The position numbers and the translations under genes are program-made. A stretch of DNA of 64,000 nucleotides, from contig NZ_JAMJWD020000001.1 of the NCBI RefSeq assembly GCF_023554255.2, positions 682,001 to 746,000 of the forward strand, read 5' to 3'. The DNA is from Phyllobacterium sp. 21LDTY02-6. Lineage in GTDB: Bacteria > Pseudomonadota > Alphaproteobacteria > Rhizobiales > Rhizobiaceae. The notes beneath the pieces are model-generated. The model was not told the origin of the DNA. It ran no database searches and saw only the letters and a program-made list of their open reading frames with translations. The number at the start of each line of letters is the position of its first letter. Positions within the stretch are counted from its first letter, which is position 1. Of this stretch, positions 1 through 64,000 are shown in pieces.

Positions 1-2
1 CG

Positions 3-977
3 CTGGTCCTGTGGGCCAGCGGCCAGGCCAGCGCCGGTGATATCACCTTCGTCCTCACGTCGTTTTTCATTCTGCAGGGTTACCTGCGGGAGGTCGGCAT
101 GGACGTCCGCAACCTGCAGCGATCGGTGAACGACATGGAAGAACTGGTTGAAATCCATGGGCAGAAGCTGGGTATCGAAGATGTGCCTGGGGCCAAGCCG
201 ATCCGGATTTCCGCCGGCAAGATCGAGGTGGACAATGTGACGTTCCATTATGGTGCTCACCAGAAACCGCTCTATGACCGCTTCTCCGTTGTCATAAAGC
301 CCGGTGAGCGGGTGGGTCTGGTCGGTCATTCGGGCTCGGGTAAATCGACCTTCGTCAAGCTGGTACAGCGCCTGCACGACGTGAAGGCGGGTCAGATATT
401 GATCGACGGGCAGGACATCGCCAGCGTCACGCAGGCATCCCTGCGCCAGCAGATAGCCATCGTGCAGCAGGAACCGATCCTGTTTCACCGTTCGTTGGCC
501 GAGAATATCGCCTATGGACGGATGAATGCCACGCAGGCGGAGATCGAAGAGGCCGCGCGTCAGGCCAGTGCTCATGATTTCATCATGAACCTGCCGAAGG
601 GCTACGCGACGCTGGTCGGCGAACGGGGCGTGAAGCTGTCGGGCGGCGAGCGGCAAAGGGTGGCGATTGCGCGTGCTTTCCTGGCGGACGCACGGATCCT
701 CATCCTGGACGAAGCCACGTCGAGCCTCGACTCCGAATCCGAGGTGCTGATCCAGCAGGCGATGGAGCGGTTGATGTATGGGCGGACGACCCTGGTCATT
801 GCCCATCGGCTGTCGACCGTCCGCTCGCTGGACAGGCTGCTCGTGTTCGACCATGGCCGGATAGCCGAGGAAGGAGACCATGATACCCTGATCCGCAGGC
901 CGAACGGCATCTATCGCGGCCTGTTCGAACTGCAGGCGCTGGAACTGACAAAGGGGCTCGTCCTCAATGATGGCTAG
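3..977 (+). CDS. ABC exporter, permease-ATPase fusion (3' part only)
   Basis: The window opens inside this gene; the frame is open from base 3 and the first in-window ATG at 99 is internal. The opening residues read as the last membrane helix of a type-1 exporter (an LTSFFILQGYLREV stretch), followed by the linker and a complete nucleotide-binding domain. That domain has Walker A GHSGSGKST, Q-loop VQQEP, signature LSGGERQRVAIARA, Walker B ILILDEATS and H-loop AHRLST. Such half-exporters dimerise in the inner membrane and pump lipids, drugs or peptides outward; the substrate cannot be told from the ATPase. A 12-bp perfect hairpin follows the stop codon and separates it from gltX. Confidence 0.9.
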   Translation: MVLWASGQASAGDITFVLTSFFILQGYLREVGMDVRNLQRSVNDMEELVEIHGQKLGIEDVPGAKPIRISAGKIEVDNVTFHYGAHQKPLYDRFSVVIKPGERVGLVGHSGSGKSTFVKLVQRLHDVKAGQILIDGQDIASVTQASLRQQIAIVQQEPILFHRSLAENIAYGRMNATQAEIEEAARQASAHDFIMNLPKGYATLVGERGVKLSGGERQRVAIARAFLADARILILDEATSSLDSESEVLIQQAMERLMYGRTTLVIAHRLSTVRSLDRLLVFDHGRIAEEGDHDTLIRRPNGIYRGLFELQALELTKGLVLNDG

Positions 978-991
978 GCTCTTCGCCCCTG

Positions 992-1021
992 ATATGGGCC
1001 GCGGCGACACGCGGCCCATAT
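992..1021 (+). terminator. Perfect 12-bp hairpin after the ABC exporter gene
   Basis: ATATGGGCCGCG (992-1003) and CGCGGCCCATAT (1010-1021) pair perfectly around a GCGACA loop. It lies between the exporter stop (977) and the gltX start (1056). There is no U-run after it, so it may be a weak terminator or an RNA-stabilising hairpin rather than a classic intrinsic terminator. Confidence 0.45.
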
Positions 1022-1055
1022 TGCCAATCCAGGCGCCATCCGATATGCCCCGGTC

Positions 1056-2429
1056 ATGACTGTCACCGTTCGTTTTGCGCCGTCTCCGACTGGCTACATC
1101 CACATTGGCAATACGCGTACTGCCTTGTTCAACTGGCTGTTCGCCCTGAAGAATGACGGCCAGTTCATTCTGCGGTTCGATGATACCGATGTGGAACGTT
1201 CGAAGCCCGAATATGCCGAGGCGATCAAGGAGGACGTCGAATGGCTCGGCATCCGTCCGTCGCGCATCGCCTATCAGTCGGATCGTTTCGCGATCTACGC
1301 GTCCGCGGTGGAAAAGCTGAAATCCGCCGGGCTGCTATATCCCTGCTACGAGACGCCGGACGAGCTTGAGCGCAAGCGCAAGCTGCGCCTTGCGCGGCGA
1401 TTGCCGCCGGTTTACGGCCGTGATGCGCTGAAATTGAGCGCTGACGACCGCGCGAAACTCGAAAGCGAGGGCCGCAAGCCGCATTGGCGCTTCCTTCTGC
1501 CCAATTTCTCCGCCGATCCTTTCGCGCCGCAAAGAACCGATGTTCATTGGGACGATGTCGTGCGCGGGCCCGAGACGGTCGATCTGGCCTCGCTGTCAGA
1601 TCCTGTATTGGTGCGTGAGGACGGCACTTATCTGTATACGCTTCCTTCGGTCGTCGATGACATCGACATGGGCGTTACGCATATCATTCGTGGCGATGAT
1701 CACGTCACCAATAGCGGCGTCCAGATCGCCCTGTTCGAAGCTCTTGGAGCTGTGGCGCCTGCACTCGGCCACCATAATCTCCTTACGACGGTTTCGGGCG
1801 AGGGCTTGTCGAAGCGGTCCGGCGCTCTTTCCGTCGGCAGTTTGAGACGCGACGGCTATGAGCCCATGGCGGTTGCAAGCCTTGCGGTGCTTATTGGCAC
1901 GTCCGAGAATGTTTCGGCGATGCCCGACATGGCGGCGCTGGCGGAAGTCTTCGACCCCAAGGCGACATCCAAATCCGCCTCGAAATTCGACCCGGGCGAG
2001 CTGGATACGCTGAACAGGACGCTGATCCACGCAATGCCCTTCGCTGAAGCTGCCCCAAGGCTCGCAGCCCTCGGCGTCGAGGGTGCTATCGCAGAGCCGT
2101 TCTGGCTGGCCGTGCGGGGCAACCTGTCGCGTCTGAGCGAAGCGTCGCAATGGTGGGGTATTATCAGGGATGCGCCGTCGGGCGAAGAGACGGTGGCGGA
2201 AGACGACAAGGATTATGTGCGTTCCGCATTCGATCTGCTGCCGCCGGAACCCTGGAGCCGCGATACGTGGAAGATCTGGACCGACGCGGTCAAACAGCAG
2301 AGCGGACGCAAGGGAAAGACGCTCTTCATGCCGCTGCGCATCGCACTTACCGGACTTGCTTCTGGTCCGGAGCTCGCAGATTTATTGCCCCTTCTTGGTC
2401 GGGAAGAAACGTTGGCCCGACGACCCTGA
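1056..2429 (+). CDS. gltX: Glutamate--tRNA ligase (glutamyl-tRNA synthetase)
   Basis: Class I aminoacyl-tRNA synthetase that charges tRNA with glutamate in the cytoplasm. The protein has 457 residues. The N-terminal FAPSPTG and HIGN (residues 16-19) form the HIGH signature, FDDTDVERS binds substrate, and GLSKRSG is the KMSKS-like loop. The length and the C-terminal [14 protein letters not shown] stretch match the shorter GltX type, of which many Hyphomicrobiales carry two copies. I cannot tell whether this copy charges only tRNA-Glu or also tRNA-Gln. The last 83 bases overlap the 3' end of the convergent DUF2865 gene. The ATG at 1056 begins right before the conserved first strand, so the start is well placed. 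Confidence 0.95.
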
Positions 2430-3327
2430 CCTTGCGGCTCGGGTCCATCGGCTTGTCCGGCGACAAAGGCTTGGGCAGGGGAGCCTCTGCCTTCGGTGCC
2501 TCTGGCTCGCCAGGTCCTGTCACGGCTGAAGGTTTTGCATCGGCGTCGGTCTTCGGGGCTGGCTGCTGTGCTTCAACGGCCGCAGGCTTCGTCGGCGTTT
2601 CCACCGGATCTGCCGCTGTCGGAGCGGCGGGGGGCATCGTCTTGGCCTCGACGGGTGCATCGGCACGCGCGGCGGGCTTCTGCGCTGGAACAGTCTCTGC
2701 AGCCTTGCCCATGGACCCATTGCCGAGACCTTTGTCATTGCCGGCAGTACTCTCGCATGTGCACTGCGCCGTGCCATTGGCTCCGGCCTTGCGGAATTTG
2801 AAGGCGTTCGGCAGGTTGCCATAGGGCTGGCCGGCGAGCGACATCATCGCCTCCGGGCTCTGCCTGTCGGTCGGCCTGTAGAACAGTTTCGCGCCCGGGC
2901 ACTGCGCTTCGCACCTCGCCTGGTCGCGCTGGAAGTTCTCGGCGCCCGTCTGGTAGGTCAAGGGAAAGTAGTAGCCGTCGCAACTGCGTACGCAGAGCGT
3001 CTGGTAGTCGCCGCCATAGATGGGCGTCGTTTCCGCCGGCCGCTCAGCCCCTGGCTGCCCCAGGACCTCATAGGGCGGGTCGTCGTTGACGGAGGGCAGA
3101 TTGCGGTACTGATGATCGCGTATGGGGCAATCATTGGCATCGAGCGCAGCTTCGATACGGTCCCTGCGCAGATTATATTCGTAGTCGTCGATAGCGTAGT
3201 CGCTCGTCAGCTCATCGAGCCTTGCCTGCATGCGGGCACAAACGGCAGGATCGGCCAAGGCCGGTCCCGTCTGCAGAAATGCGCCCAGCATGAAAAACAG
3301 CAGTGAACAGAAGCGTATCATCGTCAT
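2347..3327 (-). CDS. Secreted DUF2865 family protein
   Basis: Function unknown; the family is common in Hyphomicrobiales. The ATG at 3327 (or 3321) begins a clear Sec signal peptide ending in GPALA-DP, so the longer reading frame to 3372 is not used. The mature part has an N-terminal helical region, a cysteine-rich core ([12 protein letters not shown], then CEAQCPGA and CTCEST) that may form disulfides in the periplasm, then a proline/alanine/lysine-rich low-complexity tail and a terminal [11 protein letters not shown] block typical of the family. The cysteine core suggests an exported, oxidised protein. Its 3' end overlaps gltX by 83 bases on the opposite strand. Confidence 0.8.
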
Positions 3328-3387
3328 GCCTATTGATTGGCCGCATGAACCATCACGTCCATGCGGCAGCAATAAGACACCGGGCCG

Positions 3388-5685
3388 TCAGTCAATTCGT
3401 TGTGATGCTTCAACAACCGCAAGCGCCGTCATGTTCACAATACCGCGCGAGGTAACGGACGGCGTCAGGATATGTGCCGGCTTGGCGGCGCCCAGCAGGA
3501 TGGGGCCGACATGCAAGGCATCCGTCACCGACTTCACCACATTCAAGGTGATGTTCGCGGCATCGAGATTGGGGAACACGAGGAGGTTTGCCTCGTCGCT
3601 GAGCCGTGAGTGCGGCAGCACCCTGTCGCGCAGGATCTGCGAAAGCGCTGAATCGCCGTGCATTTCGCCATCCTGTTCCAGGTCGGGCGCTTTGGAGCGC
3701 AGGATCTCCGATGCGAGGCGCATCTTCGCCGCGCTTTCCGAATCGCGGGACCCGAAGTTGGAGTGCGACAGCAGCGCAGCCTTGGGCTCGATGCCGAAGC
3801 GGCGGATTTCGTTGGCGGCAAGCACGGTCTTTTCAGCGATTTCTTCCGATGTCGGGTCGATGCTGACATAGGTATCGGTAAGGAAGAGCACGCCGCGCTG
3901 CGAGATCAGCAGGCTCAGGGCGGAAAAGTTGCGAATTCCCTCCGTCTTGCCGATGATTTGTTCGACATTGCGCAGATGGCGTTCGAACCTGCCTTCAAGA
4001 CCGCAGATCATGGCATCGGCTTCGCCGCGCACAATGGCGAGGGCGGCGATCACGGTTCCGCTGGCGCGCACCATGGTCCGCGCCACCTCCGGGGTCGTGC
4101 CACGACGCCCGGTGAGGTTGACGAGAAGATCGACATAATCGCGGTAGCGCGGATCGTCTTCAGGGTCGATGACGTCGAAATCCGTCCCCAGCTTGATCTT
4201 GAGGCCGTAGCGCTTGAGCCGCGTCTCGATGACCTGCGGGCGACCGATGAGCGTCGGGATGGCTATGCCTTCCTCCAGCACCACCTGCGCGGCGCGCAGG
4301 ACCCGTTCATCTTCGCCGTCCGAGTAGATCACGCGCTTCTTTTCCGCCGATTTTGCTGCGGTGAAGATCGGCTTCATGATCAGGCCCGAACGGAAGACGA
4401 ACCTGTTGAGCTTGTCGAGATAGGCGTCGAAATCTTCGATCGGCCTGTCGGCGACACCGGTTTCCATGGCGGCCTTGGCCACCGCCGGCGCGATACGCAG
4501 GATAAGCCGCGGATCGAACGGCGATGGAATGAGATAATTCGGTCCGAAAGTCGGCGTGTCACCGGAATAGGCGCGGGCCGCCACGTCCGACGGCTCCTCG
4601 CGCGCCAGAGCGGCAATCGCCTTTACCGCCGCCATCTTCATCTCCTCATTGATGGCGCGCGCACCGCAGTCCAGCGCACCGCGGAAGATGTAAGGAAAAC
4701 ACAATACGTTGTTGACCTGATTGGGAAAATCCGATCGGCCGGTGCAGATCATCGCGTCCGGACGGGCAGCGCGGGCCTCCTCGGGCATGATTTCGGGATT
4801 GGGGTTGGCGAGCGCCATGATCAGCGGGTTCGGCGCCATCTGCTTCAACAGTTCAGGCTTGAGGACCCCGGCCGCCGAAAGGCCGAGAAAGACGTCCGCG
4901 CCGGAGATCACGTCCGCCAGGACCCTCGCATCGGTCTTCTGGACGTAGGCGGATTTCCACCGGTCCATCAGCGTATTGCGTCCTTCATAGACGACACCGT
5001 CGAGATCGCAGACCCAGATGTTTTTCCGATCCGCGCCGAGCTTGACCAGGAGGTTCAGGCAGGCGAGGGCCGCCGCGCCGGCACCGGAGGCGACGATCTT
5101 CACCTTGGACAGATCCTTGCCGGCGAGTTCCATGCCATTCAGGATGGCTGCGGCAACGATGATGGCCGTTCCGTGCTGGTCGTCGTGGAAGACAGGGATG
5201 TTCATCCGTTCGCGCAGCTGTTCCTCGACCTCAAAGCACTCGGGAGCCTTGATATCCTCGAGATTGATACCGCCGAATGTGGGTTCGAGCGCCGAAACGA
5301 CATCGACGATGCGCGCAATCTCATTGGCGTCGATCTCGATGTCGAACACATCGATATTGGCGAACTTCTTGAAGAGGACGGCCTTGCCCTCCATGACCGG
5401 CTTCGAAGCCAGCGGGCCGATATTTCCAAGGCCGAGCACCGCCGTACCGTTCGAGATCACGGCGACGAGATTGGCGCGGCTGGTATAATCCGCGGCGGCC
5501 GCGGGATTTTCATGGATTGCAAGACAGGGCGCTGCGACGCCCGGCGAGTAGGCGAGCGCCAGGTCGCGCTGGTTGCCCAGGGGCTTGATCGCCTGGATTT
5601 CCAGCTTACCCGGCTGCGGAAAGCGATGATAGAACAGAGCGCTCTCTTCGAGATCAGATGTACCGGGCGTTTTATCCTCTGCCAT
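3388..5685 (-). CDS. maeB: NADP-dependent malic enzyme with C-terminal phosphotransacetylase-like domain
   Basis: Oxidatively decarboxylates malate to pyruvate, making NADPH. The 765-residue protein is the long two-domain type (Tme/MaeB of rhizobia): malic enzyme domain at about 1-430 ([37 protein letters not shown] Rossmann motif) and a phosphotransacetylase-like domain from about 440 to the end ([14 protein letters not shown]). In known family members the second domain is regulatory or oligomerising, without acetyltransferase activity. The start at 5685 is chosen because AAAGGA precedes it at suitable spacing; an upstream ATG at 5730 would add 15 poorly conserved residues. It is transcribed away from the phosphoesterase gene. 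Confidence 0.95.
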
Positions 5686-5906
5686 GGACGGTCCTTTCAC
5701 CTTCGCTCTGCTGCCTTCACGGTTGCACATCCCGAAGAGGTTTGCATCCGCGTCTTGAGGCTGAGAGGCTTAAATGAACTCAGAATCGATACAAGTGTTT
5801 ATCGCCAGGAACCCCCCATTTTTAGCGCCGTCATACGTTTGTGACATGAATCGGGTTTGTGTCGGCCAATCGGACGCATCCACGTCGTAGCAACGGAGAT
5901 CGGATC

Positions 5907-6728
5907 ATGATGGATGGCGAGGCACGAAAATTCCGTACGCTCTTTCTGTCGGATATCCATCTTGGGTCGAAGGGCGCAAAGGCCAACTTCCTGCTGGATT
6001 TCCTCAAGCATCATGACGCCGATACGATTTATCTCGTCGGCGACATCGTCGATGGATGGCGGCTCCGGCGTTCCTGGCATTGGCCGCAGGAGCACAATGA
6101 CATCGTGCAGAAGCTGTTGCGGAAGAGCCGGAAAGGCGCCCGGATCTATTATATCGCGGGCAATCACGATGAATTCCTGCGCGATTTCCAGGGGACGCAT
6201 TTCGGCGGCATCGAGGTGACGGACCGGATGATGCACGAAACCGCGAACGGCAAGAAATATCTCGTCATCCATGGCGATCAGTTCGATGTCGTGGTGCGAA
6301 ACGCCCGTCATATCGCCTATCTCGGTGATTGGGCCTATGACGCAGCACTGGCGATCAATACGGTCATGAACAAGATGAGGCGCTTGCTGGGCCTGCGCTA
6401 CTGGTCGTTCTCGGCCTGGGCAAAATTCCGGGTGAAGAAGGCGGTCAATTTCATCGGCTCGTTCCAGACGGTGGTGTCCGACGAAGCCCGGCGAATTGGC
6501 GCCGATGGCGTCATCTGCGGCCATATTCATCACGCGACGATCGAGCAGATCGACGGTATCGAATATATCAATACGGGCGATTGGGTGGAGAGCTGCACCG
6601 CCATCGTGGAACATTTCGACGGCCGGATGGAGCTTTTGTCCTGGACCCACCTCATCGGCGAGAATGCAGGCTTCGCCCCTGTCGTTCAGCTTGCCGATAA
6701 GCGGCCAAAGGCGGCGAATGCAGCCTGA
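5907..6728 (+). CDS. Calcineurin-like metallophosphoesterase, LpxH-related
   Basis: This 273-residue protein carries the complete metallophosphoesterase motif set: LSDIHLGSK, VGDIVDGWR, GNHDEF, HGDQFD and CGHIHHA. It belongs to the family annotated as UDP-2,3-diacylglucosamine diphosphatase-like, but close rhizobial members stand apart from true LpxH, so the substrate is uncertain. No signal peptide is visible, so it is cytoplasmic or peripheral at the inner membrane. GGAG at 5895 lies 8 bases before the ATG at 5907, which decides the start against the upstream frame-open codon at 5859. It overlaps the downstream glycosyltransferase gene by 11 bases, so the two are probably co-translated and act in one envelope lipid or glycan step. 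Confidence 0.85.
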   Translation: MMDGEARKFRTLFLSDIHLGSKGAKANFLLDFLKHHDADTIYLVGDIVDGWRLRRSWHWPQEHNDIVQKLLRKSRKGARIYYIAGNHDEFLRDFQGTHFGGIEVTDRMMHETANGKKYLVIHGDQFDVVVRNARHIAYLGDWAYDAALAINTVMNKMRRLLGLRYWSFSAWAKFRVKKAVNFIGSFQTVVSDEARRIGADGVICGHIHHATIEQIDGIEYINTGDWVESCTAIVEHFDGRMELLSWTHLIGENAGFAPVVQLADKRPKAANAA

Positions 6729-7779
6729 AGACGATACACGGCGACTGGTGATCGTTACGGATGCCTGGCATCCGCAGGTCAATGGTGTTGTCAGGACATT
6801 GACCAAGGTGCGCGAGCTGATGGAGGCTCGCGGCTACGAAGTCACCATCATGTCGCCGGCGGATTATCCCTCGGTGCCTTGCCCGACCTATCCGGAGATA
6901 AGACTTGCAATGACGCTGCCCGGCGCGCTGAAGGCGCGTCTTGAGGCCATCCAGCCCGCCTATATCCACATAGCGACGGAGGGGCCGCTTGGTTTCATGG
7001 CCCGGCGCGCCTGCATGAAGAACAATTGGCGCTTCACGACCAGCTTCCACACGCGCTTTCCCGAATATCTGCGCCAGCGCCTTCCGGTTCCACTGTCGCT
7101 TTCCTACGGCCTGCTGCGTCGATTTCACAACTCGGCCCAATGTTGCCTGGTGCCGACGCAGTCGATCCACGATGAACTGTCGCAACGGGGCTTCAAGACG
7201 CTAAAAGTCTGGACGCGGGGCGTCGATCGCGCGCTGTTCAAGCCTGAACGCGGTGCCGACCTTGGGCTTCAGCGACCCGTCTTCCTCTGCGTGGGGCGGG
7301 TAGCGCCGGAAAAAAACCTTGAAGCCTTCCTCGACCTGGATCTGCCCGGCACAAAGCTGGTCGTTGGCGACGGCCCTGAACTTGAGTCGCTGCGGCGCAA
7401 ATATCCGAGCGTCGTCTTCGCAGGCAAGAAAGAGGGTGCGGAACTCGCCCATCACTACGCGGCATCGGACGTCTTCGTGTTTCCCAGCCGGACGGACACT
7501 TTCGGCCTTGTTCTGCTTGAGGCGATAGCTGCCGGATTGCCGGTCGCGGCCTATCCGGTGCCGGGACCCAAGGATGTCATAGCAGCGACGGGCGCGGGCA
7601 TATTGGCCGAGGATCTGAGCGTTGCCGCTCTGGAAGCCCTGGCGATGGGGCGCGTCGATCCCGAGAAAAGTCTGAATAAATTCAGCTGGGAAGCCTGCGC
7701 CGAAATATTTGAAAGCATATTGGCCTTTATCGGCGCCTCAAGGCCGCGCAATCTGTCCGACCAGGCCCAGAAACCTTAG
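6718..7779 (+). CDS. GT4-family glycosyltransferase
   Basis: A 353-residue GT-B fold transferase. It starts at the ATG overlapping the end of the phosphoesterase gene; residues upstream in the same frame are out-of-frame translation of that gene. The N-terminal VTDAWHPQVNGVVRT is the acceptor-domain start typical of the MgtA/SqdX-like GT4 group. Near the C-terminus VGRVAPEKNLEAF and PSRTDTFGLVLLEAIA give the nucleotide-sugar site and EX7E-type motif. Relatives transfer mannose, glucose or sulfoquinovose to lipids; the actual donor cannot be read. Pairing with the metallophosphoesterase suggests membrane glycolipid synthesis (inference). Confidence 0.85.
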   Translation: MQPEDDTRRLVIVTDAWHPQVNGVVRTLTKVRELMEARGYEVTIMSPADYPSVPCPTYPEIRLAMTLPGALKARLEAIQPAYIHIATEGPLGFMARRACMKNNWRFTTSFHTRFPEYLRQRLPVPLSLSYGLLRRFHNSAQCCLVPTQSIHDELSQRGFKTLKVWTRGVDRALFKPERGADLGLQRPVFLCVGRVAPEKNLEAFLDLDLPGTKLVVGDGPELESLRRKYPSVVFAGKKEGAELAHHYAASDVFVFPSRTDTFGLVLLEAIAAGLPVAAYPVPGPKDVIAATGAGILAEDLSVAALEALAMGRVDPEKSLNKFSWEACAEIFESILAFIGASRPRNLSDQAQKP

Positions 7780-7884
7780 GCCTCGCTGGATGGAGGTTTT
7801 CTAGGCAGCGGCGCGGTTTCGTGTTAGCGACGTAGGGCCGGGCTATTGATTCTACCGGCCTGTTTCACACCTGAAAGTCGATTG

Positions 7885-9099
7885 ATGACAGCCGCATTGG
7901 CGGATCCCAGCGTAGAAAAACCGTCGCGGTTCGAGCTTCGGATCGCGCTGATGTATTTCGCGATCTTCATGTCGACCGGGCTGCATCTGCCCTATTTTCC
8001 GCTCTGGCTCGAATATAGGGCGCTCACGCCCACCGAGATTTCGATCGTGCTGTCGATGCCGCTTTTCGTGCGCGTGGTCGCGGCTCCACTCGTATCGATG
8101 CTTGCGGACAAATCCAGTGACCGCGCCCATGTCCTGTCGGCGGCGGCGGTAATGGCGGCGCTTATCGCCGCGTTTTATTTCGTCCCTTTCGGTTTCGCTG
8201 GAATCCTTGCGGTTTCACTGCTGCTGTCCCCGCCCTGGACGTCGCAGATTCCTCTAGCCGACACGATCGCCCTGTCCGGCGTGCGCCGATACGGCATCGA
8301 TTTTGCGCGGATGCGGGTGTGGGGCTCGATTTCCTTCCTGCTCACCTCTTTCTTCGCGGGGATCATCATCCAGCGCATCGGCGAACACATCATCCCCTGG
8401 GCGCTGCTGGCGGCGTTGATCCTCGCCTGCGCGACAAGTTTTGCCGTGCCCCGAATCGGCAGGCCCCGCCGCATATCGCCGCTGTCGGACATAGACATAG
8501 CCAATGCAGGAAGGGCATTGCGCCGGCCCGCCTTCGTTACGTTCCTCATCGCGACCGGCATCACGCAGGCGAGCCATGCCTATGGCTACAGTTTTTCAGC
8601 CATCTACTGGAAGTCGATCGGCATCGAAGAGACGGTGATCGGCATATTCTGGTCCATATCGGTGGTCGCCGAAGTCATCATCTTCGCGACGTTCCGGCGG
8701 TTCTTCGGCAAGGTTCATCCGGCCAAGGTGCTGATGATCGGCTCTGCCGTCGCCATGTTCCGCTGGACCTTGTTCCCCCTGGTCGAGCCGCTCGGTCTCG
8801 GCCTAGGCGGGTTCCTGTTCTCGCAGTGCCTGCACTGCTTTTCCTTCGCATTGTCGTTTCTCGGAATGCAGAAGATGATCGCCCTAACCATTCCGGAGGA
8901 ACGGGGCGGCACCGCCCAGGGCCTGTCGACCTTCTTCGTCGGAACTTCGCTTGCGGCGGCGACGATGGCATCCGGGCCGCTTTATTCGGCGACAGGCATA
9001 AATGGCTTCTACGTGATGGTCGCCCTCGCTGCCATCGGCCTCGTTCTGGCGCTGGCCTCGTTGAAACTCGAGAGAGGCGAGCGGGCTGCCGCCGCCTAG
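7885..9099 (+). CDS. MFS transporter (HcaT/LacY-like, MFS_1_like)
   Basis: About 404 residues with roughly twelve hydrophobic segments across the whole length. The N-terminal segment contains YFAIFMSTGLHLPYFPLWL, a signature of the nucleoside/phenylpropionate/oligosaccharide permease branch, and MLADKSSDRAH is the cytoplasmic loop 2-3 motif. It probably imports a small organic solute with protons; the substrate is unknown. I place the start at 7885 (MTAALADP) rather than 7846 because the first helix begins soon after it and GAAAG lies upstream. The stop overlaps the stop of the convergent epimerase gene by 4 bases. Confidence 0.8.
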   Translation: MTAALADPSVEKPSRFELRIALMYFAIFMSTGLHLPYFPLWLEYRALTPTEISIVLSMPLFVRVVAAPLVSMLADKSSDRAHVLSAAAVMAALIAAFYFVPFGFAGILAVSLLLSPPWTSQIPLADTIALSGVRRYGIDFARMRVWGSISFLLTSFFAGIIIQRIGEHIIPWALLAALILACATSFAVPRIGRPRRISPLSDIDIANAGRALRRPAFVTFLIATGITQASHAYGYSFSAIYWKSIGIEETVIGIFWSISVVAEVIIFATFRRFFGKVHPAKVLMIGSAVAMFRWTLFPLVEPLGLGLGGFLFSQCLHCFSFALSFLGMQKMIALTIPEERGGTAQGLSTFFVGTSLAAATMASGPLYSATGINGFYVMVALAAIGLVLALASLKLERGERAAAA

Positions 9100-10079
9100 C
9101 CCCAGAGCACGGGCGAAGGCGGAGAAACGAGGCTGCCGGAAAATGTCAATCCCGGCTCCCGGTCCTTCTTCAGTATGAGCGGCCCGTCGAGATCCACATA
9201 ATCCGCGTCCTGAGCGACGAGCATTGCCGGTGCCATGGCCAGCGATGTGCCGACCATGCAGCCCACCATGATGCCAAATCCCAGGCGCCGGGCTTCCTGC
9301 TGCATTCGCAGCGCTTCCGTCAGGCCGCCGGTCTTGTCGAGCTTGATGTTTACATAATCATAGAGTCCGGCCAGTTGGTGCAGATCGTCCGCGGCATGGA
9401 CGCTTTCGTCCGCACAGATCGGCACAGGATGCGGTATCCGGCGCAGGATGGCATCTTGGCCGGCCGGCAACGGCTGTTCGACGAGTGCCACCCCGGCCTT
9501 GGCGCAAGCGAGGAGATTGGCGACGATATTATCGTCGTTCCAGCCCTCATTGGCGTCGATTATGATGCGGCTGGCAGGAGCGGCGGCTGCAACCGCGCTT
9601 ATGCGATCGGCATCGTCGTCGCCGCCGACCTTGACCTTGATCAGCGGCCGATGAGCGAATTTCGCCGTCGCGGCAGCCATGGTCTCCGCGTCGCCGAACG
9701 ACACGGTTACCGCCGTCGTCAGGTCCCGCAATTCACCGAGACCGAGTAATTCTGCGACACTGGTCCGGGCGCTCTTGGCTTCGAGGTCCCACAGGGCGCA
9801 ATCGACCGCATTGCGCGCCGCGCCAGCGGGAAGCAGCTTCGCCAGATCGTCGCGGTCCAGTCCTTGAACCAGCCGTTCGCGGATCGATTCGATCTGCTCG
9901 CAGACGCTATCGATACTTTCGCCGTAACGCGCATAGGGAACGCATTCACCCCGACCGGTTGCAGTTTCGGTGACGAGCCTGCAGATGACGACGGCGGCCT
10001 CGGTTTTCGAGCCTCGGGATATGGTGAACGTTCCGGCGATGGGCCATCTCTCCACCCCGATTTCAAGTATTGTTGACAT
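9096..10079 (-). CDS. Dipeptide (L-Ala-D/L-Glu) epimerase, enolase superfamily
   Basis: A 327-residue muconate-lactonizing subgroup enolase with every catalytic position present: KVKV (Lys148, Lys150), metal ligands in DANEGW (Asp175), EQPL (Glu201) and ADES (Asp224), and Lys249 in KLDKTGG. These match the L-Ala-D/L-Glu epimerase (YcjG/YkfB) layout; some relatives (DgcA) are instead N-acetyl-D-Glu racemases. The likely role is recycling of murein-derived peptides in the cytoplasm. The start at 10079 (MSTILEIGV) fits the first strand; the frame continues upstream into the promoter region. It is divergent from the lipid transport operon, with only 58 bases between start codons. Confidence 0.85.
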   Translation of the reverse strand: MSTILEIGVERWPIAGTFTISRGSKTEAAVVICRLVTETATGRGECVPYARYGESIDSVCEQIESIRERLVQGLDRDDLAKLLPAGAARNAVDCALWDLEAKSARTSVAELLGLGELRDLTTAVTVSFGDAETMAAATAKFAHRPLIKVKVGGDDDADRISAVAAAAPASRIIIDANEGWNDDNIVANLLACAKAGVALVEQPLPAGQDAILRRIPHPVPICADESVHAADDLHQLAGLYDYVNIKLDKTGGLTEALRMQQEARRLGFGIMVGCMVGTSLAMAPAMLVAQDADYVDLDGPLILKKDREPGLTFSGSLVSPPSPVLWG

Positions 10080-10137
10080 TATTGAGTGCCTTAATTGTTC
10101 AAGTGACACGCACCGAAAGACTCGATATGTGTGAGGA

Positions 10138-11313
10138 ATGTTGACCGATAGAGCAAGCAAATCAAGTGCTTCTACCGCAGCGCCGCCTCAGGTTGAGTTC
10201 AGTGAGGACGGCGGTCAGGCCCTGATCGCTCTATCGGGTGCCTGGACGACGCGGAACGTCAGGCGTGTGGACGATACCATGCGGCAAATCGGCGAGAATC
10301 GCAGCTTTTCCAGCGCAACCATCGATCTTTCCGGCGTTGAACTGCTTGATACGGCCGGTACCTGGCTGGTGGAGCGGCTGCGGACCACGCTTGAGAAGGC
10401 AGGCAAGCAAGTCGCCCTGAAGGGCCAGGCACCGGGTTGGGCGGCATTGTTCGAAGCCGTAGGCGAGGCAGCCTCTGCTCCGGACGAGGCTGTGACCGTC
10501 GATCGGCCGTCGATGCTGACCCGCATGTTTGCCGGCATCGGGCGCGGGGTCTATGCTTTCGGCGACGACTTCCTGAAGGCAATGCACATTCTTGGCGCCA
10601 CCGTGCGTGGCGCGCAGATGAAGGGCAGCGGGCGCACGGGCATACGGCCGGCCGCAATCGTCCATCAGATCGACAGCATGGGGATCGGCGCCATCCCGGT
10701 CGTCGTACTCATGTCGACGATCATCGGCGCCATCATCGCGCAGCAGGGTGCGTTCCAGCTCCGCTATTTCGGCGCCGAGATTTTTGTCGTCGATCTCGTC
10801 GGCATCCTCGTCCTGCGTGAAATCGGCGTGTTGTTGACGGCAATCATGATCGCCGGCCGCTCGGGAAGCGCCATCACGGCCGAAATCGGCTCCATGAAGA
10901 TGCGGGAAGAAACCGATGCGCTGACGGTCATCGGCCTCAATCCCGTCGGCGTGCTGGTGTTCCCCCGTCTGGTGGCGCTGGTGATCTCGCTGCCACTATT
11001 GACCATAATTGCGGACTTTGCCGCATTGGTCGGCGCGATCATCATCACCTGGGCCTATTCCGGCATTTCCCCCGATGCCTTCATTCAGCGGCTCCGCGAT
11101 GCGGTGGATCTCTCGAGCTATCTCGCGGGGCTGATCAAGGCGCCGTTCATGGCAATGATCATAGGCGTAATGGCCTCGGTCGAGGGCATGAAGGTAGGCG
11201 GCAGCGCCGAATCCCTCGGACAGCGCGTGACGGCCTCCGTGGTGAAATCGATCTTCGTGGTAATCGTGGTCGATGGCTTTTTCGCCATCTTCTACGCGTC
11301 TATCAATTTCTGA
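10138..11313 (+). CDS. MlaE-type lipid ABC transporter permease with N-terminal STAS domain
   Basis: Permease of an MCE-type lipid transporter at the inner membrane. The 391-residue protein has an N-terminal STAS (MlaB-like) domain at about 15-110 (SATIDLSGVELLDTAGTWLVE) fused to a MlaE permease domain from about 140 on, with the conserved IGAIPVVVLMS and LREIGVLLTAIMIAGRSGS segments and about five membrane helices. In E. coli MlaB is a separate protein, so this is a natural fusion; fused forms are known in the family. The start is ATG 10138 or the adjacent TTG 10141, since GAGGA sits directly before them. It is first gene of a four-gene operon with MlaF, MlaD and a lipoprotein. Confidence 0.92.
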   Translation: MLTDRASKSSASTAAPPQVEFSEDGGQALIALSGAWTTRNVRRVDDTMRQIGENRSFSSATIDLSGVELLDTAGTWLVERLRTTLEKAGKQVALKGQAPGWAALFEAVGEAASAPDEAVTVDRPSMLTRMFAGIGRGVYAFGDDFLKAMHILGATVRGAQMKGSGRTGIRPAAIVHQIDSMGIGAIPVVVLMSTIIGAIIAQQGAFQLRYFGAEIFVVDLVGILVLREIGVLLTAIMIAGRSGSAITAEIGSMKMREETDALTVIGLNPVGVLVFPRLVALVISLPLLTIIADFAALVGAIIITWAYSGISPDAFIQRLRDAVDLSSYLAGLIKAPFMAMIIGVMASVEGMKVGGSAESLGQRVTASVVKSIFVVIVVDGFFAIFYASINF

Positions 11314-11322
11314 GCGAGCGGT

Positions 11323-12198
11323 ATGAACCCGAAACAGCAGAACCCGGATGGAGACACGACGACCAGGGAGGTAATCCTCTCGGTCAAGGATGTCAGCGTC
11401 TCGTTCGGCCGGGCGCAAATCCTTGATCACCTCGATCTCGACGTCTATCGCGGTGAAATCCTCGGCTTTGTCGGCGCTTCCGGCACGGGAAAATCGGTGC
11501 TGATGCGGACGATCCTCGGGTTGAACCAGAAGCAGAACGGCAGCATCAGCATATTCGGCCACGACATAGATCATGCCAGCGAGCAGGAAAAACTCGCCGT
11601 GGACATGCGCATGGGTGTGCTTTTCCAGCACGGCGCCCTGTTTTCATCCCTCACCGTACTCGAGAACATTCAGGTACCGATGCGGGAATATCTGGACATC
11701 CCGCCGCGCTTGATGGACGAACTTGCCCGGCTGAAGATCGACCTGGTGGGATTGAAGCCGGATACGGCCGACAAATTCCCGTCGGAACTTTCAGGCGGCA
11801 TGATCAAGCGCGCGGCGCTGGCCCGGGCTTTGTCGCTGGATCCGGAAATCGTCTTCCTCGACGAGCCGACCTCGGGGCTCGATCCGATCGGTGCCGCGGA
11901 ATTCGACGAACTTATCGCGAATTTGCGCGATACGATGGGCCTGACGGTCTACATGGTCACGCATGATCTGGACAGTCTGTTCGCGGTATGCGACCGAATC
12001 GCGGTATTGGGCAAGAAAAGGGTGCTCGTGGAAGGAACGATCGACGATATGCTGGCGTTTGACGATCCTTGGGTTAAGGAATATTTCCAGGGAAAGCGAG
12101 CCCGCCAGATCGTGCCGGCGGGCGAGAATTTGCGTCGGTCCGAACGCGCGGCCACAACAGAAACGGCACCAGCGGGGCTGCACGGGCAGGCGAAATAA
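11323..12198 (+). CDS. MlaF-type lipid ABC transporter ATPase
   Basis: The 291-residue ATPase that energises the MlaE permease. It has Walker A GASGTGKS, Q-loop FQHGALFSSLTVLEN, signature ELSGGMIKRAALARAL, Walker B IVFLDEPTSGLDP and an H-loop in YMVTHDLDS. FQHGALFSSLTV is the variant characteristic of the MlaF/MCE ATPase group. The C-terminal 40 residues after YFQGKRARQI are a low-complexity tail. Nine bases separate it from mlaE and three from mlaD, consistent with one transcript. Confidence 0.93.
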   Translation: MNPKQQNPDGDTTTREVILSVKDVSVSFGRAQILDHLDLDVYRGEILGFVGASGTGKSVLMRTILGLNQKQNGSISIFGHDIDHASEQEKLAVDMRMGVLFQHGALFSSLTVLENIQVPMREYLDIPPRLMDELARLKIDLVGLKPDTADKFPSELSGGMIKRAALARALSLDPEIVFLDEPTSGLDPIGAAEFDELIANLRDTMGLTVYMVTHDLDSLFAVCDRIAVLGKKRVLVEGTIDDMLAFDDPWVKEYFQGKRARQIVPAGENLRRSERAATTETAPAGLHGQAK

Positions 12199-12201
12199 TC
12201 G

Positions 12202-13194
12202 ATGGAAACCAAGGCAAACTACGTTCTGGTCGGAATTTTCACGCTGGTCGTCTGTCTGTTCGCGTTCGGATTCGTCTATTGGATCGCCCGTTATGGCGAC
12301 AAGACGGAGACCGCAACGCTGGAAATCCGGATTCTTGGCTCCGTCACGGGTCTCGCCGATGGCAGCCAGGTGCTCTTCAACGGCATCAAGGTTGGCACCA
12401 TCCGCCGCTTGTCGATCGACGACAAGAACCCGGATGCCGTCATCGCTCAGGCGGAAGTGAACGCATCGACGCCGATAACCCGCTCTACCCAGGCCACATT
12501 GGGCTTTGCCGGCCTCACGGGGCAGGCCTTCATCGAATTGAAGGGCGGCAAGCTCTACGAGCCGAAGCTTCTGGAAGAGGCGGCGAAGGAAGATGTCGTC
12601 GCGCGCATCGATGCCGATCCTTCAGTCGTCAACAATTTGCTGCAGAAGGCGCAAACCATCCTGGAGCGTGTCGAGACGGCGGTTGGTTCGATCGAGAGTT
12701 TCATCACCGAGGTAAAGGGACCGCTGGTCGATACTGTCAACAATACGAAGAAATTCACCGATGCCCTCGCCAAGAATTCGGACGTCATCGACAAGTTCAG
12801 CCGCAGCGCGGAGGATGTGCAGGTCCTCGTGCGCGAAGCCCGGGAGATGATGACGCGGCTCAATGCGGCTTCGACCCGCGTCGATGGTGTATTGGCCAAG
12901 CTCGATCTGCAGCTTTCCGATCAGGATGGCAGCATCGTTCGGGAAGCGCGCGCCACGTTGCAATCCTATCGCAGCGTTGCCGACAATCTGAATACGCGGC
13001 TTGGGCCGATTGCCGACAATCTCAACCGGTTTTCGGGGCAGGGCCTGCGCGACGTGCAGTCATTGGTCAATGAAAGCCGGCAATCCGTGCAGCGGATCGA
13101 ACGCGCCATCAGCGATCTCGAAAAGAATCCGCAGAGGGTGATTTTCGGGGGCGGCGGCAATGTGCCGGAATATGATGGCCGCACGCGGCGTTGA
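12202..13194 (+). CDS. MCE-domain lipid transport protein (MlaD-like)
   Basis: Membrane-anchored periplasmic lipid shuttle of the Mla/MCE system. The protein has 330 residues: a single N-terminal membrane helix (about 7-28), one MCE domain (about 38-115, LFNGIKVGTIRRLSI) and a long predicted alpha-helical tail rich in small and charged residues (about 150-320). Because the tail is much longer than in E. coli MlaD, it resembles PqiB/Mce proteins whose helices form a tunnel. It follows the ATPase after three bases and precedes the lipoprotein gene. Confidence 0.92.
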   Translation: METKANYVLVGIFTLVVCLFAFGFVYWIARYGDKTETATLEIRILGSVTGLADGSQVLFNGIKVGTIRRLSIDDKNPDAVIAQAEVNASTPITRSTQATLGFAGLTGQAFIELKGGKLYEPKLLEEAAKEDVVARIDADPSVVNNLLQKAQTILERVETAVGSIESFITEVKGPLVDTVNNTKKFTDALAKNSDVIDKFSRSAEDVQVLVREAREMMTRLNAASTRVDGVLAKLDLQLSDQDGSIVREARATLQSYRSVADNLNTRLGPIADNLNRFSGQGLRDVQSLVNESRQSVQRIERAISDLEKNPQRVIFGGGGNVPEYDGRTRR

Positions 13195-13258
13195 CTTTCG
13201 CTCGTGCCCATATCATTAACGTGAATTAAGAATTGCTGTGCAGGGATGGGTTGAATCG

Positions 13259-13843
13259 GTGAGTTCGCAAAAAATCATTGCAGCTTTGATTGTTGCCCTT
13301 TCCGTTACTGCATGCGCCAGCGCGAAAAAGCTCGATACGTTCGATCTCTCGGCCGCAACGCCGGAGATAACAGCCTCGAGGAAGCAGGGTCGGCAGATAC
13401 TGATCGCTGCCCCATCGGCGCTCAAGGCGCTGGATGGCGAGAATATCGTCGTAAGGTCCGGCCCCAATTCGATATCGTTCCTCAAGGGCGCGCAGTGGGC
13501 GGATCGGCTGCCGAATATCGTACAGTCGCGCCTGGCCCAGGCCTTTGAAGGGACAGGCCGCCTCGGCGGAGTAGGGCGTCCGGGTGACGGCCTCGCGATC
13601 GATTACCAGATCATCACCAATATCCGTACATTCAACATCGATGCGTCAGCTGGCGAAACCGCTGTCGTCGAGATTGCCGTCAAGGTGCTCAACGACAAGA
13701 ACGGCACGGTGCGCGCAACCCGCGTCTTCCGTTCGGCAGCGCCGGTCGCGGGGGGCGGCAACGCATCCTACGTCGCGGCGCTTGACCGGGCCTTCGACGA
13801 TGTGAGCGGCGAGATCGTCCGCTGGACGCTGTCCGTCATTTAG
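13259..13843 (+). CDS. ABC-transport auxiliary lipoprotein (PqiC-like, ABC_trans_aux)
   Basis: Small outer-membrane-type lipoprotein closing the MCE operon. The lipobox SVTAC puts Cys at residue 19 when translation starts at the GTG at 13259; a GTG at 13238 would add seven residues and is also possible. The mature part (LDTFDLSAATPE, then a second half with FNIDASAGETAVVEIAVKVL) fits the PF03886 family, which includes PqiC. In E. coli, PqiC works with PqiAB and a different protein (MlaA) works with Mla, so this operon mixes the two set-ups. It ends about 90 bases before the bidirectional terminator. Confidence 0.8.
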   Translation: MSSQKIIAALIVALSVTACASAKKLDTFDLSAATPEITASRKQGRQILIAAPSALKALDGENIVVRSGPNSISFLKGAQWADRLPNIVQSRLAQAFEGTGRLGGVGRPGDGLAIDYQIITNIRTFNIDASAGETAVVEIAVKVLNDKNGTVRATRVFRSAAPVAGGGNASYVAALDRAFDDVSGEIVRWTLSVI

Positions 13844-13896
13844 TCAAAAGTAGATCGGTTGGGATAGAGCCGCAGATGCCTTGCCGAGGCGCCGGG

Positions 13897-13928
13897 CTCC
13901 CCTGAATTCATCCTCCCCTGAATTCATC
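13897..13928. repeat. 16-bp perfect tandem duplication
   Basis: CTCCCCTGAATTCATC occurs twice head to tail (13897-13912 and 13913-13928) between the lipoprotein stop and the terminator. It is non-coding and looks like a recent replication-slippage duplication. Confidence 0.9.
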
Positions 13929-13935
13929 GCTAAAC

Positions 13936-13963
13936 AAAAAACGCGGCCGAAGCCGCGTTTTTT
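13936..13963. terminator. Bidirectional intrinsic terminator
   Basis: A perfect 12-bp stem AAAAAACGCGGC/GCCGCGTTTTTT around a CGAA loop. The A-run and T-run flank a GC core, so it can stop transcription in both directions: the MCE operon from the left and the gpr-like gene (ending at 13990) from the right. Confidence 0.92.
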
Positions 13964-13989
13964 ACGTTTGTGGCTCGTCGAGCCGGCGC

Positions 13990-16900
13990 TTAGCGCAACC
14001 GTCCGCTGGCATGGGCAAGCATCGTATAGACCTTGCCCGTGTCCGATGTGAGGTAATTCTGCGTCGTGGTATTGTCACGATCATTGCGCGTCACATCTTC
14101 CAGCAGGCGCTCGAAATCATCCATATAGCGGTCCACAGCGCGCTTGAATTCGCTGTCGGACTGATATTTGCGCTTGATCTCGTCGAAGGTCTGCTGGCCC
14201 TTCAGCGTATAGAGGCGACGCGTGAAGACGTTGCGCTCGCCCGCCCGATAACGCTGCCAAAGTTCAACAGACGCATCATGATCAATGGCACGCGTGATGT
14301 CGACCGACAGTGAGTTGAGGGATTCGACCACCTGGCCCGGCGTGCGGCCGGCGGGCGCCTTGGCAGCCGCGTCGCTCTCTTCGGTCGATGCGCGCCGCAG
14401 AAGATCCGACACCCAGCCATTGCCGCCGGCACGTGGCTGCTCGGCATTGCCGCGCGTGTCGATCGTTCCGCGCATGGCGGGTGCCGCCGGTGCGGGAGCG
14501 GCAGGGGCGGGACGCGGTGCGGCGACCTGCGGCTGCGGAGCCGCAGCGACCGCCGCTCTTGCCGGTGCAGCGCGCTGGGCGCGGGCTTCACCGACATCGG
14601 TAAGGCGGCCGGACTTCTGCACGATTTCCGAAAGTTCCTTCAACGCATTGATCTGTTCCGCCACGGCCTTGCGCATCTGCGCAGTGGACTGCTTGGCTTC
14701 TTCTGGCATGTCCATGACGCCGCGCTGCAGTTCGGCGCGTGTCTGCTCGAGTTCCGTGCGGATCGCCGCCGAGGAACGACGGATTTCATCCGTCGCATTG
14801 GCGAACTTCTGCGAAGCCTGTTCGACGACTTCCGAAATCGAGTTGCGAATCTGCTCCGTCGTCTGCGACGCGCGTCCTTCAGCCCGATCGAAGGCAGAAG
14901 CCACCAGCGTTTCGAAGGAGCGCATATTCTTCTCGATCATCTCCGACTTGGCGACGAGACCTGCTGCCAGCGACTGAAGCGCTTCCTGCCTGTCATCGAA
15001 AGTGGATGCGAGGTTGGACTGGGAAGCATTGATCAGTTCGGCCGCGTTGCTCAGCATCGCACCATGCTCGTCGAAGCGCTTGGCGATGGAGGCAATATCC
15101 GTGAGCGTGCTGTTCGACAGATGCGAAAGCTTGCCCATATTGCCGTCGATCAGGCGCGTCGAGTTCTCGAACGATTCCGCGGCCTTGGTCGCGTTCTCGG
15201 CGAAGGCCGTCGTCGTATCCAGCAGGCGGCCGTCAATATCGCCGAGGTTCTTCGTGGCCATGTCGATAAGTTCGCCCAGCTTGGCATTCGACGACGACAG
15301 GCGATCGATGAGATTGCTTACATCGTCCGTCAGGCCTGCCTTGGCTGCCTGAACGGCGGTGATGGTTTCCGCGGTGCGGCTGGCGATCGCGTTGATGAGC
15401 GCTGCATTCTCTACCCGCAGCCGCTCCGTTGCCGAGGTGGTGGCCTCGACCAGCTGCGATGCGAGCGTGCGTCCATTGTCCGCAAGGCTTTCGACCAGCG
15501 GCTGGGCGGTATTGTCGAGAATGCTGAGGATTTCCTGCGAACGGGCGGAAAGAACCTCGTTCAGCTGGCGTGTGCTCTCGGCGAGCTTGGACGCCGTGCT
15601 GTCCGTTGCCGCCGTGAACCGCGCCTCGAGTGCCTCGAGGTTGGCGGCAGCTTCGGTCGCACGCTGGCCGAGACGCTTCTCGGTTTCGCTCAGGCTTTCC
15701 ACCATGCGCTGGCTGAAAGCTTCGCCATGGCCGTCGAGCGCCTCTCCGGCCTTCTGCGCTTCGGTGGAGAGCGACGAGGCGGCCTCCGAAATCTTGTCGC
15801 GCAGGCTGCGTGCAACGACAGACGCGCTCTGTTCGAGTGATTTGCGGACGTTTTCCACGCCGATCGCCAGTGCGTTCTGCATCGTATTGGTCCGCTCGTC
15901 GATCGTTCCGCCGTGGCTTTCGAATGCCTTGGCCAGGATTTCGGAGCTGTTCTGCAGGACCGTCTGTAGCTCTGCAGTACGGCTGTTGATGGCCTCCGAC
16001 TTCGCGTCGAGGACCGTTCCGAGTTCGGCATTGCCCTTTTCGAGCGCCGCACGAATGCCGGCAATGCGCTGCTCCAACTGGTTCGCATGATCGTTGAGCG
16101 TGTCGCCGACGCGGGAGTCGCTTTCCGACAGCGCCGCGCGGATGGCCGCTGCGCGTTCATCCAGAGCGTTGAGGTGCAGCGACAGCGTATCGCCGATCTG
16201 GCCGTTGCTGCTATCGAGCAGGGAACGGATGCCGGTAGCGCGGTCCTCGATATCGCTGGCATGCTTCGCCAACGTCTCGCCGATGCGCACATGTGTGTGC
16301 TCCAGCGCCGCCTGGATACCCGAAGCACGCTCGTCGAGCACGGAGGCGTGGGCGGCAAGCGTCTGGCTGATACGCTCGTCACTGTTGACAAGGGCCTGCT
16401 CGATGCCTGCGGTGCGTTCGTCGATAGAGCTTGCGTGGGACGACAGGATCTCGCTGATGCGGGAATCGCTGTTGATCAGCGCAGCACCGATTCCGGCCGT
16501 ACGTTCCTCGATCGTGCTGGCATGGGAGGCGAGCACATCGCCAATCTTGGCGTCGCTGTTGCTGAGCGCCAGTTCGATGCGATTGGTGCGCTCGTCCACG
16601 GATTCGAGGAAGCTGCCGAGCGTGCCGTCGATCTGGGTGCCGCTGTTGAGCAGGGTTGCCTGGATCTCCGCATTGCGTGCATCGATCGTCTGGGTATGGG
16701 CGGCGAGGGTTTCGCCAAGCTGGGCATTGCTATTGCTGAGAGCGAGCTGAATCTCCTGATTGCGCTCGTCAAGGCCTTGATTGTGCTTGTCCAGGGTCTG
16801 CGCGATCTTGGCATGAGTCTCGACGAAGGCCGAGCGCATGCCCGAGGTCCGGTCGTCCATGATCTTGGCATGCGCTTCCAGCGTCTGCCCGATCTTGGCG

Positions 16901-18951
16901 TCGGTTGCCTGGAGCGCCGTCTCTATGTTGGCGCTGCGCAGATCGATATTGCGTGCATGCTCGTCGAGCGTGGCGCGGATTCTGCTATCCGTATCGGCGA
17001 ATGCGGCATGCATGCCGGACGTCCGCTCCTCGACAGCCTTGGTATGCTGCTCCAGTGCCGCGCCGATGCGGGCATCATTGTCTTCAAGGGAAGCGCGCAG
17101 GCCCGCAGCCTTTGTCTCGAGAGCATTGCCATGACCCTCGATGATCTGGCCGATAGCAGACGTGCTGCTCTCGAGGATGGTCTTCAGGTTGGACGTATGG
17201 TCGCCGATCTGACCGGCCTGGTCCCTGATGATCGATGCGGCGCGTTCGGTCTCGCCGGCGAGCGTCGCCGCCAATGCTTCGCGGTTTTCGGCCAGCTTTT
17301 CGGCAAATGCTGCCGTATTGGTCGAAAGCAGGCTGCCGACCGACTCCGAAAGGCTGGAAAGGTCGTTGCCGATCTTCGCCTTTGTCTCATCGACAATACC
17401 GTCGATCGACGCACGTCCGTCGGTGAAGGTGCGGGCGATATCGCGGGTACGCTCTATCAATTGCTCGTTGATCTGGCGCGCACGCGCTTCCAGTGCCGAA
17501 TTGAGGCGTTCCGTGCTGGTATCGAGCGCCTGCGCACGCGTCTCGAACTCGGCGAGAAGCGAACGGCCGCGTTCGTTGATCGTCGTATCGAGGCCGGCAA
17601 GGCGGCTGTCGAACTCACCGACCAGCGTCTGTGTTGCGTTGCCGAGGAGCGACAACATGCTGTTGGTACGCCCGTCGAGCGTATCCGCCAGCTTCATCGT
17701 CACGGAATCGGTCTGTTCCGACAGGGCGGCGATGCGCATTTCCAGAAGATTTGCAAAGGCTTCGCCGGAAGTGCTGATCTTGTTTGATATATCGTCGGAA
17801 CGCGATACGATCGATTCCGCGATGGCCTGGCCACCCTGCGTCAGCCGGTCGATGAGCGATTCGCCCGACTGGTTGATCGACATGCTGAGATTGGTCGAGG
17901 CATGGGCAAGATGATCGCGCAGCGATTCGCCCGCCTGGGAGAGTTCGTCCTTCAATTGTTCATGGGCGCTGGAAATCGACGCCCGGACGCGCTCGGCATG
18001 GCCGATGACCGACTCGCGCTCGCCGCCCAGGCGATCGACCAGTGTGCGGATGCGATATTCATTGTCGGTGTAGACGCGCTCCAGCTGGTTGACTTCGGTC
18101 TGAACGAGGGTTTCGAGTTCCACGGCGCGAGCAAGCGTGCGTTCGACGCCTTCGCTCATGGCCGCCACCTCGCGACGCACGGCCTGGCCGAGCGAGGCCA
18201 CGCGATCGGAGGAAAGCATTTCCGGCTCGGAAAGGCGCATCGCCGCTTCGGCCATCGACCGCGCAGCGTACTGCATTTCCTGTGCCCGCCTGATCATCAT
18301 GGAGAAGGCGAAGAACAGCATGATCGGAACGACAATCGCCACCGCAATGCCGATTGCATGCGGGCGCGCCGCGAAGTCCGACAGCGAACCGATGGACCAC
18401 AGCGAGGAGCCGTAAAGTGCATGGCCGAGCGCCAATACGCCAGCTGCCCAGACAGCGCTGACCACGGCAGTGATGAGGCCATAGGAGCGCGGCTGCGGCA
18501 GGGACGATGCGGAGCGCGAGGCTTTCGATGCCTGTAGGAGATCGTCGTTGGCCGCTCTGAAGGATGGCTGCGCCGGTACTGCCGGGGCCTTCGGAGGGGC
18601 AGGAGGAGCAGCCGGAATGGGATTTGCGGCCTTGATCTGCGGCTTTGGCGCAGGAAGGGGAATCGCGGCGATTTCAGCCGTGGCCGGCTTGGGCTGAGGC
18701 TCGGACAGTTTTACAGGCTCGGCCTCTGGCTCGCTGTTCGTGTCGAATTTCTCGGCCGCCAGTTCCTGGGCAGCCTGGGAAATCTGCTCTTCGAGATCGT
18801 TCAGGGAAAGGATGTCATCATCATCGATTGGCGACAGGTCCATATCCATCCCGAGCGTCGACTCGTCGAAGTCGATTTCCAGGGCCTTTTCAAGGGCTTC
18901 TCCGAGTTCGTCTTCGGCTTTGAACGCCTTGTTTTTTGGGGCTGTGGCCAT
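13990..18951 (-). CDS. Giant polar-growth coiled-coil protein, GPR-like (apolipoprotein-A1/A4/E-like repeats)
   Basis: A 1653-residue inner-membrane coiled-coil protein, best matched to GROWTH POLE RING (GPR) of Agrobacterium, which forms a ring at the growing pole and is needed for rod shape. Layout: acidic N-terminus (1-80); Pro/Ala-rich linker (80-130); two membrane helices at about 158-180 and 199-220; then an almost wholly helical body; sixteen contiguous 29-residue repeats at 577-1040; an Ala/Pro-rich linker near 1470-1500; and a compact C-terminal domain (LWQRYRAGERNVFTRRLYTL...). Translation starts at ATG 18951, with GAGGT just upstream; the frame continues to 19002. It is shorter than Agrobacterium GPR (about 2100 residues). 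The GPR assignment rests on architecture and taxonomic group, not an alignment. It is divergent from the Hpt-like gene. Confidence 0.82.
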   Translation of the reverse strand: MATAPKNKAFKAEDELGEALEKALEIDFDESTLGMDMDLSPIDDDDILSLNDLEEQISQAAQELAAEKFDTNSEPEAEPVKLSEPQPKPATAEIAAIPLPAPKPQIKAANPIPAAPPAPPKAPAVPAQPSFRAANDDLLQASKASRSASSLPQPRSYGLITAVVSAVWAAGVLALGHALYGSSLWSIGSLSDFAARPHAIGIAVAIVVPIMLFFAFSMMIRRAQEMQYAARSMAEAAMRLSEPEMLSSDRVASLGQAVRREVAAMSEGVERTLARAVELETLVQTEVNQLERVYTDNEYRIRTLVDRLGGERESVIGHAERVRASISSAHEQLKDELSQAGESLRDHLAHASTNLSMSINQSGESLIDRLTQGGQAIAESIVSRSDDISNKISTSGEAFANLLEMRIAALSEQTDSVTMKLADTLDGRTNSMLSLLGNATQTLVGEFDSRLAGLDTTINERGRSLLAEFETRAQALDTSTERLNSALEARARQINEQLIERTRDIARTFTDGRASIDGIVDETKAKIGNDLSSLSESVGSLLSTNTAAFAEKLAENREALAATLAGETERAASIIRDQAGQIGDHTSNLKTILESSTSAIGQIIEGHGNALETKAAGLRASLEDNDARIGAALEQHTKAVEERTSGMHAAFADTDSRIRATLDEHARNIDLRSANIETALQATDAKIGQTLEAHAKIMDDRTSGMRSAFVETHAKIAQTLDKHNQGLDERNQEIQLALSNSNAQLGETLAAHTQTIDARNAEIQATLLNSGTQIDGTLGSFLESVDERTNRIELALSNSDAKIGDVLASHASTIEERTAGIGAALINSDSRISEILSSHASSIDERTAGIEQALVNSDERISQTLAAHASVLDERASGIQAALEHTHVRIGETLAKHASDIEDRATGIRSLLDSSNGQIGDTLSLHLNALDERAAAIRAALSESDSRVGDTLNDHANQLEQRIAGIRAALEKGNAELGTVLDAKSEAINSRTAELQTVLQNSSEILAKAFESHGGTIDERTNTMQNALAIGVENVRKSLEQSASVVARSLRDKISEAASSLSTEAQKAGEALDGHGEAFSQRMVESLSETEKRLGQRATEAAANLEALEARFTAATDSTASKLAESTRQLNEVLSARSQEILSILDNTAQPLVESLADNGRTLASQLVEATTSATERLRVENAALINAIASRTAETITAVQAAKAGLTDDVSNLIDRLSSSNAKLGELIDMATKNLGDIDGRLLDTTTAFAENATKAAESFENSTRLIDGNMGKLSHLSNSTLTDIASIAKRFDEHGAMLSNAAELINASQSNLASTFDDRQEALQSLAAGLVAKSEMIEKNMRSFETLVASAFDRAEGRASQTTEQIRNSISEVVEQASQKFANATDEIRRSSAAIRTELEQTRAELQRGVMDMPEEAKQSTAQMRKAVAEQINALKELSEIVQKSGRLTDVGEARAQRAAPARAAVAAAPQPQVAAPRPAPAAPAPAAPAMRGTIDTRGNAEQPRAGGNGWVSDLLRRASTEESDAAAKAPAGRTPGQVVESLNSLSVDITRAIDHDASVELWQRYRAGERNVFTRRLYTLKGQQTFDEIKRKYQSDSEFKRAVDRYMDDFERLLEDVTRNDRDNTTTQNYLTSDTGKVYTMLAHASGRLR
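15832..17223 (-). repeat. Sixteen tandem 87-bp (29-residue) coding repeats in the gpr-like gene
   Basis: Reading on the minus strand, sixteen units of exactly 29 codons run without gaps. The consensus begins with small-x-His-Ala then (I/L)-(D/E)-E-R-(T/A)-x-G-I, then A-L, then N-S-(D/N)-x-(R/K)-I-x-(D/E)-x-L. Units are diverged at DNA level (not a recent expansion) but keep the period strictly. 29 residues over 8 helical turns gives 3.63 residues per turn, between a heptad (3.5) and hendecad (3.67), which predicts a nearly straight coiled coil. Confidence 0.88.
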
Positions 18952-19254
18952 GTTTACCTCACAATATTGGACGGCGGCCACATGCGAAGCCTGCCGCGCC
19001 ATACTCTTTACGCCGCTATCCTAATGTACTGGCACATGGATTGGAAAGAAACAATGGAATCCCGAAATGCTTAAAAGTTTAAACACAAGGTTAATTTTTG
19101 AAGCTCGCGACAAATTTCATTTGCCGGAAAAAATTTACCAGGTGTTCACCATAGCACGCCATTTCGGGGGCTTTTCTGCCTCGTTTTAACCTAGAAGCAG
19201 GTGCAATGGGGGACTGTGTTCGTTCAGTTGTAAAAGCGTTCAGGAGAATATTCA
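18952..19254. other. Divergent intergenic region between gpr-like and Hpt-like genes
   Basis: About 300 bases, AT-richer than the neighbours, which must hold the promoters of both genes. It contains a GTTTAAAC palindrome (19077-19084) and three TTAA tetramers (19071, 19079, 19091), but no pair with the 7-base spacing of a CtrA site. AGGAG precedes the Hpt-like start. No convincing ORF or RNA gene is seen. Confidence 0.5.
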
Positions 19255-19623
19255 ATGGCACTACAAGCATCAATGGCCTTCGCTTCGCCGGGTGGCGAGC
19301 GATCGCAACCGGCGCGTAACCGACCGATTGATCTTGTTCATCTAACGCGCGAAACATTCGGCAACAGAGCCCTCGAAACCGAGATACTGAACCTGTTTTC
19401 CCGTCAGACATGCGGCATCGTGGATCGCCTGCTCCAGGCGAATGCACAGGAGCGCGTGCGGCTTGCCCGTTCGCTCAAGGGGTCGGCGGAGGCCATCGGC
19501 GCGTTTGGAGTGGCCGAGCTGGCGGAGGCTGTGGAAAACGCGCCTGCCGATGCGAAGAATGTCAAGGCGCTGCGGCCGGCGATCGATGCGGCCCGGGATT
19601 ATATAGCAGCCATTACCCGCTAA
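19255..19623 (+). CDS. Hpt-domain-like protein lacking the phospho-accepting histidine
   Basis: A 122-residue protein with the four-helix histidine-phosphotransfer fold suggested by LARSLKGSAEAIGAFGVAELAEAVE at about 69-93. Hpt domains carry the motif His-x-Leu-Lys-Gly-(Ser/Ala); here the aligned residue is Arg (codon cgt, one transition from the His codon cat). It therefore should not accept a phosphoryl group from a histidine kinase, although the rest of the motif is intact. It may be a docking-only Hpt, or phosphorylated elsewhere. AGGAG precedes the ATG. It stands alone, divergent from the gpr-like gene. Confidence 0.78.
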   Translation: MALQASMAFASPGGERSQPARNRPIDLVHLTRETFGNRALETEILNLFSRQTCGIVDRLLQANAQERVRLARSLKGSAEAIGAFGVAELAEAVENAPADAKNVKALRPAIDAARDYIAAITR

Positions 19624-19725
19624 AAGCTGCCCGGGCATCGCGGGCCCTGCGTCAGGGAGTACAGTTGACTTGGCCGTTCAAAGCCCTATGTCAGCGGTAA
19701 ATTTCTCGACCAGGACACTTTAATA

Positions 19726-20046
19726 ATGGCGAAGATTACATTTGTCGCATTCGACGGCACACGCATCGAGGCGGAAGCAGAAAATGGCTCGACCGTCATG
19801 GAAAACGCCATCCGCCACGCGGTGCCGGGCATAGACGCCGAATGCGGGGGCGCCTGTGCCTGTGCGACCTGTCATGTCTATGTCGACGAGGAGTGGACGA
19901 GCACCACGGGCGATCCCGAGGCGATGGAAGAGGATATGCTCGACTTTGCCTATGATGTGCGCCCCAATTCCCGCCTGTCATGCCAGATACGCGTATCGGA
20001 CGAGCTCGACGGCCTGGTGGTCCACGTTCCCGAGCGGCAGTCCTGA
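19726..20046 (+). CDS. 2Fe-2S ferredoxin, adrenodoxin/FdxB type
   Basis: A 106-residue electron carrier. Cluster ligands are Cys40, Cys46, Cys49 and Cys86, giving the C-x5-C-x2-C-x36-C spacing of vertebrate-type/adrenodoxin-like ferredoxins. The acidic stretch [13 protein letters not shown] is the partner-binding helix of this group. Such ferredoxins serve cytochromes P450, iron-sulfur cluster assembly or ring hydroxylases. AGGAC lies before the ATG. The next gene on the same strand is a ferredoxin/thioredoxin-type NADP reductase, its likely electron donor, although a hairpin lies between them. Confidence 0.93.
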
Positions 20047-20081
20047 CACTGGCGACGCCGTCTTTCCCTTGAAAATTCCTC

Positions 20082-20117
20082 ACCGGCTGTTGAGATAATT
20101 CCTCGGCAGCCGGTTTT
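20082..20117 (+). terminator. Likely terminator after the ferredoxin gene
   Basis: ACCGGCTG (20082-20089) pairs with CAGCCGGT (20107-20114) across a 17-base loop and is followed by TTT. The stem is good but the loop is long, so read-through to the reductase gene is possible. Confidence 0.5.
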
Positions 20118-20146
20118 GACGCCAGACAACCGGTTCTCCGGCTTGA

Positions 20147-21277
<1,131 letters not shown>

Positions 21278-21295
21278 CGCCGATGCGGTCGGGAA

Positions 21296-21922
21296 TCAAT
21301 GGCTGCCGAACTCGCGAATGATGCGATAGGCCAGCAGACGCTCGAAACGGGCATCGAAATTGATGCTTTCGACCCTGTCGAAACGGACCTGCGCGGCGTC
21401 GTGCTCCTTGAGCAGCCGCGCGGTGATCTTGTCGACGTCGGCCTTCATCTTCACGCAATCGCTGCGCCAGTGCAGGGCCTTGATCCGCCGTTCCATATCG
21501 CCCGCCGCCGTATGGGCGATGGCGATATGGCTCTCCTCATGCCGTTTGATGTCGGCTGAAAGCGTATCCCAGATCAGCGCCAGATCCGTCCTTGCGGTGC
21601 GCCTTTGCTTCCAGCGGGGCAGGTAGACATTGGCATGGACGATGATATCGGCATCGACAACCCGGCAATTTTTGGCGGTCGACGCGAATTTCACCTTGCT
21701 GTCGAAGCGCATCCGCGTCATCCCGGGATGTCTGGCGCCGGTCTTGCGCAAGATCGGGCCGCGTCGCCCGAGTTCGCGGTCAAGATCGCTGGCGGTCGTC
21801 CCGTTGATCGGGAAATACTGGTATTTTCGCAGCACGGTTGCCGCATTGGCCGCGGTCAGCGTCATTGCCGAGCCAATGAGGGCAGCACAGACGGATGCAA
21901 ATATTCTGGCCCGGATACGCAT
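21296..21922 (-). CDS. Secreted DUF922 protein, predicted zinc protease-like
   Basis: A 208-residue exported protein. The ATG at 21922 has AAGGGA upstream and opens a signal peptide ending TAANA-AT; the frame continues far upstream but that part covers the neighbouring promoter and is not likely translated. The DUF922 core carries HEESH (His128-Glu129 ... His132), a metalloprotease-like HExxH motif, in RHEESHIAIAHTAA. The family is annotated as predicted secreted zinc-dependent proteases; no activity is established to my knowledge. It ends close to the reductase gene and is divergent from folP. Confidence 0.82.
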   Translation of the reverse strand: MRIRARIFASVCAALIGSAMTLTAANAATVLRKYQYFPINGTTASDLDRELGRRGPILRKTGARHPGMTRMRFDSKVKFASTAKNCRVVDADIIVHANVYLPRWKQRRTARTDLALIWDTLSADIKRHEESHIAIAHTAAGDMERRIKALHWRSDCVKMKADVDKITARLLKEHDAAQVRFDRVESINFDARFERLLAYRIIREFGSH

Positions 21923-22057
21923 TGAAAACTTCCCTTGATCATGGCCAGTCTGCCTCATCGACAGCTTAGCGTCAAAAACCTTGCCGATGAATTGACGTAG
22001 ACGCGGTTCTGTTGAAAAACGGCTTAGGCAATCAACGATGTATTGGAGGCGCGGCTG

Positions 22058-22906
22058 ATGGAACGGGAATGGCAATTGGCGCATGGTCGCTCTCTGACGC
22101 TCGGCAAACGGGCCCTGCTCATGGGCATATTGAACGTCACGCCCGATTCCTTCTCCGATGGCGGCTTGCATCTATCCATTCCGGCAGCGCTGGCTGGCGC
22201 GCGCAAGATGATCGGCGAGGGCGCTTCGATCATCGATGTCGGCGGAGAATCGACGCGGCCCGGCGCAACAAGGGTGGAACCGGCGGTCGAGCAGTCACGG
22301 GTGCTCCCGGTCATCGAGGCGCTTAGCAAGGAAACCGATATCATCATTTCCGTCGATACCTACCGGGAGGAAACCGCGCGGCTGGCCGTGGAGGCGGGCG
22401 CCCATATCGTCAATGACGTCTGGGGCGTCCAGCGCGAACCTGCCATTGCCGATCTTGCCGCCCGGACGGGGGCGGGCCTGGTGATCATGCACACGGGACG
22501 CGAGCGGGAGCGGGACCCTGACGTGATCGCCGACCAGTTCTTCTTTCTGAATCGCTCGCTCGAGATCGCCAGACTTGCCGGTGTCGCAGAGAACCAGATC
22601 GTTCTTGATCCTGGTTTCGGCTTTGCCAAGGATACGGCCGAGAACATCGCGCTGATGGATCGTTTCTCGGAATTGTCGGCCTTCGGCTTTCCGTTCCTGG
22701 CGGGCACGTCGCGCAAGCGGTTCCTTGGCGGCGTTTCGGGCGGGGAGGCCGATGAGCGCGACGTCGCCACGGCGGCATCCTCCGCAATTCTGCGTCTGGC
22801 CGGCGCCGAGATATTCCGCGTCCACGACGTTGCCATGAGCAGGAAAGCACTGGCGCTGGCCGATGCCATCCTCGAAGCCCGGAATCAAAGGGGTGGGAGG
22901 GCATGA
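22058..22906 (+). CDS. folP: Dihydropteroate synthase
   Basis: Condenses 6-hydroxymethyl-dihydropterin diphosphate with 4-aminobenzoate in folate synthesis. The 282-residue TIM barrel has MGILNVTPDSFSDGG (pterin/Mg site), DVGGESTRPGA, ISVDTYR, IVNDVWG, DPGFGFAKD and GTSRKRFLG, all family signatures in order. GGAGG 8 bases upstream sets the start at ATG 22058; the in-frame TTG at 22043 precedes that site. It overlaps folK by 4 bases (ATGA). folB, often found between folP and folK in relatives, is absent here. Confidence 0.96.
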   Translation: MEREWQLAHGRSLTLGKRALLMGILNVTPDSFSDGGLHLSIPAALAGARKMIGEGASIIDVGGESTRPGATRVEPAVEQSRVLPVIEALSKETDIIISVDTYREETARLAVEAGAHIVNDVWGVQREPAIADLAARTGAGLVIMHTGRERERDPDVIADQFFFLNRSLEIARLAGVAENQIVLDPGFGFAKDTAENIALMDRFSELSAFGFPFLAGTSRKRFLGGVSGGEADERDVATAASSAILRLAGAEIFRVHDVAMSRKALALADAILEARNQRGGRA

Positions 22907-23409
22907 ACCGCGCGTGGCTGGGCCTCGGCGGCAATCTCGGCGATCCGATCAAGGCCATGAGCAAGGTCCTGCGCAGCCTCGATGGACGCGACGATACGAC
23001 GGTGAGGGCGGTGTCGCCGGTTTATATGACGCCGCCATGGGGCAAGACGGACCAGCCGGCTTTCAAGAATGCCTGCGCCGAAATTGCGACGACACTCTCT
23101 CCGCAGCAATTGTTGCGTGTGGGCCTCGATATCGAACTCGAATTGAAACGGGAGCGGCTCGAACGCTGGGGGCCACGTGTCATCGACGTGGATATATTGG
23201 TCTATGAAGGAATCGGCGTTCTCGAAGAGCCGGAACTGACGCTGCCGCATCCGAGGATGACGGAACGCGCATTCGTGCTGGTTCCTCTTGCCGACATAGC
23301 GCCGGATCTGGTCGTCGGGGGTCTTTCCATCGCCGAATGGGCATCCCGTTCGGATGCTTCCGGCATAGAGAGGATCACGCCGGGCGACGAATGGTGGCAG
23401 TCAGGCTGA
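22903..23409 (+). CDS. folK: 2-amino-4-hydroxy-6-hydroxymethyldihydropteridine diphosphokinase
   Basis: HPPK makes the diphosphate substrate used by FolP. The 168-residue protein has WLGLGGNLGDP at the start, PPWGKTDQPAFKNACAEI, RLERWGPRVIDVDIL (the D-x-D magnesium site) and LPHPRMTERAFVLVPLAD. It is translationally coupled to folP by an ATGA overlap. The C-terminal extension after about residue 150 is poorly conserved. A short hairpin (23406-23425) covers the stop codon. Confidence 0.95.
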   Translation: MNRAWLGLGGNLGDPIKAMSKVLRSLDGRDDTTVRAVSPVYMTPPWGKTDQPAFKNACAEIATTLSPQQLLRVGLDIELELKRERLERWGPRVIDVDILVYEGIGVLEEPELTLPHPRMTERAFVLVPLADIAPDLVVGGLSIAEWASRSDASGIERITPGDEWWQSG

Positions 23410-23425
23410 TCCTGGTCGGGATCAG
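23406..23425 (+). terminator. Short hairpin at the folK stop codon
   Basis: CTGATCC (23406-23412) pairs with GGATCAG (23419-23425), followed by TTCTT. It lies in the 12-base gap between convergent folK and the secreted-protein gene, spanning the folK stop codon; probably a weak terminator. Confidence 0.35.
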
Positions 23426-23958
23426 TTCTTGGCGATGCTGCCGACAGCGGTCTCATCGACGCGCTTCAGCGACATGCCGACGACCGGAATCATCTGGTCC
23501 TCGAGACGTACGGATATCGTGACGTTGAGGCTGTTGTCGCCGGTCATTTTCGCCTGCATCGCACCGCTCAGCTGCTTGCGGCTGATGGCGAGCACGACGC
23601 GATTTCCCGAAACATTGCCGCCGGTGATGTCGAGACCCTTGCCGGCGGAGCCATCAAGGAAGCTGCCCTTGTAGCTGTTTCCGGTGCGCACGACCGTTGC
23701 TTTCATCGGCTGATTGAAGATGCCGACGCGGCAGTTTCCATCGAGGGTCATGCCTGTTGCTGCTGTTGGTGTCGAACCGTCCAGCGTGCAGGTGAATTTC
23801 GTGCCCTTGTACTTGCCGGCGACAATTTCGCCGGGCCCCACCCATTGGCCTTCGATGGTCTGGAAGAATTCCGCGTCCTTGTCCTTGGCATGGGCCGTCA
23901 TTGCCATAAGCGAGCAGGCAAACAGGGAGAGGGCGGCGGCTGCAACGCTTGTTTTCAT
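23422..23958 (-). CDS. Conserved secreted protein of unknown function
   Basis: I do not recognise a family with a known role. The 178-residue protein starts with a clear Sec signal peptide (hydrophobic stretch, MTAHA-KD cleavage site at about 24). The mature part is rich in Gly, Thr and Ser with alternating hydrophobic strands (GKYKGTKFTCTLDG, CRVGIFNQPMKATVVR, LNVTISVRLED) and two cysteines that could pair, suggesting a small beta-barrel or lipocalin-like periplasmic protein (inference). It lies downstream of ycjF on the same strand after 164 bases, so it may have its own promoter. Confidence 0.7.
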   Translation of the reverse strand: MKTSVAAAALSLFACSLMAMTAHAKDKDAEFFQTIEGQWVGPGEIVAGKYKGTKFTCTLDGSTPTAATGMTLDGNCRVGIFNQPMKATVVRTGNSYKGSFLDGSAGKGLDITGGNVSGNRVVLAISRKQLSGAMQAKMTGDNSLNVTISVRLEDQMIPVVGMSLKRVDETAVGSIAKN

Positions 23959-24122
23959 TGAACGGACTCAACACAAATCATTGGAATGGATCGTTGGGCC
24001 AATCATCGTCCGGAATGGTTAATGGTTGGTTGCCACGGTTACGGCAAAGCGTGTTTATTCAAGCGGCGGCACCTTTTGTCAATGGCAGAACCAGGCCGGA
24101 GGCGGCGATTGGCAGCCAGCTA

Positions 24123-25193
24123 TCAGGGTTTCTTGACGCCGCCGATGCGGGCGAGATCGCCGATGAAATCGCCGATCGTGGGGCGCTTCTCCGATTGGAA
24201 GGGGAAGGGCCTGACCAGATCCATGGCCGATATACCGATGCGGGCCGTCATCAAGCCATTGATGACGCCTTCGCCAAGACGGGCGGAGAGGCGGGCGGCG
24301 ATGCCATGGCCGACGAGCTGTTGAACGATACTGTCTCCCATCGCGACCGTGCCGGTCACGGCGAGATGGGCGATTACATTGCGCGCCAGCCGCAGGAAGC
24401 CAAGCGTACCCGGCCTTCCGCCGTAGAGTTCCGACAGGCGACGGATCAGCCTTGCCGATTCGAAGACGACATAGCCCACATCGACCAATGCACGCGGACT
24501 GACGGCCGTCACGATCGATACCCGCTTGGCGGCCGCCAGGATCAGTTCCCGCGCCTGGCGATCGAGCGGACGCAACAGCTCGGCCTCGCTCAACCTTATG
24601 AGGTCGCGCCCGTCGATCACGTCATCGCGCAACTCATGCAGCATGGCGCGGCCCTTGGCGGTGGCGGGCAGCGTCTCGGCGATGCCGACGAGTTTGGCCA
24701 CGGCGGCCTTGGCCTGGCGCACGTCATTGTCGCTGGCCGCCCGCGCGGCTTCGACGCGCAATTCCTGCACCGTCGCCAGCCGCAGCAGCGCCAGCGCCTC
24801 CCGGGCAAGGAAGGCAAAGAGCGCGAGAGCGCCAACGACCGTTGCCGCCAGTGCGACCCAGCCGAGCCATGGCGCGCGTTCGAACAGCGTCCGGATCAGA
24901 TTGTCGGCCCACAAGCCCACACCAAACGACACCAATATGCCGAGCGCGCCGGTGAAGACCGCCGCAAAGGAGAGACGCCTGCGCCTCGGAAGCGCCGGCG
25001 GCGGCGTCAAGGCATCGAGTTCGTTCGCGGCGGCGGGGTCGAGATCGAAGATGTCGACCGCAGATGGCGTTACGACAGCGAGATCCTTTATCGCAGTCGG
25101 TCGGCGCGGCGCGGAAGGCTCGCTGGTGGCTGGGGCCTCCTCATTCGGGGAACTGTCGACGCGGAACGATGCCGGCTTGCGCTTGTCGGTCAT
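24123..25193 (-). CDS. ycjF: YcjF/DUF697 membrane protein (TIGR01620 family)
   Basis: A 356-residue inner-membrane protein. Residues 1-70 are a disordered Pro/Ala-rich region. Two membrane helices follow at about 75-97 and 110-132. The long cytoplasmic part includes helical segments such as VVFESARLIRRLSELYGGRPGTLGFLRLARNVIAHLAVTG, shared by the DUF697 family. Its ATG overlaps the ycjX stop (ATGA), so it is translated with the GTPase-like YcjX. In enterobacteria this pair belongs to envelope-stress regulons; its biochemical role is unknown. Confidence 0.88.
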   Translation of the reverse strand: MTDKRKPASFRVDSSPNEEAPATSEPSAPRRPTAIKDLAVVTPSAVDIFDLDPAAANELDALTPPPALPRRRRLSFAAVFTGALGILVSFGVGLWADNLIRTLFERAPWLGWVALAATVVGALALFAFLAREALALLRLATVQELRVEAARAASDNDVRQAKAAVAKLVGIAETLPATAKGRAMLHELRDDVIDGRDLIRLSEAELLRPLDRQARELILAAAKRVSIVTAVSPRALVDVGYVVFESARLIRRLSELYGGRPGTLGFLRLARNVIAHLAVTGTVAMGDSIVQQLVGHGIAARLSARLGEGVINGLMTARIGISAMDLVRPFPFQSEKRPTIGDFIGDLARIGGVKKP

Positions 25194-26692
25194 GCGAGGC
25201 GATCTCCGATGAGGAACTCGATTGCCCGGTCCAGCCTGATATGCGGCAGGGAGAGCGTATAGCCTTCCGCGGTCCGCTCGAGTTTCGGCGGGCGAAAACG
25301 CACGAACCTGACCATGGCATCTTCGGCGACAGGGCCTTCGAAAAGCGAATCAGGATCCTTGGGTAAGTCTCCGGGAAATATAGCGGTTTCCGTCTTTCCG
25401 TCGAACTCTTCATCGCCGATCGTCTCGCCCTCGATGGGCGTACCGACGATGACCGGAAGAACGTCCTTTCCTTGCGTGACGGTTGCTTCCCTGGTCGTCC
25501 GGACAGCTGCCATGGCAAGGACATCCACCTGCGCGCCCGAGAAATCGGCGCGGGAGATTGCCCGGTCGACCAGACGGCGCACGATCGCCTGCAGCCGGTC
25601 GTGGCTTTCATGATGCAGTTGATCGGCCTTCGTCGCCGCCACCAATATCCGGCTGATGCGGCGTTGGACCAGACCAGTCAGGAAGTTGGTCACGCCGGGA
25701 CGGAAACACGACAATATCTCCGTCAGCGCCCGCTCCAGATCGGCGACGGCGGCGGGACCCGCATTGATTGCCTGCATCGTATCGACAAGGACGATCTGTC
25801 GGTCGAGACGCGCAATATGTTCGCGAAAGAATGGCTTGACGACGTGGGTCTTGTAGGCCTCGTAACGCCGTTCCATCATCGCGGCCAGCGATCCCGGCTT
25901 GGTGCGGCCATCGCCAAGGGACGGCAAGGGCGCAAAGGTCAGGGCAGGCGAACCATCCAGGTCGCCGGGCATGAGAAAGCGGCCGGGTGGCAGGGTCGAC
26001 AGCGCGCGTTCGTCCGCCTTGCCGGCGCGAAGATAATCGGTAAAGGCCTTGGCCAGCCCTTGCGCCGTCATCTCGTTGGCGTCGCCAGCCGGATCAACGG
26101 CGCCCGCGGCGGCAAGCCATGCCGCGGCAAGGTCCTTGCGGCTCTCCAATTGCGCCAGTTCGAACGAATCCCGCGAGAACTCGGCATAGGACTTGTTCAA
26201 AAGCGGCAGATCCAGCAGCCATTCGCCAGGATAATCGACGATATCGACCGAGAGCTTGCCGCCGGAAAACATGCGGTTCCACATCGAGGCGGACTCATAT
26301 TCGATCGTCAGCCGCAATTCGGAGATGGCGCGGGTCGAATCCGGCCAGATTCGCTCGTCGAGCAGTGCGTTCAGATGGTCTTCATATTGAAACCGCGGAA
26401 CCGCATCATCGGGTTGCTGCTCGAGATAGGCTCGGGCGATACGTCCGGACTTCTGCGCCTGGAACAGCGGCAGCCGGCCGCCATGGAGCAGATTATGGAC
26501 AAGTGCGGTGATGAACACGGTCTTGCCGGCGCGCGAAAGCCCGGTAACGCCGAGCCGCAGGGAAGGAGAAACCAGTGAAGCCGTACGGTCCGACAAAGTG
26601 TCCAGAGCAATCTTTGCTTCGTCGGTCAGTGTGGTCAGCGTTCCCAAATTTATATCCTGTGGCGGCGTTTGAGAGGTTGATGCCTCGCCCAT
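25190..26692 (-). CDS. ycjX: YcjX family P-loop (GTPase-like) protein
   Basis: A 500-residue P-loop NTPase of the DUF463 family, with Walker A GLSRAGKTVF and the family blocks DIVDYPGEWLLDLPLL (DxPG switch), ILVAATKADQLHHES (NKxD-like) and GTPIEGETIGDEEF. It is probably cytoplasmic and membrane-associated with YcjF, whose start codon it overlaps. I place the start at ATG 26692 (MGEASTS), since the frame-open codon at 26701 adds only three residues; no strong ribosome site is visible. sixA lies upstream on the same strand, 36 bases away. Confidence 0.9.
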   Translation of the reverse strand: MGEASTSQTPPQDINLGTLTTLTDEAKIALDTLSDRTASLVSPSLRLGVTGLSRAGKTVFITALVHNLLHGGRLPLFQAQKSGRIARAYLEQQPDDAVPRFQYEDHLNALLDERIWPDSTRAISELRLTIEYESASMWNRMFSGGKLSVDIVDYPGEWLLDLPLLNKSYAEFSRDSFELAQLESRKDLAAAWLAAAGAVDPAGDANEMTAQGLAKAFTDYLRAGKADERALSTLPPGRFLMPGDLDGSPALTFAPLPSLGDGRTKPGSLAAMMERRYEAYKTHVVKPFFREHIARLDRQIVLVDTMQAINAGPAAVADLERALTEILSCFRPGVTNFLTGLVQRRISRILVAATKADQLHHESHDRLQAIVRRLVDRAISRADFSGAQVDVLAMAAVRTTREATVTQGKDVLPVIVGTPIEGETIGDEEFDGKTETAIFPGDLPKDPDSLFEGPVAEDAMVRFVRFRPPKLERTAEGYTLSLPHIRLDRAIEFLIGDRLA

Positions 26693-26728
26693 ATGGGGCA
26701 CCGGCCCGCTAAAGACAAGAATTCACGC

Positions 26729-27244
26729 TCATAAGTGCTCGGATGGCGACAGGAACTCCCGCAATATGCCGTGGCCGGGACGGACATCCTGCAAGGGCGC
26801 GTCGAACTCGATCACGGCAAGCCCGGCGGTGGGAAATCCCGGCACGAAACTTGGATGGGTAGGCGGATCGCCGCGCCCGGCCAGCGCGGTCGCCATTTCC
26901 TCCATCATGGGATTGTGTCCCACAAGCATTACCGATTGGGCCTGGTCGAATTCGAGGCCGGTCATGCGGACGGCGAGGAGATAGGCGTCCGGGCCGCCCG
27001 AATAGAGTTTTTCCGCCTCCTGATGCGCCAGGCGCGGCGTGATATCGACATGTTCGAGCGTCTGGCGGGCGCGGATTGCCGGCGAACACAGGATGACGTC
27101 GGGAATGAGCTCCATTCGCCGCATCGTCTCGCCCAGCATTCGCGCTGCGTCGATGCCGTCCTTGTCGAGCGTTCGATCGAAATCCTTTTGGCCGGTGGTC
27201 GGCCAGACAGCTTTTGCATGCCGCAACAGGAAGACTCTACTCAT
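26729..27244 (-). CDS. SixA-type phosphohistidine phosphatase
   Basis: A 171-residue histidine phosphatase superfamily protein. The catalytic LRHAKA (His9) is at the N-terminus, with CSPAIRARQTLEH and MLVGHNPMMEEMA providing the second arginine and histidine. SixA removes phosphate from histidine in phosphotransfer proteins, in E. coli from ArcB and the nitrogen PTS. GGAGGGGG before the ATG at 27244 fixes the start; codons further upstream lie in the leader. It probably heads an operon with ycjX-ycjF. The likely substrate here is NPr of the nitrogen PTS or an Hpt (inference). Confidence 0.85.
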   Translation of the reverse strand: MSRVFLLRHAKAVWPTTGQKDFDRTLDKDGIDAARMLGETMRRMELIPDVILCSPAIRARQTLEHVDITPRLAHQEAEKLYSGGPDAYLLAVRMTGLEFDQAQSVMLVGHNPMMEEMATALAGRGDPPTHPSFVPGFPTAGLAVIEFDAPLQDVRPGHGILREFLSPSEHL

Positions 27245-27599
27245 TGGCACCCCCCTCCGGATGAGCGTTGCACGCTTTTCACGCAGAGGCAATTGCCTGC
27301 TTTGCGCGCCGGGAAACAGCCCGGCCGATCAAAAAAATGTGCACAACCATACTGCGAAATTAATATGCTCCGTGCATCCATTGCGAGCATCGCCTGGTCT
27401 GCTGCGCATGCCCACGCCACTAAAAATGATCAATTTGGTCCGATTTCGGCCGCTGCAACGATAATTTTACGGAACTTTGCTGATATTTTGAGCGTATTCG
27501 TAGGGAGATGTGGCCGACCTCTTATGCTTTTGTAGTTGTGTGCCAATCTGACACGACATATATAGGCCTCCTCGCGTCTCATAGGTGCAGGGTGATTCA
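27245..27599. other. Divergent intergenic region between sixA and dksA
   Basis: About 355 bases, AT-rich on the dksA side, holding the promoters of both flanking genes. No plausible short protein or structured RNA was found. The best promoter candidate for dksA is given separately. Confidence 0.5.
27536..27564 (+). promoter_or_regulatory. Candidate sigma-70 promoter of dksA
   Basis: TTGTGT (27536-27541) and TATATA (27559-27564) are separated by 17 bases and lie 36 bases before the dksA start, matching the housekeeping promoter pattern with modest -35 quality. Confidence 0.4.
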
Positions 27600-28019
27600 A
27601 TGATGAATAAGCTTATCGATCTTGACTACAAGCCCACGGATGACGAGCCCTTCATGAGTGATCGGCAAAAATCCTACTTTCGTGAAAAACTGATCAACTG
27701 GAAAAACGATATCCTGCGGGAGGCGCGCGAAACGCTTGAGATCTTGCAGCAGGAAAATGCAAATCTACCGGACATCGCTGACCGTGCTTCCTCGGAAACA
27801 GACCGAGCGATCGAATTGCGTGCGCGTGACCGTCAGCGCAAGCTGATTTCGAAGATCGACGCGGCACTGCAACGGATCGACGACGGGACCTACGGGTTCT
27901 GCGAAGAGACCGGTGATCCCATCAGCCTGAAGCGGCTGGATGCCCGGCCGATCGCCACCTTGTCGATCGAGGCGCAGGAGCGCCACGAACGGCGCGAAAA
28001 GGTCTATCGCGACGACTGA
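27600..28019 (+). CDS. dksA: RNA polymerase-binding transcription factor DksA
   Basis: Secondary-channel factor that works with (p)ppGpp to retune transcription. The 139-residue protein has the coiled-coil segment (DILREARETLEILQQE ... DRQRKLISKIDAALQRID) with acidic tip and the C-terminal globular part GTYGFCEETGDPISLKRLDARP. Only one cysteine of the zinc-finger set of E. coli DksA remains, as in other alphaproteobacterial DksA proteins, so it is a zinc-free-type DksA. The start is ATG 27600 or the following ATG 27603. A strong bidirectional terminator follows immediately. Confidence 0.94.
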   Translation: MMNKLIDLDYKPTDDEPFMSDRQKSYFREKLINWKNDILREARETLEILQQENANLPDIADRASSETDRAIELRARDRQRKLISKIDAALQRIDDGTYGFCEETGDPISLKRLDARPIATLSIEAQERHERREKVYRDD

Positions 28020-28024
28020 TACAG

Positions 28025-28052
28025 AAAAAAGCCCGGTTCGCCGGGCTTTTTT
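28025..28052. terminator. Bidirectional intrinsic terminator after dksA
   Basis: A perfect 12-bp stem AAAAAAGCCCGG/CCGGGCTTTTTT with a stable TTCG tetraloop, placed between convergent dksA (stop 28019) and the FliO-like gene (stop 28079). It serves both strands. Confidence 0.93.
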
Positions 28053-28078
28053 TATGACCGCTGCATCGGACTGGAGGC

Positions 28079-29101
28079 TCAGCGCCTTTCGTCGCGCGAA
28101 AGTTCGCCAAGCAGACGCTCCATTTCGTCTTCGATTTCATCCGTTTTCTTCGGCGCCTCGTCCTTGCCTGGAGCGATGTGGAGCTCGCCATCCGAGTCGC
28201 TGTCGAACTGGTCGTCGAAATCGACCTCGCCAAGATTGACCCTGTCCTCGTCCTTGGCAGGCGTCACCGCATCAAGGGACGAGCCTTGCACAGGCTCGGC
28301 GGGCGGGCTGTCGCGCAGGCTGAACGGAAAGGCGGCGGCCGTCGTCGGCCTCGGCTCGCTGATCGGCTCGATCCTTGGCCGCGGCGGCATTGCCGGGGAC
28401 TGCGGACGCGGTTCGCCCGTGAAGGAAGGGGCTGGAGTGCTGCTTTTCTCCCATCCGGTTCCGGTATCGCGCGCCGCTATGCTTGGCATGGGCGCTGCTG
28501 CTTCCGCAATCGGCGCTGGCGTATTGACGCGCGGGGCAGCGGACGGCGTCACTGGTGCCGATGGAACCGGCGATATCGGAATGCGGGGCGCATCCTCTTC
28601 GCCTGCCTCCGGTGCGGACGAGGCTGGCGGAGATACCGGCTGGGATTGCCTCGGCTGGGGCGCAGGCCGTCTTGCCGCTTCGACAGGCGCTGCCTGTGGC
28701 GCTTGGCGCTGCGGCGTTTCCGCCGGCTTGGGCTCAGGTTTGAGATCGGGTTCGGGCGCCGCAATTGGCGCCGTTGCCACCGGCTCACTGCGCGGCGCCT
28801 TGGCGAACTGCCTTATGTTTTGCTCGACGATCACGTCGGTAGGGCCGCCGATCAGGATGAGATGCTCCACATCGTCACGGCGAACGAGCACCAGACGACG
28901 TCGATTGTCGACCGCGGCTGCATCGGTGACGGAAAGCCTGACCTGCCGGTTTCGGCCGCCGGCAACGAAGGTTCCGCCCGTTAACCGGCGCAATATGCCG
29001 AAGACGAGAAGGAGCAGGACGATGACCAGGGCGAACAATAGGACGAAGCCCACGATAGGCGCGGCTCGATCACCGACGATAGTTGCAAGCCAGGCATTCA
29101 T
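28079..29101 (-). CDS. FliO-like membrane protein with long disordered tail
   Basis: A 340-residue protein. Residues 1-115 contain one membrane helix (about 15-37) and a small conserved domain with RLSVTDAAAVDNRRRLVLVRRDDVEHLILIGG, the FliO/MopB-like signature. The rest (about 115-300) is a Pro/Ala/Glu-rich disordered region, ending in a short acidic C-terminus (DEIEDEMERLLGEL). Such standalone FliO-domain proteins occur beside cckA/dksA in relatives, outside the flagellar cluster, so a flagellar role is not assured. GGAGA precedes the ATG. It is divergent from cckA. Confidence 0.75.
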   Translation of the reverse strand: MNAWLATIVGDRAAPIVGFVLLFALVIVLLLLVFGILRRLTGGTFVAGGRNRQVRLSVTDAAAVDNRRRLVLVRRDDVEHLILIGGPTDVIVEQNIRQFAKAPRSEPVATAPIAAPEPDLKPEPKPAETPQRQAPQAAPVEAARRPAPQPRQSQPVSPPASSAPEAGEEDAPRIPISPVPSAPVTPSAAPRVNTPAPIAEAAAPMPSIAARDTGTGWEKSSTPAPSFTGEPRPQSPAMPPRPRIEPISEPRPTTAAAFPFSLRDSPPAEPVQGSSLDAVTPAKDEDRVNLGEVDFDDQFDSDSDGELHIAPGKDEAPKKTDEIEDEMERLLGELSRDERR

Positions 29102-29508
29102 GACGAGTCTCCTCTGCGATCTCTAACCCGAAACCATGCTCCCCAATGCGGGCTCGAAGCATATGTTTACATGACATTAGTGCCGGAACCTATTAATTTG
29201 ATGGAAATGAGGCGACAGGGAAATCCCTCATATGCTGGTCGAATGCGTTTTCCCCACCCCGCCTGGCTCAACGTTTGCAGGCGGGCAGATTGCTTCTTTG
29301 CCTGATGCTCAGGCCGCTCGTGGCAGAATTAATCGGCTGAAAGTAACGGCTTGGCCATTGGTATGCAACTGCGTGCCCATGCGGTCCGGCCCGATAATCG
29401 TGGAATAACGGACTTCCTGCGGGGGATGGGGTTTTACCTTTGGCGCAGATATGATCCAACCGATTCGAATGGGCGCGCCAGCCTGAGGGAAGAAGGGGTT
29501 TGAGACGG
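29102..29508. other. Divergent intergenic region between the FliO-like gene and cckA
   Basis: About 407 bases with no credible ORF. It carries a small hairpin GCCTGA-TGC-TCAGGC (29300-29314) and the ribosome-site region of cckA (GAGGGAAGAAGGGG, 29485-29498). I see no CtrA box with correct 7-base spacing and no clear promoter. Confidence 0.45.
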
Positions 29509-32106
29509 ATGTCTCAAGAAACGAACAGCGATCTATATCCTGAGCCGATCATAGCGAAGACCAAGGCAAACCGGGCCGGCCTGCGGCTGGTTCTGCTGGG
29601 GGCGCTGCTGATCGGCGTGGCGGTGCTGTATTTCGTCTACCGCGATCAACTCGGCCAGCCATTCCTGCTCGGCCTTCTGGGGCTGCTCGCCATGATCGGC
29701 GTCTTCTACCTGTTCGGTTCGGCCATCAATGTCATCCAGTTCACCCCGCGCGGCACGAGCGACGAACTTACCCGTGCTTTCGTCGACACCTATCCCGAAG
29801 GAACCGTCGTTTGCGACCAGAAAGGGCGCATCGTCTACGCCAACCGGGCCTATGCGCAGCTCACCGGTGCCACTGGCGCCGACGACGTGCGCCCGGTCGA
29901 GCATATCTTGTCCGGCGAAGCGGCGGCGTCGGACCCGATCTACCGCCTCGCCAATGCGGTCCGGGACGGGATAGCGGGGCAGGTGGAAATACGCCTGTCG
30001 CGCCCGCTGGACCCGGCGCGGGAGCCGGTACCGACCTGGTATCGCGTCAAAACGCGTGCGGTCGCCGGAATTCCCGACCAGACCACGCCGGTATATGCCT
30101 GGCAGATCGCCGACATATCGGCGGAGCGGGCCGAGCAGGAGCGCTATTTTCAGGATATACAGGAGGCAATCGACCATCTCGATCATGCTCCCGCCGGCTT
30201 CTTCTCGGCCGACCCGGAAGGCCGCATCATCTATGTCAATGCCACGCTTGCCGACTGGCTCGGCATCGACCTGACCCGCTTTACTCCCGGTTCCATGACG
30301 GTGCGCGAGATCGTGGCCGGCAATGGCATGGCCCTGCTGGATGCCGTCCGGACCGAACCCGGCACCAGCCGCAACACCGTCATCGATCTCGATCTTGCCA
30401 CGGCCCATGGTCAGAGCCTCGCCGTCCGCTTCTACCACCGTGTGCAAATACATCGCGATGGCCGCCGTGGACCGACGCGGACGATCGTCCTCAACCGTGC
30501 GGAGGGCGAGGACACGTCCGCCGCCTTGCGCGCCGCCGAAGTCCGCTTCACCCGCTTCTTCAATTCGGCCTCCATGGCCATTGCCGCCGTTGACGCCACC
30601 GGCAAGATATTGCGGACGAATGCGCGCTTCCTCGGCCTGTTCGCCCCTGTCGTAGACCGCGACGAGATCGATCGCCGCATCCCGCTCGAGACGGTGGTGC
30701 ATGAGCGCGACCGCGATGCCTTCGACCGGGCGCTTGCCGCCGCCTTTGCGGGCAAAGCCGAGATTTCGCCGGTCGATACGGTCATTCCGGGCCATGAGGA
30801 CAGGCATTTGCGCTTCTATATCAGCCCGGTCTTCGATGCCGGTGCGGAAGAGGGCGCAGAAGAAGCGGCCATCGTCTCCGTGGTGGAAACGACGGAGCAG
30901 AAGGCGCTCGAAGCGACGATGGCGCAGAGCCAGAAGATGCAGGCGGTCGGGCAGCTTGCGGGCGGCATCGCCCATGATTTCAACAATGTCCTGACGGCGA
31001 TCATCATGTCGTCGGACCTGCTCCTGTCGAACCATCGCGCCTCGGACCCTTCGTTCGCCGACATCATGAACATCAAGCAGAATGCCAACCGTGCTGCCTC
31101 GCTGGTGCGGCAATTGCTGGCATTCTCGCGTCGCCAGACATTGCGGCCGGAAGTGCTCAACCTTACCGATGTCATCGCCGATGTCCGCATGTTGCTGACT
31201 CGACTGGCGGGTACACAGGTCAGCCTCAAGATCGAACATGGCCGCGATCTCTGGCCAGTCCGCGCCGATCTCGGCCAGTTCGAGCAGGTCATCGTCAATC
31301 TGACCGTCAATGCGCGCGACGCCATGCCTGAAGGCGGCGAACTCACCATCCGTACGCGCAACATGACCGAAGCGGAAAGCATGGAGCTCAACAACAGGGA
31401 CGTGCTCCCGGGCGAATATGTCGTCGTCGAAGTCTCGGACACAGGCACCGGCATGGCGCCGGACGTCATCGCCAAGATATTCGAGCCGTTCTTCACCACC
31501 AAGGAGGTGGGCAAGGGGACGGGCCTCGGGCTTTCCATGGTCTATGGCATTATCAAGCAGACGGGTGGTTCCATCCACGCCGTATCTGAACTCGGCAAGG
31601 GATCGACCTTCCGCATATTGCTGCCGCGCTATGTGGAGGGGCAGCCCATGCCGCAGCTCAATGCCGAGGGTGAAACCATTGTCATCGAGACTCCGAAGAA
31701 GGAGAAGAAGCAGGACAAGCCCAAGGATCTTTCCGGGTCGGCGACCGTGCTGCTGGTGGAAGACGAAGATGCCGTGCGCATCGGCGGGCTGCGCGCCCTG
31801 CAATCACGCGGCTATACGGTCCATGAAGCTTCCAGTGGCGTCGAGGCGCTCGAGGTCATGAAGGAACTGGACGGCAAGGTGGATATCGTCGTGTCCGACG
31901 TGGTGATGCCCGAAATGGACGGGCCGACGCTGCTGCGCGAGCTACGCAAGGAATATGGCGACATAAAATTCATCTTCGTCTCGGGTTATGCCGAAGATGC
32001 CTTCGCCAAGAACCTTCCCGAGGATGCCAAGTTCGGCTTCCTGCCGAAGCCATTCTCGCTGAAGCAGCTCGCCACGGCCGTCAAGGAAATGCTCGAAGAA
32101 GAGTGA
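29509..32106 (+). CDS. cckA: Hybrid histidine kinase/phosphatase CckA
   Basis: Top kinase of the CckA-ChpT-CtrA phosphorelay that controls cell cycle and division in alphaproteobacteria. The 865-residue protein has two N-terminal membrane helices (about 25-44 and 52-72), PAS-type sensor domains at about 90-460, and the H-box QLAGGIAHDFNNVLTAII with phospho-accepting His489. An HATPase domain follows (N-box NARDAMPEGG, G-boxes DTGTGMAP and GKGTGLGLSMVYGI), then a receiver domain with phospho-accepting Asp797 in VVSDVVMPEMDG. The HDFNN box and terminal KPFSLKQLA agree with CckA. ATG 29509 is preferred over TTG 29500 because the AGAAGGGG run is better spaced. Confidence 0.96.
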   Translation: MSQETNSDLYPEPIIAKTKANRAGLRLVLLGALLIGVAVLYFVYRDQLGQPFLLGLLGLLAMIGVFYLFGSAINVIQFTPRGTSDELTRAFVDTYPEGTVVCDQKGRIVYANRAYAQLTGATGADDVRPVEHILSGEAAASDPIYRLANAVRDGIAGQVEIRLSRPLDPAREPVPTWYRVKTRAVAGIPDQTTPVYAWQIADISAERAEQERYFQDIQEAIDHLDHAPAGFFSADPEGRIIYVNATLADWLGIDLTRFTPGSMTVREIVAGNGMALLDAVRTEPGTSRNTVIDLDLATAHGQSLAVRFYHRVQIHRDGRRGPTRTIVLNRAEGEDTSAALRAAEVRFTRFFNSASMAIAAVDATGKILRTNARFLGLFAPVVDRDEIDRRIPLETVVHERDRDAFDRALAAAFAGKAEISPVDTVIPGHEDRHLRFYISPVFDAGAEEGAEEAAIVSVVETTEQKALEATMAQSQKMQAVGQLAGGIAHDFNNVLTAIIMSSDLLLSNHRASDPSFADIMNIKQNANRAASLVRQLLAFSRRQTLRPEVLNLTDVIADVRMLLTRLAGTQVSLKIEHGRDLWPVRADLGQFEQVIVNLTVNARDAMPEGGELTIRTRNMTEAESMELNNRDVLPGEYVVVEVSDTGTGMAPDVIAKIFEPFFTTKEVGKGTGLGLSMVYGIIKQTGGSIHAVSELGKGSTFRILLPRYVEGQPMPQLNAEGETIVIETPKKEKKQDKPKDLSGSATVLLVEDEDAVRIGGLRALQSRGYTVHEASSGVEALEVMKELDGKVDIVVSDVVMPEMDGPTLLRELRKEYGDIKFIFVSGYAEDAFAKNLPEDAKFGFLPKPFSLKQLATAVKEMLEEE

Positions 32107-32143
32107 AGGGACCGTCGCATGTTGGCGATAGCGCGGCCTGGCG

Positions 32144-33574
32144 CTACGAATAGCTGTCATAGCTGGCATTGTCCGTCACCATCAGCCGCCGAAGCACGGT
32201 CAGCCCGTTCTTCAGTTCCTCGCCGCTGCCGGGAACGGTAATGCCGAGCCGCACGCGGTGGAACGTTTTCTCCGTGCGGCCGGTCTTGAATTCATCCTCG
32301 TCGTCGATAAGGACGCCTTCGTTCAAGGCCGCGTTCTTGAAGGTCGCCGACAGCCAGGGATCCGGCAGCTTGACCCAAAGGAAGGCTGACAGGGGCTGCG
32401 TGCTGAATTCGATACCGGCAAGAGCCTGGCGGGCAATGGCGCCCCGGCTCCTCACCTCATTGCGGACGCGCGCGCGGATTTCATCCGCATCGCCCGAATT
32501 GACCAGCCGCGCCGTCAGTTCCGCCATGAGAAAGGGAAGGCCGCCGGTCACCATCTTATGGGCCGTATGCACGCGCGCGGCGAGATGCGGAGGGCAGGCG
32601 ACCCAGCCGCCGCGCAGGCCGGCCGCGACCGACTTCGACATGCCGCCGATGACGAATGTGCGCTCGGGTGCGAAGGCTGCGATCTTTACATGACCGTCCT
32701 CGACCAGCGAGCCATAGATTTCATCCTCGATGATCCAGACATTGTAGCGGCGCGCGATCTCGGCGGTCGCACGGCGATAGTCCTCGGGCATGGTGAATGC
32801 CGTCGGATTGTGCAGCGATGGCATGAGAAAGACGAGCTTCGGGTGCTGCTGGGCGCAAAGGCGCTCGAAATCCTCCGGCGTGGCGCTGCCATTCTGCGTG
32901 TGCATGATGATGCTGCGCCGGCCCATCAGATTGACGCTGCGGGCGGCCGAGCAATAGGTGAGGTCCTCGAAGGCAATCTTGTCGCCCGGCACGGTGACGG
33001 CAGCAATCGCCGCCAATATTGCGGAGTGGGCGCCGAGTGTCGGAACGACGCTTTCACCGTCCGGTGACCAGCCTGCGCCGGAGAGCCATCTGACGCCCGC
33101 ATCGCGCCACGAGGCGGGCAGGCTACGCGAATAGCTCGCTATCTCGTTCGGGTGCTGCCGCGTGATCTCGGTGAGCGTGGAGCCCATGAGTTCCGCCTGG
33201 CCCACTTCCACTGCGGCGGTGCTGTCGAGCCGGATCAGCCCGGAATGGACGAAGGTCGAGCGTGTTCCACCGAAGGGCTCGCTCGGACTGGCGGGTGCAA
33301 CAAGCCCCGCTGCCTTCGGATCCATCACATAGGTGCCGCGGCCCACCTCTCCACTGACGAGGCCGCGCTCACGGATCAGATTATAGGCGCGCCCGACCGT
33401 GCCGATGGTAACGCCGATATCGAAGGCGAGATTGCGCTGGGGCGGCAGTTTCGTCCCCGGCGGCAATATTCCACCGGCAATGTCGGCCTCTATTCGCTCC
33501 GCCAGGCGCAGGTAGAGCGGGCCCTTGCGGCCCTGATCGGGGTCATTGTCCAGATTTGGAAGCCAATTTGTCAT
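32144..33574 (-). CDS. MocR/PdxR-type regulator (GntR HTH + aminotransferase-like domain)
   Basis: A 476-residue protein fusing a winged-helix GntR DNA-binding domain (about 15-85, GTKLPPQRNLAFDIGVTIGTVGRAYNL) to a PLP-dependent class I aminotransferase-like domain (about 120-470). In the second domain the PLP-lysine motif is IGGMSKSVAAGLRGGW. Members sense PLP or amino-compound aldimines and regulate vitamin B6, GABA or amino-acid genes; the target here is unknown. No Shine-Dalgarno is visible, and a TTGACT-like -35 sits 28-40 bases upstream, suggesting a very short leader. A palindrome ATTGAGTCAAT covers that -35, consistent with self-regulation (inference). Confidence 0.88.
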   Translation of the reverse strand: MTNWLPNLDNDPDQGRKGPLYLRLAERIEADIAGGILPPGTKLPPQRNLAFDIGVTIGTVGRAYNLIRERGLVSGEVGRGTYVMDPKAAGLVAPASPSEPFGGTRSTFVHSGLIRLDSTAAVEVGQAELMGSTLTEITRQHPNEIASYSRSLPASWRDAGVRWLSGAGWSPDGESVVPTLGAHSAILAAIAAVTVPGDKIAFEDLTYCSAARSVNLMGRRSIIMHTQNGSATPEDFERLCAQQHPKLVFLMPSLHNPTAFTMPEDYRRATAEIARRYNVWIIEDEIYGSLVEDGHVKIAAFAPERTFVIGGMSKSVAAGLRGGWVACPPHLAARVHTAHKMVTGGLPFLMAELTARLVNSGDADEIRARVRNEVRSRGAIARQALAGIEFSTQPLSAFLWVKLPDPWLSATFKNAALNEGVLIDDEDEFKTGRTEKTFHRVRLGITVPGSGEELKNGLTVLRRLMVTDNASYDSYS

Positions 33575-33601
33575 GGTAACAATGAATATATTGCGTGTTG
33601 A

Positions 33602-33612
33602 ATTGAGTCAAT
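33602..33612. promoter_or_regulatory. Palindrome upstream of the MocR-type gene, candidate operator
   Basis: ATTGAGTCAAT is a perfect odd palindrome. On the minus strand it contains TTGACT, a -35-like hexamer 15-17 bases before TATATT/TATTCA. A second small dyad, CTGC-AATC-GCAG, lies at 33619-33630. The position between the divergent MocR-type and DUF1127 genes suits an autoregulatory operator. Confidence 0.35.
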
Positions 33613-33676
33613 ACATGACTGCAATCGCAGAATATGCAGACAATTTACTGCGGAACTGTGCTTTGGAGACCGCAAA

Positions 33677-33931
33677 ATGAGTACAATTGATACAATCTGT
33701 GCCGATGAATGTGCAAACGCCCGTACCGATGGCGTGGCAATCGGTACGGCCGTGCGAACACCGTTCAAGGGCAGGCTGATTGCCGTGATCGACTGGATCG
33801 GCACTGCAATGATGAAGCGCCGTACCCGGATCCACCTGAGCGAACTCACGGATGATCAATTGCGCGATATCGGCGTCGCGCCGCGGGAGGCGCGCCGGGA
33901 ATCGGAACGCTTCTTCTGGGACTATCGATAG
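33677..33931 (+). CDS. DUF1127 domain small protein
   Basis: An 84-residue protein whose C-terminal 45 residues form the DUF1127 arginine-rich motif (RRTRIHLSELTDDQLRDIGV followed by PREARRE). In Agrobacterium and Rhodobacter, DUF1127 proteins affect RNA turnover and phosphate or stress responses; the N-terminal 38 residues here are unrelated and not informative. It is divergent from the MocR-type regulator, which may control it, and is followed by a strong terminator. Confidence 0.8.
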   Translation: MSTIDTICADECANARTDGVAIGTAVRTPFKGRLIAVIDWIGTAMMKRRTRIHLSELTDDQLRDIGVAPREARRESERFFWDYR

Positions 33932-33952
33932 ATTCGCTGAGCCGAATGCAGG

Positions 33953-33986
33953 AAAACCCGCGATCCGGTCCGGATTGCGGGTTTTT
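33953..33986. terminator. Intrinsic terminator between the DUF1127 gene and purB
   Basis: AAAACCCGC (33953-33961) pairs with GCGGGTTTT (33977-33985) and the inner GATCCG/CGGATT extends the stem to about 15 bp with a 3-base loop. A T-run follows on the plus strand and an A-run precedes it, so it may also serve purB, which ends at 34008 on the other strand. Confidence 0.9.
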
Positions 33987-34007
33987 CGTTCATTTTGCCT
34001 CGATCAT

Positions 34008-35309
34008 TCAGCCGAATACGCGCTTGAATATCGTTTCCACATGTTTGGTGTGGTAGCCGAGATCGAACTTCTCGCGAAGGTCGGCCTCCGACAATGAGGC
34101 CCGCACATCCTGGTCCGCCAGCAGTTCCTCGAGGAAGTCCTTGCCCTGTTCCCACACTTTCATCGCATTGCGTTGAACCAGCCTGTAGGAGTCCTCGCGC
34201 GAGACACCTGCCTGCGTCAGCGCCAGAAGCACGCGCTGGGAATGGATCAGGCCCCTGAACTTGTTCATGTTGGCGAGCATGTTGTCGGGATAGACCAGCA
34301 ATTTCTCGATCACGCCCGTCATGCGAGCCAGGGCAAAATCGAGCGTGACGGTCGCATCCGGCCCGATCATGCGCTCAACCGACGAGTGGGAAATGTCCCG
34401 TTCGTGCCAGAGCGCGACATTTTCCATGGCCGGCAGAGCGAAGGCGCGAACCATGCGGGCGAGGCCGGTCATGTTCTCCGTCAGGACGGGGTTGCGCTTG
34501 TGCGGCATGGCCGAGGAGCCCTTCTGGCCGGGCGAGAAATATTCCTCCGCCTCCAGCACTTCGGTGCGCTGCAGGTGGCGGATCTCGACCGAGAGCCGCT
34601 CGACCGACGAGGCGATTACGCCGAGGGTCGCGAAATACATGGCATGGCGGTCGCGCGGAATGACCTGCGTCGAGACCGGCTCGGCCTTCATGCCCAATGC
34701 CTTCGCGACATGTTCCTCGACGCGCGGATCGATATTGGCGAAGGTTCCGACGGCTCCCGAGATGGCGCAGGTGGCGATTTCCTCGCGCGCGGCGACGAGC
34801 CGGGCGCGGCACCGCTCGAACTCGGCATAGGCCTGCGCCAGCTTGACGCCGAACGTCGTCGGCTCGGCATGGATGCCGTGGCTGCGGCCGATGGTGACCG
34901 TGTCCTTGTGCTCGAAAGCACGCTTCTTGAGCGCGGCAAGCAGGCGATCGAGATCGTCGATCAACAGGTCGCTGGCCCGCATCAACTGGACATTGAAGCA
35001 GGTGTCGAGCACGTCCGAGGAGGTCATGCCCTGATGCACGAACCTGGCATCGGGGCCGACGATCTCGGAAAGGTGCGTCAGAAAGGCGATGACGTCATGC
35101 TTGGTCTCCCGCTCGATTTCGTCGATACGGTCGATGTCGAACGTAGCCGCGCCGCCTTTTTCCCAGATCGTCGCTGCGGCTTCCTTGGGAATGACGCCAA
35201 GTTCCGCCAGTGCGTCACAGGCATGGGCTTCGATTTCAAACCAGATGCGAAACTTGGTTTCCGGGGACCAGATGGCGACCATTTCGGGCCGCGAATAGCG
35301 CGGGATCAT
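34008..35309 (-). CDS. purB: Adenylosuccinate lyase
   Basis: Fumarase/aspartase superfamily enzyme acting twice in purine synthesis: SAICAR to AICAR, and adenylosuccinate to AMP. The 433-residue length is normal for the short bacterial type. MIPRYSRPEMVAIWSPETKF begins the family N-terminus, VHQGMTSSDVLDT and TIGRSHGIHAEPTTFG are substrate-binding blocks, and GSSAMPHKRNP is the flexible signature loop with the catalytic serine. The catalytic His is in the GRSHG block. It lies downstream of rpe and the DUF2259 gene on the same strand, 88 bases from the latter. Confidence 0.96.
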   Translation of the reverse strand: MIPRYSRPEMVAIWSPETKFRIWFEIEAHACDALAELGVIPKEAAATIWEKGGAATFDIDRIDEIERETKHDVIAFLTHLSEIVGPDARFVHQGMTSSDVLDTCFNVQLMRASDLLIDDLDRLLAALKKRAFEHKDTVTIGRSHGIHAEPTTFGVKLAQAYAEFERCRARLVAAREEIATCAISGAVGTFANIDPRVEEHVAKALGMKAEPVSTQVIPRDRHAMYFATLGVIASSVERLSVEIRHLQRTEVLEAEEYFSPGQKGSSAMPHKRNPVLTENMTGLARMVRAFALPAMENVALWHERDISHSSVERMIGPDATVTLDFALARMTGVIEKLLVYPDNMLANMNKFRGLIHSQRVLLALTQAGVSREDSYRLVQRNAMKVWEQGKDFLEELLADQDVRASLSEADLREKFDLGYHTKHVETIFKRVFG

Positions 35310-35397
35310 ATTTCTTCCTGTCGGCGATGTCGTTCGGGTTCAGCGGGGGTCTATCAGAGGATGCGCTGGCGCTCAACGCGAGTTTTTCACGCACAGC

Positions 35398-36135
35398 CTA
35401 TCTTTGCCTGGTTACGGCCAGCCATCGATAGTCCGGTCCTTCGAAACCCTGTCCGCGGATGGCGATCATCACGGCAACGACCCGAGTGCCCGATTGCGGG
35501 TAGAAGGTCTGGACAGCGCCGATCGAATAGCCGAGCGGGCAGCCACGGCTTGCCGGAACTGAACTGTCTTCATGGATGGTCGATGGCGCCGCATTCGGCG
35601 TTTCTTCCTGCAGCGTCAGCCTGAAGCCCTTGATATCGCCGATGTTCTGGCAATTGCTACCCGCGGCAAGGGGGAATTCGTCAAGCGAAATGGCCAGAAC
35701 CGGATCGAGAGCAGGAAAAATCGGGCGAGGATTGACCTTCACGGCCATGGGATTGGCGGAAAGCTCGGTGACAGGATTGAGGGCCACCGTATTGCCGCTA
35801 TTGGCCAGCAGTTCCGCGTCCGACAAGGATGTCGCGCTCTGTGCCTTCGTTGCGGCTTCGCCGCGCGCCTTGCCGACATCGGCGCTTTCATCGTCGAGGC
35901 GCACGCGGATCGGCGTTCCTGGAAGGAATTTGTCGTCCGAGGTGCGGATATAATAGCGATTGGCGTAGGGGAAGCCGGAACCATCCTGCACGCCGAATTC
36001 CTCGAAGGCGAAGATGCCGCCATCCTTGGAGAAGCCGAGTATGTTGAGGTTGGCGACGTCGCCGGCGCCCGCCTCGACAGGAAAGGCGAGGGCGGAGGCT
36101 GCAATCATGCCCTGCAACAGGCGGCGTTTGACCAT
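35398..36135 (-). CDS. Secreted DUF2259 family protein
   Basis: A 245-residue predicted periplasmic protein of unknown function. The signal peptide is residues 1-25 (RRLLQGMIAASALAFPVEAGAG), followed by LGFSKDGGIFAFEEFGVQDG, the family hallmark, which looks like the first strand of a beta-propeller or sandwich. Its ATG shares one base with the rpe stop (TGATG), so it is coupled to rpe, an arrangement typical of the rpe-DUF2259-purB order in related genomes. Confidence 0.82.
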   Translation of the reverse strand: MVKRRLLQGMIAASALAFPVEAGAGDVANLNILGFSKDGGIFAFEEFGVQDGSGFPYANRYYIRTSDDKFLPGTPIRVRLDDESADVGKARGEAATKAQSATSLSDAELLANSGNTVALNPVTELSANPMAVKVNPRPIFPALDPVLAISLDEFPLAAGSNCQNIGDIKGFRLTLQEETPNAAPSTIHEDSSVPASRGCPLGYSIGAVQTFYPQSGTRVVAVMIAIRGQGFEGPDYRWLAVTRQR

Positions 36136-36809
36136 CAGCTTGCTTTCATGATCGATGCTCTGATGCGATCGATATTATCCTTGTAATGCGCTTCTGTCCC
36201 GCCCTTATAGATCGCCGAGCCCGCAACAAGGGCGTTTGCACCGGCAGCGACTACGAGCGGCGCGGTATCGGCGGTGATTCCGCCATCTACTTCGAGATCG
36301 ATCGGGCGGTCTCCGATCATCTGGCGGATGCGCCGGATTTTCTCCTGCATGCCCGATATGAAGCTTTGTCCGCCAAATCCGGGATTGACGGTCATCGCCA
36401 GGATCAGGTCGACGTCATCGAGCACAAATTCGATCGCGGATTCAGGCGTTGCGGGATTGATCGCAACGCCCGCCTTCTTGCCATGCGCGCGGATCGCCTG
36501 CAGGGAACGATGCAGATGCGGCCCGGCTTCCGCGTGAACCGTTATGATATCGCATCCTGCCTTGGCAAAGGCTTCGATATATGGATCGCAGGGCGCGATC
36601 ATCAGATGCGTGTCGAATATGGCATCGGTCAAGGGGCGGATAGCCTTGACGACGTCCGGCCCGAACGTGATGTTGGGGACGAAGTGGCCGTCCATGACAT
36701 CGATATGAATCCAGTCAGCGCCGGCCTTGAGCACGGATTTGACCTCATCGCCCAGTCTGGAGAAATCCGACGCGAGAATGGAAGGGGCGATGACAAGCGG
36801 GCGGCTCAT
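36135..36809 (-). CDS. rpe: Ribulose-phosphate 3-epimerase
   Basis: Interconverts ribulose-5-phosphate and xylulose-5-phosphate in the pentose phosphate pathway. The 224-residue TIM barrel shows [33 protein letters not shown] (metal His/Asp and substrate loop), [25 protein letters not shown] and VDGGI, all catalytic and metal-binding blocks in order. It heads a short minus-strand operon with the DUF2259 gene and possibly purB. Confidence 0.96.
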
Positions 36810-36879
36810 GGTTGTTCTCCGTACTGAAATTATCGGTGGGCGTTACCATGGGTGGCATTGCCGGACAATGCACAAGCGA

Positions 36880-37887
36880 TTATCGCAGCGAGCTCCATAC
36901 GGGATAGGGGTCACCATCGGCCGGCGTCGCTGAAAATACACCGCGCGCAATCGCCCGCGCCGTCGTCGAGGCGGCATGGGCACAGAGCTCGATGAATTCG
37001 GCCGCATCCGGTGTTCTGCCGCTTGCCCCGGTTGCGAGAGCGAAGACGAGATCGCCATCATAGGCGGTATGGGACGGCCAGATGGCGCGGGAATAACCGT
37101 CATGGGCGGATATGGCGAGCCGCTTGGCTTCGGCCTTGGTCAGGATATAATCCGTCGCCACGACGCCGATCACCGTGTTCGAATTGGCAGGCGGGTGGGA
37201 AAATTTCGTACGAACTGCCGCAACTTCGGCAGGAAGCGGATGCGGAAGACCGAGCCCGCCAAATTCCGCGGCCAATTCGAACGGCGCCGCCCAGAAATGC
37301 CTCGATGAGCCGACCGTGACGGAACCAAGCGCGTTGGAAGCCACGAGTGCACCTATGCAAGTGCCGTTTTCGAGCATTGCCGAAGCCGAACCCAGCCCGC
37401 CCTTCAGCCCGGCGACGGTCGCGCCCGTGCCTGCGCCATGGCTGCCCAGTTCGAAATCCGGGCCACTCGCTTCAACGGCGTCATGGCCGAGTTCGCGGTA
37501 GGGCGGATATCTGCCCCAGTCCTTGTCGCCGCCATTCATGAGGTCGAACAATATGGCCGCAGGCACGATCGGAACCCGGTGGCCACCAACTTCGAAACCT
37601 ATCCCGCGTGCGCGCAAGGCTGCCTGCGCCCCGGATGCCGCATCGAGCCCGAATGCCGACCCGCCGGAAAGGACGATGGCATTGACTTGCTGTACGGTAT
37701 TGTGTGGCTCCAGCAGGTCGGTCTCGCGGGTACCGGGGGCCCCGCCCAGCGCCTGATAGGCCGCGGTAGCGGGTTCTTCGCAGAGAATGACGGTGCAGCC
37801 GGATTTCAGCCTGTGATCTTCGGCATTGCCGACGAGAAGGCCTTTGACGTCCGTTATGAGGTTGCGCGCTCCGGGTGTGGGTGGCAT
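36880..37887 (-). CDS. P1 family peptidase (DmpA/NylC-like N-terminal nucleophile hydrolase)
   Basis: A 335-residue self-cleaving hydrolase. GCTVILCEEPATAAYQALGG and LSGGSAFGLDAASG are family blocks. The predicted self-cleavage site is Asn237-Thr238 in ANSNTVIGVV, so Thr238 becomes the nucleophile, as in the NylC branch (6-aminohexanoate oligomer hydrolase); DmpA itself cleaves before Ser. Substrates in the family include D-amino-acid amides, beta-peptides and nylon oligomers; the physiological one here is unknown. No signal peptide, so cytoplasmic. It starts directly after the stop of the amino-acid-type binding protein gene, suggesting uptake and cleavage of amide compounds (inference). Confidence 0.88.
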   Translation of the reverse strand: MPPTPGARNLITDVKGLLVGNAEDHRLKSGCTVILCEEPATAAYQALGGAPGTRETDLLEPHNTVQQVNAIVLSGGSAFGLDAASGAQAALRARGIGFEVGGHRVPIVPAAILFDLMNGGDKDWGRYPPYRELGHDAVEASGPDFELGSHGAGTGATVAGLKGGLGSASAMLENGTCIGALVASNALGSVTVGSSRHFWAAPFELAAEFGGLGLPHPLPAEVAAVRTKFSHPPANSNTVIGVVATDYILTKAEAKRLAISAHDGYSRAIWPSHTAYDGDLVFALATGASGRTPDAAEFIELCAHAASTTARAIARGVFSATPADGDPYPVWSSLR

Positions 37888-38970
37888 TTATTCGGCCTCC
37901 GGTACGAATTGGGCGCCGTCATAGCGTTGCAATTCGTAAACATTACCTATCCTCTGGCCGTTCTGGTCGAATTGCAGGGTGCCAAGCGCGGTCTCGAACT
38001 TGGTGTTGCGCAAAAGTTCGCTAATTGAACCGGCCTGCGTTTGCGCGGCAGTGAGCACGTTCAGCGCTGCCTCCGTCGCTGCAAAGGCTGCTATCGTATA
38101 TCCCTCGGGAGCCTTGCCGGCGAGTTCCACCGCATTCCTGGCGTTGCGGGCGGTGTCGAGGAACTGCGGCTCCGTCGGCGCGACCATCAGCGTTCCCGGC
38201 ACGAGATCGCCTTCCTTGCGGCTGGCATTCAGCGCTTCTCCGCCGATTATGGTGAGCTGGGTGCCCATTGTCTGCGCGCTGAGGCCGATGGATGCCGCAT
38301 CGTCGCGTTCCCCGCCGACGAAGACCTCGGTCGCGCCGGCGCGTTTCAACCGCCCGACCAGTGCGTTCTGGTTGTCCAGCCCTGGCCGGTATGTGTCGTT
38401 GTACACCGGCTTCAATCCTTTTTCCTCAAGCCGTGCCCTGACGCCGCCTGCGAGTTCGCGGCCCGAAATCGTGCCGTCATCGATGATGGCGAATGGCGTG
38501 GAGCGCCAGCGTTCCGCCAATATATCGCCGGTTTCCAGGATCGCCTTGCGTTCGGAAGGCGCTGTGCGGAATACCGCAAACGGCGGATCGGCACGCAGTT
38601 CCGTCAACGTCGGTGACCGGATCGCCGGGGTGATCACGACCACGCCCTTCTGGTTGAAGAGTGGAAGGGCAGCTTCGAGCGACTCGCTGCACAGGAAGCC
38701 GATCACGACCATCACGTCGGATTGTATCAGGCGCCGTGCCGCTTCCGCGCCGCCTTCCGCCTCGCACCGGTCATCTTCCGTAACGATCGTCGCACGATCC
38801 GCACCGCCATTCGCGGCTATCGCGGTGGAAACGCCAGTGACGATCTGGTCGCCGAGGCGCGCGAATGGGCCTGACAAGGGTGCTACGATACCGATCCTGT
38901 CTTCAGCATGCGCGGCACCGCAGACCATCAGGCTCAATCCCAAGAAAGCTGCCCGGATCATTGCCGTCAT
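37888..38970 (-). CDS. Branched-chain amino acid-type ABC transporter substrate-binding protein
   Basis: A 360-residue periplasmic binding protein of the LivJ/Leu-Ile-Val class. The ATG at 38970 opens a signal peptide (AAFLGLSLMVCGAAHA) and the mature part has IGIVAPLSGPFARLGDQ, TIVTEDDRCEAEGGAEAARRLI, VIGFLCSESLEAALPLF and YTIAAFAATEAALNVL. The frame continues 71 codons further upstream, but without family similarity. No permease or ATPase gene is adjacent, so it is an orphan that must use transporters encoded elsewhere or act as a sensor. The downstream P1 peptidase gene starts on the next base. Confidence 0.87.
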   Translation of the reverse strand: MTAMIRAAFLGLSLMVCGAAHAEDRIGIVAPLSGPFARLGDQIVTGVSTAIAANGGADRATIVTEDDRCEAEGGAEAARRLIQSDVMVVIGFLCSESLEAALPLFNQKGVVVITPAIRSPTLTELRADPPFAVFRTAPSERKAILETGDILAERWRSTPFAIIDDGTISGRELAGGVRARLEEKGLKPVYNDTYRPGLDNQNALVGRLKRAGATEVFVGGERDDAASIGLSAQTMGTQLTIIGGEALNASRKEGDLVPGTLMVAPTEPQFLDTARNARNAVELAGKAPEGYTIAAFAATEAALNVLTAAQTQAGSISELLRNTKFETALGTLQFDQNGQRIGNVYELQRYDGAQFVPEAE

Positions 38971-39105
38971 TGGACCTGTCGTAATTCCCTGTAAACCATT
39001 CGTACCATGCTTTTGGGTAGCGGTTTCCAGCGGTTGGCGCAATCGGGGGTCTATATAAAAGCTTTGGCTTGCTATACTGATGCGTGGGTTGAGTGGAAGA
39101 AAGCT

Positions 39106-39612
39106 GTGTTTATCGCCAAAGATCCTAAAATCGAGCCGCTGGCTTTTCGCAATGCAATGAGCCATTTCGCAGAAGCAGTGCATGTTGTGACCACAGATGG
39201 CCCGGCGGGTCGGCGCGGCGTGACCATTTCAGCCGTATGTTCGGTCTCGGATAATCCCGCGACCATGCTGGTGTGTCTCAACCGGGAACATGAGTCCAAT
39301 CATATATTCATCGAAAACAAGGTGTTCGCGCTGAATACGCTGTCCTTCGGTCATATGGCGCTGTCGGAAGCATTCTCCGGCAAAGGCAGCCTGTCGCAGG
39401 CCGACCGGTTTGCGCTCGGCGAATGGCAGACGCTGCAGACGGGCGCGCCCGTGCTTGCCGATGCGCTGGCAAGTTTCGATTGCCGTATCATCGAGACGCA
39501 TGAAGTCGCGACGCATTACGTGGTCTACGGACGGGTAACAGCTCTGAAAGGCGGTGGCGATGGCCAATCTCTCATCTATCTCGATCGTTCCTACCATCAT
39601 GTCGGCGGTTGA
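39106..39612 (+). CDS. Flavin reductase family protein
   Basis: A 168-residue FMN-binding split-barrel reductase (flavin reductase-like domain). It has AMSHFAEAVHVVTTDG, GRRGVTISAVCSVSDNPATMLVCLN and a C-terminal YGRVTAL then YLDRSYHHV. It probably supplies reduced FMN to a partner oxygenase. The GTG at 39106, preceded by GGAAGAAAG, begins the conserved part (DPKIEPLAFRNAMSHF); the frame opens earlier at 39007. It slightly precedes and is probably co-transcribed with the XdhC pair. Confidence 0.82.
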   Translation: MFIAKDPKIEPLAFRNAMSHFAEAVHVVTTDGPAGRRGVTISAVCSVSDNPATMLVCLNREHESNHIFIENKVFALNTLSFGHMALSEAFSGKGSLSQADRFALGEWQTLQTGAPVLADALASFDCRIIETHEVATHYVVYGRVTALKGGGDGQSLIYLDRSYHHVGG

Positions 39613-39614
39613 TC

Positions 39615-39938
39615 ATGGTGTCCGAGACGTCTGATCCGCTTTTCATCGCCGAAGGCTGGATGAACAATGGACGCGCTGTCGCCATAGCGACTGTCGTCGA
39701 GACGTGGGGATCGTCGCCGCGGCCTGCCGGCAGTCAATTGGCGATCGACGAGGATGGCAACTTCGAGGGATCGGTCTCGGGCGGCTGCGTCGAGGCCGAA
39801 GTGATCACGACCGCGATCGACGTCATCAGGTCCGGCGAGCCGACCATGCTGGAATTCGGCGTTGCGGACGAGGTGGCCTGGAGAGCGGGACTTTCCTGTG
39901 GCGGCCGCATCAGGATTTATCTCGAGCGGCTGGGCTGA
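39615..39938 (+). CDS. XdhC/CoxI family protein, N-terminal domain only
   Basis: A 107-residue protein equal to the N-terminal XdhC/CoxI domain. It includes VAIATVVETWGSSPRPAGSQ, the SVSGGCVEAEV block with the cofactor-associated cysteine and a second cysteine in GLSCGGRIRIYLE. XdhC proteins bind and sulfurate molybdenum cofactor for xanthine and CO dehydrogenases. The C-terminal Rossmann half is encoded by the next ORF, starting 2 bases after this stop. Many Hyphomicrobiales encode the halves as separate genes, so I treat it as a true split rather than a broken gene. Confidence 0.8.
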   Translation: MVSETSDPLFIAEGWMNNGRAVAIATVVETWGSSPRPAGSQLAIDEDGNFEGSVSGGCVEAEVITTAIDVIRSGEPTMLEFGVADEVAWRAGLSCGGRIRIYLERLG

Positions 39939-39940
39939 CA

Positions 39941-40642
39941 GTGGATCCTTTTTGTCTGAAAAAGCTCAACCAGGCCCGCCGATTGCGGCAGGCCGCCATA
40001 CATCTGACCGACCTCGCCGATGGCCGGGACAGGGTGATATTGCAGAACGACGCCGTTGCGGGCGAGCTAGGCGCTGCCATAGCACAGACTTTCGCAGCCG
40101 GACGTTCCCGGCTGGTGACCGCCAACGGCCGCGAGTTCTTTCTCAATCTGCACCAGCCGGCGCTGCGTCTCGTTCTCGTGGGCGCCGTGCACGTCAGCCA
40201 GACACTGGCGCCTATGGCGGCCAAGCTCGGCTATGAGGTCGAAATCATCGATCCCCGCACCGGATTTGCAACGAGCGCGCGTTTTCCTGAGACTGAGGTT
40301 ATCGCCGAATGGCCGCAGGATGTGCTGACGAACAGGCCGCTCGATCGCTACAGTGCGCTTGCCGCCCTGTCGCACGATCCGAAGATCGATGATCCGGCGC
40401 TTGAAAGCGCGCTTGAAGCGGGCTGCTTCTATATCGGGGCGCTTGGCAGCCGGAAAACCCATGAGAAGCGCATCGAAAGGCTGCGCCAGAAAGGCATTGA
40501 CGACGACCGGCTGCGGCGGGTGCACGCGCCAATTGGACTCGCGATCGGTGCGGCCAACCCACAGGAAATAGCGGTCGCCATCCTCGCTGAAGTCGTTCAG
40601 GCGTTTCGAGTTGGTTCGATTGCCGAGGAGGCGCGGAATTGA
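39941..40642 (+). CDS. XdhC family protein, Rossmann (C-terminal) domain
   Basis: A 233-residue protein starting at GTG 39941, in a different frame from the previous ORF. It carries LVLVGAVHVSQTLAPMAAKLGYEVEIIDPR, an XdhC-type nucleotide-binding motif, and FYIGALGSRKTHEKRIERL and IHAPIG-like VHAPIGLAIGA blocks. Together with the 107-residue upstream protein it makes a complete XdhC. The last codons contain GAGGAG, which serves as ribosome site for the next gene. No molybdenum hydroxylase structural gene is in the window; modABC at 62 kb supplies molybdate. Confidence 0.82.
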   Translation: MDPFCLKKLNQARRLRQAAIHLTDLADGRDRVILQNDAVAGELGAAIAQTFAAGRSRLVTANGREFFLNLHQPALRLVLVGAVHVSQTLAPMAAKLGYEVEIIDPRTGFATSARFPETEVIAEWPQDVLTNRPLDRYSALAALSHDPKIDDPALESALEAGCFYIGALGSRKTHEKRIERLRQKGIDDDRLRRVHAPIGLAIGAANPQEIAVAILAEVVQAFRVGSIAEEARN

Positions 40643-41544
40643 GGGGAATGGCGTTGAGTAGGATGGTTTTGAAAGCGGTTTTGCTTTCCTCGATGATGTC
40701 GCTGGCCGGGCTGTCGTACGGTTCTGCCGCAGAACTCGCGCCCTACAGGGACGAATTGTTCCAGTATCCGGGCATATTGCAGACGGGGGATTCCGGCGAT
40801 TACCTCGTCGTCGATTATGACGAGATGCGCGACATCAATGGGCGCGACCAGATACCCGAGCGCCGCGTCAAGCAAGCCTATGTATCGTTGCAGCCGAAGC
40901 GTTCCCAGAAGGACCTGGTGTTCCGGACGAGCGGAAGCGGAGTAAAGGCGATGGTCGTCGGCGACATCGGCGACCGGCCGGCATTGGTGGTCATTTATCT
41001 CCACGGTCAGGGCGGCAATCGCCAGCAGGGCATGAATGATTATACTTTTGGCGGAAATTTCAATCGCCTGAAGAACCTGATGGCGCGCAATGACGGCGTC
41101 TATATAAGCCCGGATTTTACCGATTTCGGGCCAAAGGGCGAAGAAGAGATAGCTTCGCTGGTCGGGTATGTTGCGGGACAGGCACCATCAGCCAGGATTA
41201 TCATCGCCTGCGGCTCCATGGGCGGCCAATTGTGCTGGAGCGTGGCGGCCAACCAGCAGGCGGGGCAAAGCATAGCGGGTCTCGTCCTGCTCGGTTCGTT
41301 GTGGGATGAAGACTTCATTGGTTCAGCGGCCTACAAGCGCCGCGTACCGGTGTTTTTCGGTCATGGCAGCCGCGATCCGGTGTTCGCGGTTGAGAAGCAG
41401 GAAGCCTTCTACCGCAAGCTGCGTAGCGGTGCGAAGAACTATCCGGTTCGCTTCCATCGTTTCGAGGGCGGGAACCACGGCACGCCGATCCGGATGACCG
41501 ACTGGAGGGCGGCCTTGAACTGGATGCTTTCCAAGGCTCCATGA
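40639..41544 (+). CDS. Secreted alpha/beta-hydrolase-like protein
   Basis: A 301-residue protein with an N-terminal signal peptide (MMSLAGLSYGSAAELAPYRD), so it is likely periplasmic. The hydrolase fold is shown by VVIYLHGQGGNR (oxyanion-type loop), ACGSMGGQL (nucleophile elbow G-x-S-x-G), GSRDPVFAVEKQ (acid residue) and GGNHGTPI (catalytic His). The substrate is unknown. The TTG start at 40639 is favoured by GAGGAG 8 bases upstream and overlaps the XdhC stop (TTGA); ATG 40648 is the alternative. It is the last of a tight run with the flavin reductase and XdhC genes. Confidence 0.75.
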   Translation: MRGMALSRMVLKAVLLSSMMSLAGLSYGSAAELAPYRDELFQYPGILQTGDSGDYLVVDYDEMRDINGRDQIPERRVKQAYVSLQPKRSQKDLVFRTSGSGVKAMVVGDIGDRPALVVIYLHGQGGNRQQGMNDYTFGGNFNRLKNLMARNDGVYISPDFTDFGPKGEEEIASLVGYVAGQAPSARIIIACGSMGGQLCWSVAANQQAGQSIAGLVLLGSLWDEDFIGSAAYKRRVPVFFGHGSRDPVFAVEKQEAFYRKLRSGAKNYPVRFHRFEGGNHGTPIRMTDWRAALNWMLSKAP

Positions 41545-41667
41545 AGGCTTTGTTTCATGTTGCAATAAAGTCCCAGTGTGGCAGCTGTGCCACTCGACAA
41601 TTGTTAAAAAGCGAATAGTTTCCGGCCAATATTCAGCCATTCAAAAGACGATTTTGCGGAGAAAGCA

Positions 41668-42105
41668 ATGGGTCTGCCCAACAACATTCTATGCCGGATT
41701 GCCCCTTTGGCGATCCTTGTCCCGCTGGCAGCGTGTTCGACCACGAGCGACATCGGATCGCGCCCGGTGATCATTCCAACCTTCGCGCCGCCACGCCCGC
41801 CGGTTGACGCTGCTCTCGCCGACCCTTGCATATCGGCGGCTTCGGCCAAGTATTTCCTTGCCGAACGCCATATCAAGGTCATCGACTCGGAAGCCGTCGG
41901 CGGTGGTGTCAACCATGTTCGGCTGAAGGCCGATATCCGCGACGCTCTCTGCACCGTCACGGACAAGGGCAAGGTCCGTTCCGTCGTGGATACGATGCCG
42001 AAGAGCGCCGACCAGGTTGCCGCCGAAGAGGCTGCCGCCCGCAAGGCGGCATCGGGGCAGGCGGAAGCGCCCGCGCCCGTCAAGAAGGCCAGGAAGAAGA
42101 GCTGA
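41668..42105 (+). CDS. Small predicted lipoprotein
   Basis: A 145-residue protein with a type II signal (LAILVPLAAC, lipidated Cys23). The mature part has two cysteines (DPCISAASAKYF and RDALCTVTDKGKV) spaced to form a disulfide, then an Ala/Lys-rich C-terminus ending in KKARKKS. No known function; it probably sits at the inner leaflet of the outer membrane or the inner membrane surface. A hairpin (GAAGAAGCGG/CCGCTTCTTC, 42116-42150) lies between it and the convergent gene and may end its transcript. Confidence 0.75.
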   Translation: MGLPNNILCRIAPLAILVPLAACSTTSDIGSRPVIIPTFAPPRPPVDAALADPCISAASAKYFLAERHIKVIDSEAVGGGVNHVRLKADIRDALCTVTDKGKVRSVVDTMPKSADQVAAEEAAARKAASGQAEAPAPVKKARKKS

Positions 42106-42115
42106 GCCCAAAGGC

Positions 42116-42150
42116 GAAGAAGCGGCGCAGCATCAGCTATCCGCTTCTTC
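42116..42150. terminator. 10-bp hairpin at a convergent gene junction
   Basis: GAAGAAGCGG (42116-42125) pairs with CCGCTTCTTC (42141-42150) around a 15-base loop. It sits where the lipoprotein gene (stop 42105) meets the diacylglycerol-kinase-like gene (stop 42133, minus). No U-run, so termination is uncertain. Confidence 0.35.
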
Positions 42151-43056
42151 CGCGCCCGGCGAACGCGGCACCAGCACTTTCAGTTCACCAGGGTGGATCT
42201 GTATTTTCACGTCGCGCGGAAGTTGTATCAACTCGCCGTCGATGGTCGCCTTGGCGTGCTTCCTCAGATGCGGGAAGTGAAGCTCGATCGTCCTGGCAAA
42301 TTTCTCCTCGACATCCGGATGGTCCCGCCACGAGCCGGTAAAGACGCTAAGGGCGAGCTTCGCGATGGAGGCGGGCGTCGGTTTGCGCGCGATATAGATT
42401 CCAAGCTCGCCTCTGCCGAGCTTGTCGGGCACAGGCAACATGCCTTGCCCATAGGGATTGTTGGCGACGGATACAGCCGAGACTTTTCTTTCGCTCGCCT
42501 TGCCGTTCAAGGTCATGCGCACCTTGAAGTTCGGCGGTTTGCTGACTGCCTTCGCAAAGGCCCGCAAGCTCGCAAGTCGCTTGCCCCATCGTGAACTATA
42601 TTCCAGCGTGTTGCGGAATTCGATCATCTGGGGCTGGAAGCCGATGGAGAACTGATGGACGAAGCTCTCATCATTGGCGGTGGAGATATCGACGGCGATG
42701 ATCTCGCCGGTGGCGAGGCTTTCCAGAGCTGCCGTCAGATCCAACGGGATCTTGAGCGCACGGGCGAAGAGATTCATCGTCCCTGCCGGTAGAACGGCGA
42801 GCGGAATGCCGGCTTTCCATGCGATATCGGCGGCGGCCGAGATCGTCCCGTCGCCGCCGCCGGCCATCAATACCGGCTCACCGGATTCGCCTGCGACCCG
42901 TTGCATCGCCTTGACCATGTCTTTTCCCGAGACGATCTCGCTGCTGAATTCGTGGCCGCGCTCTTCGAACAGGGTTTTTGCCGTCTGGCTGAATTGCTGC
43001 ATATCGGTGGTGCGGAATGTTCCGCCATCCCGATTGAAAACGGCGTGAATTCTCAT
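42133..43056 (-). CDS. Diacylglycerol/sphingosine kinase-family protein
   Basis: A 307-residue lipid kinase of the DAGK catalytic-domain family. It has LMAGGGDGTISAAADIAW (the GGGDGT nucleotide loop) and VLPAGTMNLFARAL (the PxGTxN motif), with the C-terminal beta-sandwich including VSVANNPYGQGMLPVP. Relatives phosphorylate diacylglycerol or related lipids at the membrane, and some (YegS) use phosphatidylglycerol. The start ATG 43056 begins at the first strand (RIHAVFNRDGG). It is next to glucan and lipid-modifying genes but not visibly in an operon. Confidence 0.87.
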   Translation of the reverse strand: MRIHAVFNRDGGTFRTTDMQQFSQTAKTLFEERGHEFSSEIVSGKDMVKAMQRVAGESGEPVLMAGGGDGTISAAADIAWKAGIPLAVLPAGTMNLFARALKIPLDLTAALESLATGEIIAVDISTANDESFVHQFSIGFQPQMIEFRNTLEYSSRWGKRLASLRAFAKAVSKPPNFKVRMTLNGKASERKVSAVSVANNPYGQGMLPVPDKLGRGELGIYIARKPTPASIAKLALSVFTGSWRDHPDVEEKFARTIELHFPHLRKHAKATIDGELIQLPRDVKIQIHPGELKVLVPRSPGAEEADS

Positions 43057-43090
43057 TCATGGCCCCTCTGTTGGCGGATGGCGCTGCCGC

Positions 43091-44395
43091 TCACCCCGGA
43101 CACGAGCAATGGTCGAGGCTGGATTTGGTTCCCTGCGCCTTTCCCAGATGAGGACTGTCAAACCCGAGTTCGGCCAGCGCACCCCTTATTTCCACGGCGC
43201 TCATGAACAGGCGCCAGAGCAGGCCGCTGCGGTAGTTCTCGATCATGGCGATGATCGGTCCCTGGTCGATGGCGAGGTAGGTTCGGGCAAACCAGTTGAG
43301 CGAAGGGGCGAAGGCATCGACGAAGCCAAAGCGGCCACCGATGCGGCCTCGGGGCAACGACAGGAAATAGCGCAGCGCCTGCAGCGATTCCTCTGGCAGA
43401 TAGGGCATGCTGCTCAAGGAGGCGGTCGGCGCGATCACGCCATTATCCGTTGCCGGAGAGCCGACGCTATAGCCTTTCGGCCCATGGCTCGACGTCAATC
43501 CCCAACAGAACGGGGCATGGCCCGCCTGGACGCTATGATTATAGTTGATGCGGCAATGGGCAACATTCTGCTCCCAATAGTCGGCATAGCGATCAACCAG
43601 GCCGCGGGGATCGAGGCCGCAGAAGGAATAATGGGCGAAGAAGAGCGGCCCGCCGAAATCCGGCCCGAGCGGCAGTTTGACCCCGTAGAAGCTTTGACCG
43701 TTGCGCAGCGCGCCATTGGCGGCAAAACCCTCATGATAGATGATCGGGTCGATCGCTGCCGTGGGTGACGCCGCTGCCAGGAGATAGGTAATCAGAGCCT
43801 CATTCCAGCCCCGGACAGGAACGTTGCGCCGAAAGCCATGTCGGGGGCTGCGGTGCCAATAAAGCACTCTCTCGCCGGATTTGATGTGTGAGGTCCAGCG
43901 AACTTCGCGCCACAGGCCGTCGATGCGGCTCCGGATATCGACCTCATCGTTGCAATCGCCGGAAAAATACTGCCGGGCGCAGATGAGACCTTGCATCAGC
44001 AGGGAGGTTTCGACGAGGTCGCCGCCGTCGTCGAGCCGGGAAAAAGGCACCGTCGAACCGTCCATTCCATTGATGAAATGCGGAAAGACGCCATCATAGC
44101 GCCGCGCGCCTTCAAGGGCGGTCAGCATCCGGTCAAGCCTGGTGGTCGCTTGCGTTCGGTCAATCCAGCCCCGCTCGACGCCGATGATGATCGCCATGAT
44201 CGCAAAGCCCGAACCACCGATTGCGACGAGATCGTTCTTTGGATCGGCCGTCCGTCCGGATCGGTCGCGCGCGAGGCCGCTCGCCGGATGCGCGCCATCC
44301 CAGAAATAGCGAAAGCTCTGGCGCTGGATCTCCTCCAGCAGATCATCATCTTTGCCAGCGACGATTGACGATTGCGGCTCTATTCTTAAATTCAT
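43091..44395 (-). CDS. GH144-like glucan hydrolase (COG5368 glycoamylase family)
   Basis: A 434-residue protein of the family called putative glucoamylase (PF10091/GH144), whose characterised members cleave beta-1,2-glucan. The opening LLEEIQRQSFRYFWDGAHP and the blocks SGERVLYWHRSPRHGF, FAHYSFCGLDPRG, CWGLTSSHGPKGY and FVDAFAPSLNWF are the family signature. Hyphomicrobiales make cyclic beta-1,2-glucan, whose synthase carries a related domain. The start at 44395 is placed at the family N-terminus; the frame runs on to 45133 as a shadow of the neighbouring gene. No signal peptide is visible, which is odd for a periplasmic glucan; a cytoplasmic role is possible. Confidence 0.82.
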   Translation of the reverse strand: MNLRIEPQSSIVAGKDDDLLEEIQRQSFRYFWDGAHPASGLARDRSGRTADPKNDLVAIGGSGFAIMAIIIGVERGWIDRTQATTRLDRMLTALEGARRYDGVFPHFINGMDGSTVPFSRLDDGGDLVETSLLMQGLICARQYFSGDCNDEVDIRSRIDGLWREVRWTSHIKSGERVLYWHRSPRHGFRRNVPVRGWNEALITYLLAAASPTAAIDPIIYHEGFAANGALRNGQSFYGVKLPLGPDFGGPLFFAHYSFCGLDPRGLVDRYADYWEQNVAHCRINYNHSVQAGHAPFCWGLTSSHGPKGYSVGSPATDNGVIAPTASLSSMPYLPEESLQALRYFLSLPRGRIGGRFGFVDAFAPSLNWFARTYLAIDQGPIIAMIENYRSGLLWRLFMSAVEIRGALAELGFDSPHLGKAQGTKSSLDHCSCPG

Positions 44396-44482
44396 GTGAA
44401 CAGTTTGCGCATACTGATCGGCAGCGAAACAGCTAATGCGCGCGAGACGCGCTTCTCCACAATCCATAGGGGCAATCCGGTC

Positions 44483-45178
44483 ATGAAAAACGACCACTAT
44501 AGTTTCGAGCCGCAACCACAGCCATTCCTGCGGATAAAGCAGTCGGAAAAACTGTTTCCGGTGCACCGAATCTACTGTGTCGGCCGCAATTATGCGGATC
44601 ATGCCATCGAAATGGGCCACGATCCAAACCGGGAACCGCCGTTTTTCTTCCAGAAGAACCCCGATTCGCTCGTGATAGACGGGGCCGATTTTCCCTATCC
44701 GGGCGCCAGCAGTGACGTGCATTTCGAAATGGAACTGGTGGTCGCAATCGGCAAGGACGGCGCGGGGATCGCCGCCCAAGATGCGCTGGACCACGTGTTC
44801 GGCTATGCGGCAGGGCTCGACATGACCCGCCGCGACCTGCAGGGCGAAGCCAAGAAGCTCGGCAGACCCTGGGAGACCGGGAAGGCGTTCGAAGCGTCGG
44901 CGCCATGTTCCGAGATTGTGCCGGTATCGATGATCGACCATCCGGGCGAGGGCGCAATCTGGCTGAAGGTCAATGGCGTCGAACGCCAGCGCGGCGACCT
45001 GCGTCAGATGATCTGGAACGTATCGGAGACCATCGCCTTTCTGTCGACGCTGTTCACCCTGAGGGCAGGCGATCTTATCTTTTCCGGTACGCCGGCGGGC
45101 GTTGGCGCCATCCAGCGCGGCGACGAACTGCATGGAGGTGTCGATGGCGTGGCCGAAATTCGGACCAAGGTGGTCTGA
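44483..45178 (+). CDS. Fumarylacetoacetate hydrolase family protein
   Basis: A 231-residue FAH-fold hydrolase or decarboxylase. It has IYCVGRNYADHAIEMG, PPFFFQKNPDSLV, SDVHFEMELVVAIGKDG with the metal-binding E-x-E glutamates, and DLIFSGTPAGVGAIQRGDEL. Members act on acylpyruvates, oxaloacetate or catabolic ketoacids (FAHD1-like). The ATG at 44483 starts the conserved region. It is divergent from the glucan hydrolase gene. Confidence 0.9.
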   Translation: MKNDHYSFEPQPQPFLRIKQSEKLFPVHRIYCVGRNYADHAIEMGHDPNREPPFFFQKNPDSLVIDGADFPYPGASSDVHFEMELVVAIGKDGAGIAAQDALDHVFGYAAGLDMTRRDLQGEAKKLGRPWETGKAFEASAPCSEIVPVSMIDHPGEGAIWLKVNGVERQRGDLRQMIWNVSETIAFLSTLFTLRAGDLIFSGTPAGVGAIQRGDELHGGVDGVAEIRTKVV

Positions 45179-45425
45179 AGATCAAACTTCGCCGACAAAA
45201 TGACCTTGTTCGCGACACCTCGACGAACAATAATTCAGGGGAGCAGTTGCAACTGCAGCGCGTAAAATCATCGCCAAATCAATCATGTGCAACTGCGCCG
45301 CCGGCTAATGAATAAAATTGTGATCGGATGTGAGAAATTTGTCCCTTGTATTTGATTTCAAATGGTTTTACCTGACTGAAGTATAACGTCAAGCTCCCTC
45401 TCCATTGTGTCTGCATGGTATCCGG

Positions 45426-45905
45426 ATGAATCATCGCATCGTTTTTGGTTCTTACCCAATCCCTCGCTTTGCGGGGATTGCCAGCCATAATTTCGTCGCC
45501 TGGACCGATGCGGATGGGCGGCCGCTCTACGAGATCAATGGCGGTGCGGCAAATGCCGATGGCAGTTTCAACTATTGTGCGGTCAAGGGACCGCTGACGG
45601 CGGTCGTTACCGACTACCGGCACCGCGATCTGACCTATTATCCTGAATTCTACGTTCGGCCGACATCGGTTTCGAACGTCCTGATGGAAGCGCCCTTTGC
45701 CGTCATCGCCGCACGCTGGAATGCTGCGGTAGAGGTGGCGGAGATGATAAGGCAGTCCGGTCTGCGCTATTCCTTCCTGGTGCAGAACAGCAATAGCGTC
45801 GCCACGGCCATAACCGAAGCCATGGGCCTTACGCCTCCCTCGGCCGCAATAGGGAGGCTGAAGGCGCCGGGAAGCTTCCGGAGACTTGCCCTGAAGGCTG
45901 CCTGA
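45426..45905 (+). CDS. Hypothetical protein, not recognised
   Basis: I do not recognise this 159-residue protein. It begins MNHRIVFGSYPIPRFAGIAS, has an early histidine in GIASHNFVAW, repeated glycine-asparagine turns (EINGGAANADGSF) and a later LVQNSNSVATAITEAMGL segment. An early His followed by a late polar-Asn/Ser pair recalls the order in papain-like permuted hydrolases (LRAT/NlpC relatives), but with Ser where Cys is usual; this is speculative. There is no signal peptide or membrane helix. The leader carries an ATTTGA-TT-TCAAAT dyad (45350-45363). No operon partner is evident; the next gene is 128 bases away. Confidence 0.55.
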   Translation: MNHRIVFGSYPIPRFAGIASHNFVAWTDADGRPLYEINGGAANADGSFNYCAVKGPLTAVVTDYRHRDLTYYPEFYVRPTSVSNVLMEAPFAVIAARWNAAVEVAEMIRQSGLRYSFLVQNSNSVATAITEAMGLTPPSAAIGRLKAPGSFRRLALKAA

Positions 45906-46033
45906 GGTCGGGCTGCCTGAGGCGCCCGGCATCATCGATAGTCAAGGCGCAATCCCGCCATTATTTGATTGCTAATGACGGCGTCCCGAATTCATGTTGA
46001 TTTGGGGATGTTCAACCGTCGAAGGCGGTCCTC

Positions 46034-48655
46034 ATGACTTCCGTCAATGATAAAGTGGATGCCACTGACAAACCCAAGGATGTATCCGGGGTGGGTTTCC
46101 AACTGGGCAATCGCACGCGCTCGGCGCTGTTTGCAGCCCTGGGCATCGGCGTCGCTGCCATCAGTCTTTTCATACTCAGCCGCGTATCGAGCGACCTGCA
46201 CCTGCACGATGTGCGGCGCTCGCTTCACGCGCTTCCGGCAAGTTCGCTATGGCTGGCGCTGCTTCTGACGCTGGTCAGCTTTGCGGCAGTCGCGCTTTAC
46301 GATGTCGTGGCGGTCGAGACCATTGCTCCGGGCCGCGTGCCCTATCGCATATCGGCGCTGGCCGGCGGTGCGGGCTATGCCATCTCCAACGCTCTTGGTT
46401 TCTCCCTGCTGACGGGCGGGGCGCTCCGCTACCGGGTTTATGCGGCGGAAGGCATAGATACGGCCGATATCGGCAGAATTATCGGCACATCGTGGATGGC
46501 GATCTGGTTCGCATTCACGATCATGATCGCAGTGGCACTCGTTACAGACCCGTCGCGGATACCCTGGCTGGTCTCCTTTGGCCCGGCTCTCGATGAGGCG
46601 ATCGGTATCAGTATCCTGCTTGCCGTGGCGACGCTGCTTTTCTGGCTGTCGCGACGCGAGCGGACGTTGCGGCTGGGAAGATTGTCGGTGCGGCTGCCTT
46701 CGACACAGGGTGCGCTGCTGCAGATCGTCGCCGGTCTCATCGATGTCGCGGCGGCTGCCGCGACGCTTTATGTGCTGTTGCCGCCGGACGCCGTTGGCAG
46801 CATCGCCGCCTTCGCGCTGATCTATGTCGTGGCCGTCGCACTTGGCCTGCTCAGCCACGCCCCTGGAGGCCTGGGCGCATTCGAGGCGACGATCATTACA
46901 GGGCTGGGGCTTGGTCAGAATCCCGATGCGATTGCCGGGCTTGTTGCCTATCGTGTCATTTATACGCTTATCCCGTTCCTGATTGCCGTTGCCGGTTTCG
47001 TTCTGTCCGAAATCTTGCGCCGCCGGCACCTTATCGCAGCGCCAGCCCAGGCCGTGGTGCGCTTGTTCGAGCCGCTGATACCACCGCTGGCCGCGGGGAT
47101 AGCCTTTCTCGGCGGCATCGTCCTCCTCATCTCCACGGTCATTCCCGGCGCTCGCGGCAGGATAGAGACACTCGCCGACATAATGCCATTGCCGTTCCTC
47201 GAAATGTCCCATCTTGGCGCGAGTTTCGTCGGATTGGCGCTGCTGATCGTTGCGCGTGGACTGGCGAGGCGGCTGTGGCGGGCGTGGCTTGTCGCCATCG
47301 TGCTGTTCAGCCTCGGTGCAGTGTTCGCGCTGTTCAAGGCGCTGGCCTGGGAAGAATCGGTCATTCTCGGACTGATGGCGGGAATATTGCTGCTGTTCGG
47401 CGATTCCTTCTATCGCAAGCCGCTCGACGAGCGTTTTGCCTTGAGCTGGGGATGGCTTGCCAGCATCGGAACGACCGCATTCGCCATCATCTGGCTCGGA
47501 TTTTTCGCCTATCGGCACGTGGAATACGCCAATGAACTCTGGTGGGAGTTCGCCTGGGATGCGCCGGCATCGCGCTTCCTGCGGGCAACCGTGCTGTTGC
47601 TTACATTGCTCGCAGCAGCCACCATCAACACGATCATCAATGGCGCCGGGCGAAGCAGGCTGAAAAAACAGCCGATCCCGTCCGGGGTTCCGGCCCTTGT
47701 CGAGGCATCGCCGCGTGCATCCGATGCGCTGGCGCTGCTTGGCGACAAGCGATTTCTCCTTGACCCGCAGGGCCGGGGATTTGTCATGTATGCGCGTTCG
47801 GGCGGCAGTCTCGTCTCGATGGGCGAGCCGGTCGGGAACGCTGCCGTCGCCGACGAACTCGCCTGGGCATTCCGGGCGCTTGCCGATCGCTCGGGCTTGA
47901 GAACGGTGTTCTACGCGGTCGGGCCGGAGCGCATTCCGCTGTTCCTCGATATGGGCCTGACGGCACTCAAGCTTGGAGAGGTCGCACGCGTCGAACTCGA
48001 GGATTTCTCGCTGGAAGGATCCAGGCGCCAGCCGCTGCGATATGCGGCGCGTCGCCTCGAAAAAGAAGGGATATCCTTCGAGATCGTCGGCCGGGACGCC
48101 ACTGCGGAGATCATGGATGAACTGCGGCAGGTTTCGGACGCCTGGCTCGATATGAAATCCGGTTCCGAGAAGCGCTTTTCGCTCGGCTCGTTCGACCCCG
48201 CCTATCTGGCCTATTTCGACATTGCGGTTCTGCGCAGGGAGGGCCGCATCGTTGCCTTCGCCAATCTGTGGCGGGGTGCCGATAAGCATGAGATGGCGGT
48301 CGATCTGATGCGCCATCTGCCCGACGCTTCGAGCGTCGTCATGGATGGGCTGTTCGCCAACCTGCTGATGGCCGCCAAGAATGAAGGCTACCAATGGTTC
48401 AATCTGGGCGCTGCGCCGCTGTCCGGCCTTTCCGACAGCCATCTCGCCTCACGCTGGAACAGGATAGGCTCCTTCATCTATCGCCGCGGTGCTGAATTCT
48501 ACCGATTCGACGGGCTGCGGTCGTTCAAGGACAAGTTCGGGCCGAAATGGACGCCCTATTATCTCATCTGCCCCGCCGGACTGGCCACGCCGCGCTCGCT
48601 GATCGACGCGACCAATCTCGTCAGCGGCAGCCCCTTCGAGGTTCTCAAAAGATGA
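46034..48655 (+). CDS. lpiA: Lysyl-phosphatidylglycerol synthase/flippase (LpiA/MprF)
   Basis: Adds lysine from Lys-tRNA to phosphatidylglycerol and flips the product to the outer leaflet, reducing the negative surface charge. The 873-residue protein has an N-terminal flippase domain with about 13-14 membrane helices (to about 545; LLSHAPGGLGAFEATII) and a cytoplasmic GNAT-like synthase domain (about 560-860; FALLGDKRFLLDPQG-like start, FNLGAAPLSGL). In Rhizobium tropici lpiA is induced at low pH and forms an operon with an acvB homologue, as here. Its stop overlaps acvB by 4 bases (ATGA). No promoter could be placed with confidence in the 128-base leader. Confidence 0.93.
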   Translation: MTSVNDKVDATDKPKDVSGVGFQLGNRTRSALFAALGIGVAAISLFILSRVSSDLHLHDVRRSLHALPASSLWLALLLTLVSFAAVALYDVVAVETIAPGRVPYRISALAGGAGYAISNALGFSLLTGGALRYRVYAAEGIDTADIGRIIGTSWMAIWFAFTIMIAVALVTDPSRIPWLVSFGPALDEAIGISILLAVATLLFWLSRRERTLRLGRLSVRLPSTQGALLQIVAGLIDVAAAAATLYVLLPPDAVGSIAAFALIYVVAVALGLLSHAPGGLGAFEATIITGLGLGQNPDAIAGLVAYRVIYTLIPFLIAVAGFVLSEILRRRHLIAAPAQAVVRLFEPLIPPLAAGIAFLGGIVLLISTVIPGARGRIETLADIMPLPFLEMSHLGASFVGLALLIVARGLARRLWRAWLVAIVLFSLGAVFALFKALAWEESVILGLMAGILLLFGDSFYRKPLDERFALSWGWLASIGTTAFAIIWLGFFAYRHVEYANELWWEFAWDAPASRFLRATVLLLTLLAAATINTIINGAGRSRLKKQPIPSGVPALVEASPRASDALALLGDKRFLLDPQGRGFVMYARSGGSLVSMGEPVGNAAVADELAWAFRALADRSGLRTVFYAVGPERIPLFLDMGLTALKLGEVARVELEDFSLEGSRRQPLRYAARRLEKEGISFEIVGRDATAEIMDELRQVSDAWLDMKSGSEKRFSLGSFDPAYLAYFDIAVLRREGRIVAFANLWRGADKHEMAVDLMRHLPDASSVVMDGLFANLLMAAKNEGYQWFNLGAAPLSGLSDSHLASRWNRIGSFIYRRGAEFYRFDGLRSFKDKFGPKWTPYYLICPAGLATPRSLIDATNLVSGSPFEVLKR

Positions 48656-50022
48656 AATTGCCGCGTCGTTCGCTATCCGGACTGCTCGTCGCCCTGGTGC
48701 TCGTCAGTCTCGGGCTGGCGCTTTATCTGAACTACGGCCTGCCTGGTCACAGGCCCAACGCTGTCACGGTCACGGCCGAGCGGTTGAAAGACGTTCCGCT
48801 GTTACAACCCAAGGGAGAGGTGACCGGCATTGCCATACTTGTGTCGCAGACCGGCGGTCCCGCTGCCGACGATCGAGCTCTGGCGGACAAGCTCCTCGAC
48901 CGGGGTTTTCTCGTTCTCACCGTCGACCTTGAGAAATGGCGGCGCGAACTGAACCAGGATACCGGCGATTGCACCTATTTCGTTGCCGATTTCGAGGGCC
49001 TCGCAAAGGAGGCGCAGCGCCTGGTCGGAGGCAGTACCTACATGCACCCGGTGATCGTCGGCATCGGCGAGGGCGGCGTCATGGCCTATGCGTCCGTCGC
49101 CGATACGCCTGCGGCGACCCTTGCCGGGGCAGTGATCGTCGATCCCGCCGCCGCCCTGAACACCAAGCTTCCATCGTGCGAAGGTGCGGATTACGAAGCC
49201 GTTGCCGGTCAGGGATACAGCTATTCCTACAATGCCGATCTGCCGAACCCTGCCATCATCGTGCGCGAGAAGCCCGATGCGGAGCCGAAAGGGCCGCCGA
49301 CGCAGGGGTATTTCCTTGCCGAGGAACGACTTGCCGACACCAGGGCGAAGCGTCTCGACATGGCTGCCGATGCTGCCGTGGAAATCGCGCGCGAAGATGC
49401 CTCCGCCGGTGCGCTTCCGACGATCGACATTCCTGCAAAGGATGGTCAGGCGAAATATCTCGCGCTGTTCTTTTCCGGCGATGGCGGCTGGAGAGATATA
49501 GACAAATCCGTCGGCGACATCATTGCCGGCAAGTCCGTGCACGTCGTCGGTGTCGATTCCCTTCGTTACTATTGGAGCCTGCGCAAGCCGGAGGGGATTG
49601 CCAAGGATATCGCGCACATGGTTGCGAAGGCTGATCCTGGCGGCAGGCTTCCGGTCGTGCTGCTGGGCTATTCGTTTGGAGCGAACACGCTGCCTTTCGC
49701 CTGGCCCTATCTGCCGAAGAGGCTGCAGGACCGCACCGCAATGATCGGCCTTATCGGTACGGAGAAGACCACGCCTTTTCAGGTTTCCGTCGGCGCCTGG
49801 CTCGGTCTGGGCGGCGACAGCGACGTTGCGCCAGCCATTGCCAGGCTGCCGGCGTCGAAGGCGCTGTGCGTCTATGGGTCGGAGGAGGACGATACGGCCT
49901 GCAACGATCCGGCGCTTGCCGCCGTCGAAAAGATCGAGCTAGCCGGCGATCACCACTATGACGAGAAGTACGAGCTTCTGGCCCAGAAACTGATGGAGGC
50001 GCTGGACCGGCGCTTGCCGTGA
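48652..50022 (+). CDS. acvB: AcvB/VirJ family lysyl-phosphatidylglycerol hydrolase
   Basis: A 456-residue exported protein: N-terminal signal/anchor helix (about 8-26), a first alpha/beta-hydrolase-like half with TGIAILVSQTGG, and a VirJ domain from about 250. The VirJ part contains ALFFSGDGGWRDIDKSVG, the nucleophile GYSFGANTLPF and the catalytic His in GDHHYDE. In Agrobacterium, AcvB is a periplasmic hydrolase that removes lysyl-PG made by LpiA, and its loss impairs virulence. Coupling by ATGA overlap puts synthesis and turnover of the same lipid under one transcript. The first half lacks an obvious nucleophile elbow. Confidence 0.92.
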   Translation: MKLPRRSLSGLLVALVLVSLGLALYLNYGLPGHRPNAVTVTAERLKDVPLLQPKGEVTGIAILVSQTGGPAADDRALADKLLDRGFLVLTVDLEKWRRELNQDTGDCTYFVADFEGLAKEAQRLVGGSTYMHPVIVGIGEGGVMAYASVADTPAATLAGAVIVDPAAALNTKLPSCEGADYEAVAGQGYSYSYNADLPNPAIIVREKPDAEPKGPPTQGYFLAEERLADTRAKRLDMAADAAVEIAREDASAGALPTIDIPAKDGQAKYLALFFSGDGGWRDIDKSVGDIIAGKSVHVVGVDSLRYYWSLRKPEGIAKDIAHMVAKADPGGRLPVVLLGYSFGANTLPFAWPYLPKRLQDRTAMIGLIGTEKTTPFQVSVGAWLGLGGDSDVAPAIARLPASKALCVYGSEEDDTACNDPALAAVEKIELAGDHHYDEKYELLAQKLMEALDRRLP

Positions 50023-50024
50023 CA

Positions 50025-51014
50025 TCACTCGGTGCGGCTGTCGGATAGGGGCTGCCGAGCCGCCACGTCGGCATAATGCTTGGCGATGACGGCGCATACC
50101 ATAAGCTGGATCTGGTGGAACAGCATCAGCGGCAGAACGATGGTGCCGATGCTCTGGTCCGCAAATATGACGGTGGCGATCGGTATTCCGGTCGCGAGGC
50201 TCTTCTTCGACCCGCAAAACGTGATGGCGATTTCATCGGCCTTCGAGAAACCGGCGAGGCGGCTGCCATACATGGTGATGGCCAGTACGATGGCAAGAAG
50301 CACGATGTCGATGATGATGACCGCAGCGAGATCCTGGATGGAGGTTGTCCGCCACAGGCCTTCGGTCACGGACTCGCTGAAGGCGAGGTAGACCACCATG
50401 AGGATGGAGCCGCGATCGACCGGCATCAGCAGCGATTTCCTGCGGCGCAGAAACTCGCCGATCCACGGCTGCAGGATCTGACCGAGCACGAAGGGCGCCA
50501 GAAGCTGCGTGAGGATCGACTCCAGGGCATCGAGCGAGAAGCCCGCATGACCGCTGGCCGATATCAGCAGTCCGGCAAGAAGCGGCGTCAGGAACATCCC
50601 GAAAATGTTGGAGGCGGACGCCGAGCAGATGGCGGCGGGCACATTGCCACCGGCTATCGATGTGAAGGCGATCGAGGACTGAACGGTGGAGGGGAGTACG
50701 CACAGGAAGATTATGCCGGTGTAGAGCGCAGGCGAAAGTACCGAGGGAACGAGAAAGCCGGTTGCGAGCCCGAGCAGGGGGAACAGCACGAAGGTCGACG
50801 CCAGGATGGTCAGGTGCAGCTTCCAGTGAAGAGCACCAGCGATCACGACCGCACGCGACAGCCGCGCACCGTGCAGAAAGAACAGCAGGCCTATGGCGAT
50901 CTTCGTGGCGATCGCAAAATACTCGGCCGCGTCGCCGCTGATCGGCAGGAACGAGGCGAGCACGATGGTCGCGACAAGCATGATGGTAAAACTGTCTGGG
51001 ATCAAACGGGACAT
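50025..51014 (-). CDS. Bile acid:sodium symporter family (SBF-like) transporter
   Basis: A 329-residue integral membrane protein with about ten helices throughout. It matches the SBF-like group (YfeH-type): LLFFLHGARLSRAVVIAG, LPSTVQSSIAFTSIAGGNVPAAICSASASNIFGMF (the crossover motif region) and FCGSKKSLATGIPIATVIF. Substrates in the group include organic anions and possibly steroids; none can be read here. It ends two bases from the acvB stop on the opposite strand, so the genes are convergent. Confidence 0.88.
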   Translation of the reverse strand: MSRLIPDSFTIMLVATIVLASFLPISGDAAEYFAIATKIAIGLLFFLHGARLSRAVVIAGALHWKLHLTILASTFVLFPLLGLATGFLVPSVLSPALYTGIIFLCVLPSTVQSSIAFTSIAGGNVPAAICSASASNIFGMFLTPLLAGLLISASGHAGFSLDALESILTQLLAPFVLGQILQPWIGEFLRRRKSLLMPVDRGSILMVVYLAFSESVTEGLWRTTSIQDLAAVIIIDIVLLAIVLAITMYGSRLAGFSKADEIAITFCGSKKSLATGIPIATVIFADQSIGTIVLPLMLFHQIQLMVCAVIAKHYADVAARQPLSDSRTE

Positions 51015-51088
51015 GATATTCTCTCAGCCTGGGAAGGGCCGCTCTACCACGTGGAATGACAGGACGAAAGCCTTGCAAGGGCAGCGGA

Positions 51089-51793
51089 TCAATCTCCGAA
51101 GAGTTCGGGCCGCTTGTCGCGAAGTTGAAGCAGCATCGTGCTCATCTTGGAAATATGGGCTGCCATTGCCTCTGCCGCCTGCGGCCCGTCTCCCTCGGCG
51201 ATCGCCGCGATGATGGAACCATGCTCCGCCAGCGTCTCCGACATGCGGGTCTCGTAGTGCAGCAGCAGACGGCGGGCCCGGTCGATCTGGCTACGCTCCT
51301 TGGCAGCGATCTCCCGCAGTCCGATCAGCCCCGTGCCGTCGCAGATGAGATCGTGCAAGGCTTCGTCGAGTGCGTAGAAACGCTCGAAATCGGCGGCTTC
51401 GGCAGCGGCCTTCTGCTTTTCCAGATTGTCGTTCATGAGCGCCACTATTTCCGGGGAGACCCGCTGCGCCGTGTGCCGCACCGCAGCCGTCTCAAGGGCC
51501 AGCCGCACAAACTGGGCCGTTTCGATCTTTTCCATCACGAGACGCGCGACGAATGTTCCGGTCTGTGGGTAAATTTCGACGAGGCCCTCACCGGCGAGGC
51601 GGCTTATCGCCTCCGTTACGGGGGTGCGCGATACGCCGAGTTGAGACGCCAATTGTTCCTTGCGGATCAATTCGCCCGGAGAAAGCTGCGATGAGATGAT
51701 GGCCTGCCGCAAGATCGTATAGACTTGGTCGCGGCGTGACACCACGATGACCTTCTGTGCCCGATAATCCGTGGCCGCCGTCTTCGTTTGCAA
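51089..51793 (-). CDS. GntR family regulator, FCD (FadR) type
   Basis: A 234-residue regulator with an N-terminal winged helix (about 15-85, RKEQLASQLGVSRTPVTEAISRLAGEGLV) and an alpha-helical FCD ligand-binding domain (about 95-220) with metal-site residues in FYALDEALHDLI and HISKM. The start is placed at TTG 51793, preceded by GGAGGGG four bases away; longer frames to 51973 run through the divergent promoter. It sits divergently beside a sugar ABC operon and most likely represses it through the TAACATGTTA palindrome. The inducer is probably a sugar acid or sugar derivative (inference). Confidence 0.88.
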   Translation of the reverse strand: MQTKTAATDYRAQKVIVVSRRDQVYTILRQAIISSQLSPGELIRKEQLASQLGVSRTPVTEAISRLAGEGLVEIYPQTGTFVARLVMEKIETAQFVRLALETAAVRHTAQRVSPEIVALMNDNLEKQKAAAEAADFERFYALDEALHDLICDGTGLIGLREIAAKERSQIDRARRLLLHYETRMSETLAEHGSIIAAIAEGDGPQAAEAMAAHISKMSTMLLQLRDKRPELFGD

Positions 51794-51840
51794 ATCCCCT
51801 CCAAACCTGTCGCTGCTTGATTTGCGTGACAGGAAAGTAT

Positions 51841-51869
51841 TTGACTCCGCGCCTGTCTTCGCATCTAAC
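51841..51869 (+). promoter_or_regulatory. Promoter of the sugar ABC operon
   Basis: TTGACT (51841-51846) and TCTAAC (51864-51869) are 17 bases apart, a good housekeeping promoter 43 bases before the TTG start. The -10 overlaps the TAACATGTTA palindrome. Confidence 0.55.
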
Positions 51870-51875
51870 ATGTTA
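51866..51875. promoter_or_regulatory. TAACATGTTA palindrome, candidate GntR/FCD operator
   Basis: A perfect 10-bp palindrome straddling the -10 region of the ABC promoter, the expected place for repressor binding. Nearby copies of CCTGTC/GACAGG (51806-51811, 51828-51833 inverted, 51852-51857) may be further sites on the GntR side. Confidence 0.5.
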
Positions 51876-51911
51876 CACATCAGCTTGAAAGAGTGTTTTG
51901 GGAGGAACATT

Positions 51912-53468
51912 TTGGAGAGTTCGGCGCCGATCGTCTCGCTACGCGGGATCAGCAAGAATTTCGCCCACATCATGGCCCTGGAAAGCGTTGATCTCGATAT
52001 CCACGCTGGGGAAATTCATGCGGTCATGGGCGAGAACGGGGCGGGAAAATCGACGCTGGTCAAGATATTGAGCGGCGTTTACCGGCGCAGCGGCGGCACG
52101 ATGACCGTGCGCGGCGAGGAGGTCGATTTCGTCTCGCCAAAGGAAGCCGAACGGTACGGCATCGCCATCATCCACCAGGAACTCAATCTCATTCCGAGTC
52201 TCAGCGTCGCGGAAAACATCTTTCTCGGGCGGGAACCGATGAAGAAAGGGCTCTTCATCGACTACAGGGCGACGGAAACGCAAAGCGCCGAGCTGTTGTC
52301 GAGATTTGGCATCGATATCGATCCGAAGGCCGATATAGAGAACCTGCGGGTTGGCGAGCAGCAGCTTGTCGAGATCGCCCGCGCGCTGTCGCTGAATGCC
52401 GATGTCCTTATCCTGGACGAGCCGACTTCGGCGCTTTCCGAGGCGGAAGCGCAGCAACTTGCGCGTCTGGTGCGGATGCTTGCAGAGCGCGGTGTCGCCA
52501 TCATCTATATTTCGCATCGCATGAACGAGGTGTTCGCGCTTGCCGACAAGATCACGGTGCTGCGCGACGGCAGGTTCATCGCTACCCATCCGGCATCGGC
52601 AATAGGCGAGCGCGACGTCATCCGCATGATGGTCGGGCGCGAATTGCAGCCGCAGCGGGCAAAGGAGCCTGTTACGGCCAAGCCGGTGGTTCTGTCGGCG
52701 CACCATCTCGGATTGAGCCGGCCGAATTCGCGCGGCCGGGTCCATGCCGTCGTCGACGATGTCAGCTTCGACGTCCATGCGGGCGAAATCCTCGGCATCG
52801 GCGGCCTGCTGGGTTCCGGGCGGACCGAGGTTCTGGAACTGATATTCGGTGCAGCCGAAGGGCAGCGGTCCGGCACGATCATTCGCGACGGCAGCAGCCT
52901 CGACGTCCCGTCGCTCACGCCGCGCCAGTCGGTCGTCAATGGCATCGGCTTCCTGACGGAGGACCGCAAGGGAACCGGACTGCTTCTCGATGCCGATATC
53001 CGATCCAATGCCGTGCTGCCATCATTGCCGTGGCTTGCGCCGACAGGCCTCATCTCGAAGCGGCGGGAAAATGCGGTGGCCAGGCGGATGATCAAGGCCA
53101 TGCGTGTCCGCTGCCAGGGGCCGGACCAGAAAATCGATGAACTCAGCGGCGGCAACCAGCAGAAGATCGTGCTGGGCAAATGGCTGGAGACGAGGCCGCG
53201 GGTCGTTCTGCTGGACGAGCCGACACGCGGCATCGACGTCGGCGCCAAGGAAGAGATCTACGAACTTCTGAACGGGCTCGCCGCTTCGGGGGTCGCCATT
53301 GTCATGGTGAGTTCCGAACTGCCGGAACTGCTGGCGCTGTCGCACCGGATCGTCGTCATGTGCGAGGGCAGGGCCACCGGTATCGTCGCGAGCCGGGACT
53401 TTTCGGAAGAACGCATCATGGAGCTTGCGACACCGCGAGGCTCGGCGCTTGTCGAGGCGGCGGCATGA
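51912..53468 (+). CDS. Sugar ABC transporter ATPase, two tandem NBDs (RbsA/MglA type)
   Basis: A 518-residue ATPase for a CUT2-type sugar importer. NBD1 has GENGAGKST, LRVGEQQLVEIARAL and LILDEPTSAL; NBD2 is partly degenerate at Walker A (GLLGSGRTE) as usual for the family, with LSGGNQQKIVLGKWL and VLLDEPTRGIDVG. Translation should start at TTG 51912, where GGAGG lies 6 bases upstream; an upstream ATG (51870) is inside the palindrome and promoter. It overlaps the permease gene by ATGA. First gene of an ATPase-permease-binding protein operon. Confidence 0.92.
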   Translation: MESSAPIVSLRGISKNFAHIMALESVDLDIHAGEIHAVMGENGAGKSTLVKILSGVYRRSGGTMTVRGEEVDFVSPKEAERYGIAIIHQELNLIPSLSVAENIFLGREPMKKGLFIDYRATETQSAELLSRFGIDIDPKADIENLRVGEQQLVEIARALSLNADVLILDEPTSALSEAEAQQLARLVRMLAERGVAIIYISHRMNEVFALADKITVLRDGRFIATHPASAIGERDVIRMMVGRELQPQRAKEPVTAKPVVLSAHHLGLSRPNSRGRVHAVVDDVSFDVHAGEILGIGGLLGSGRTEVLELIFGAAEGQRSGTIIRDGSSLDVPSLTPRQSVVNGIGFLTEDRKGTGLLLDADIRSNAVLPSLPWLAPTGLISKRRENAVARRMIKAMRVRCQGPDQKIDELSGGNQQKIVLGKWLETRPRVVLLDEPTRGIDVGAKEEIYELLNGLAASGVAIVMVSSELPELLALSHRIVVMCEGRATGIVASRDFSEERIMELATPRGSALVEAAA

Positions 53469-54751
53469 CCCATGCGAGCGAAGAAAGGCTGCACATGCCC
53501 GATCTCGTTGGACGGTTGAAGAGCGTCCTGAAGCACACAAAACTCTATTGGGGCCTCGGCTTGCTGTTTCTCGTCGGCGTTCTTTCGTCGCCCGTTTCGT
53601 CGAAAGGCAACAATATCTTCCTTTCCTTCGGCAATTTGTCGGACGTTTTCCGGCAGGTATCGGTGACCGGTATCACCGCCGTTGGAATGACGCTCGTCAT
53701 ACTCATCGCCGGTATCGATCTTTCCGTTGGCTCGGTCCTGGCGCTCGGCTCGGTGGTCTGCGCCATGTTGCTGACAAATGAAGGATGGTCGGCTGCCTAT
53801 TCGCTCGGCGTGCCGGCCGTGTTTCTCCTGTCCTTCCTCGTCATATCGAGCATCGCGGCCTTTGCGGTGAAGGCGATGAGGGCTTCGCAGGATTCCAGCG
53901 CGGCCGTATCTTCCGGCATGTCCCGCCCGGCGCTGGCGCTGGCGCTCGTCGCAGCGGCCGCTATCGCCGCATGGGTCTTTGCCGGTTCGGGAACGAAGGC
54001 CGGCGTCCTGCTTGTCCTCCTCGTGGTGCCCGCCGTCGGCTTCATGCTCGGCGCTATCAACGGCCTTGTCATCGTCGGCGGCAGGCTGCAGCCCTTCATC
54101 GTCACGCTGGCGATGATGGTCGCGGGGCTAGGCGTCGCGCGGCTGACGGCAGGACAGAACACGGCGGTCTGGCCGGTCTATACGGGCAGCAATGCCACCG
54201 AGAACTTCGAAGTGCTGCGCTCGCTGATCTTCGGCATCGTGCCGGTGCCGGGCGTCATATTCGCGGCCATCGTGCTTCTGTTCTGGGCCGTGCTCACCTT
54301 CACCAAGTTCGGGCGGTATATTTATGCGATCGGCGGCAATGAGGAGGCGGCGAGGCTGGCCGGCGTGCCTGTCTGGCGCGTCAAGATCACGGTCTATGCC
54401 ATATCCGGCTATCTGGCGGCGCTCGCCGGCATCCTCTATGTGGCGCAATACCGCCAGGGCAAGCCGGACGCCGGAATGGGCCTGGAGCTCGATGCGATCG
54501 CCGCCGTGGTCATCGGCGGCACCAGCCTCATGGGCGGGCGCGGCTCCATGATCGGCACATTGGTGGGAGTGCTGATCTTCGGTTTCCTCAGCAATATCCT
54601 GCAACTCAACAATATCGACAGCAATACCCAGCTCGTCCTGAAAGGCATGATCATCATCGCCGCCGTTCTCCTGCAGGAGCGGCGGTCGAGCGGATGGGCA
54701 TTCTTTCTGTCGCAGTTGCGGGCGCGCAGCGCATCGAAACACAAGAAATAA
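53465..54751 (+). CDS. Sugar ABC transporter permease (RbsC type, enlarged)
   Basis: A 428-residue inner-membrane permease, longer than the usual 320-350. The core shows VTGITAVGMTLVILIAGIDLSVGSVLALG near the N-terminus, and FGRYIYAIGGNEEAARLAGV plus VVIGGTSLMGGRGSM at the C-terminal EAA-loop side. Roughly 90 extra residues with extra hydrophobic segments (about 110-200) interrupt the usual order between helices 3 and 4. ATG 53465 overlaps the ATPase stop; the ATG at 53495 (MPDLVGRL) is an alternative. The binding protein gene follows after 18 bases. Confidence 0.88.
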   Translation: MTHASEERLHMPDLVGRLKSVLKHTKLYWGLGLLFLVGVLSSPVSSKGNNIFLSFGNLSDVFRQVSVTGITAVGMTLVILIAGIDLSVGSVLALGSVVCAMLLTNEGWSAAYSLGVPAVFLLSFLVISSIAAFAVKAMRASQDSSAAVSSGMSRPALALALVAAAAIAAWVFAGSGTKAGVLLVLLVVPAVGFMLGAINGLVIVGGRLQPFIVTLAMMVAGLGVARLTAGQNTAVWPVYTGSNATENFEVLRSLIFGIVPVPGVIFAAIVLLFWAVLTFTKFGRYIYAIGGNEEAARLAGVPVWRVKITVYAISGYLAALAGILYVAQYRQGKPDAGMGLELDAIAAVVIGGTSLMGGRGSMIGTLVGVLIFGFLSNILQLNNIDSNTQLVLKGMIIIAAVLLQERRSSGWAFFLSQLRARSASKHKK

Positions 54752-54769
54752 AACAAAGGGAGAGAGACG

Positions 54770-55735
54770 ATGTTGATAAACCGACGCTTGTTTACGAAAT
54801 TGGCGGTGGCGACCGCGCTTGCGACGCCGCTGCTGACGCATATGGCCCTGGCGCAGACCAAGGACAAATATGTGATCGGCTTCAGCCAGACCACCACGGT
54901 CGAACCCTGGCGGGTCCAGTTCAACAAGGATCTGGAGGCTGAGGCCAAGAAGCACGACAATGTCGAGCTTCTGATTGCCGACGGGCAGGACAAGACCGAA
55001 AAACAGGTTGCCGATGTGGAGAATTTCATCCGGCAGGAGGTGGATGCGATCCTCATTTCGCCCAAGGAGTCGGCCGGGCTGACCGGTGTGGTCGAGAAAG
55101 CCATGGATGCGGGTATTCCCGTCATCGTGCTCGATCGCAATGTCGATACGGACAAGTTCACCCAGTGGATCGGCGGTGACAATGTCGTCATTGGCGAAGC
55201 CGCAGGCAAATATGCGGTCGAGCTGCTGGGCGGGCCGGGCAAGGCCAAGGGCACGGTCGTCGAGATCTGGGGCGGCCTCGGCACACAGGCCAGCCACGAC
55301 CGCAGCAATGGCTTCCATAAGCTCACCGATGCGGAAAAGGGGATCACCTATCTGCTCGACAAGCAGTCGGGCGATTGGAAGCAGGACCAGGCCTATAACA
55401 TCATGGCCACCGCCCTGCGCAATCACGAGGATATTTCGCTCGTCTACGGTCACAATGACCCGATGGCCTATGGCGCCTATCTTGCCGCCAAGGATGCCGG
55501 CCGGGAAAAGGACATCCTGTTTCTCGGCGTCGATGGCCTGCCCAATGAGGGTGTCCAGTGGGTGAACAAGGGCGAACTTGCAGCGACTTTCCTCTACCCG
55601 ACGCCGGGCGCGGAAGGTCTGCGTCAGGCCTTGAAGGTACTCGCCGGCGAGAAGGTCGAAAAGAAGATCGTTCTCGACACCCAGACGATCACCAAGGAAA
55701 ATGCGCCGGAAATCCTCAAGGCGAACGGCCTCTGA
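54770..55735 (+). CDS. Sugar ABC transporter substrate-binding protein (YtfQ/RbsB-like)
   Basis: A 321-residue periplasmic protein of the peripla_BP_4 family. A signal peptide (RLFTKLAVATALATPLLTHM then ALA) precedes YVIGFSQTTTVEPWR, a start like galactofuranose-binding YtfQ, and the ribose-binding-type DAILISPKESAGLTGVVEKA and SLVYGHNDPMAYGAYLAAKD. The ligand is thus likely a pentose or furanose sugar, but it cannot be named. GGGAGAG lies before the ATG. The operon is followed by a GC-rich terminator hairpin. Confidence 0.9.
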   Translation: MLINRRLFTKLAVATALATPLLTHMALAQTKDKYVIGFSQTTTVEPWRVQFNKDLEAEAKKHDNVELLIADGQDKTEKQVADVENFIRQEVDAILISPKESAGLTGVVEKAMDAGIPVIVLDRNVDTDKFTQWIGGDNVVIGEAAGKYAVELLGGPGKAKGTVVEIWGGLGTQASHDRSNGFHKLTDAEKGITYLLDKQSGDWKQDQAYNIMATALRNHEDISLVYGHNDPMAYGAYLAAKDAGREKDILFLGVDGLPNEGVQWVNKGELAATFLYPTPGAEGLRQALKVLAGEKVEKKIVLDTQTITKENAPEILKANGL

Positions 55736-55741
55736 TCGGAC

Positions 55742-55771
55742 GGGCGGGCGGCATTGCTGCCCGCCCTATTT
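55742..55771 (+). terminator. Terminator of the sugar ABC operon
   Basis: GGGCGGGC (55742-55749) pairs with GCCCGCCC (55759-55766) around a 9-base loop, then TATTT. It lies between the binding-protein stop (55735) and the end of treY-like gene on the other strand (55766). Confidence 0.65.
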
Positions 55772-58372
55772 CGATACGAGCGTGACCGTCGAAAAATCGC
55801 GCATCAGATTGGCGACCTTGAGTTTGGCCCTGGTCGTTATCGACGCATCGGTGATGACGTTCCGCATTTCGATGCCGGTCAGCCGATCAGGTATCGCAAG
55901 CGCCGTGTTCTGCCAGTCCGGCAGCGGCATGAACGGGTCCTGATATTTGGACACCGCATCGAAGGGCAGGCGCGGCACGGCGACGATGCAATGCCGCTTG
56001 CCCTTGCTGCGCGCAAAGGCGATGACATGATCGGCCATCGGGCCGCTGACCTCCAGCGGCGTATAGGAACCTTCAAGGAACAGCGAGCGCTCCCGTCGCC
56101 GCAATTCGAGATGCTTGCCCAGAATTCGTTGCTTTATCGCGCCGGAATGCCAATCGGATAGAAGATTGGACAGGGGAGAGTCGTTGACGTAGCGCAGCCT
56201 GTCGCGAAGCGCGGATGGCTCAAGGTCGATCGGTGCAACGACGTTCGACAGAGCAAGATCCCAGCTTTCAGAGCCGATGTGGACGAGCGGGATGCCCGGC
56301 GTCGTGGTTTTCAGGACGGTCTGGGAGAAACTGTTGATGGCGCCGGCCACGCGGAACGGACGCGTCTTCTCGGCGAAATCCGCAAGGAAACTGCGGTCGT
56401 GAAACAGGTTCTGCACATAGCGCGTCAGCGCCTGCTCGTAAGGCTTGTTGATCTCGGTCCAGAATGCCTCCTTGCGCGCCTCCCTTCCGGCCCGGATGAT
56501 GAACTGCGAGAGTGTGTTCTCCAGAGTATCGAGGCCGGCCTGATCGTCCAGATGCAAGGTCGCCGGCCAGATCGCCATCAAGGTCTGGTAGATCAGCCAT
56601 TCGGTTTCCGGCCCGGGCGCCGGCTTGTTCTCCATGCGGATGATGCTGTCCGCATGCCTGGAGCGCCAATCCGACAGGTTCTCGGCCCACAAGGAGGGTG
56701 CCTCGGACAGGGCCAGCAGGCGCATGCGCGCATCTTCGCCGAATTTCGTCGCGTAGGAGAAACTGGTGGCGACCATGCCATGGGGCGCTGCCGCCGCCTT
56801 GTTGGCCATCTGCCGGTGGAAAGCCCCGACGGGATCGTCGGCAGTCGCCATGCGCAATGTCATGTCGTCCACTGCGAGCGGGCCACGGTCGTAGCGGTAG
56901 GATTCCTCCACCGCCTGCGCCATCACGGCGGCGGAAAGCTGCTGGAAGCGCCTGTCGAACGCCTGAACCAGTTCAGGCGATGCCGTTTTCCATTCGACAC
57001 GGCCGGCCTGGAAAATGCTTGCATAATCCGGCTTGTGCTTCGGCGAGGAATAGGTGCGGAAAACCGGCATTTCAGCGATGGCGGCACTGATCGCCTGCCG
57101 GACGGCCATGCCCTTGCCCTTCTTTGTAGCGGCTGCGAGCAGAAGATCGCCCAGTTCGCGCAGCTCGGCTCCGAATTTCTTGTGAAGTATGGCCGACTTG
57201 GCGTGGCGGTAATGAAAGTGGTTATCGTCGACATTGCCGATGCTCTGGCCGTAGAGCCGGTCCATTTCGTCCAGTTTCGCATGATCCACGAGCACATTGG
57301 CAACAGCCGATATGAATTCATAACCGGCGGTTCCCTGGACCGGCCAGTGGGGTGTGTGTTCCTCGCCGGCCAGGAGAATCTTGTCGGTGACGATATAGGC
57401 TGAATCGCCGGCAAGACGCCGCAGCTCTTCCAGGTAGTTGTCCGGATTGCCCAGGCCATCGATCTGGTTCACCCGAAAACCCGAAACGGCACTGTTCTCC
57501 AGAAGGTCGATGGCGACGCGATGGAAATCCGAAAATGCTGCCGGTTCACCCATGTCGATGCCGACGGATATGGCGGAATCATAGGAGTGGCGGTAGTTCA
57601 ACGCCGCCGGAATGTCGGATTCGGCGATCAGTTTCCAATGTTGCTGAGCGAGCAGGTCGTCGCGGGCGGCGCGATCCTGCAGCATGCCGTTCAAATGGCC
57701 GGCAAGCCGGAGGCGGGATGCTATCGGGGCATCATGGTAGGCCTTGCCGAGACCAAGACGAAAGTCCTCGGCTGCTTCCGGCTTGGCAGCCGCTGCCAGA
57801 TCGCGAAATGCATCCGCCAGCGCGTCGCTCAGATCGCCCAGCGCCGTTGCGTAGGAGCCCGGCGCCAATGGGACGAAACCTTCGGGATAGGTCAATCCGA
57901 TCGTATTCGTTGCGGAATCGAATTTGATCGTGATGTTGCCCGCCTCGATCTCCTCGATCAGCGGACGCTCAAGCGCCGGAATGGCAAGCGTCTTGCGCCA
58001 GTCGATGTCGAAATAGCTGGCGAAAGGGCTCTTCGGTCCCCATTCCAGGACGGAAAACCACCATTTATTGCTATGTTTTGCGGGCGTCTGGTTCGGATTG
58101 ATGTCGATGATGAGCGGAATGCCCGCTGCGCGAAGCGAATTGTCCAGCAATGCGAATCCCGGTTCGCCGCCCGCCTGTTCGTCCAGCCGCGTCGGGTCGA
58201 AGGAGCGTCGGCCGCTGCCGGCATCGGCCGTATCGAATGCCGAGGAAATACTCAGGCTGTCTATGCCGAGGTCCGTGAGATAAGGAACTGCCTTCGCCAC
58301 GTCGCGGAACGTTATTCCGTTCCTCAGGAGCAATCGGTAGGCTGAGGTCGGCATATGCTGGGTAGGGGCCAT
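55766..58372 (-). CDS. TreY-like (malto-oligosyltrehalose synthase) protein with lost catalytic residues
   Basis: An 868-residue GH13-type protein clearly homologous to TreY along its length: an N-terminal barrel start (YRLLLRNGITFRDVAKAVPYL), WWFSVLEWGPKSPFASYFDIDW, then HWPVQGTAGYEF, MPVFRTYSS and a C-terminal domain. TreY converts the reducing end of maltooligosaccharides to trehalose linkage. Here the nucleophile region reads GFRVNQIDGLGNP (Asn302-Gln303 where the family has Asp-His), the acid/base region reads VTDKIL (Asp330 where Glu is usual), and the THDTKR-type region reads SYATKF (Tyr540-Ala541 where His-Asp is usual). Classic activity is therefore improbable. The frame is intact. 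ATG 58372 lies 23 bases after the otsA stop, so both share a transcript. No treZ is nearby. Confidence 0.87.
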   Translation of the reverse strand: MAPTQHMPTSAYRLLLRNGITFRDVAKAVPYLTDLGIDSLSISSAFDTADAGSGRRSFDPTRLDEQAGGEPGFALLDNSLRAAGIPLIIDINPNQTPAKHSNKWWFSVLEWGPKSPFASYFDIDWRKTLAIPALERPLIEEIEAGNITIKFDSATNTIGLTYPEGFVPLAPGSYATALGDLSDALADAFRDLAAAAKPEAAEDFRLGLGKAYHDAPIASRLRLAGHLNGMLQDRAARDDLLAQQHWKLIAESDIPAALNYRHSYDSAISVGIDMGEPAAFSDFHRVAIDLLENSAVSGFRVNQIDGLGNPDNYLEELRRLAGDSAYIVTDKILLAGEEHTPHWPVQGTAGYEFISAVANVLVDHAKLDEMDRLYGQSIGNVDDNHFHYRHAKSAILHKKFGAELRELGDLLLAAATKKGKGMAVRQAISAAIAEMPVFRTYSSPKHKPDYASIFQAGRVEWKTASPELVQAFDRRFQQLSAAVMAQAVEESYRYDRGPLAVDDMTLRMATADDPVGAFHRQMANKAAAAPHGMVATSFSYATKFGEDARMRLLALSEAPSLWAENLSDWRSRHADSIIRMENKPAPGPETEWLIYQTLMAIWPATLHLDDQAGLDTLENTLSQFIIRAGREARKEAFWTEINKPYEQALTRYVQNLFHDRSFLADFAEKTRPFRVAGAINSFSQTVLKTTTPGIPLVHIGSESWDLALSNVVAPIDLEPSALRDRLRYVNDSPLSNLLSDWHSGAIKQRILGKHLELRRRERSLFLEGSYTPLEVSGPMADHVIAFARSKGKRHCIVAVPRLPFDAVSKYQDPFMPLPDWQNTALAIPDRLTGIEMRNVITDASITTRAKLKVANLMRDFSTVTLVSK

Positions 58373-58395
58373 GCTGTTACTTCGTCTCCATTGGC

Positions 58396-59820
58396 TTAGA
58401 CGTTGGGATGGGCTTCGGCGGGCGCCAGCCTCCCGGACGATTGCGCCTGTTGCTCGGCATGACCGAGCAGGGCGTTCAGATATTTCCGCTGCCACCACTG
58501 CGCATCATGGTCGGTCACCCGTCGCAAGAGTTTGCGGTGGCGCAGCTGGCGTTCTTCCAGGGGCATGGTCGCCGCCTTGTGGATGGCTTCCGCGACTTCC
58601 TGTATGTTGTAGGGATTGACCAGAATGGCTTCCCGCAGTTCCTCGGCAGCACCGGCGAACTTCGAAAGGATGAGAATGCCCGGGTCGCTGTCGTCCTGCG
58701 CCGCGACATATTCCTTGGCGACGAGGTTCATGCCGTCGCGCAGCGGCGTGATCAGGCCGATCAGGCTCGATTTGAACAATGGAGCGAGCTTCGTGCGGGG
58801 GATGCTACGGTTGATATACTGGATCGGAGCCCAATTGAAATCGGCGAACTTGCCGTTCACCGCCCCTGCAAGCTGTTCGAGTTCGGCTCTGATGTCGCCA
58901 TAGGCCGATACGTCCTCGCGGGACGGCGAGGCTATCTGGAGATATTCCGCATGGCCCTGATATTCAGGGTATAGATCAAGAAACTTGCGGAATGCCTTGA
59001 TTCGATGCGGCAATCCCTTGGAATAATCAAGCCGGTCGGCCGAGATAAGCTGAAAGCGGCGCAGGACCTTGCGGCGCATTCGTTCCAGTTCCACAGCATC
59101 GTCCGGCTTGCTCGACGTCTGGGCGAATTGCTTGACGTCGATGCCGATAGGATAATGCCCGATATGCACCGTACGCTCCCTTACGCGCACCAGCTCCGGC
59201 GAAATGATGTCGGCGTCCGAATGTTCTTCCAGGTAGCGATGGAAATTATGCACGTCATTCAGCGTCTGGAAGCCGACCAGATCGTATTGCAGCAGGCAAT
59301 ATCGCAACCAGGGATGGCGCGGTACGGCCGAAAACACATCCACCGGCGGGAAGGGGATGTGCAGGAAGAAACCGATGCGGTTGTCGATCCCGAGCTTGCG
59401 GAGCTCGGCCGCCATCGGCATCAGATGATAGTCGTGGATCCAGATGACGTCGTCGTTCTCGAGCTGCGGCGCGAGTAGTTTGGCGAAACGTTCATTGACT
59501 GCGGAATATCGATCGACGAATTCCGTCCGGTAATCCATGAGGTCCAGCCGGTTATGGAATGCCGGCCACAGGACCTTGTTGGAGAAGCCCAGATAATATT
59601 GTTCATGCTCGGCATTGGTCAACGGCGTGGTCAATATCGAGATGTTGCCATGCTCCGAACGGCGCAGGTCTCCGACCGCGTCCTGGACGTTGCCGTCCCA
59701 GCCCATCCACAATCCGCCCTGAGAGCGGAGCGCATCGATTATTCCTACTGTTAATCCGCCTGCCTGATTTTTCTTCGCAAGATTTGCTGTCCGGTTTGAA
59801 ACAACAACAAGCCGTCCCAT
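58396..59820 (-). CDS. otsA: Alpha,alpha-trehalose-phosphate synthase
   Basis: Makes trehalose-6-phosphate from UDP-glucose and glucose-6-phosphate. The 474-residue GT20 enzyme keeps every key position: N-terminal RLVVVSNR, AGGL donor loop, WIHDYHLM, SADRLDYSKGLPHRI (Arg and Lys for the UDP diphosphate) and TPLRDGMNLVAKEYVAAQ. Trehalose is the osmotic, desiccation and heat protectant of rhizobia. The C-terminal 15 residues are Ala/Gln-rich and unconserved. The treY-like gene follows 23 bases later on the same strand, and otsB is divergent. A GGAAC-N16-GGTT element upstream resembles an EcfG promoter. Confidence 0.95.
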   Translation of the reverse strand: MGRLVVVSNRTANLAKKNQAGGLTVGIIDALRSQGGLWMGWDGNVQDAVGDLRRSEHGNISILTTPLTNAEHEQYYLGFSNKVLWPAFHNRLDLMDYRTEFVDRYSAVNERFAKLLAPQLENDDVIWIHDYHLMPMAAELRKLGIDNRIGFFLHIPFPPVDVFSAVPRHPWLRYCLLQYDLVGFQTLNDVHNFHRYLEEHSDADIISPELVRVRERTVHIGHYPIGIDVKQFAQTSSKPDDAVELERMRRKVLRRFQLISADRLDYSKGLPHRIKAFRKFLDLYPEYQGHAEYLQIASPSREDVSAYGDIRAELEQLAGAVNGKFADFNWAPIQYINRSIPRTKLAPLFKSSLIGLITPLRDGMNLVAKEYVAAQDDSDPGILILSKFAGAAEELREAILVNPYNIQEVAEAIHKAATMPLEERQLRHRKLLRRVTDHDAQWWQRKYLNALLGHAEQQAQSSGRLAPAEAHPNV

Positions 59821-59853
59821 ATAATTGTCCCTTACGTCCTAGGAGTAAAATTG

Positions 59854-59878
59854 AACCCCTCGCAACGCGTATGGTTCC
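59854..59878 (-). promoter_or_regulatory. EcfG/RpoE2-like general stress promoter of otsA
   Basis: Read on the minus strand, GGAAC (59878-59874) is followed after 16 bases by GGTT (59857-59854), one base off the alphaproteobacterial EcfG consensus GGAAC-N16/17-CGTT, 33 bases before the otsA start. In Sinorhizobium, otsA belongs to the RpoE2 regulon, which fits. Confidence 0.42.
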
Positions 59879-59979
59879 ATATTTTTGGCAGGAATCGGGG
59901 AAAAAATAAGAACTTGCCGAACAAAATGCCCTATCTGTGAGTTCTTCCCTCAGACAAACAGCAGCAGCGAAACGATTTG

Positions 59980-60729
59980 ATGACCCTAGAAACTGTCCAC
60001 CCGCTTCCCCTCGACCTCAGGGAATGGGCGCTCTTCATCGATATCGATGGGACACTCATAGACCTTGCCCCGACGCCCTCCGCCATCATCATCCCGAAAG
60101 AGCTGCCGCATCAGCTCGCCGTCGTCCAGCGCCGGGCCGGTGGTGCCATGGCGCTCGTCACGGGACGGGCCATCAGCGCCGTCGACGAGATGTTCCACCC
60201 GAACAGGCTGCCGGTCGCCGGAATGCACGGCGCTGAAATGCGCGACGGAGCAGGGACCGTCACATACAAGTCCGTGGAACCTGCGGATCTCGATCCCGCC
60301 CGCCTCGAACTCGATCTTCTTGCCAAGCGCTGGCCCGGCGTGATCCTGGAAGACAAGGGCCGGGCCCTCGCCATCCACTACAGGCAGGCGCCGGAGGCAG
60401 AGCCGGCCATCCACAACGCACTCGGCGGTATCCTGAAGGGGCTCGGCGACAGCTGGAAGTGCCAGGAGGGCAAGATGGTGGTGGAGATCCACCCGGCCGC
60501 GGCCAACAAGGGCGATGCGGTTTCGACCTTCATGCAGAGCCCGCCCTATCTTGGCCGCAAACCCTTCGTCATCGGCGACGATCTGACGGATGAAACCATG
60601 TTCCGCATCGCCAATGACGCCGGGGGGCGCTCGGTCGGCGTCGGCAATCCGCCTTTCGACAGCATTGCGCAATACCGCATCGGATCGGCGGATGAGGTGC
60701 GAGACTGGATCGGCCGCCTTGCCGCCTGA
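59980..60729 (+). CDS. otsB: Trehalose-phosphatase
   Basis: Removes phosphate from trehalose-6-phosphate. The 249-residue HAD-superfamily protein has FIDIDGTLIDLAP (motif I with nucleophile and acid aspartates), LVTGRAISAVDEMF (motif II), the cap domain, NKGDAV (motif III lysine region) and VIGDDLTDETMF (motif IV). ATG 59980 is preferred over the overlapping in-frame TTG 59977. It is divergent from otsA with about 160 bases between start codons, unlike the common otsBA operon, so synthase and phosphatase could be regulated separately. Confidence 0.94.
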   Translation: MTLETVHPLPLDLREWALFIDIDGTLIDLAPTPSAIIIPKELPHQLAVVQRRAGGAMALVTGRAISAVDEMFHPNRLPVAGMHGAEMRDGAGTVTYKSVEPADLDPARLELDLLAKRWPGVILEDKGRALAIHYRQAPEAEPAIHNALGGILKGLGDSWKCQEGKMVVEIHPAAANKGDAVSTFMQSPPYLGRKPFVIGDDLTDETMFRIANDAGGRSVGVGNPPFDSIAQYRIGSADEVRDWIGRLAA

Positions 60730-60732
60730 GAC

Positions 60733-62073
60733 CTAAGGCCGGGCAGTGACCCGCCAGACCTTGTTGCCGGCGTCGTCTGCGACCAGGAGAGCGCCGTCCC
60801 TTGCGATCGCAACGCCGACGGGACGGCCGAATGCCTTGCCGCTGCCTTCATCGACAAAGCCGGTAAGCACATCCTTCGGCCTGCCTGAGGGCTGGCCGTT
60901 CTCGAACGGCACATAGATGACCTTGTAACCGCTGCGCGGCTTGCGGTTCCATGAACCATGCTGGCCGACAAACGCGCCATTGGCATAGTCCGGGCCGAGC
61001 GCCATACCCTTGTTGAATGCCAGCCCGAGCGATGCGGTATGGGCGCCGAGCGCATAGTCCGGCTTTATGGCCCTGGCCACGAGGTCCGGATTCTGCGGCT
61101 TGACGCGAACATCGACAGTCTGCCCGTAATAGCTGTAGGGCCAACCGTAAAAGCCGCCATCCTTCACCGAAGTCATATAGTCCGGCACGAGGTCGCTGCC
61201 GATCTCATCGCGCTCGTTCACGGCGACCCACAGGGCTCCATTGTCCGGGTTCCATGACAGCCCGTTGGGATTGCGCAACCCCGACGCAAATACGCGTTGC
61301 GCTCCGGTCTCCAGATCGATCTCGAGCACGTTCGCGCGGTTCTTTTCCGCAGCCATGCCGTTTTCGCCGACATTGCTGTTCGAACCGACGGTCGCGTAGA
61401 GCTTCTTTCCGTCGGGCGATGCGATAACGTCCTTCGTCCAGTGATGGTTGATCGGCCCTCCGGGCAGATCGGAAACATGTTGCGGCGAGGCGCTCGCTTC
61501 AAGATCGCCGTCGGCATAGGGCACGGCGACGATCGCATCGGTATTGGCGATGAACAGCCGCCCGTTGGAGAGCGTCATGCCAAAGGGCGAGTTCAATCCT
61601 TCGAGGAATGTGTGGCGTATTTCGGCGACGCCGTCATTGTCGGCATCGCGCAGCAATGTGATGCGGTCGGCGCTTCCGGAGCGGGCGCCGGCGCGGCGCA
61701 TGAGGAGCTGCGCCACCCATTCGCGAATGCTGAACTTGCCGCTTTCCTCCTTGGCGGGCGCATCGGACTCGGCGACCAGAACGTCTCCGTTCGGCAGCAC
61801 ATGAAGCCAGCGCGGATGCTGCAGGTCACCGGCAAGGGCATTGACACGCAATCCCGGTGCGGGTTCCGGGGTGGCGCCCTCGGCCCAGCCGGCGATGCGG
61901 GCGATGTTGACCGTTGGTATCGGCTTCGGGTTTGGAGCCGGCAGGACGGGATCGGGACCATAACCATCCTCGACTGCCACCTTGGCGGATTCCTGCGAGT
62001 AGAAATAAACGCCGGCGGCGCCAAGCACGATCAATATGAGAAGGATCAGTATGCCCAAGGCCAACAGCTTCAT
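60733..62073 (-). CDS. PQQ-type soluble sugar (sorbosone-like) dehydrogenase, membrane anchored
   Basis: A 446-residue protein with an N-terminal uncleaved-looking membrane helix (about 2-24) and a six-bladed beta-propeller domain of the GDH-B/sorbosone dehydrogenase group. Propeller blocks include LQHPRWLHVLPNGDVLVAES, FLEGLNSPFGMTLSNGRLF, HHWTKDVIASPDGKKLYA, GLRNPNGLSWNP, GGFYGWPYSYYG and FGRPVGVAIARDGALLVADD. Family members oxidise aldoses or sorbosone with PQQ in the periplasm, though many homologues lack proven activity. The gene is convergent with otsB (3-base gap) and divergent from modA. Confidence 0.87.
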   Translation of the reverse strand: MKLLALGILILLILIVLGAAGVYFYSQESAKVAVEDGYGPDPVLPAPNPKPIPTVNIARIAGWAEGATPEPAPGLRVNALAGDLQHPRWLHVLPNGDVLVAESDAPAKEESGKFSIREWVAQLLMRRAGARSGSADRITLLRDADNDGVAEIRHTFLEGLNSPFGMTLSNGRLFIANTDAIVAVPYADGDLEASASPQHVSDLPGGPINHHWTKDVIASPDGKKLYATVGSNSNVGENGMAAEKNRANVLEIDLETGAQRVFASGLRNPNGLSWNPDNGALWVAVNERDEIGSDLVPDYMTSVKDGGFYGWPYSYYGQTVDVRVKPQNPDLVARAIKPDYALGAHTASLGLAFNKGMALGPDYANGAFVGQHGSWNRKPRSGYKVIYVPFENGQPSGRPKDVLTGFVDEGSGKAFGRPVGVAIARDGALLVADDAGNKVWRVTARP

Positions 62074-62219
62074 TTGCTCATCCTTTTCATTATCCTGCGA
62101 CGATCATTGCGGAATTTGCCTGCGATGAAAAGCGGCGAGGGGATTGATCATTGATTGAATGCTGCGCCAGCCATGTTTGTTCCCGGCGAGCGGACGAATG
62201 CCAGAGCCGTGCAACTTTC

Positions 62220-62241
62220 GTTATATTTGGCCGGATATAAC
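62220..62241. promoter_or_regulatory. Mo-box: molybdate-responsive ModE operator of modABC
   Basis: GTTATAT (62220-62226) and ATATAAC (62235-62241) form a perfect 7-bp inverted repeat with an 8-base spacer. It resembles the E. coli modA operator (CGTTATAT ... ATAACG) and known alphaproteobacterial Mo-boxes. It is 65 bases before the modA start and 146 bases from the dehydrogenase gene. ModE-type repressors bind such boxes when molybdate is plentiful. No modE gene is in the window. Confidence 0.75.
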
Positions 62242-62305
62242 ACTGGCCAAAATGACAAGGATCGATATATTCGTGCGGATATCACGATTTTCAGGGAAGA
62301 GTGCC

Positions 62306-63100
62306 ATGCGCATGATCGGATTGAAGAAGCTTGGCGGCGTCATGGCCGTGATCTGCCTGATGTTCTCGTCCGCTGCTGCACCCGCCCGGGCCGAGGAGGC
62401 GGTGACCGTTTTTGCGGCAGCCAGCCTGAAGAACGCCATGGACGACGTAGTGGCGGCCTGGATGAAGGAAAGCGGCAAGCAGGCCGTGGCTTCCTACGCG
62501 TCGAGCTCGGCCCTGGCCAAGCAGATCGAGGCGGGAGCACCCGCGGACATATTCATCTCCGCCGATCTGGAATGGATGGACTATCTCGCGAACAAGAACC
62601 TCATCAAGCCGGCCAGCAGGAGCAATCTTCTCGGCAATCGGCTCGTGCTTGTCGCCCCCGAGGGGCAGGCAGAGCCGATCGAAATGAAGCAAGGGCTCGA
62701 TCTCGCGCGCTTGCTCGATGGCGGGCGTCTGGCAATGGGGGAAATCAATACCGTTCCGGCCGGTAAATACGGCAAGGAAGCGCTGCAATCTCTCGGGATC
62801 TGGCCTGCGGTGGCGAACAGCATCGCTGGAGCGGAAAATGTGCGCGCGGCGCTGCTTCTCGTGGCGCGCGGGGAAGCTCCCTACGGTATCGTCTATGAGA
62901 CCGATGCAGCCGCCGACAGCAAGGTCGAGATCGTCGCTACGTTCCCGGAAGCAAGCCACAAGCCGATCGTCTATCCCGTCGCAGTGCTGGCGGAAAGTGA
63001 CGACCGCGAGGCGGAATCGCTGCTGGCCTTCATGAAATCGGAGCGCGCCGCACCATTCTTCCGCAAGCACGGTTTCACCGTGCTTACCCCGGCCACGTAG
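62306..63100 (+). CDS. modA: Molybdate ABC transporter substrate-binding protein
   Basis: Periplasmic molybdate/tungstate binder of 264 residues. A signal peptide ending ARA-EE precedes [17 protein letters not shown], the family anion-binding loop, and [24 protein letters not shown] is the second hallmark block. AGGGA precedes ATG 62306; the upstream in-frame ATG (62159) would run across the Mo-box. Molybdate is needed for XdhC-dependent hydroxylases (see 39.6-40.6 kb) and nitrate reductases. modB follows after 26 bases. Confidence 0.95.
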
Positions 63101-63126
63101 TTGCGGCGAACGGAATCGGGGCCGAT

Positions 63127-63828
63127 GTGAGCTGGTTTGCACTGACGGACAGCGAATGGGTAGCGTTGCTGCTGAGCCTGCGCATAGCCTCGGTCGCGAC
63201 CCTGTGCAGCCTGCCGCTGGCCATCATCACCGCCATGGCGCTGGCGCGGGGCAGGTTTCCCGGCAAATCGCTTTTGAACGGCATCGTGCATCTGCCGCTG
63301 GTTCTTCCGCCTGTGGTCACCGGCTTCGTGCTTCTGGTTCTGTTTGGTCGGCGCGGCCCGATCGGCGCATTCCTTGCGGATCATTTCGGTCTCATATTCT
63401 CGTTCCGCTGGACGGGCGCGGCCCTGGCCTGCGGCGTCATGGGGTTCCCGCTGATGGTCAGGAGCATCCGCCTGTCAATCGAGGCCATCGACCGAGGGCT
63501 GGAAGACGCGGCCGCCACGCTCGGCGCCAATCCTGCCTGGGTGTTCGTCACCGTCACCTTACCCCTGATGCTGCCGGGGGTCATCGCCGGAGCCATACTC
63601 GGCTTCGCCAAGGCGGTTGGCGAGTTCGGCGCGACCATTACCTTCGTGTCCAACATTCCGGGCGAAACGCAGACGCTTTCCGCGGCGATCTATACGCTGA
63701 CCCAGGTTCCGGGCGGCGATGCCGGCGCGTTTCGCCTGACGATCATCGCCGTAGTCGTTTCGATGGTCGCTCTGCTCGCATCCGAATTCGCCGCGCACAG
63801 CATCAACCGTCGGATGCGCGCCGCATGA
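63127..63828 (+). CDS. modB: Molybdate ABC transporter permease
   Basis: A 233-residue inner-membrane permease with five or six helices. The cytoplasmic EAA loop is [20 protein letters not shown], where the ATPase docks, followed by [26 protein letters not shown], a ModB signature. Starts at GTG 63127 with GGGG upstream. Its stop overlaps the modC start (ATGA), giving coupled synthesis. Confidence 0.94.
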
Positions 63829-64000
63829 CCCTTTCCTTCCAGGCAAAGCAGAGGCTGGGCGTGTTCGAACTCGATGCCGAGTTCACCGCCGGTCCGGGAG
63901 TGACCGCTCTCTTCGGCCGTTCGGGATCGGGCAAGACATCCATCATCCGCTTGCTGGCGGGGCTTTCCCGACCCGCCAAAGGCCATATCCTGTTCGATGG
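63825..64000 (+). CDS. modC: Molybdate ABC transporter ATPase (5' part only)
   Basis: The window ends in this gene after 58 codons. The visible part begins [12 protein letters not shown] and contains Walker [11 protein letters not shown] followed by [16 protein letters not shown], as expected for ModC after modAB. The signature, Walker B and TOBE/Mop domain lie outside the window. The ATG overlaps the modB stop. Confidence 0.93.

Follow-up and report, generated by a model that had tools for sequence, protein, structure and literature searches.

The stretch of DNA analysed here (the window) comprises 64,000 nucleotides from Phyllobacterium sp. 21LDTY02-6 and carries three adjoining genes with ties to trehalose metabolism. 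otsA, encoding trehalose-6-phosphate synthase, lies on the minus strand at 58396..59820 and was identified by phmmer against solved OtsA chains (best E 1.6e-127). Divergent from it, otsB occupies 59980..60729 of the plus strand and encodes trehalose-6-phosphate phosphatase (TIGR00685, 142.5 bits, cut-off 68.05). Behind otsA, at 55766..58372 on the minus strand, follows a gene for an 868-residue homologue of malto-oligosyltrehalose synthase (TreY) that lacks the catalytic triad, which we term pseudo-treY. It is a single open minus-strand frame that starts with an ATG at 58372 and has its stop ending at 55766; the plus-strand reading of the interval contains stops. A sequence-only reading of this DNA had described an uninterrupted frame of 868 codons with these limits, without naming a strand, lying 23 bases after otsA and with no treZ nearby. 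All of this was borne out: otsA ends at 58396 and the ATG stands at 58372, leaving a 23-bp gap (58373..58395, minus strand), and a profile search of the window's genome found no TreZ over the cut-off. Within the gap, GGAG located 13 bases 5' of the ATG is a possible ribosome-binding site. In five other species the otsA and pseudo-treY frames overlap by 4 bp, taking the upstream-most TTG or GTG as the start.

The protein had also been proposed to be a full-length TreY homologue, and both profile and predicted fold agree. It matches NCBIfam TIGR02401 (malto-oligosyltrehalose synthase) with 565.1 bits over residues 8-866, above the cut-off of 498.65, and its Pfam alpha-amylase domain stays below cut-off (14.8 vs 22 bits). 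Together with its counterparts in 12 related genomes it makes up a clade of 13 pseudo-TreY proteins, 11 of which are included in the alignment (A2) used as fold input. The AlphaFold2 single-chain model (44 sequences) reached a pLDDT of 87.1 and a pTM of 0.88. When this model was searched with Foldseek, the top five PDB matches were all TreY entries, the best being Arthrobacter TreY; for 6lcu, the E value was 1.8e-39 and the TM-score 0.76 (query) or 0.87 (target).

The catalytic positions were read from a pairwise alignment with the solved TreY chain 6lcu and from a 44-row alignment of the window protein and 43 homologues from the family and the genus. The pairwise alignment pairs rvnqid with rvdhpd, vtdkil with veKii and syatkf with thdtkr. 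Asn302-Gln303 (codons at 57464..57469, minus strand) take the place of the canonical nucleophile Asp and the next His in region II, Asp330 (57383..57385, minus) that of the acid/base Glu in region III, and Tyr540-Ala541 (56750..56755, minus) that of the His-Asp pair in region IV, whose Asp stabilises the transition state. The triad replacement claimed from the letters of the window was thus found, with all five residues at the places given and aligned with canonical D-H, E and H-D. Neither alignment revealed catalytic carboxylates at other aligned positions, and both rule out a misalignment masking an intact triad. Position 302 is N in all 13 clade members and D in all 30 canonical rows readable there; position 330 is D in 13/13 and E in 31 canonical rows; positions 540-541 read [YH][AT] in 13/13 and HD in 31 canonical rows. 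The acid/base change from Glu to Asp shortens the carboxylate rather than removing it.

Canonical TreY served as the reference for these counts. The comparison set held 32 loci, namely the 30 best-scoring of the 128 family matches over cut-off, which were read residue by residue, and the genus loci L067 and L068; 31 of the 32 could be scored at each of the three positions and had the full triad, the exception being the partial L016. That locus (in G227) has one in-frame TAA in treY, and its partial frame was excluded from the conservation counts and from the tree. L008, read separately, has RIDH, VEKI and HDTK and is intact. Among 66 other TreY loci inspected, four were unreadable; the other 62 had the intact triad without exception. 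Replacement in the clade extends beyond the triad. Among canonical columns (the same residue in at least 29 of 30 TreY, non-gap), 21/35 in sugar-site motifs were replaced vs 46/150 elsewhere (Fisher p 0.0017, with motif borders chosen after the alignment had been inspected). These residue losses, together with a confident AlphaFold2 model whose top matches are TreY entries, suggest that the scaffold persists without the catalytic residues. Judged from its sequence, the window protein is a TreY-family member by homology and, by the residues that define the enzyme, not a TreY enzyme.

We found pseudo-treY in 13 of the 20 Phyllobacterium genomes searched and otsA in 14 of them (13/19 in one search, plus G212). 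The two co-occur closely: pseudo-treY is present in 13/14 genomes with otsA and in 0/6 without it, and in all 13 carriers it is the same-strand neighbour of otsA, with otsB divergent. The earlier proposal had asked whether the same substitutions recur in otsA-linked copies, and they do, with N, D and either A or T in 13/13. Because the gene recurs in 12 further genomes, chance or sequencing error is excluded. Only otsB, otsA and pseudo-treY are common to all 12 relatives (counting frames of 120 aa or more within 19-kb stretches); a wider neighbourhood is common to six of them, sharing being counted from four loci upward. In a scan of named genomes, nine of ten clade records came from Phyllobacterium and one from a 'Rhizobiales bacterium'; loci L070-L079 are 10 of the same 12 relatives and were counted once. 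One exceptional genome, G399, has otsA (contig C5, locus L130, 11604..10195, minus) and otsB (11754..12536, plus) with pseudo-treY absent, and no TreY-like sequence was detected in the 17 kb read there or in a genome-wide search.

A profile search found no second treY reaching the cut-off in the window's genome, and in 11 of the 13 carriers no canonical TreY was found and likewise no TreZ over cut-off, in a TreZ search that left out the carrier G212. TreZ exceeded its cut-off in two of 19 genus genomes, the window's genome not being among them. Two carriers, G400 and G396, combine pseudo-TreY with an intact TreY (L067, 8093-10699; L068, 8203-10776) and TreZ over cut-off.

Searches outside the genus used profiles, contig scans and a DNA pattern. 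The profile search of 394 family genomes gave 128 matches over cut-off, the five from Phyllobacterium at 551-628 bits and the others at no less than 844 bits, except for the cut or split matches in G174, G356 and G288. A contig scan with a single pseudo-TreY protein as query confirmed no relative. Repeating the scan with alignment A1 (9/13 clade members, two peptide patterns) yielded 44 loci, 10 from the clade and 34 others; 31 of the 34 were readable and intact, L099 was in pieces, and L108 and L109 were unreadable fragments. L099 (2397-5091), from Methyloceanibacter marginalis, is a treY broken into three open frames. A very divergent TreY with an intact triad was seen in Rhizobium sp. L1K21 (L082, 7674-10649; GDTGYG, HDTKFSED, branch 1.4). 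The DNA pattern [YH][AT]TKxGEDAR, which matches all 13 clade loci and is blind to pseudo-TreYs with other substitutions, occurred in 5/388 family genomes, all five of them Phyllobacterium, and, of 397 genomes from the order and 385 from the class, in that of the window only, no other Phyllobacterium being included in these. By this pattern, no clade member was found beyond Phyllobacterium in the order, class or family genomes. Nor was any TreY found near otsA in other genera, across 28 loci with ~1.5 kb of flank each. Among the open-access matches listed, titles and the beginnings of abstracts mention neither an inactive TreY nor a TreY beside OtsA in Phyllobacterium; in PMC11046441, a table legend singles out archaeal sets that contain one inactive isoform.

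In a quick tree (leaving out L016, L084, L086, L099, L108 and L109), the pseudo-TreY clade formed one branch (SH-aLRT 100) whose stem measures 1.2 changes per column. It lies on the same side of the tree as 24 of the 30 family rows with canonical TreY. The clade joins its nearest neighbour L082 through two long branches, a join flagged as potentially spurious, and the residue composition of several clade rows is unusual; only monophyly was used from this tree. The stem of Phyllobacterium OtsA is likewise long, at 1.02 changes per column, and the window OtsA scores 545.2 bits against TIGR02400, slightly below the cut-off of 564.85. In OtsA, 121 columns are conserved across 21 or all 22 of the other Rhizobiaceae sequences compared; 104 of these columns are fixed alike in all 14 Phyllobacterium OtsA, and changes fixed in Phyllobacterium affect four columns only. 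The blocks NR, GGL, DYH, RLDYSKG and RDGMNLVAKE, which we take to be the active site, are kept. Three main groups are common to the pseudo-TreY and OtsA trees, and the position of G399 within the latter is weakly supported (92/72). Pairwise distances correlated with r of 0.958 for pseudo-TreY/OtsA, 0.981 for pseudo-TreY/OtsB and 0.961 for OtsA/OtsB; by this measure, co-evolution of pseudo-TreY with OtsA beyond shared descent was not found.

A gene that has lost its catalytic residues might simply be decaying. Fast evolution fits such a course, as seen in the long stem of the clade and in a mean pairwise distance of 0.43 vs 0.23 for OtsA (OtsB, 0.40), and so does the absence of the gene from G399. 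Selection argues otherwise. Within a sub-clade of five close species, to which the limit of dS < 0.9 confined the analysis since every other pair, those with the window copy included, exceeded it, dN/dS (NG86) of pseudo-treY was 0.061-0.080 in 10/10 measurable pairs, compared with 0.030-0.081 for otsA and 0.069-0.102 for otsB; some of the frames begin 5' of the likely start (including otsA of L059 and pseudo-treY of L056, L062 and L063), so that a few spurious codons may have been counted. A ratio near 1, named in the sequence-only reading as the mark of decay, is therefore far from what these species show, and because the values resemble those of otsB we conclude that pseudo-treY is not decaying. 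None of the 13 frames contains an internal stop, and 211 columns are invariant within the clade. Decay is rejected for the five-species sub-clade by dN/dS and the open frames, and as an account of the gene it is almost certainly wrong. The opposite reading, already put forward from the sequence alone, of a pseudoenzyme selected after loss of its catalytic residues, gains support from the 13/13 substitutions and from purifying selection in the five species, and retention of the gene together with loss of the catalytic site is well supported. Since the GH13 reaction should not proceed in a TreY that lacks nucleophile and stabiliser, pseudo-TreY very probably has no TreY activity and is nonetheless under selection. 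Weak residual TreY activity with Asp330 as acid/base would fit the carboxylate that survives the change from Glu to Asp and the score above the TIGR02401 cut-off. We consider it highly improbable, given a nucleophile changed from Asp to Asn, a stabiliser changed from Asp to Ala or Thr, and the rarity of TreZ, whose two genus genomes both also carry an intact TreY.

What, then, might selection preserve? The sequence-only reading had named regulation, scaffolding or another substrate as possible roles. The dead cleft could bind an alpha-glucan, a maltooligosaccharide, trehalose or trehalose-6-phosphate and report glycogen or trehalose status, with no direct contact with OtsA. The retained TreY fold, itself a prediction, suits a binding or sensor protein of this kind, as do the eight residues R300, D305, K331, E337, W343, G347, G350 and Y351, invariant across the clade and canonical TreY (44 rows), and the clade-invariant N302 and D330, expected if the site now binds something. 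Much of the sugar site has nevertheless been altered: STGYD is changed in four of five columns and VDPDNRR in seven of seven, and most copies have lost the His of region I. We regard a free-standing sensor as a minority possibility. Another option is an enzyme repurposed for a new reaction on another sugar through a rebuilt active site, for instance Asp330 with clade-specific residues. GH13 folds can change specificity, the clade has fixed a new residue set (N302, D330, A349, S539, F544 and M550), and constraint is strong in the five species. Retaining catalysis in GH13 needs both nucleophile and stabiliser, however, and these positions are non-carboxylate in 13/13; moreover, no further gene accompanies the cassette in all 12 relatives. 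Repurposing is accordingly unlikely.

The simplest role is that of a non-catalytic partner of OtsA, because the gene is preserved and, across the genomes searched, never occurred without otsA. We propose that a TreY paralogue kept its whole fold, lost the triad together with a large part of the sugar site, and became fixed behind otsA in Phyllobacterium. Co-transcribed with otsA, the resulting protein would contact OtsA and exert a regulatory effect as an activator, stabiliser or ligand-sensing subunit, adjusting trehalose-6-phosphate synthesis without TreY activity of its own; the old cleft perhaps senses a glucan or sugar. Taken as a whole, a TreY paralogue turned pseudoenzyme and acting as a non-catalytic partner of OtsA is the reading we narrowly favour. 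That it works through OtsA, which we infer from gene order, co-occurrence and analogy with the Thermoproteus TPSP-GT and yeast complexes, has an even chance of being right. Counting against such a partnership are the lack of the gene in G399, the want of a special co-evolution signal, and an acid/base Glu replaced by Asp instead of by a neutral residue. As G399 keeps otsBA without pseudo-treY, the partner is not always needed. More speculatively, and with rather little probability, a bacterial OtsA might be controlled by a fossil TreY that forms part of an OtsA complex, senses alpha-glucan or trehalose with its dead cleft and sets trehalose flux. If true, a pseudoenzyme would link glycogen status to osmoprotection.

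The locus offers a clean natural case in which an enzyme of the TreY-TreZ pathway seems to have become the non-catalytic companion of an enzyme of the OtsA-OtsB pathway. Non-catalytic companions of trehalose synthases are already known; a dead TreY in such a role does not appear among the open-access matches listed. Since pseudo-TreY passes the NCBI curated cut-off, its annotation as malto-oligosyltrehalose synthase is likely, and pathway reconstructions of Phyllobacterium would then wrongly ascribe half of the TreY-TreZ route to it. The record of Phyllobacterium brassicacearum STM196 carries pseudo-treY (L075). An excerpt of PMC4166611 describes this strain as plant-growth-promoting and as raising Arabidopsis survival in severe water deficit, an effect not tied to pseudo-treY in that excerpt. 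With STM196 a carrier, the role of the gene is testable in a strain already in use.

Among known systems, the nearest is TreY itself (GH13; TIGR02401; PDB 6lcu, 6lcv, 5zcr, 3hje and 1iv8), which pseudo-TreY resembles in full-length homology, predicted fold and many structural motifs. It differs in that the catalytic triad has been replaced along with much of the sugar site, and in its linkage to otsA; in the window's genome, no TreZ exceeded the cut-off. GH13 folds without catalysis also serve as partner subunits in the plant isoamylase ISA2 and in the SLC3 heavy chains 4F2hc and rBAT, although these belong to other GH13 subfamilies and have other partners. For the role as a companion, two trehalose synthase systems described in an excerpt of PMC3634074 provide the closest parallels. 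In Thermoproteus tenax, TPSP requires an operon-encoded GT for synthase activity, and the GT activates the synthase by complex formation; the likeness that we propose is a companion protein, but there a putative glycosyltransferase partners a synthase that is a TPS-TPP fusion, whereas in Phyllobacterium a putative GH13 pseudoenzyme would accompany a separate OtsA. The yeast complex, in which Tps1 and Tps2 work with Tps3 and Tsl1, is eukaryotic, and its regulatory subunits, unlike pseudo-TreY, are TPS-TPP homologues; what it shares with our proposal, as far as that excerpt goes, is the use of pathway-enzyme homologues in regulatory or structural roles serving the synthase.
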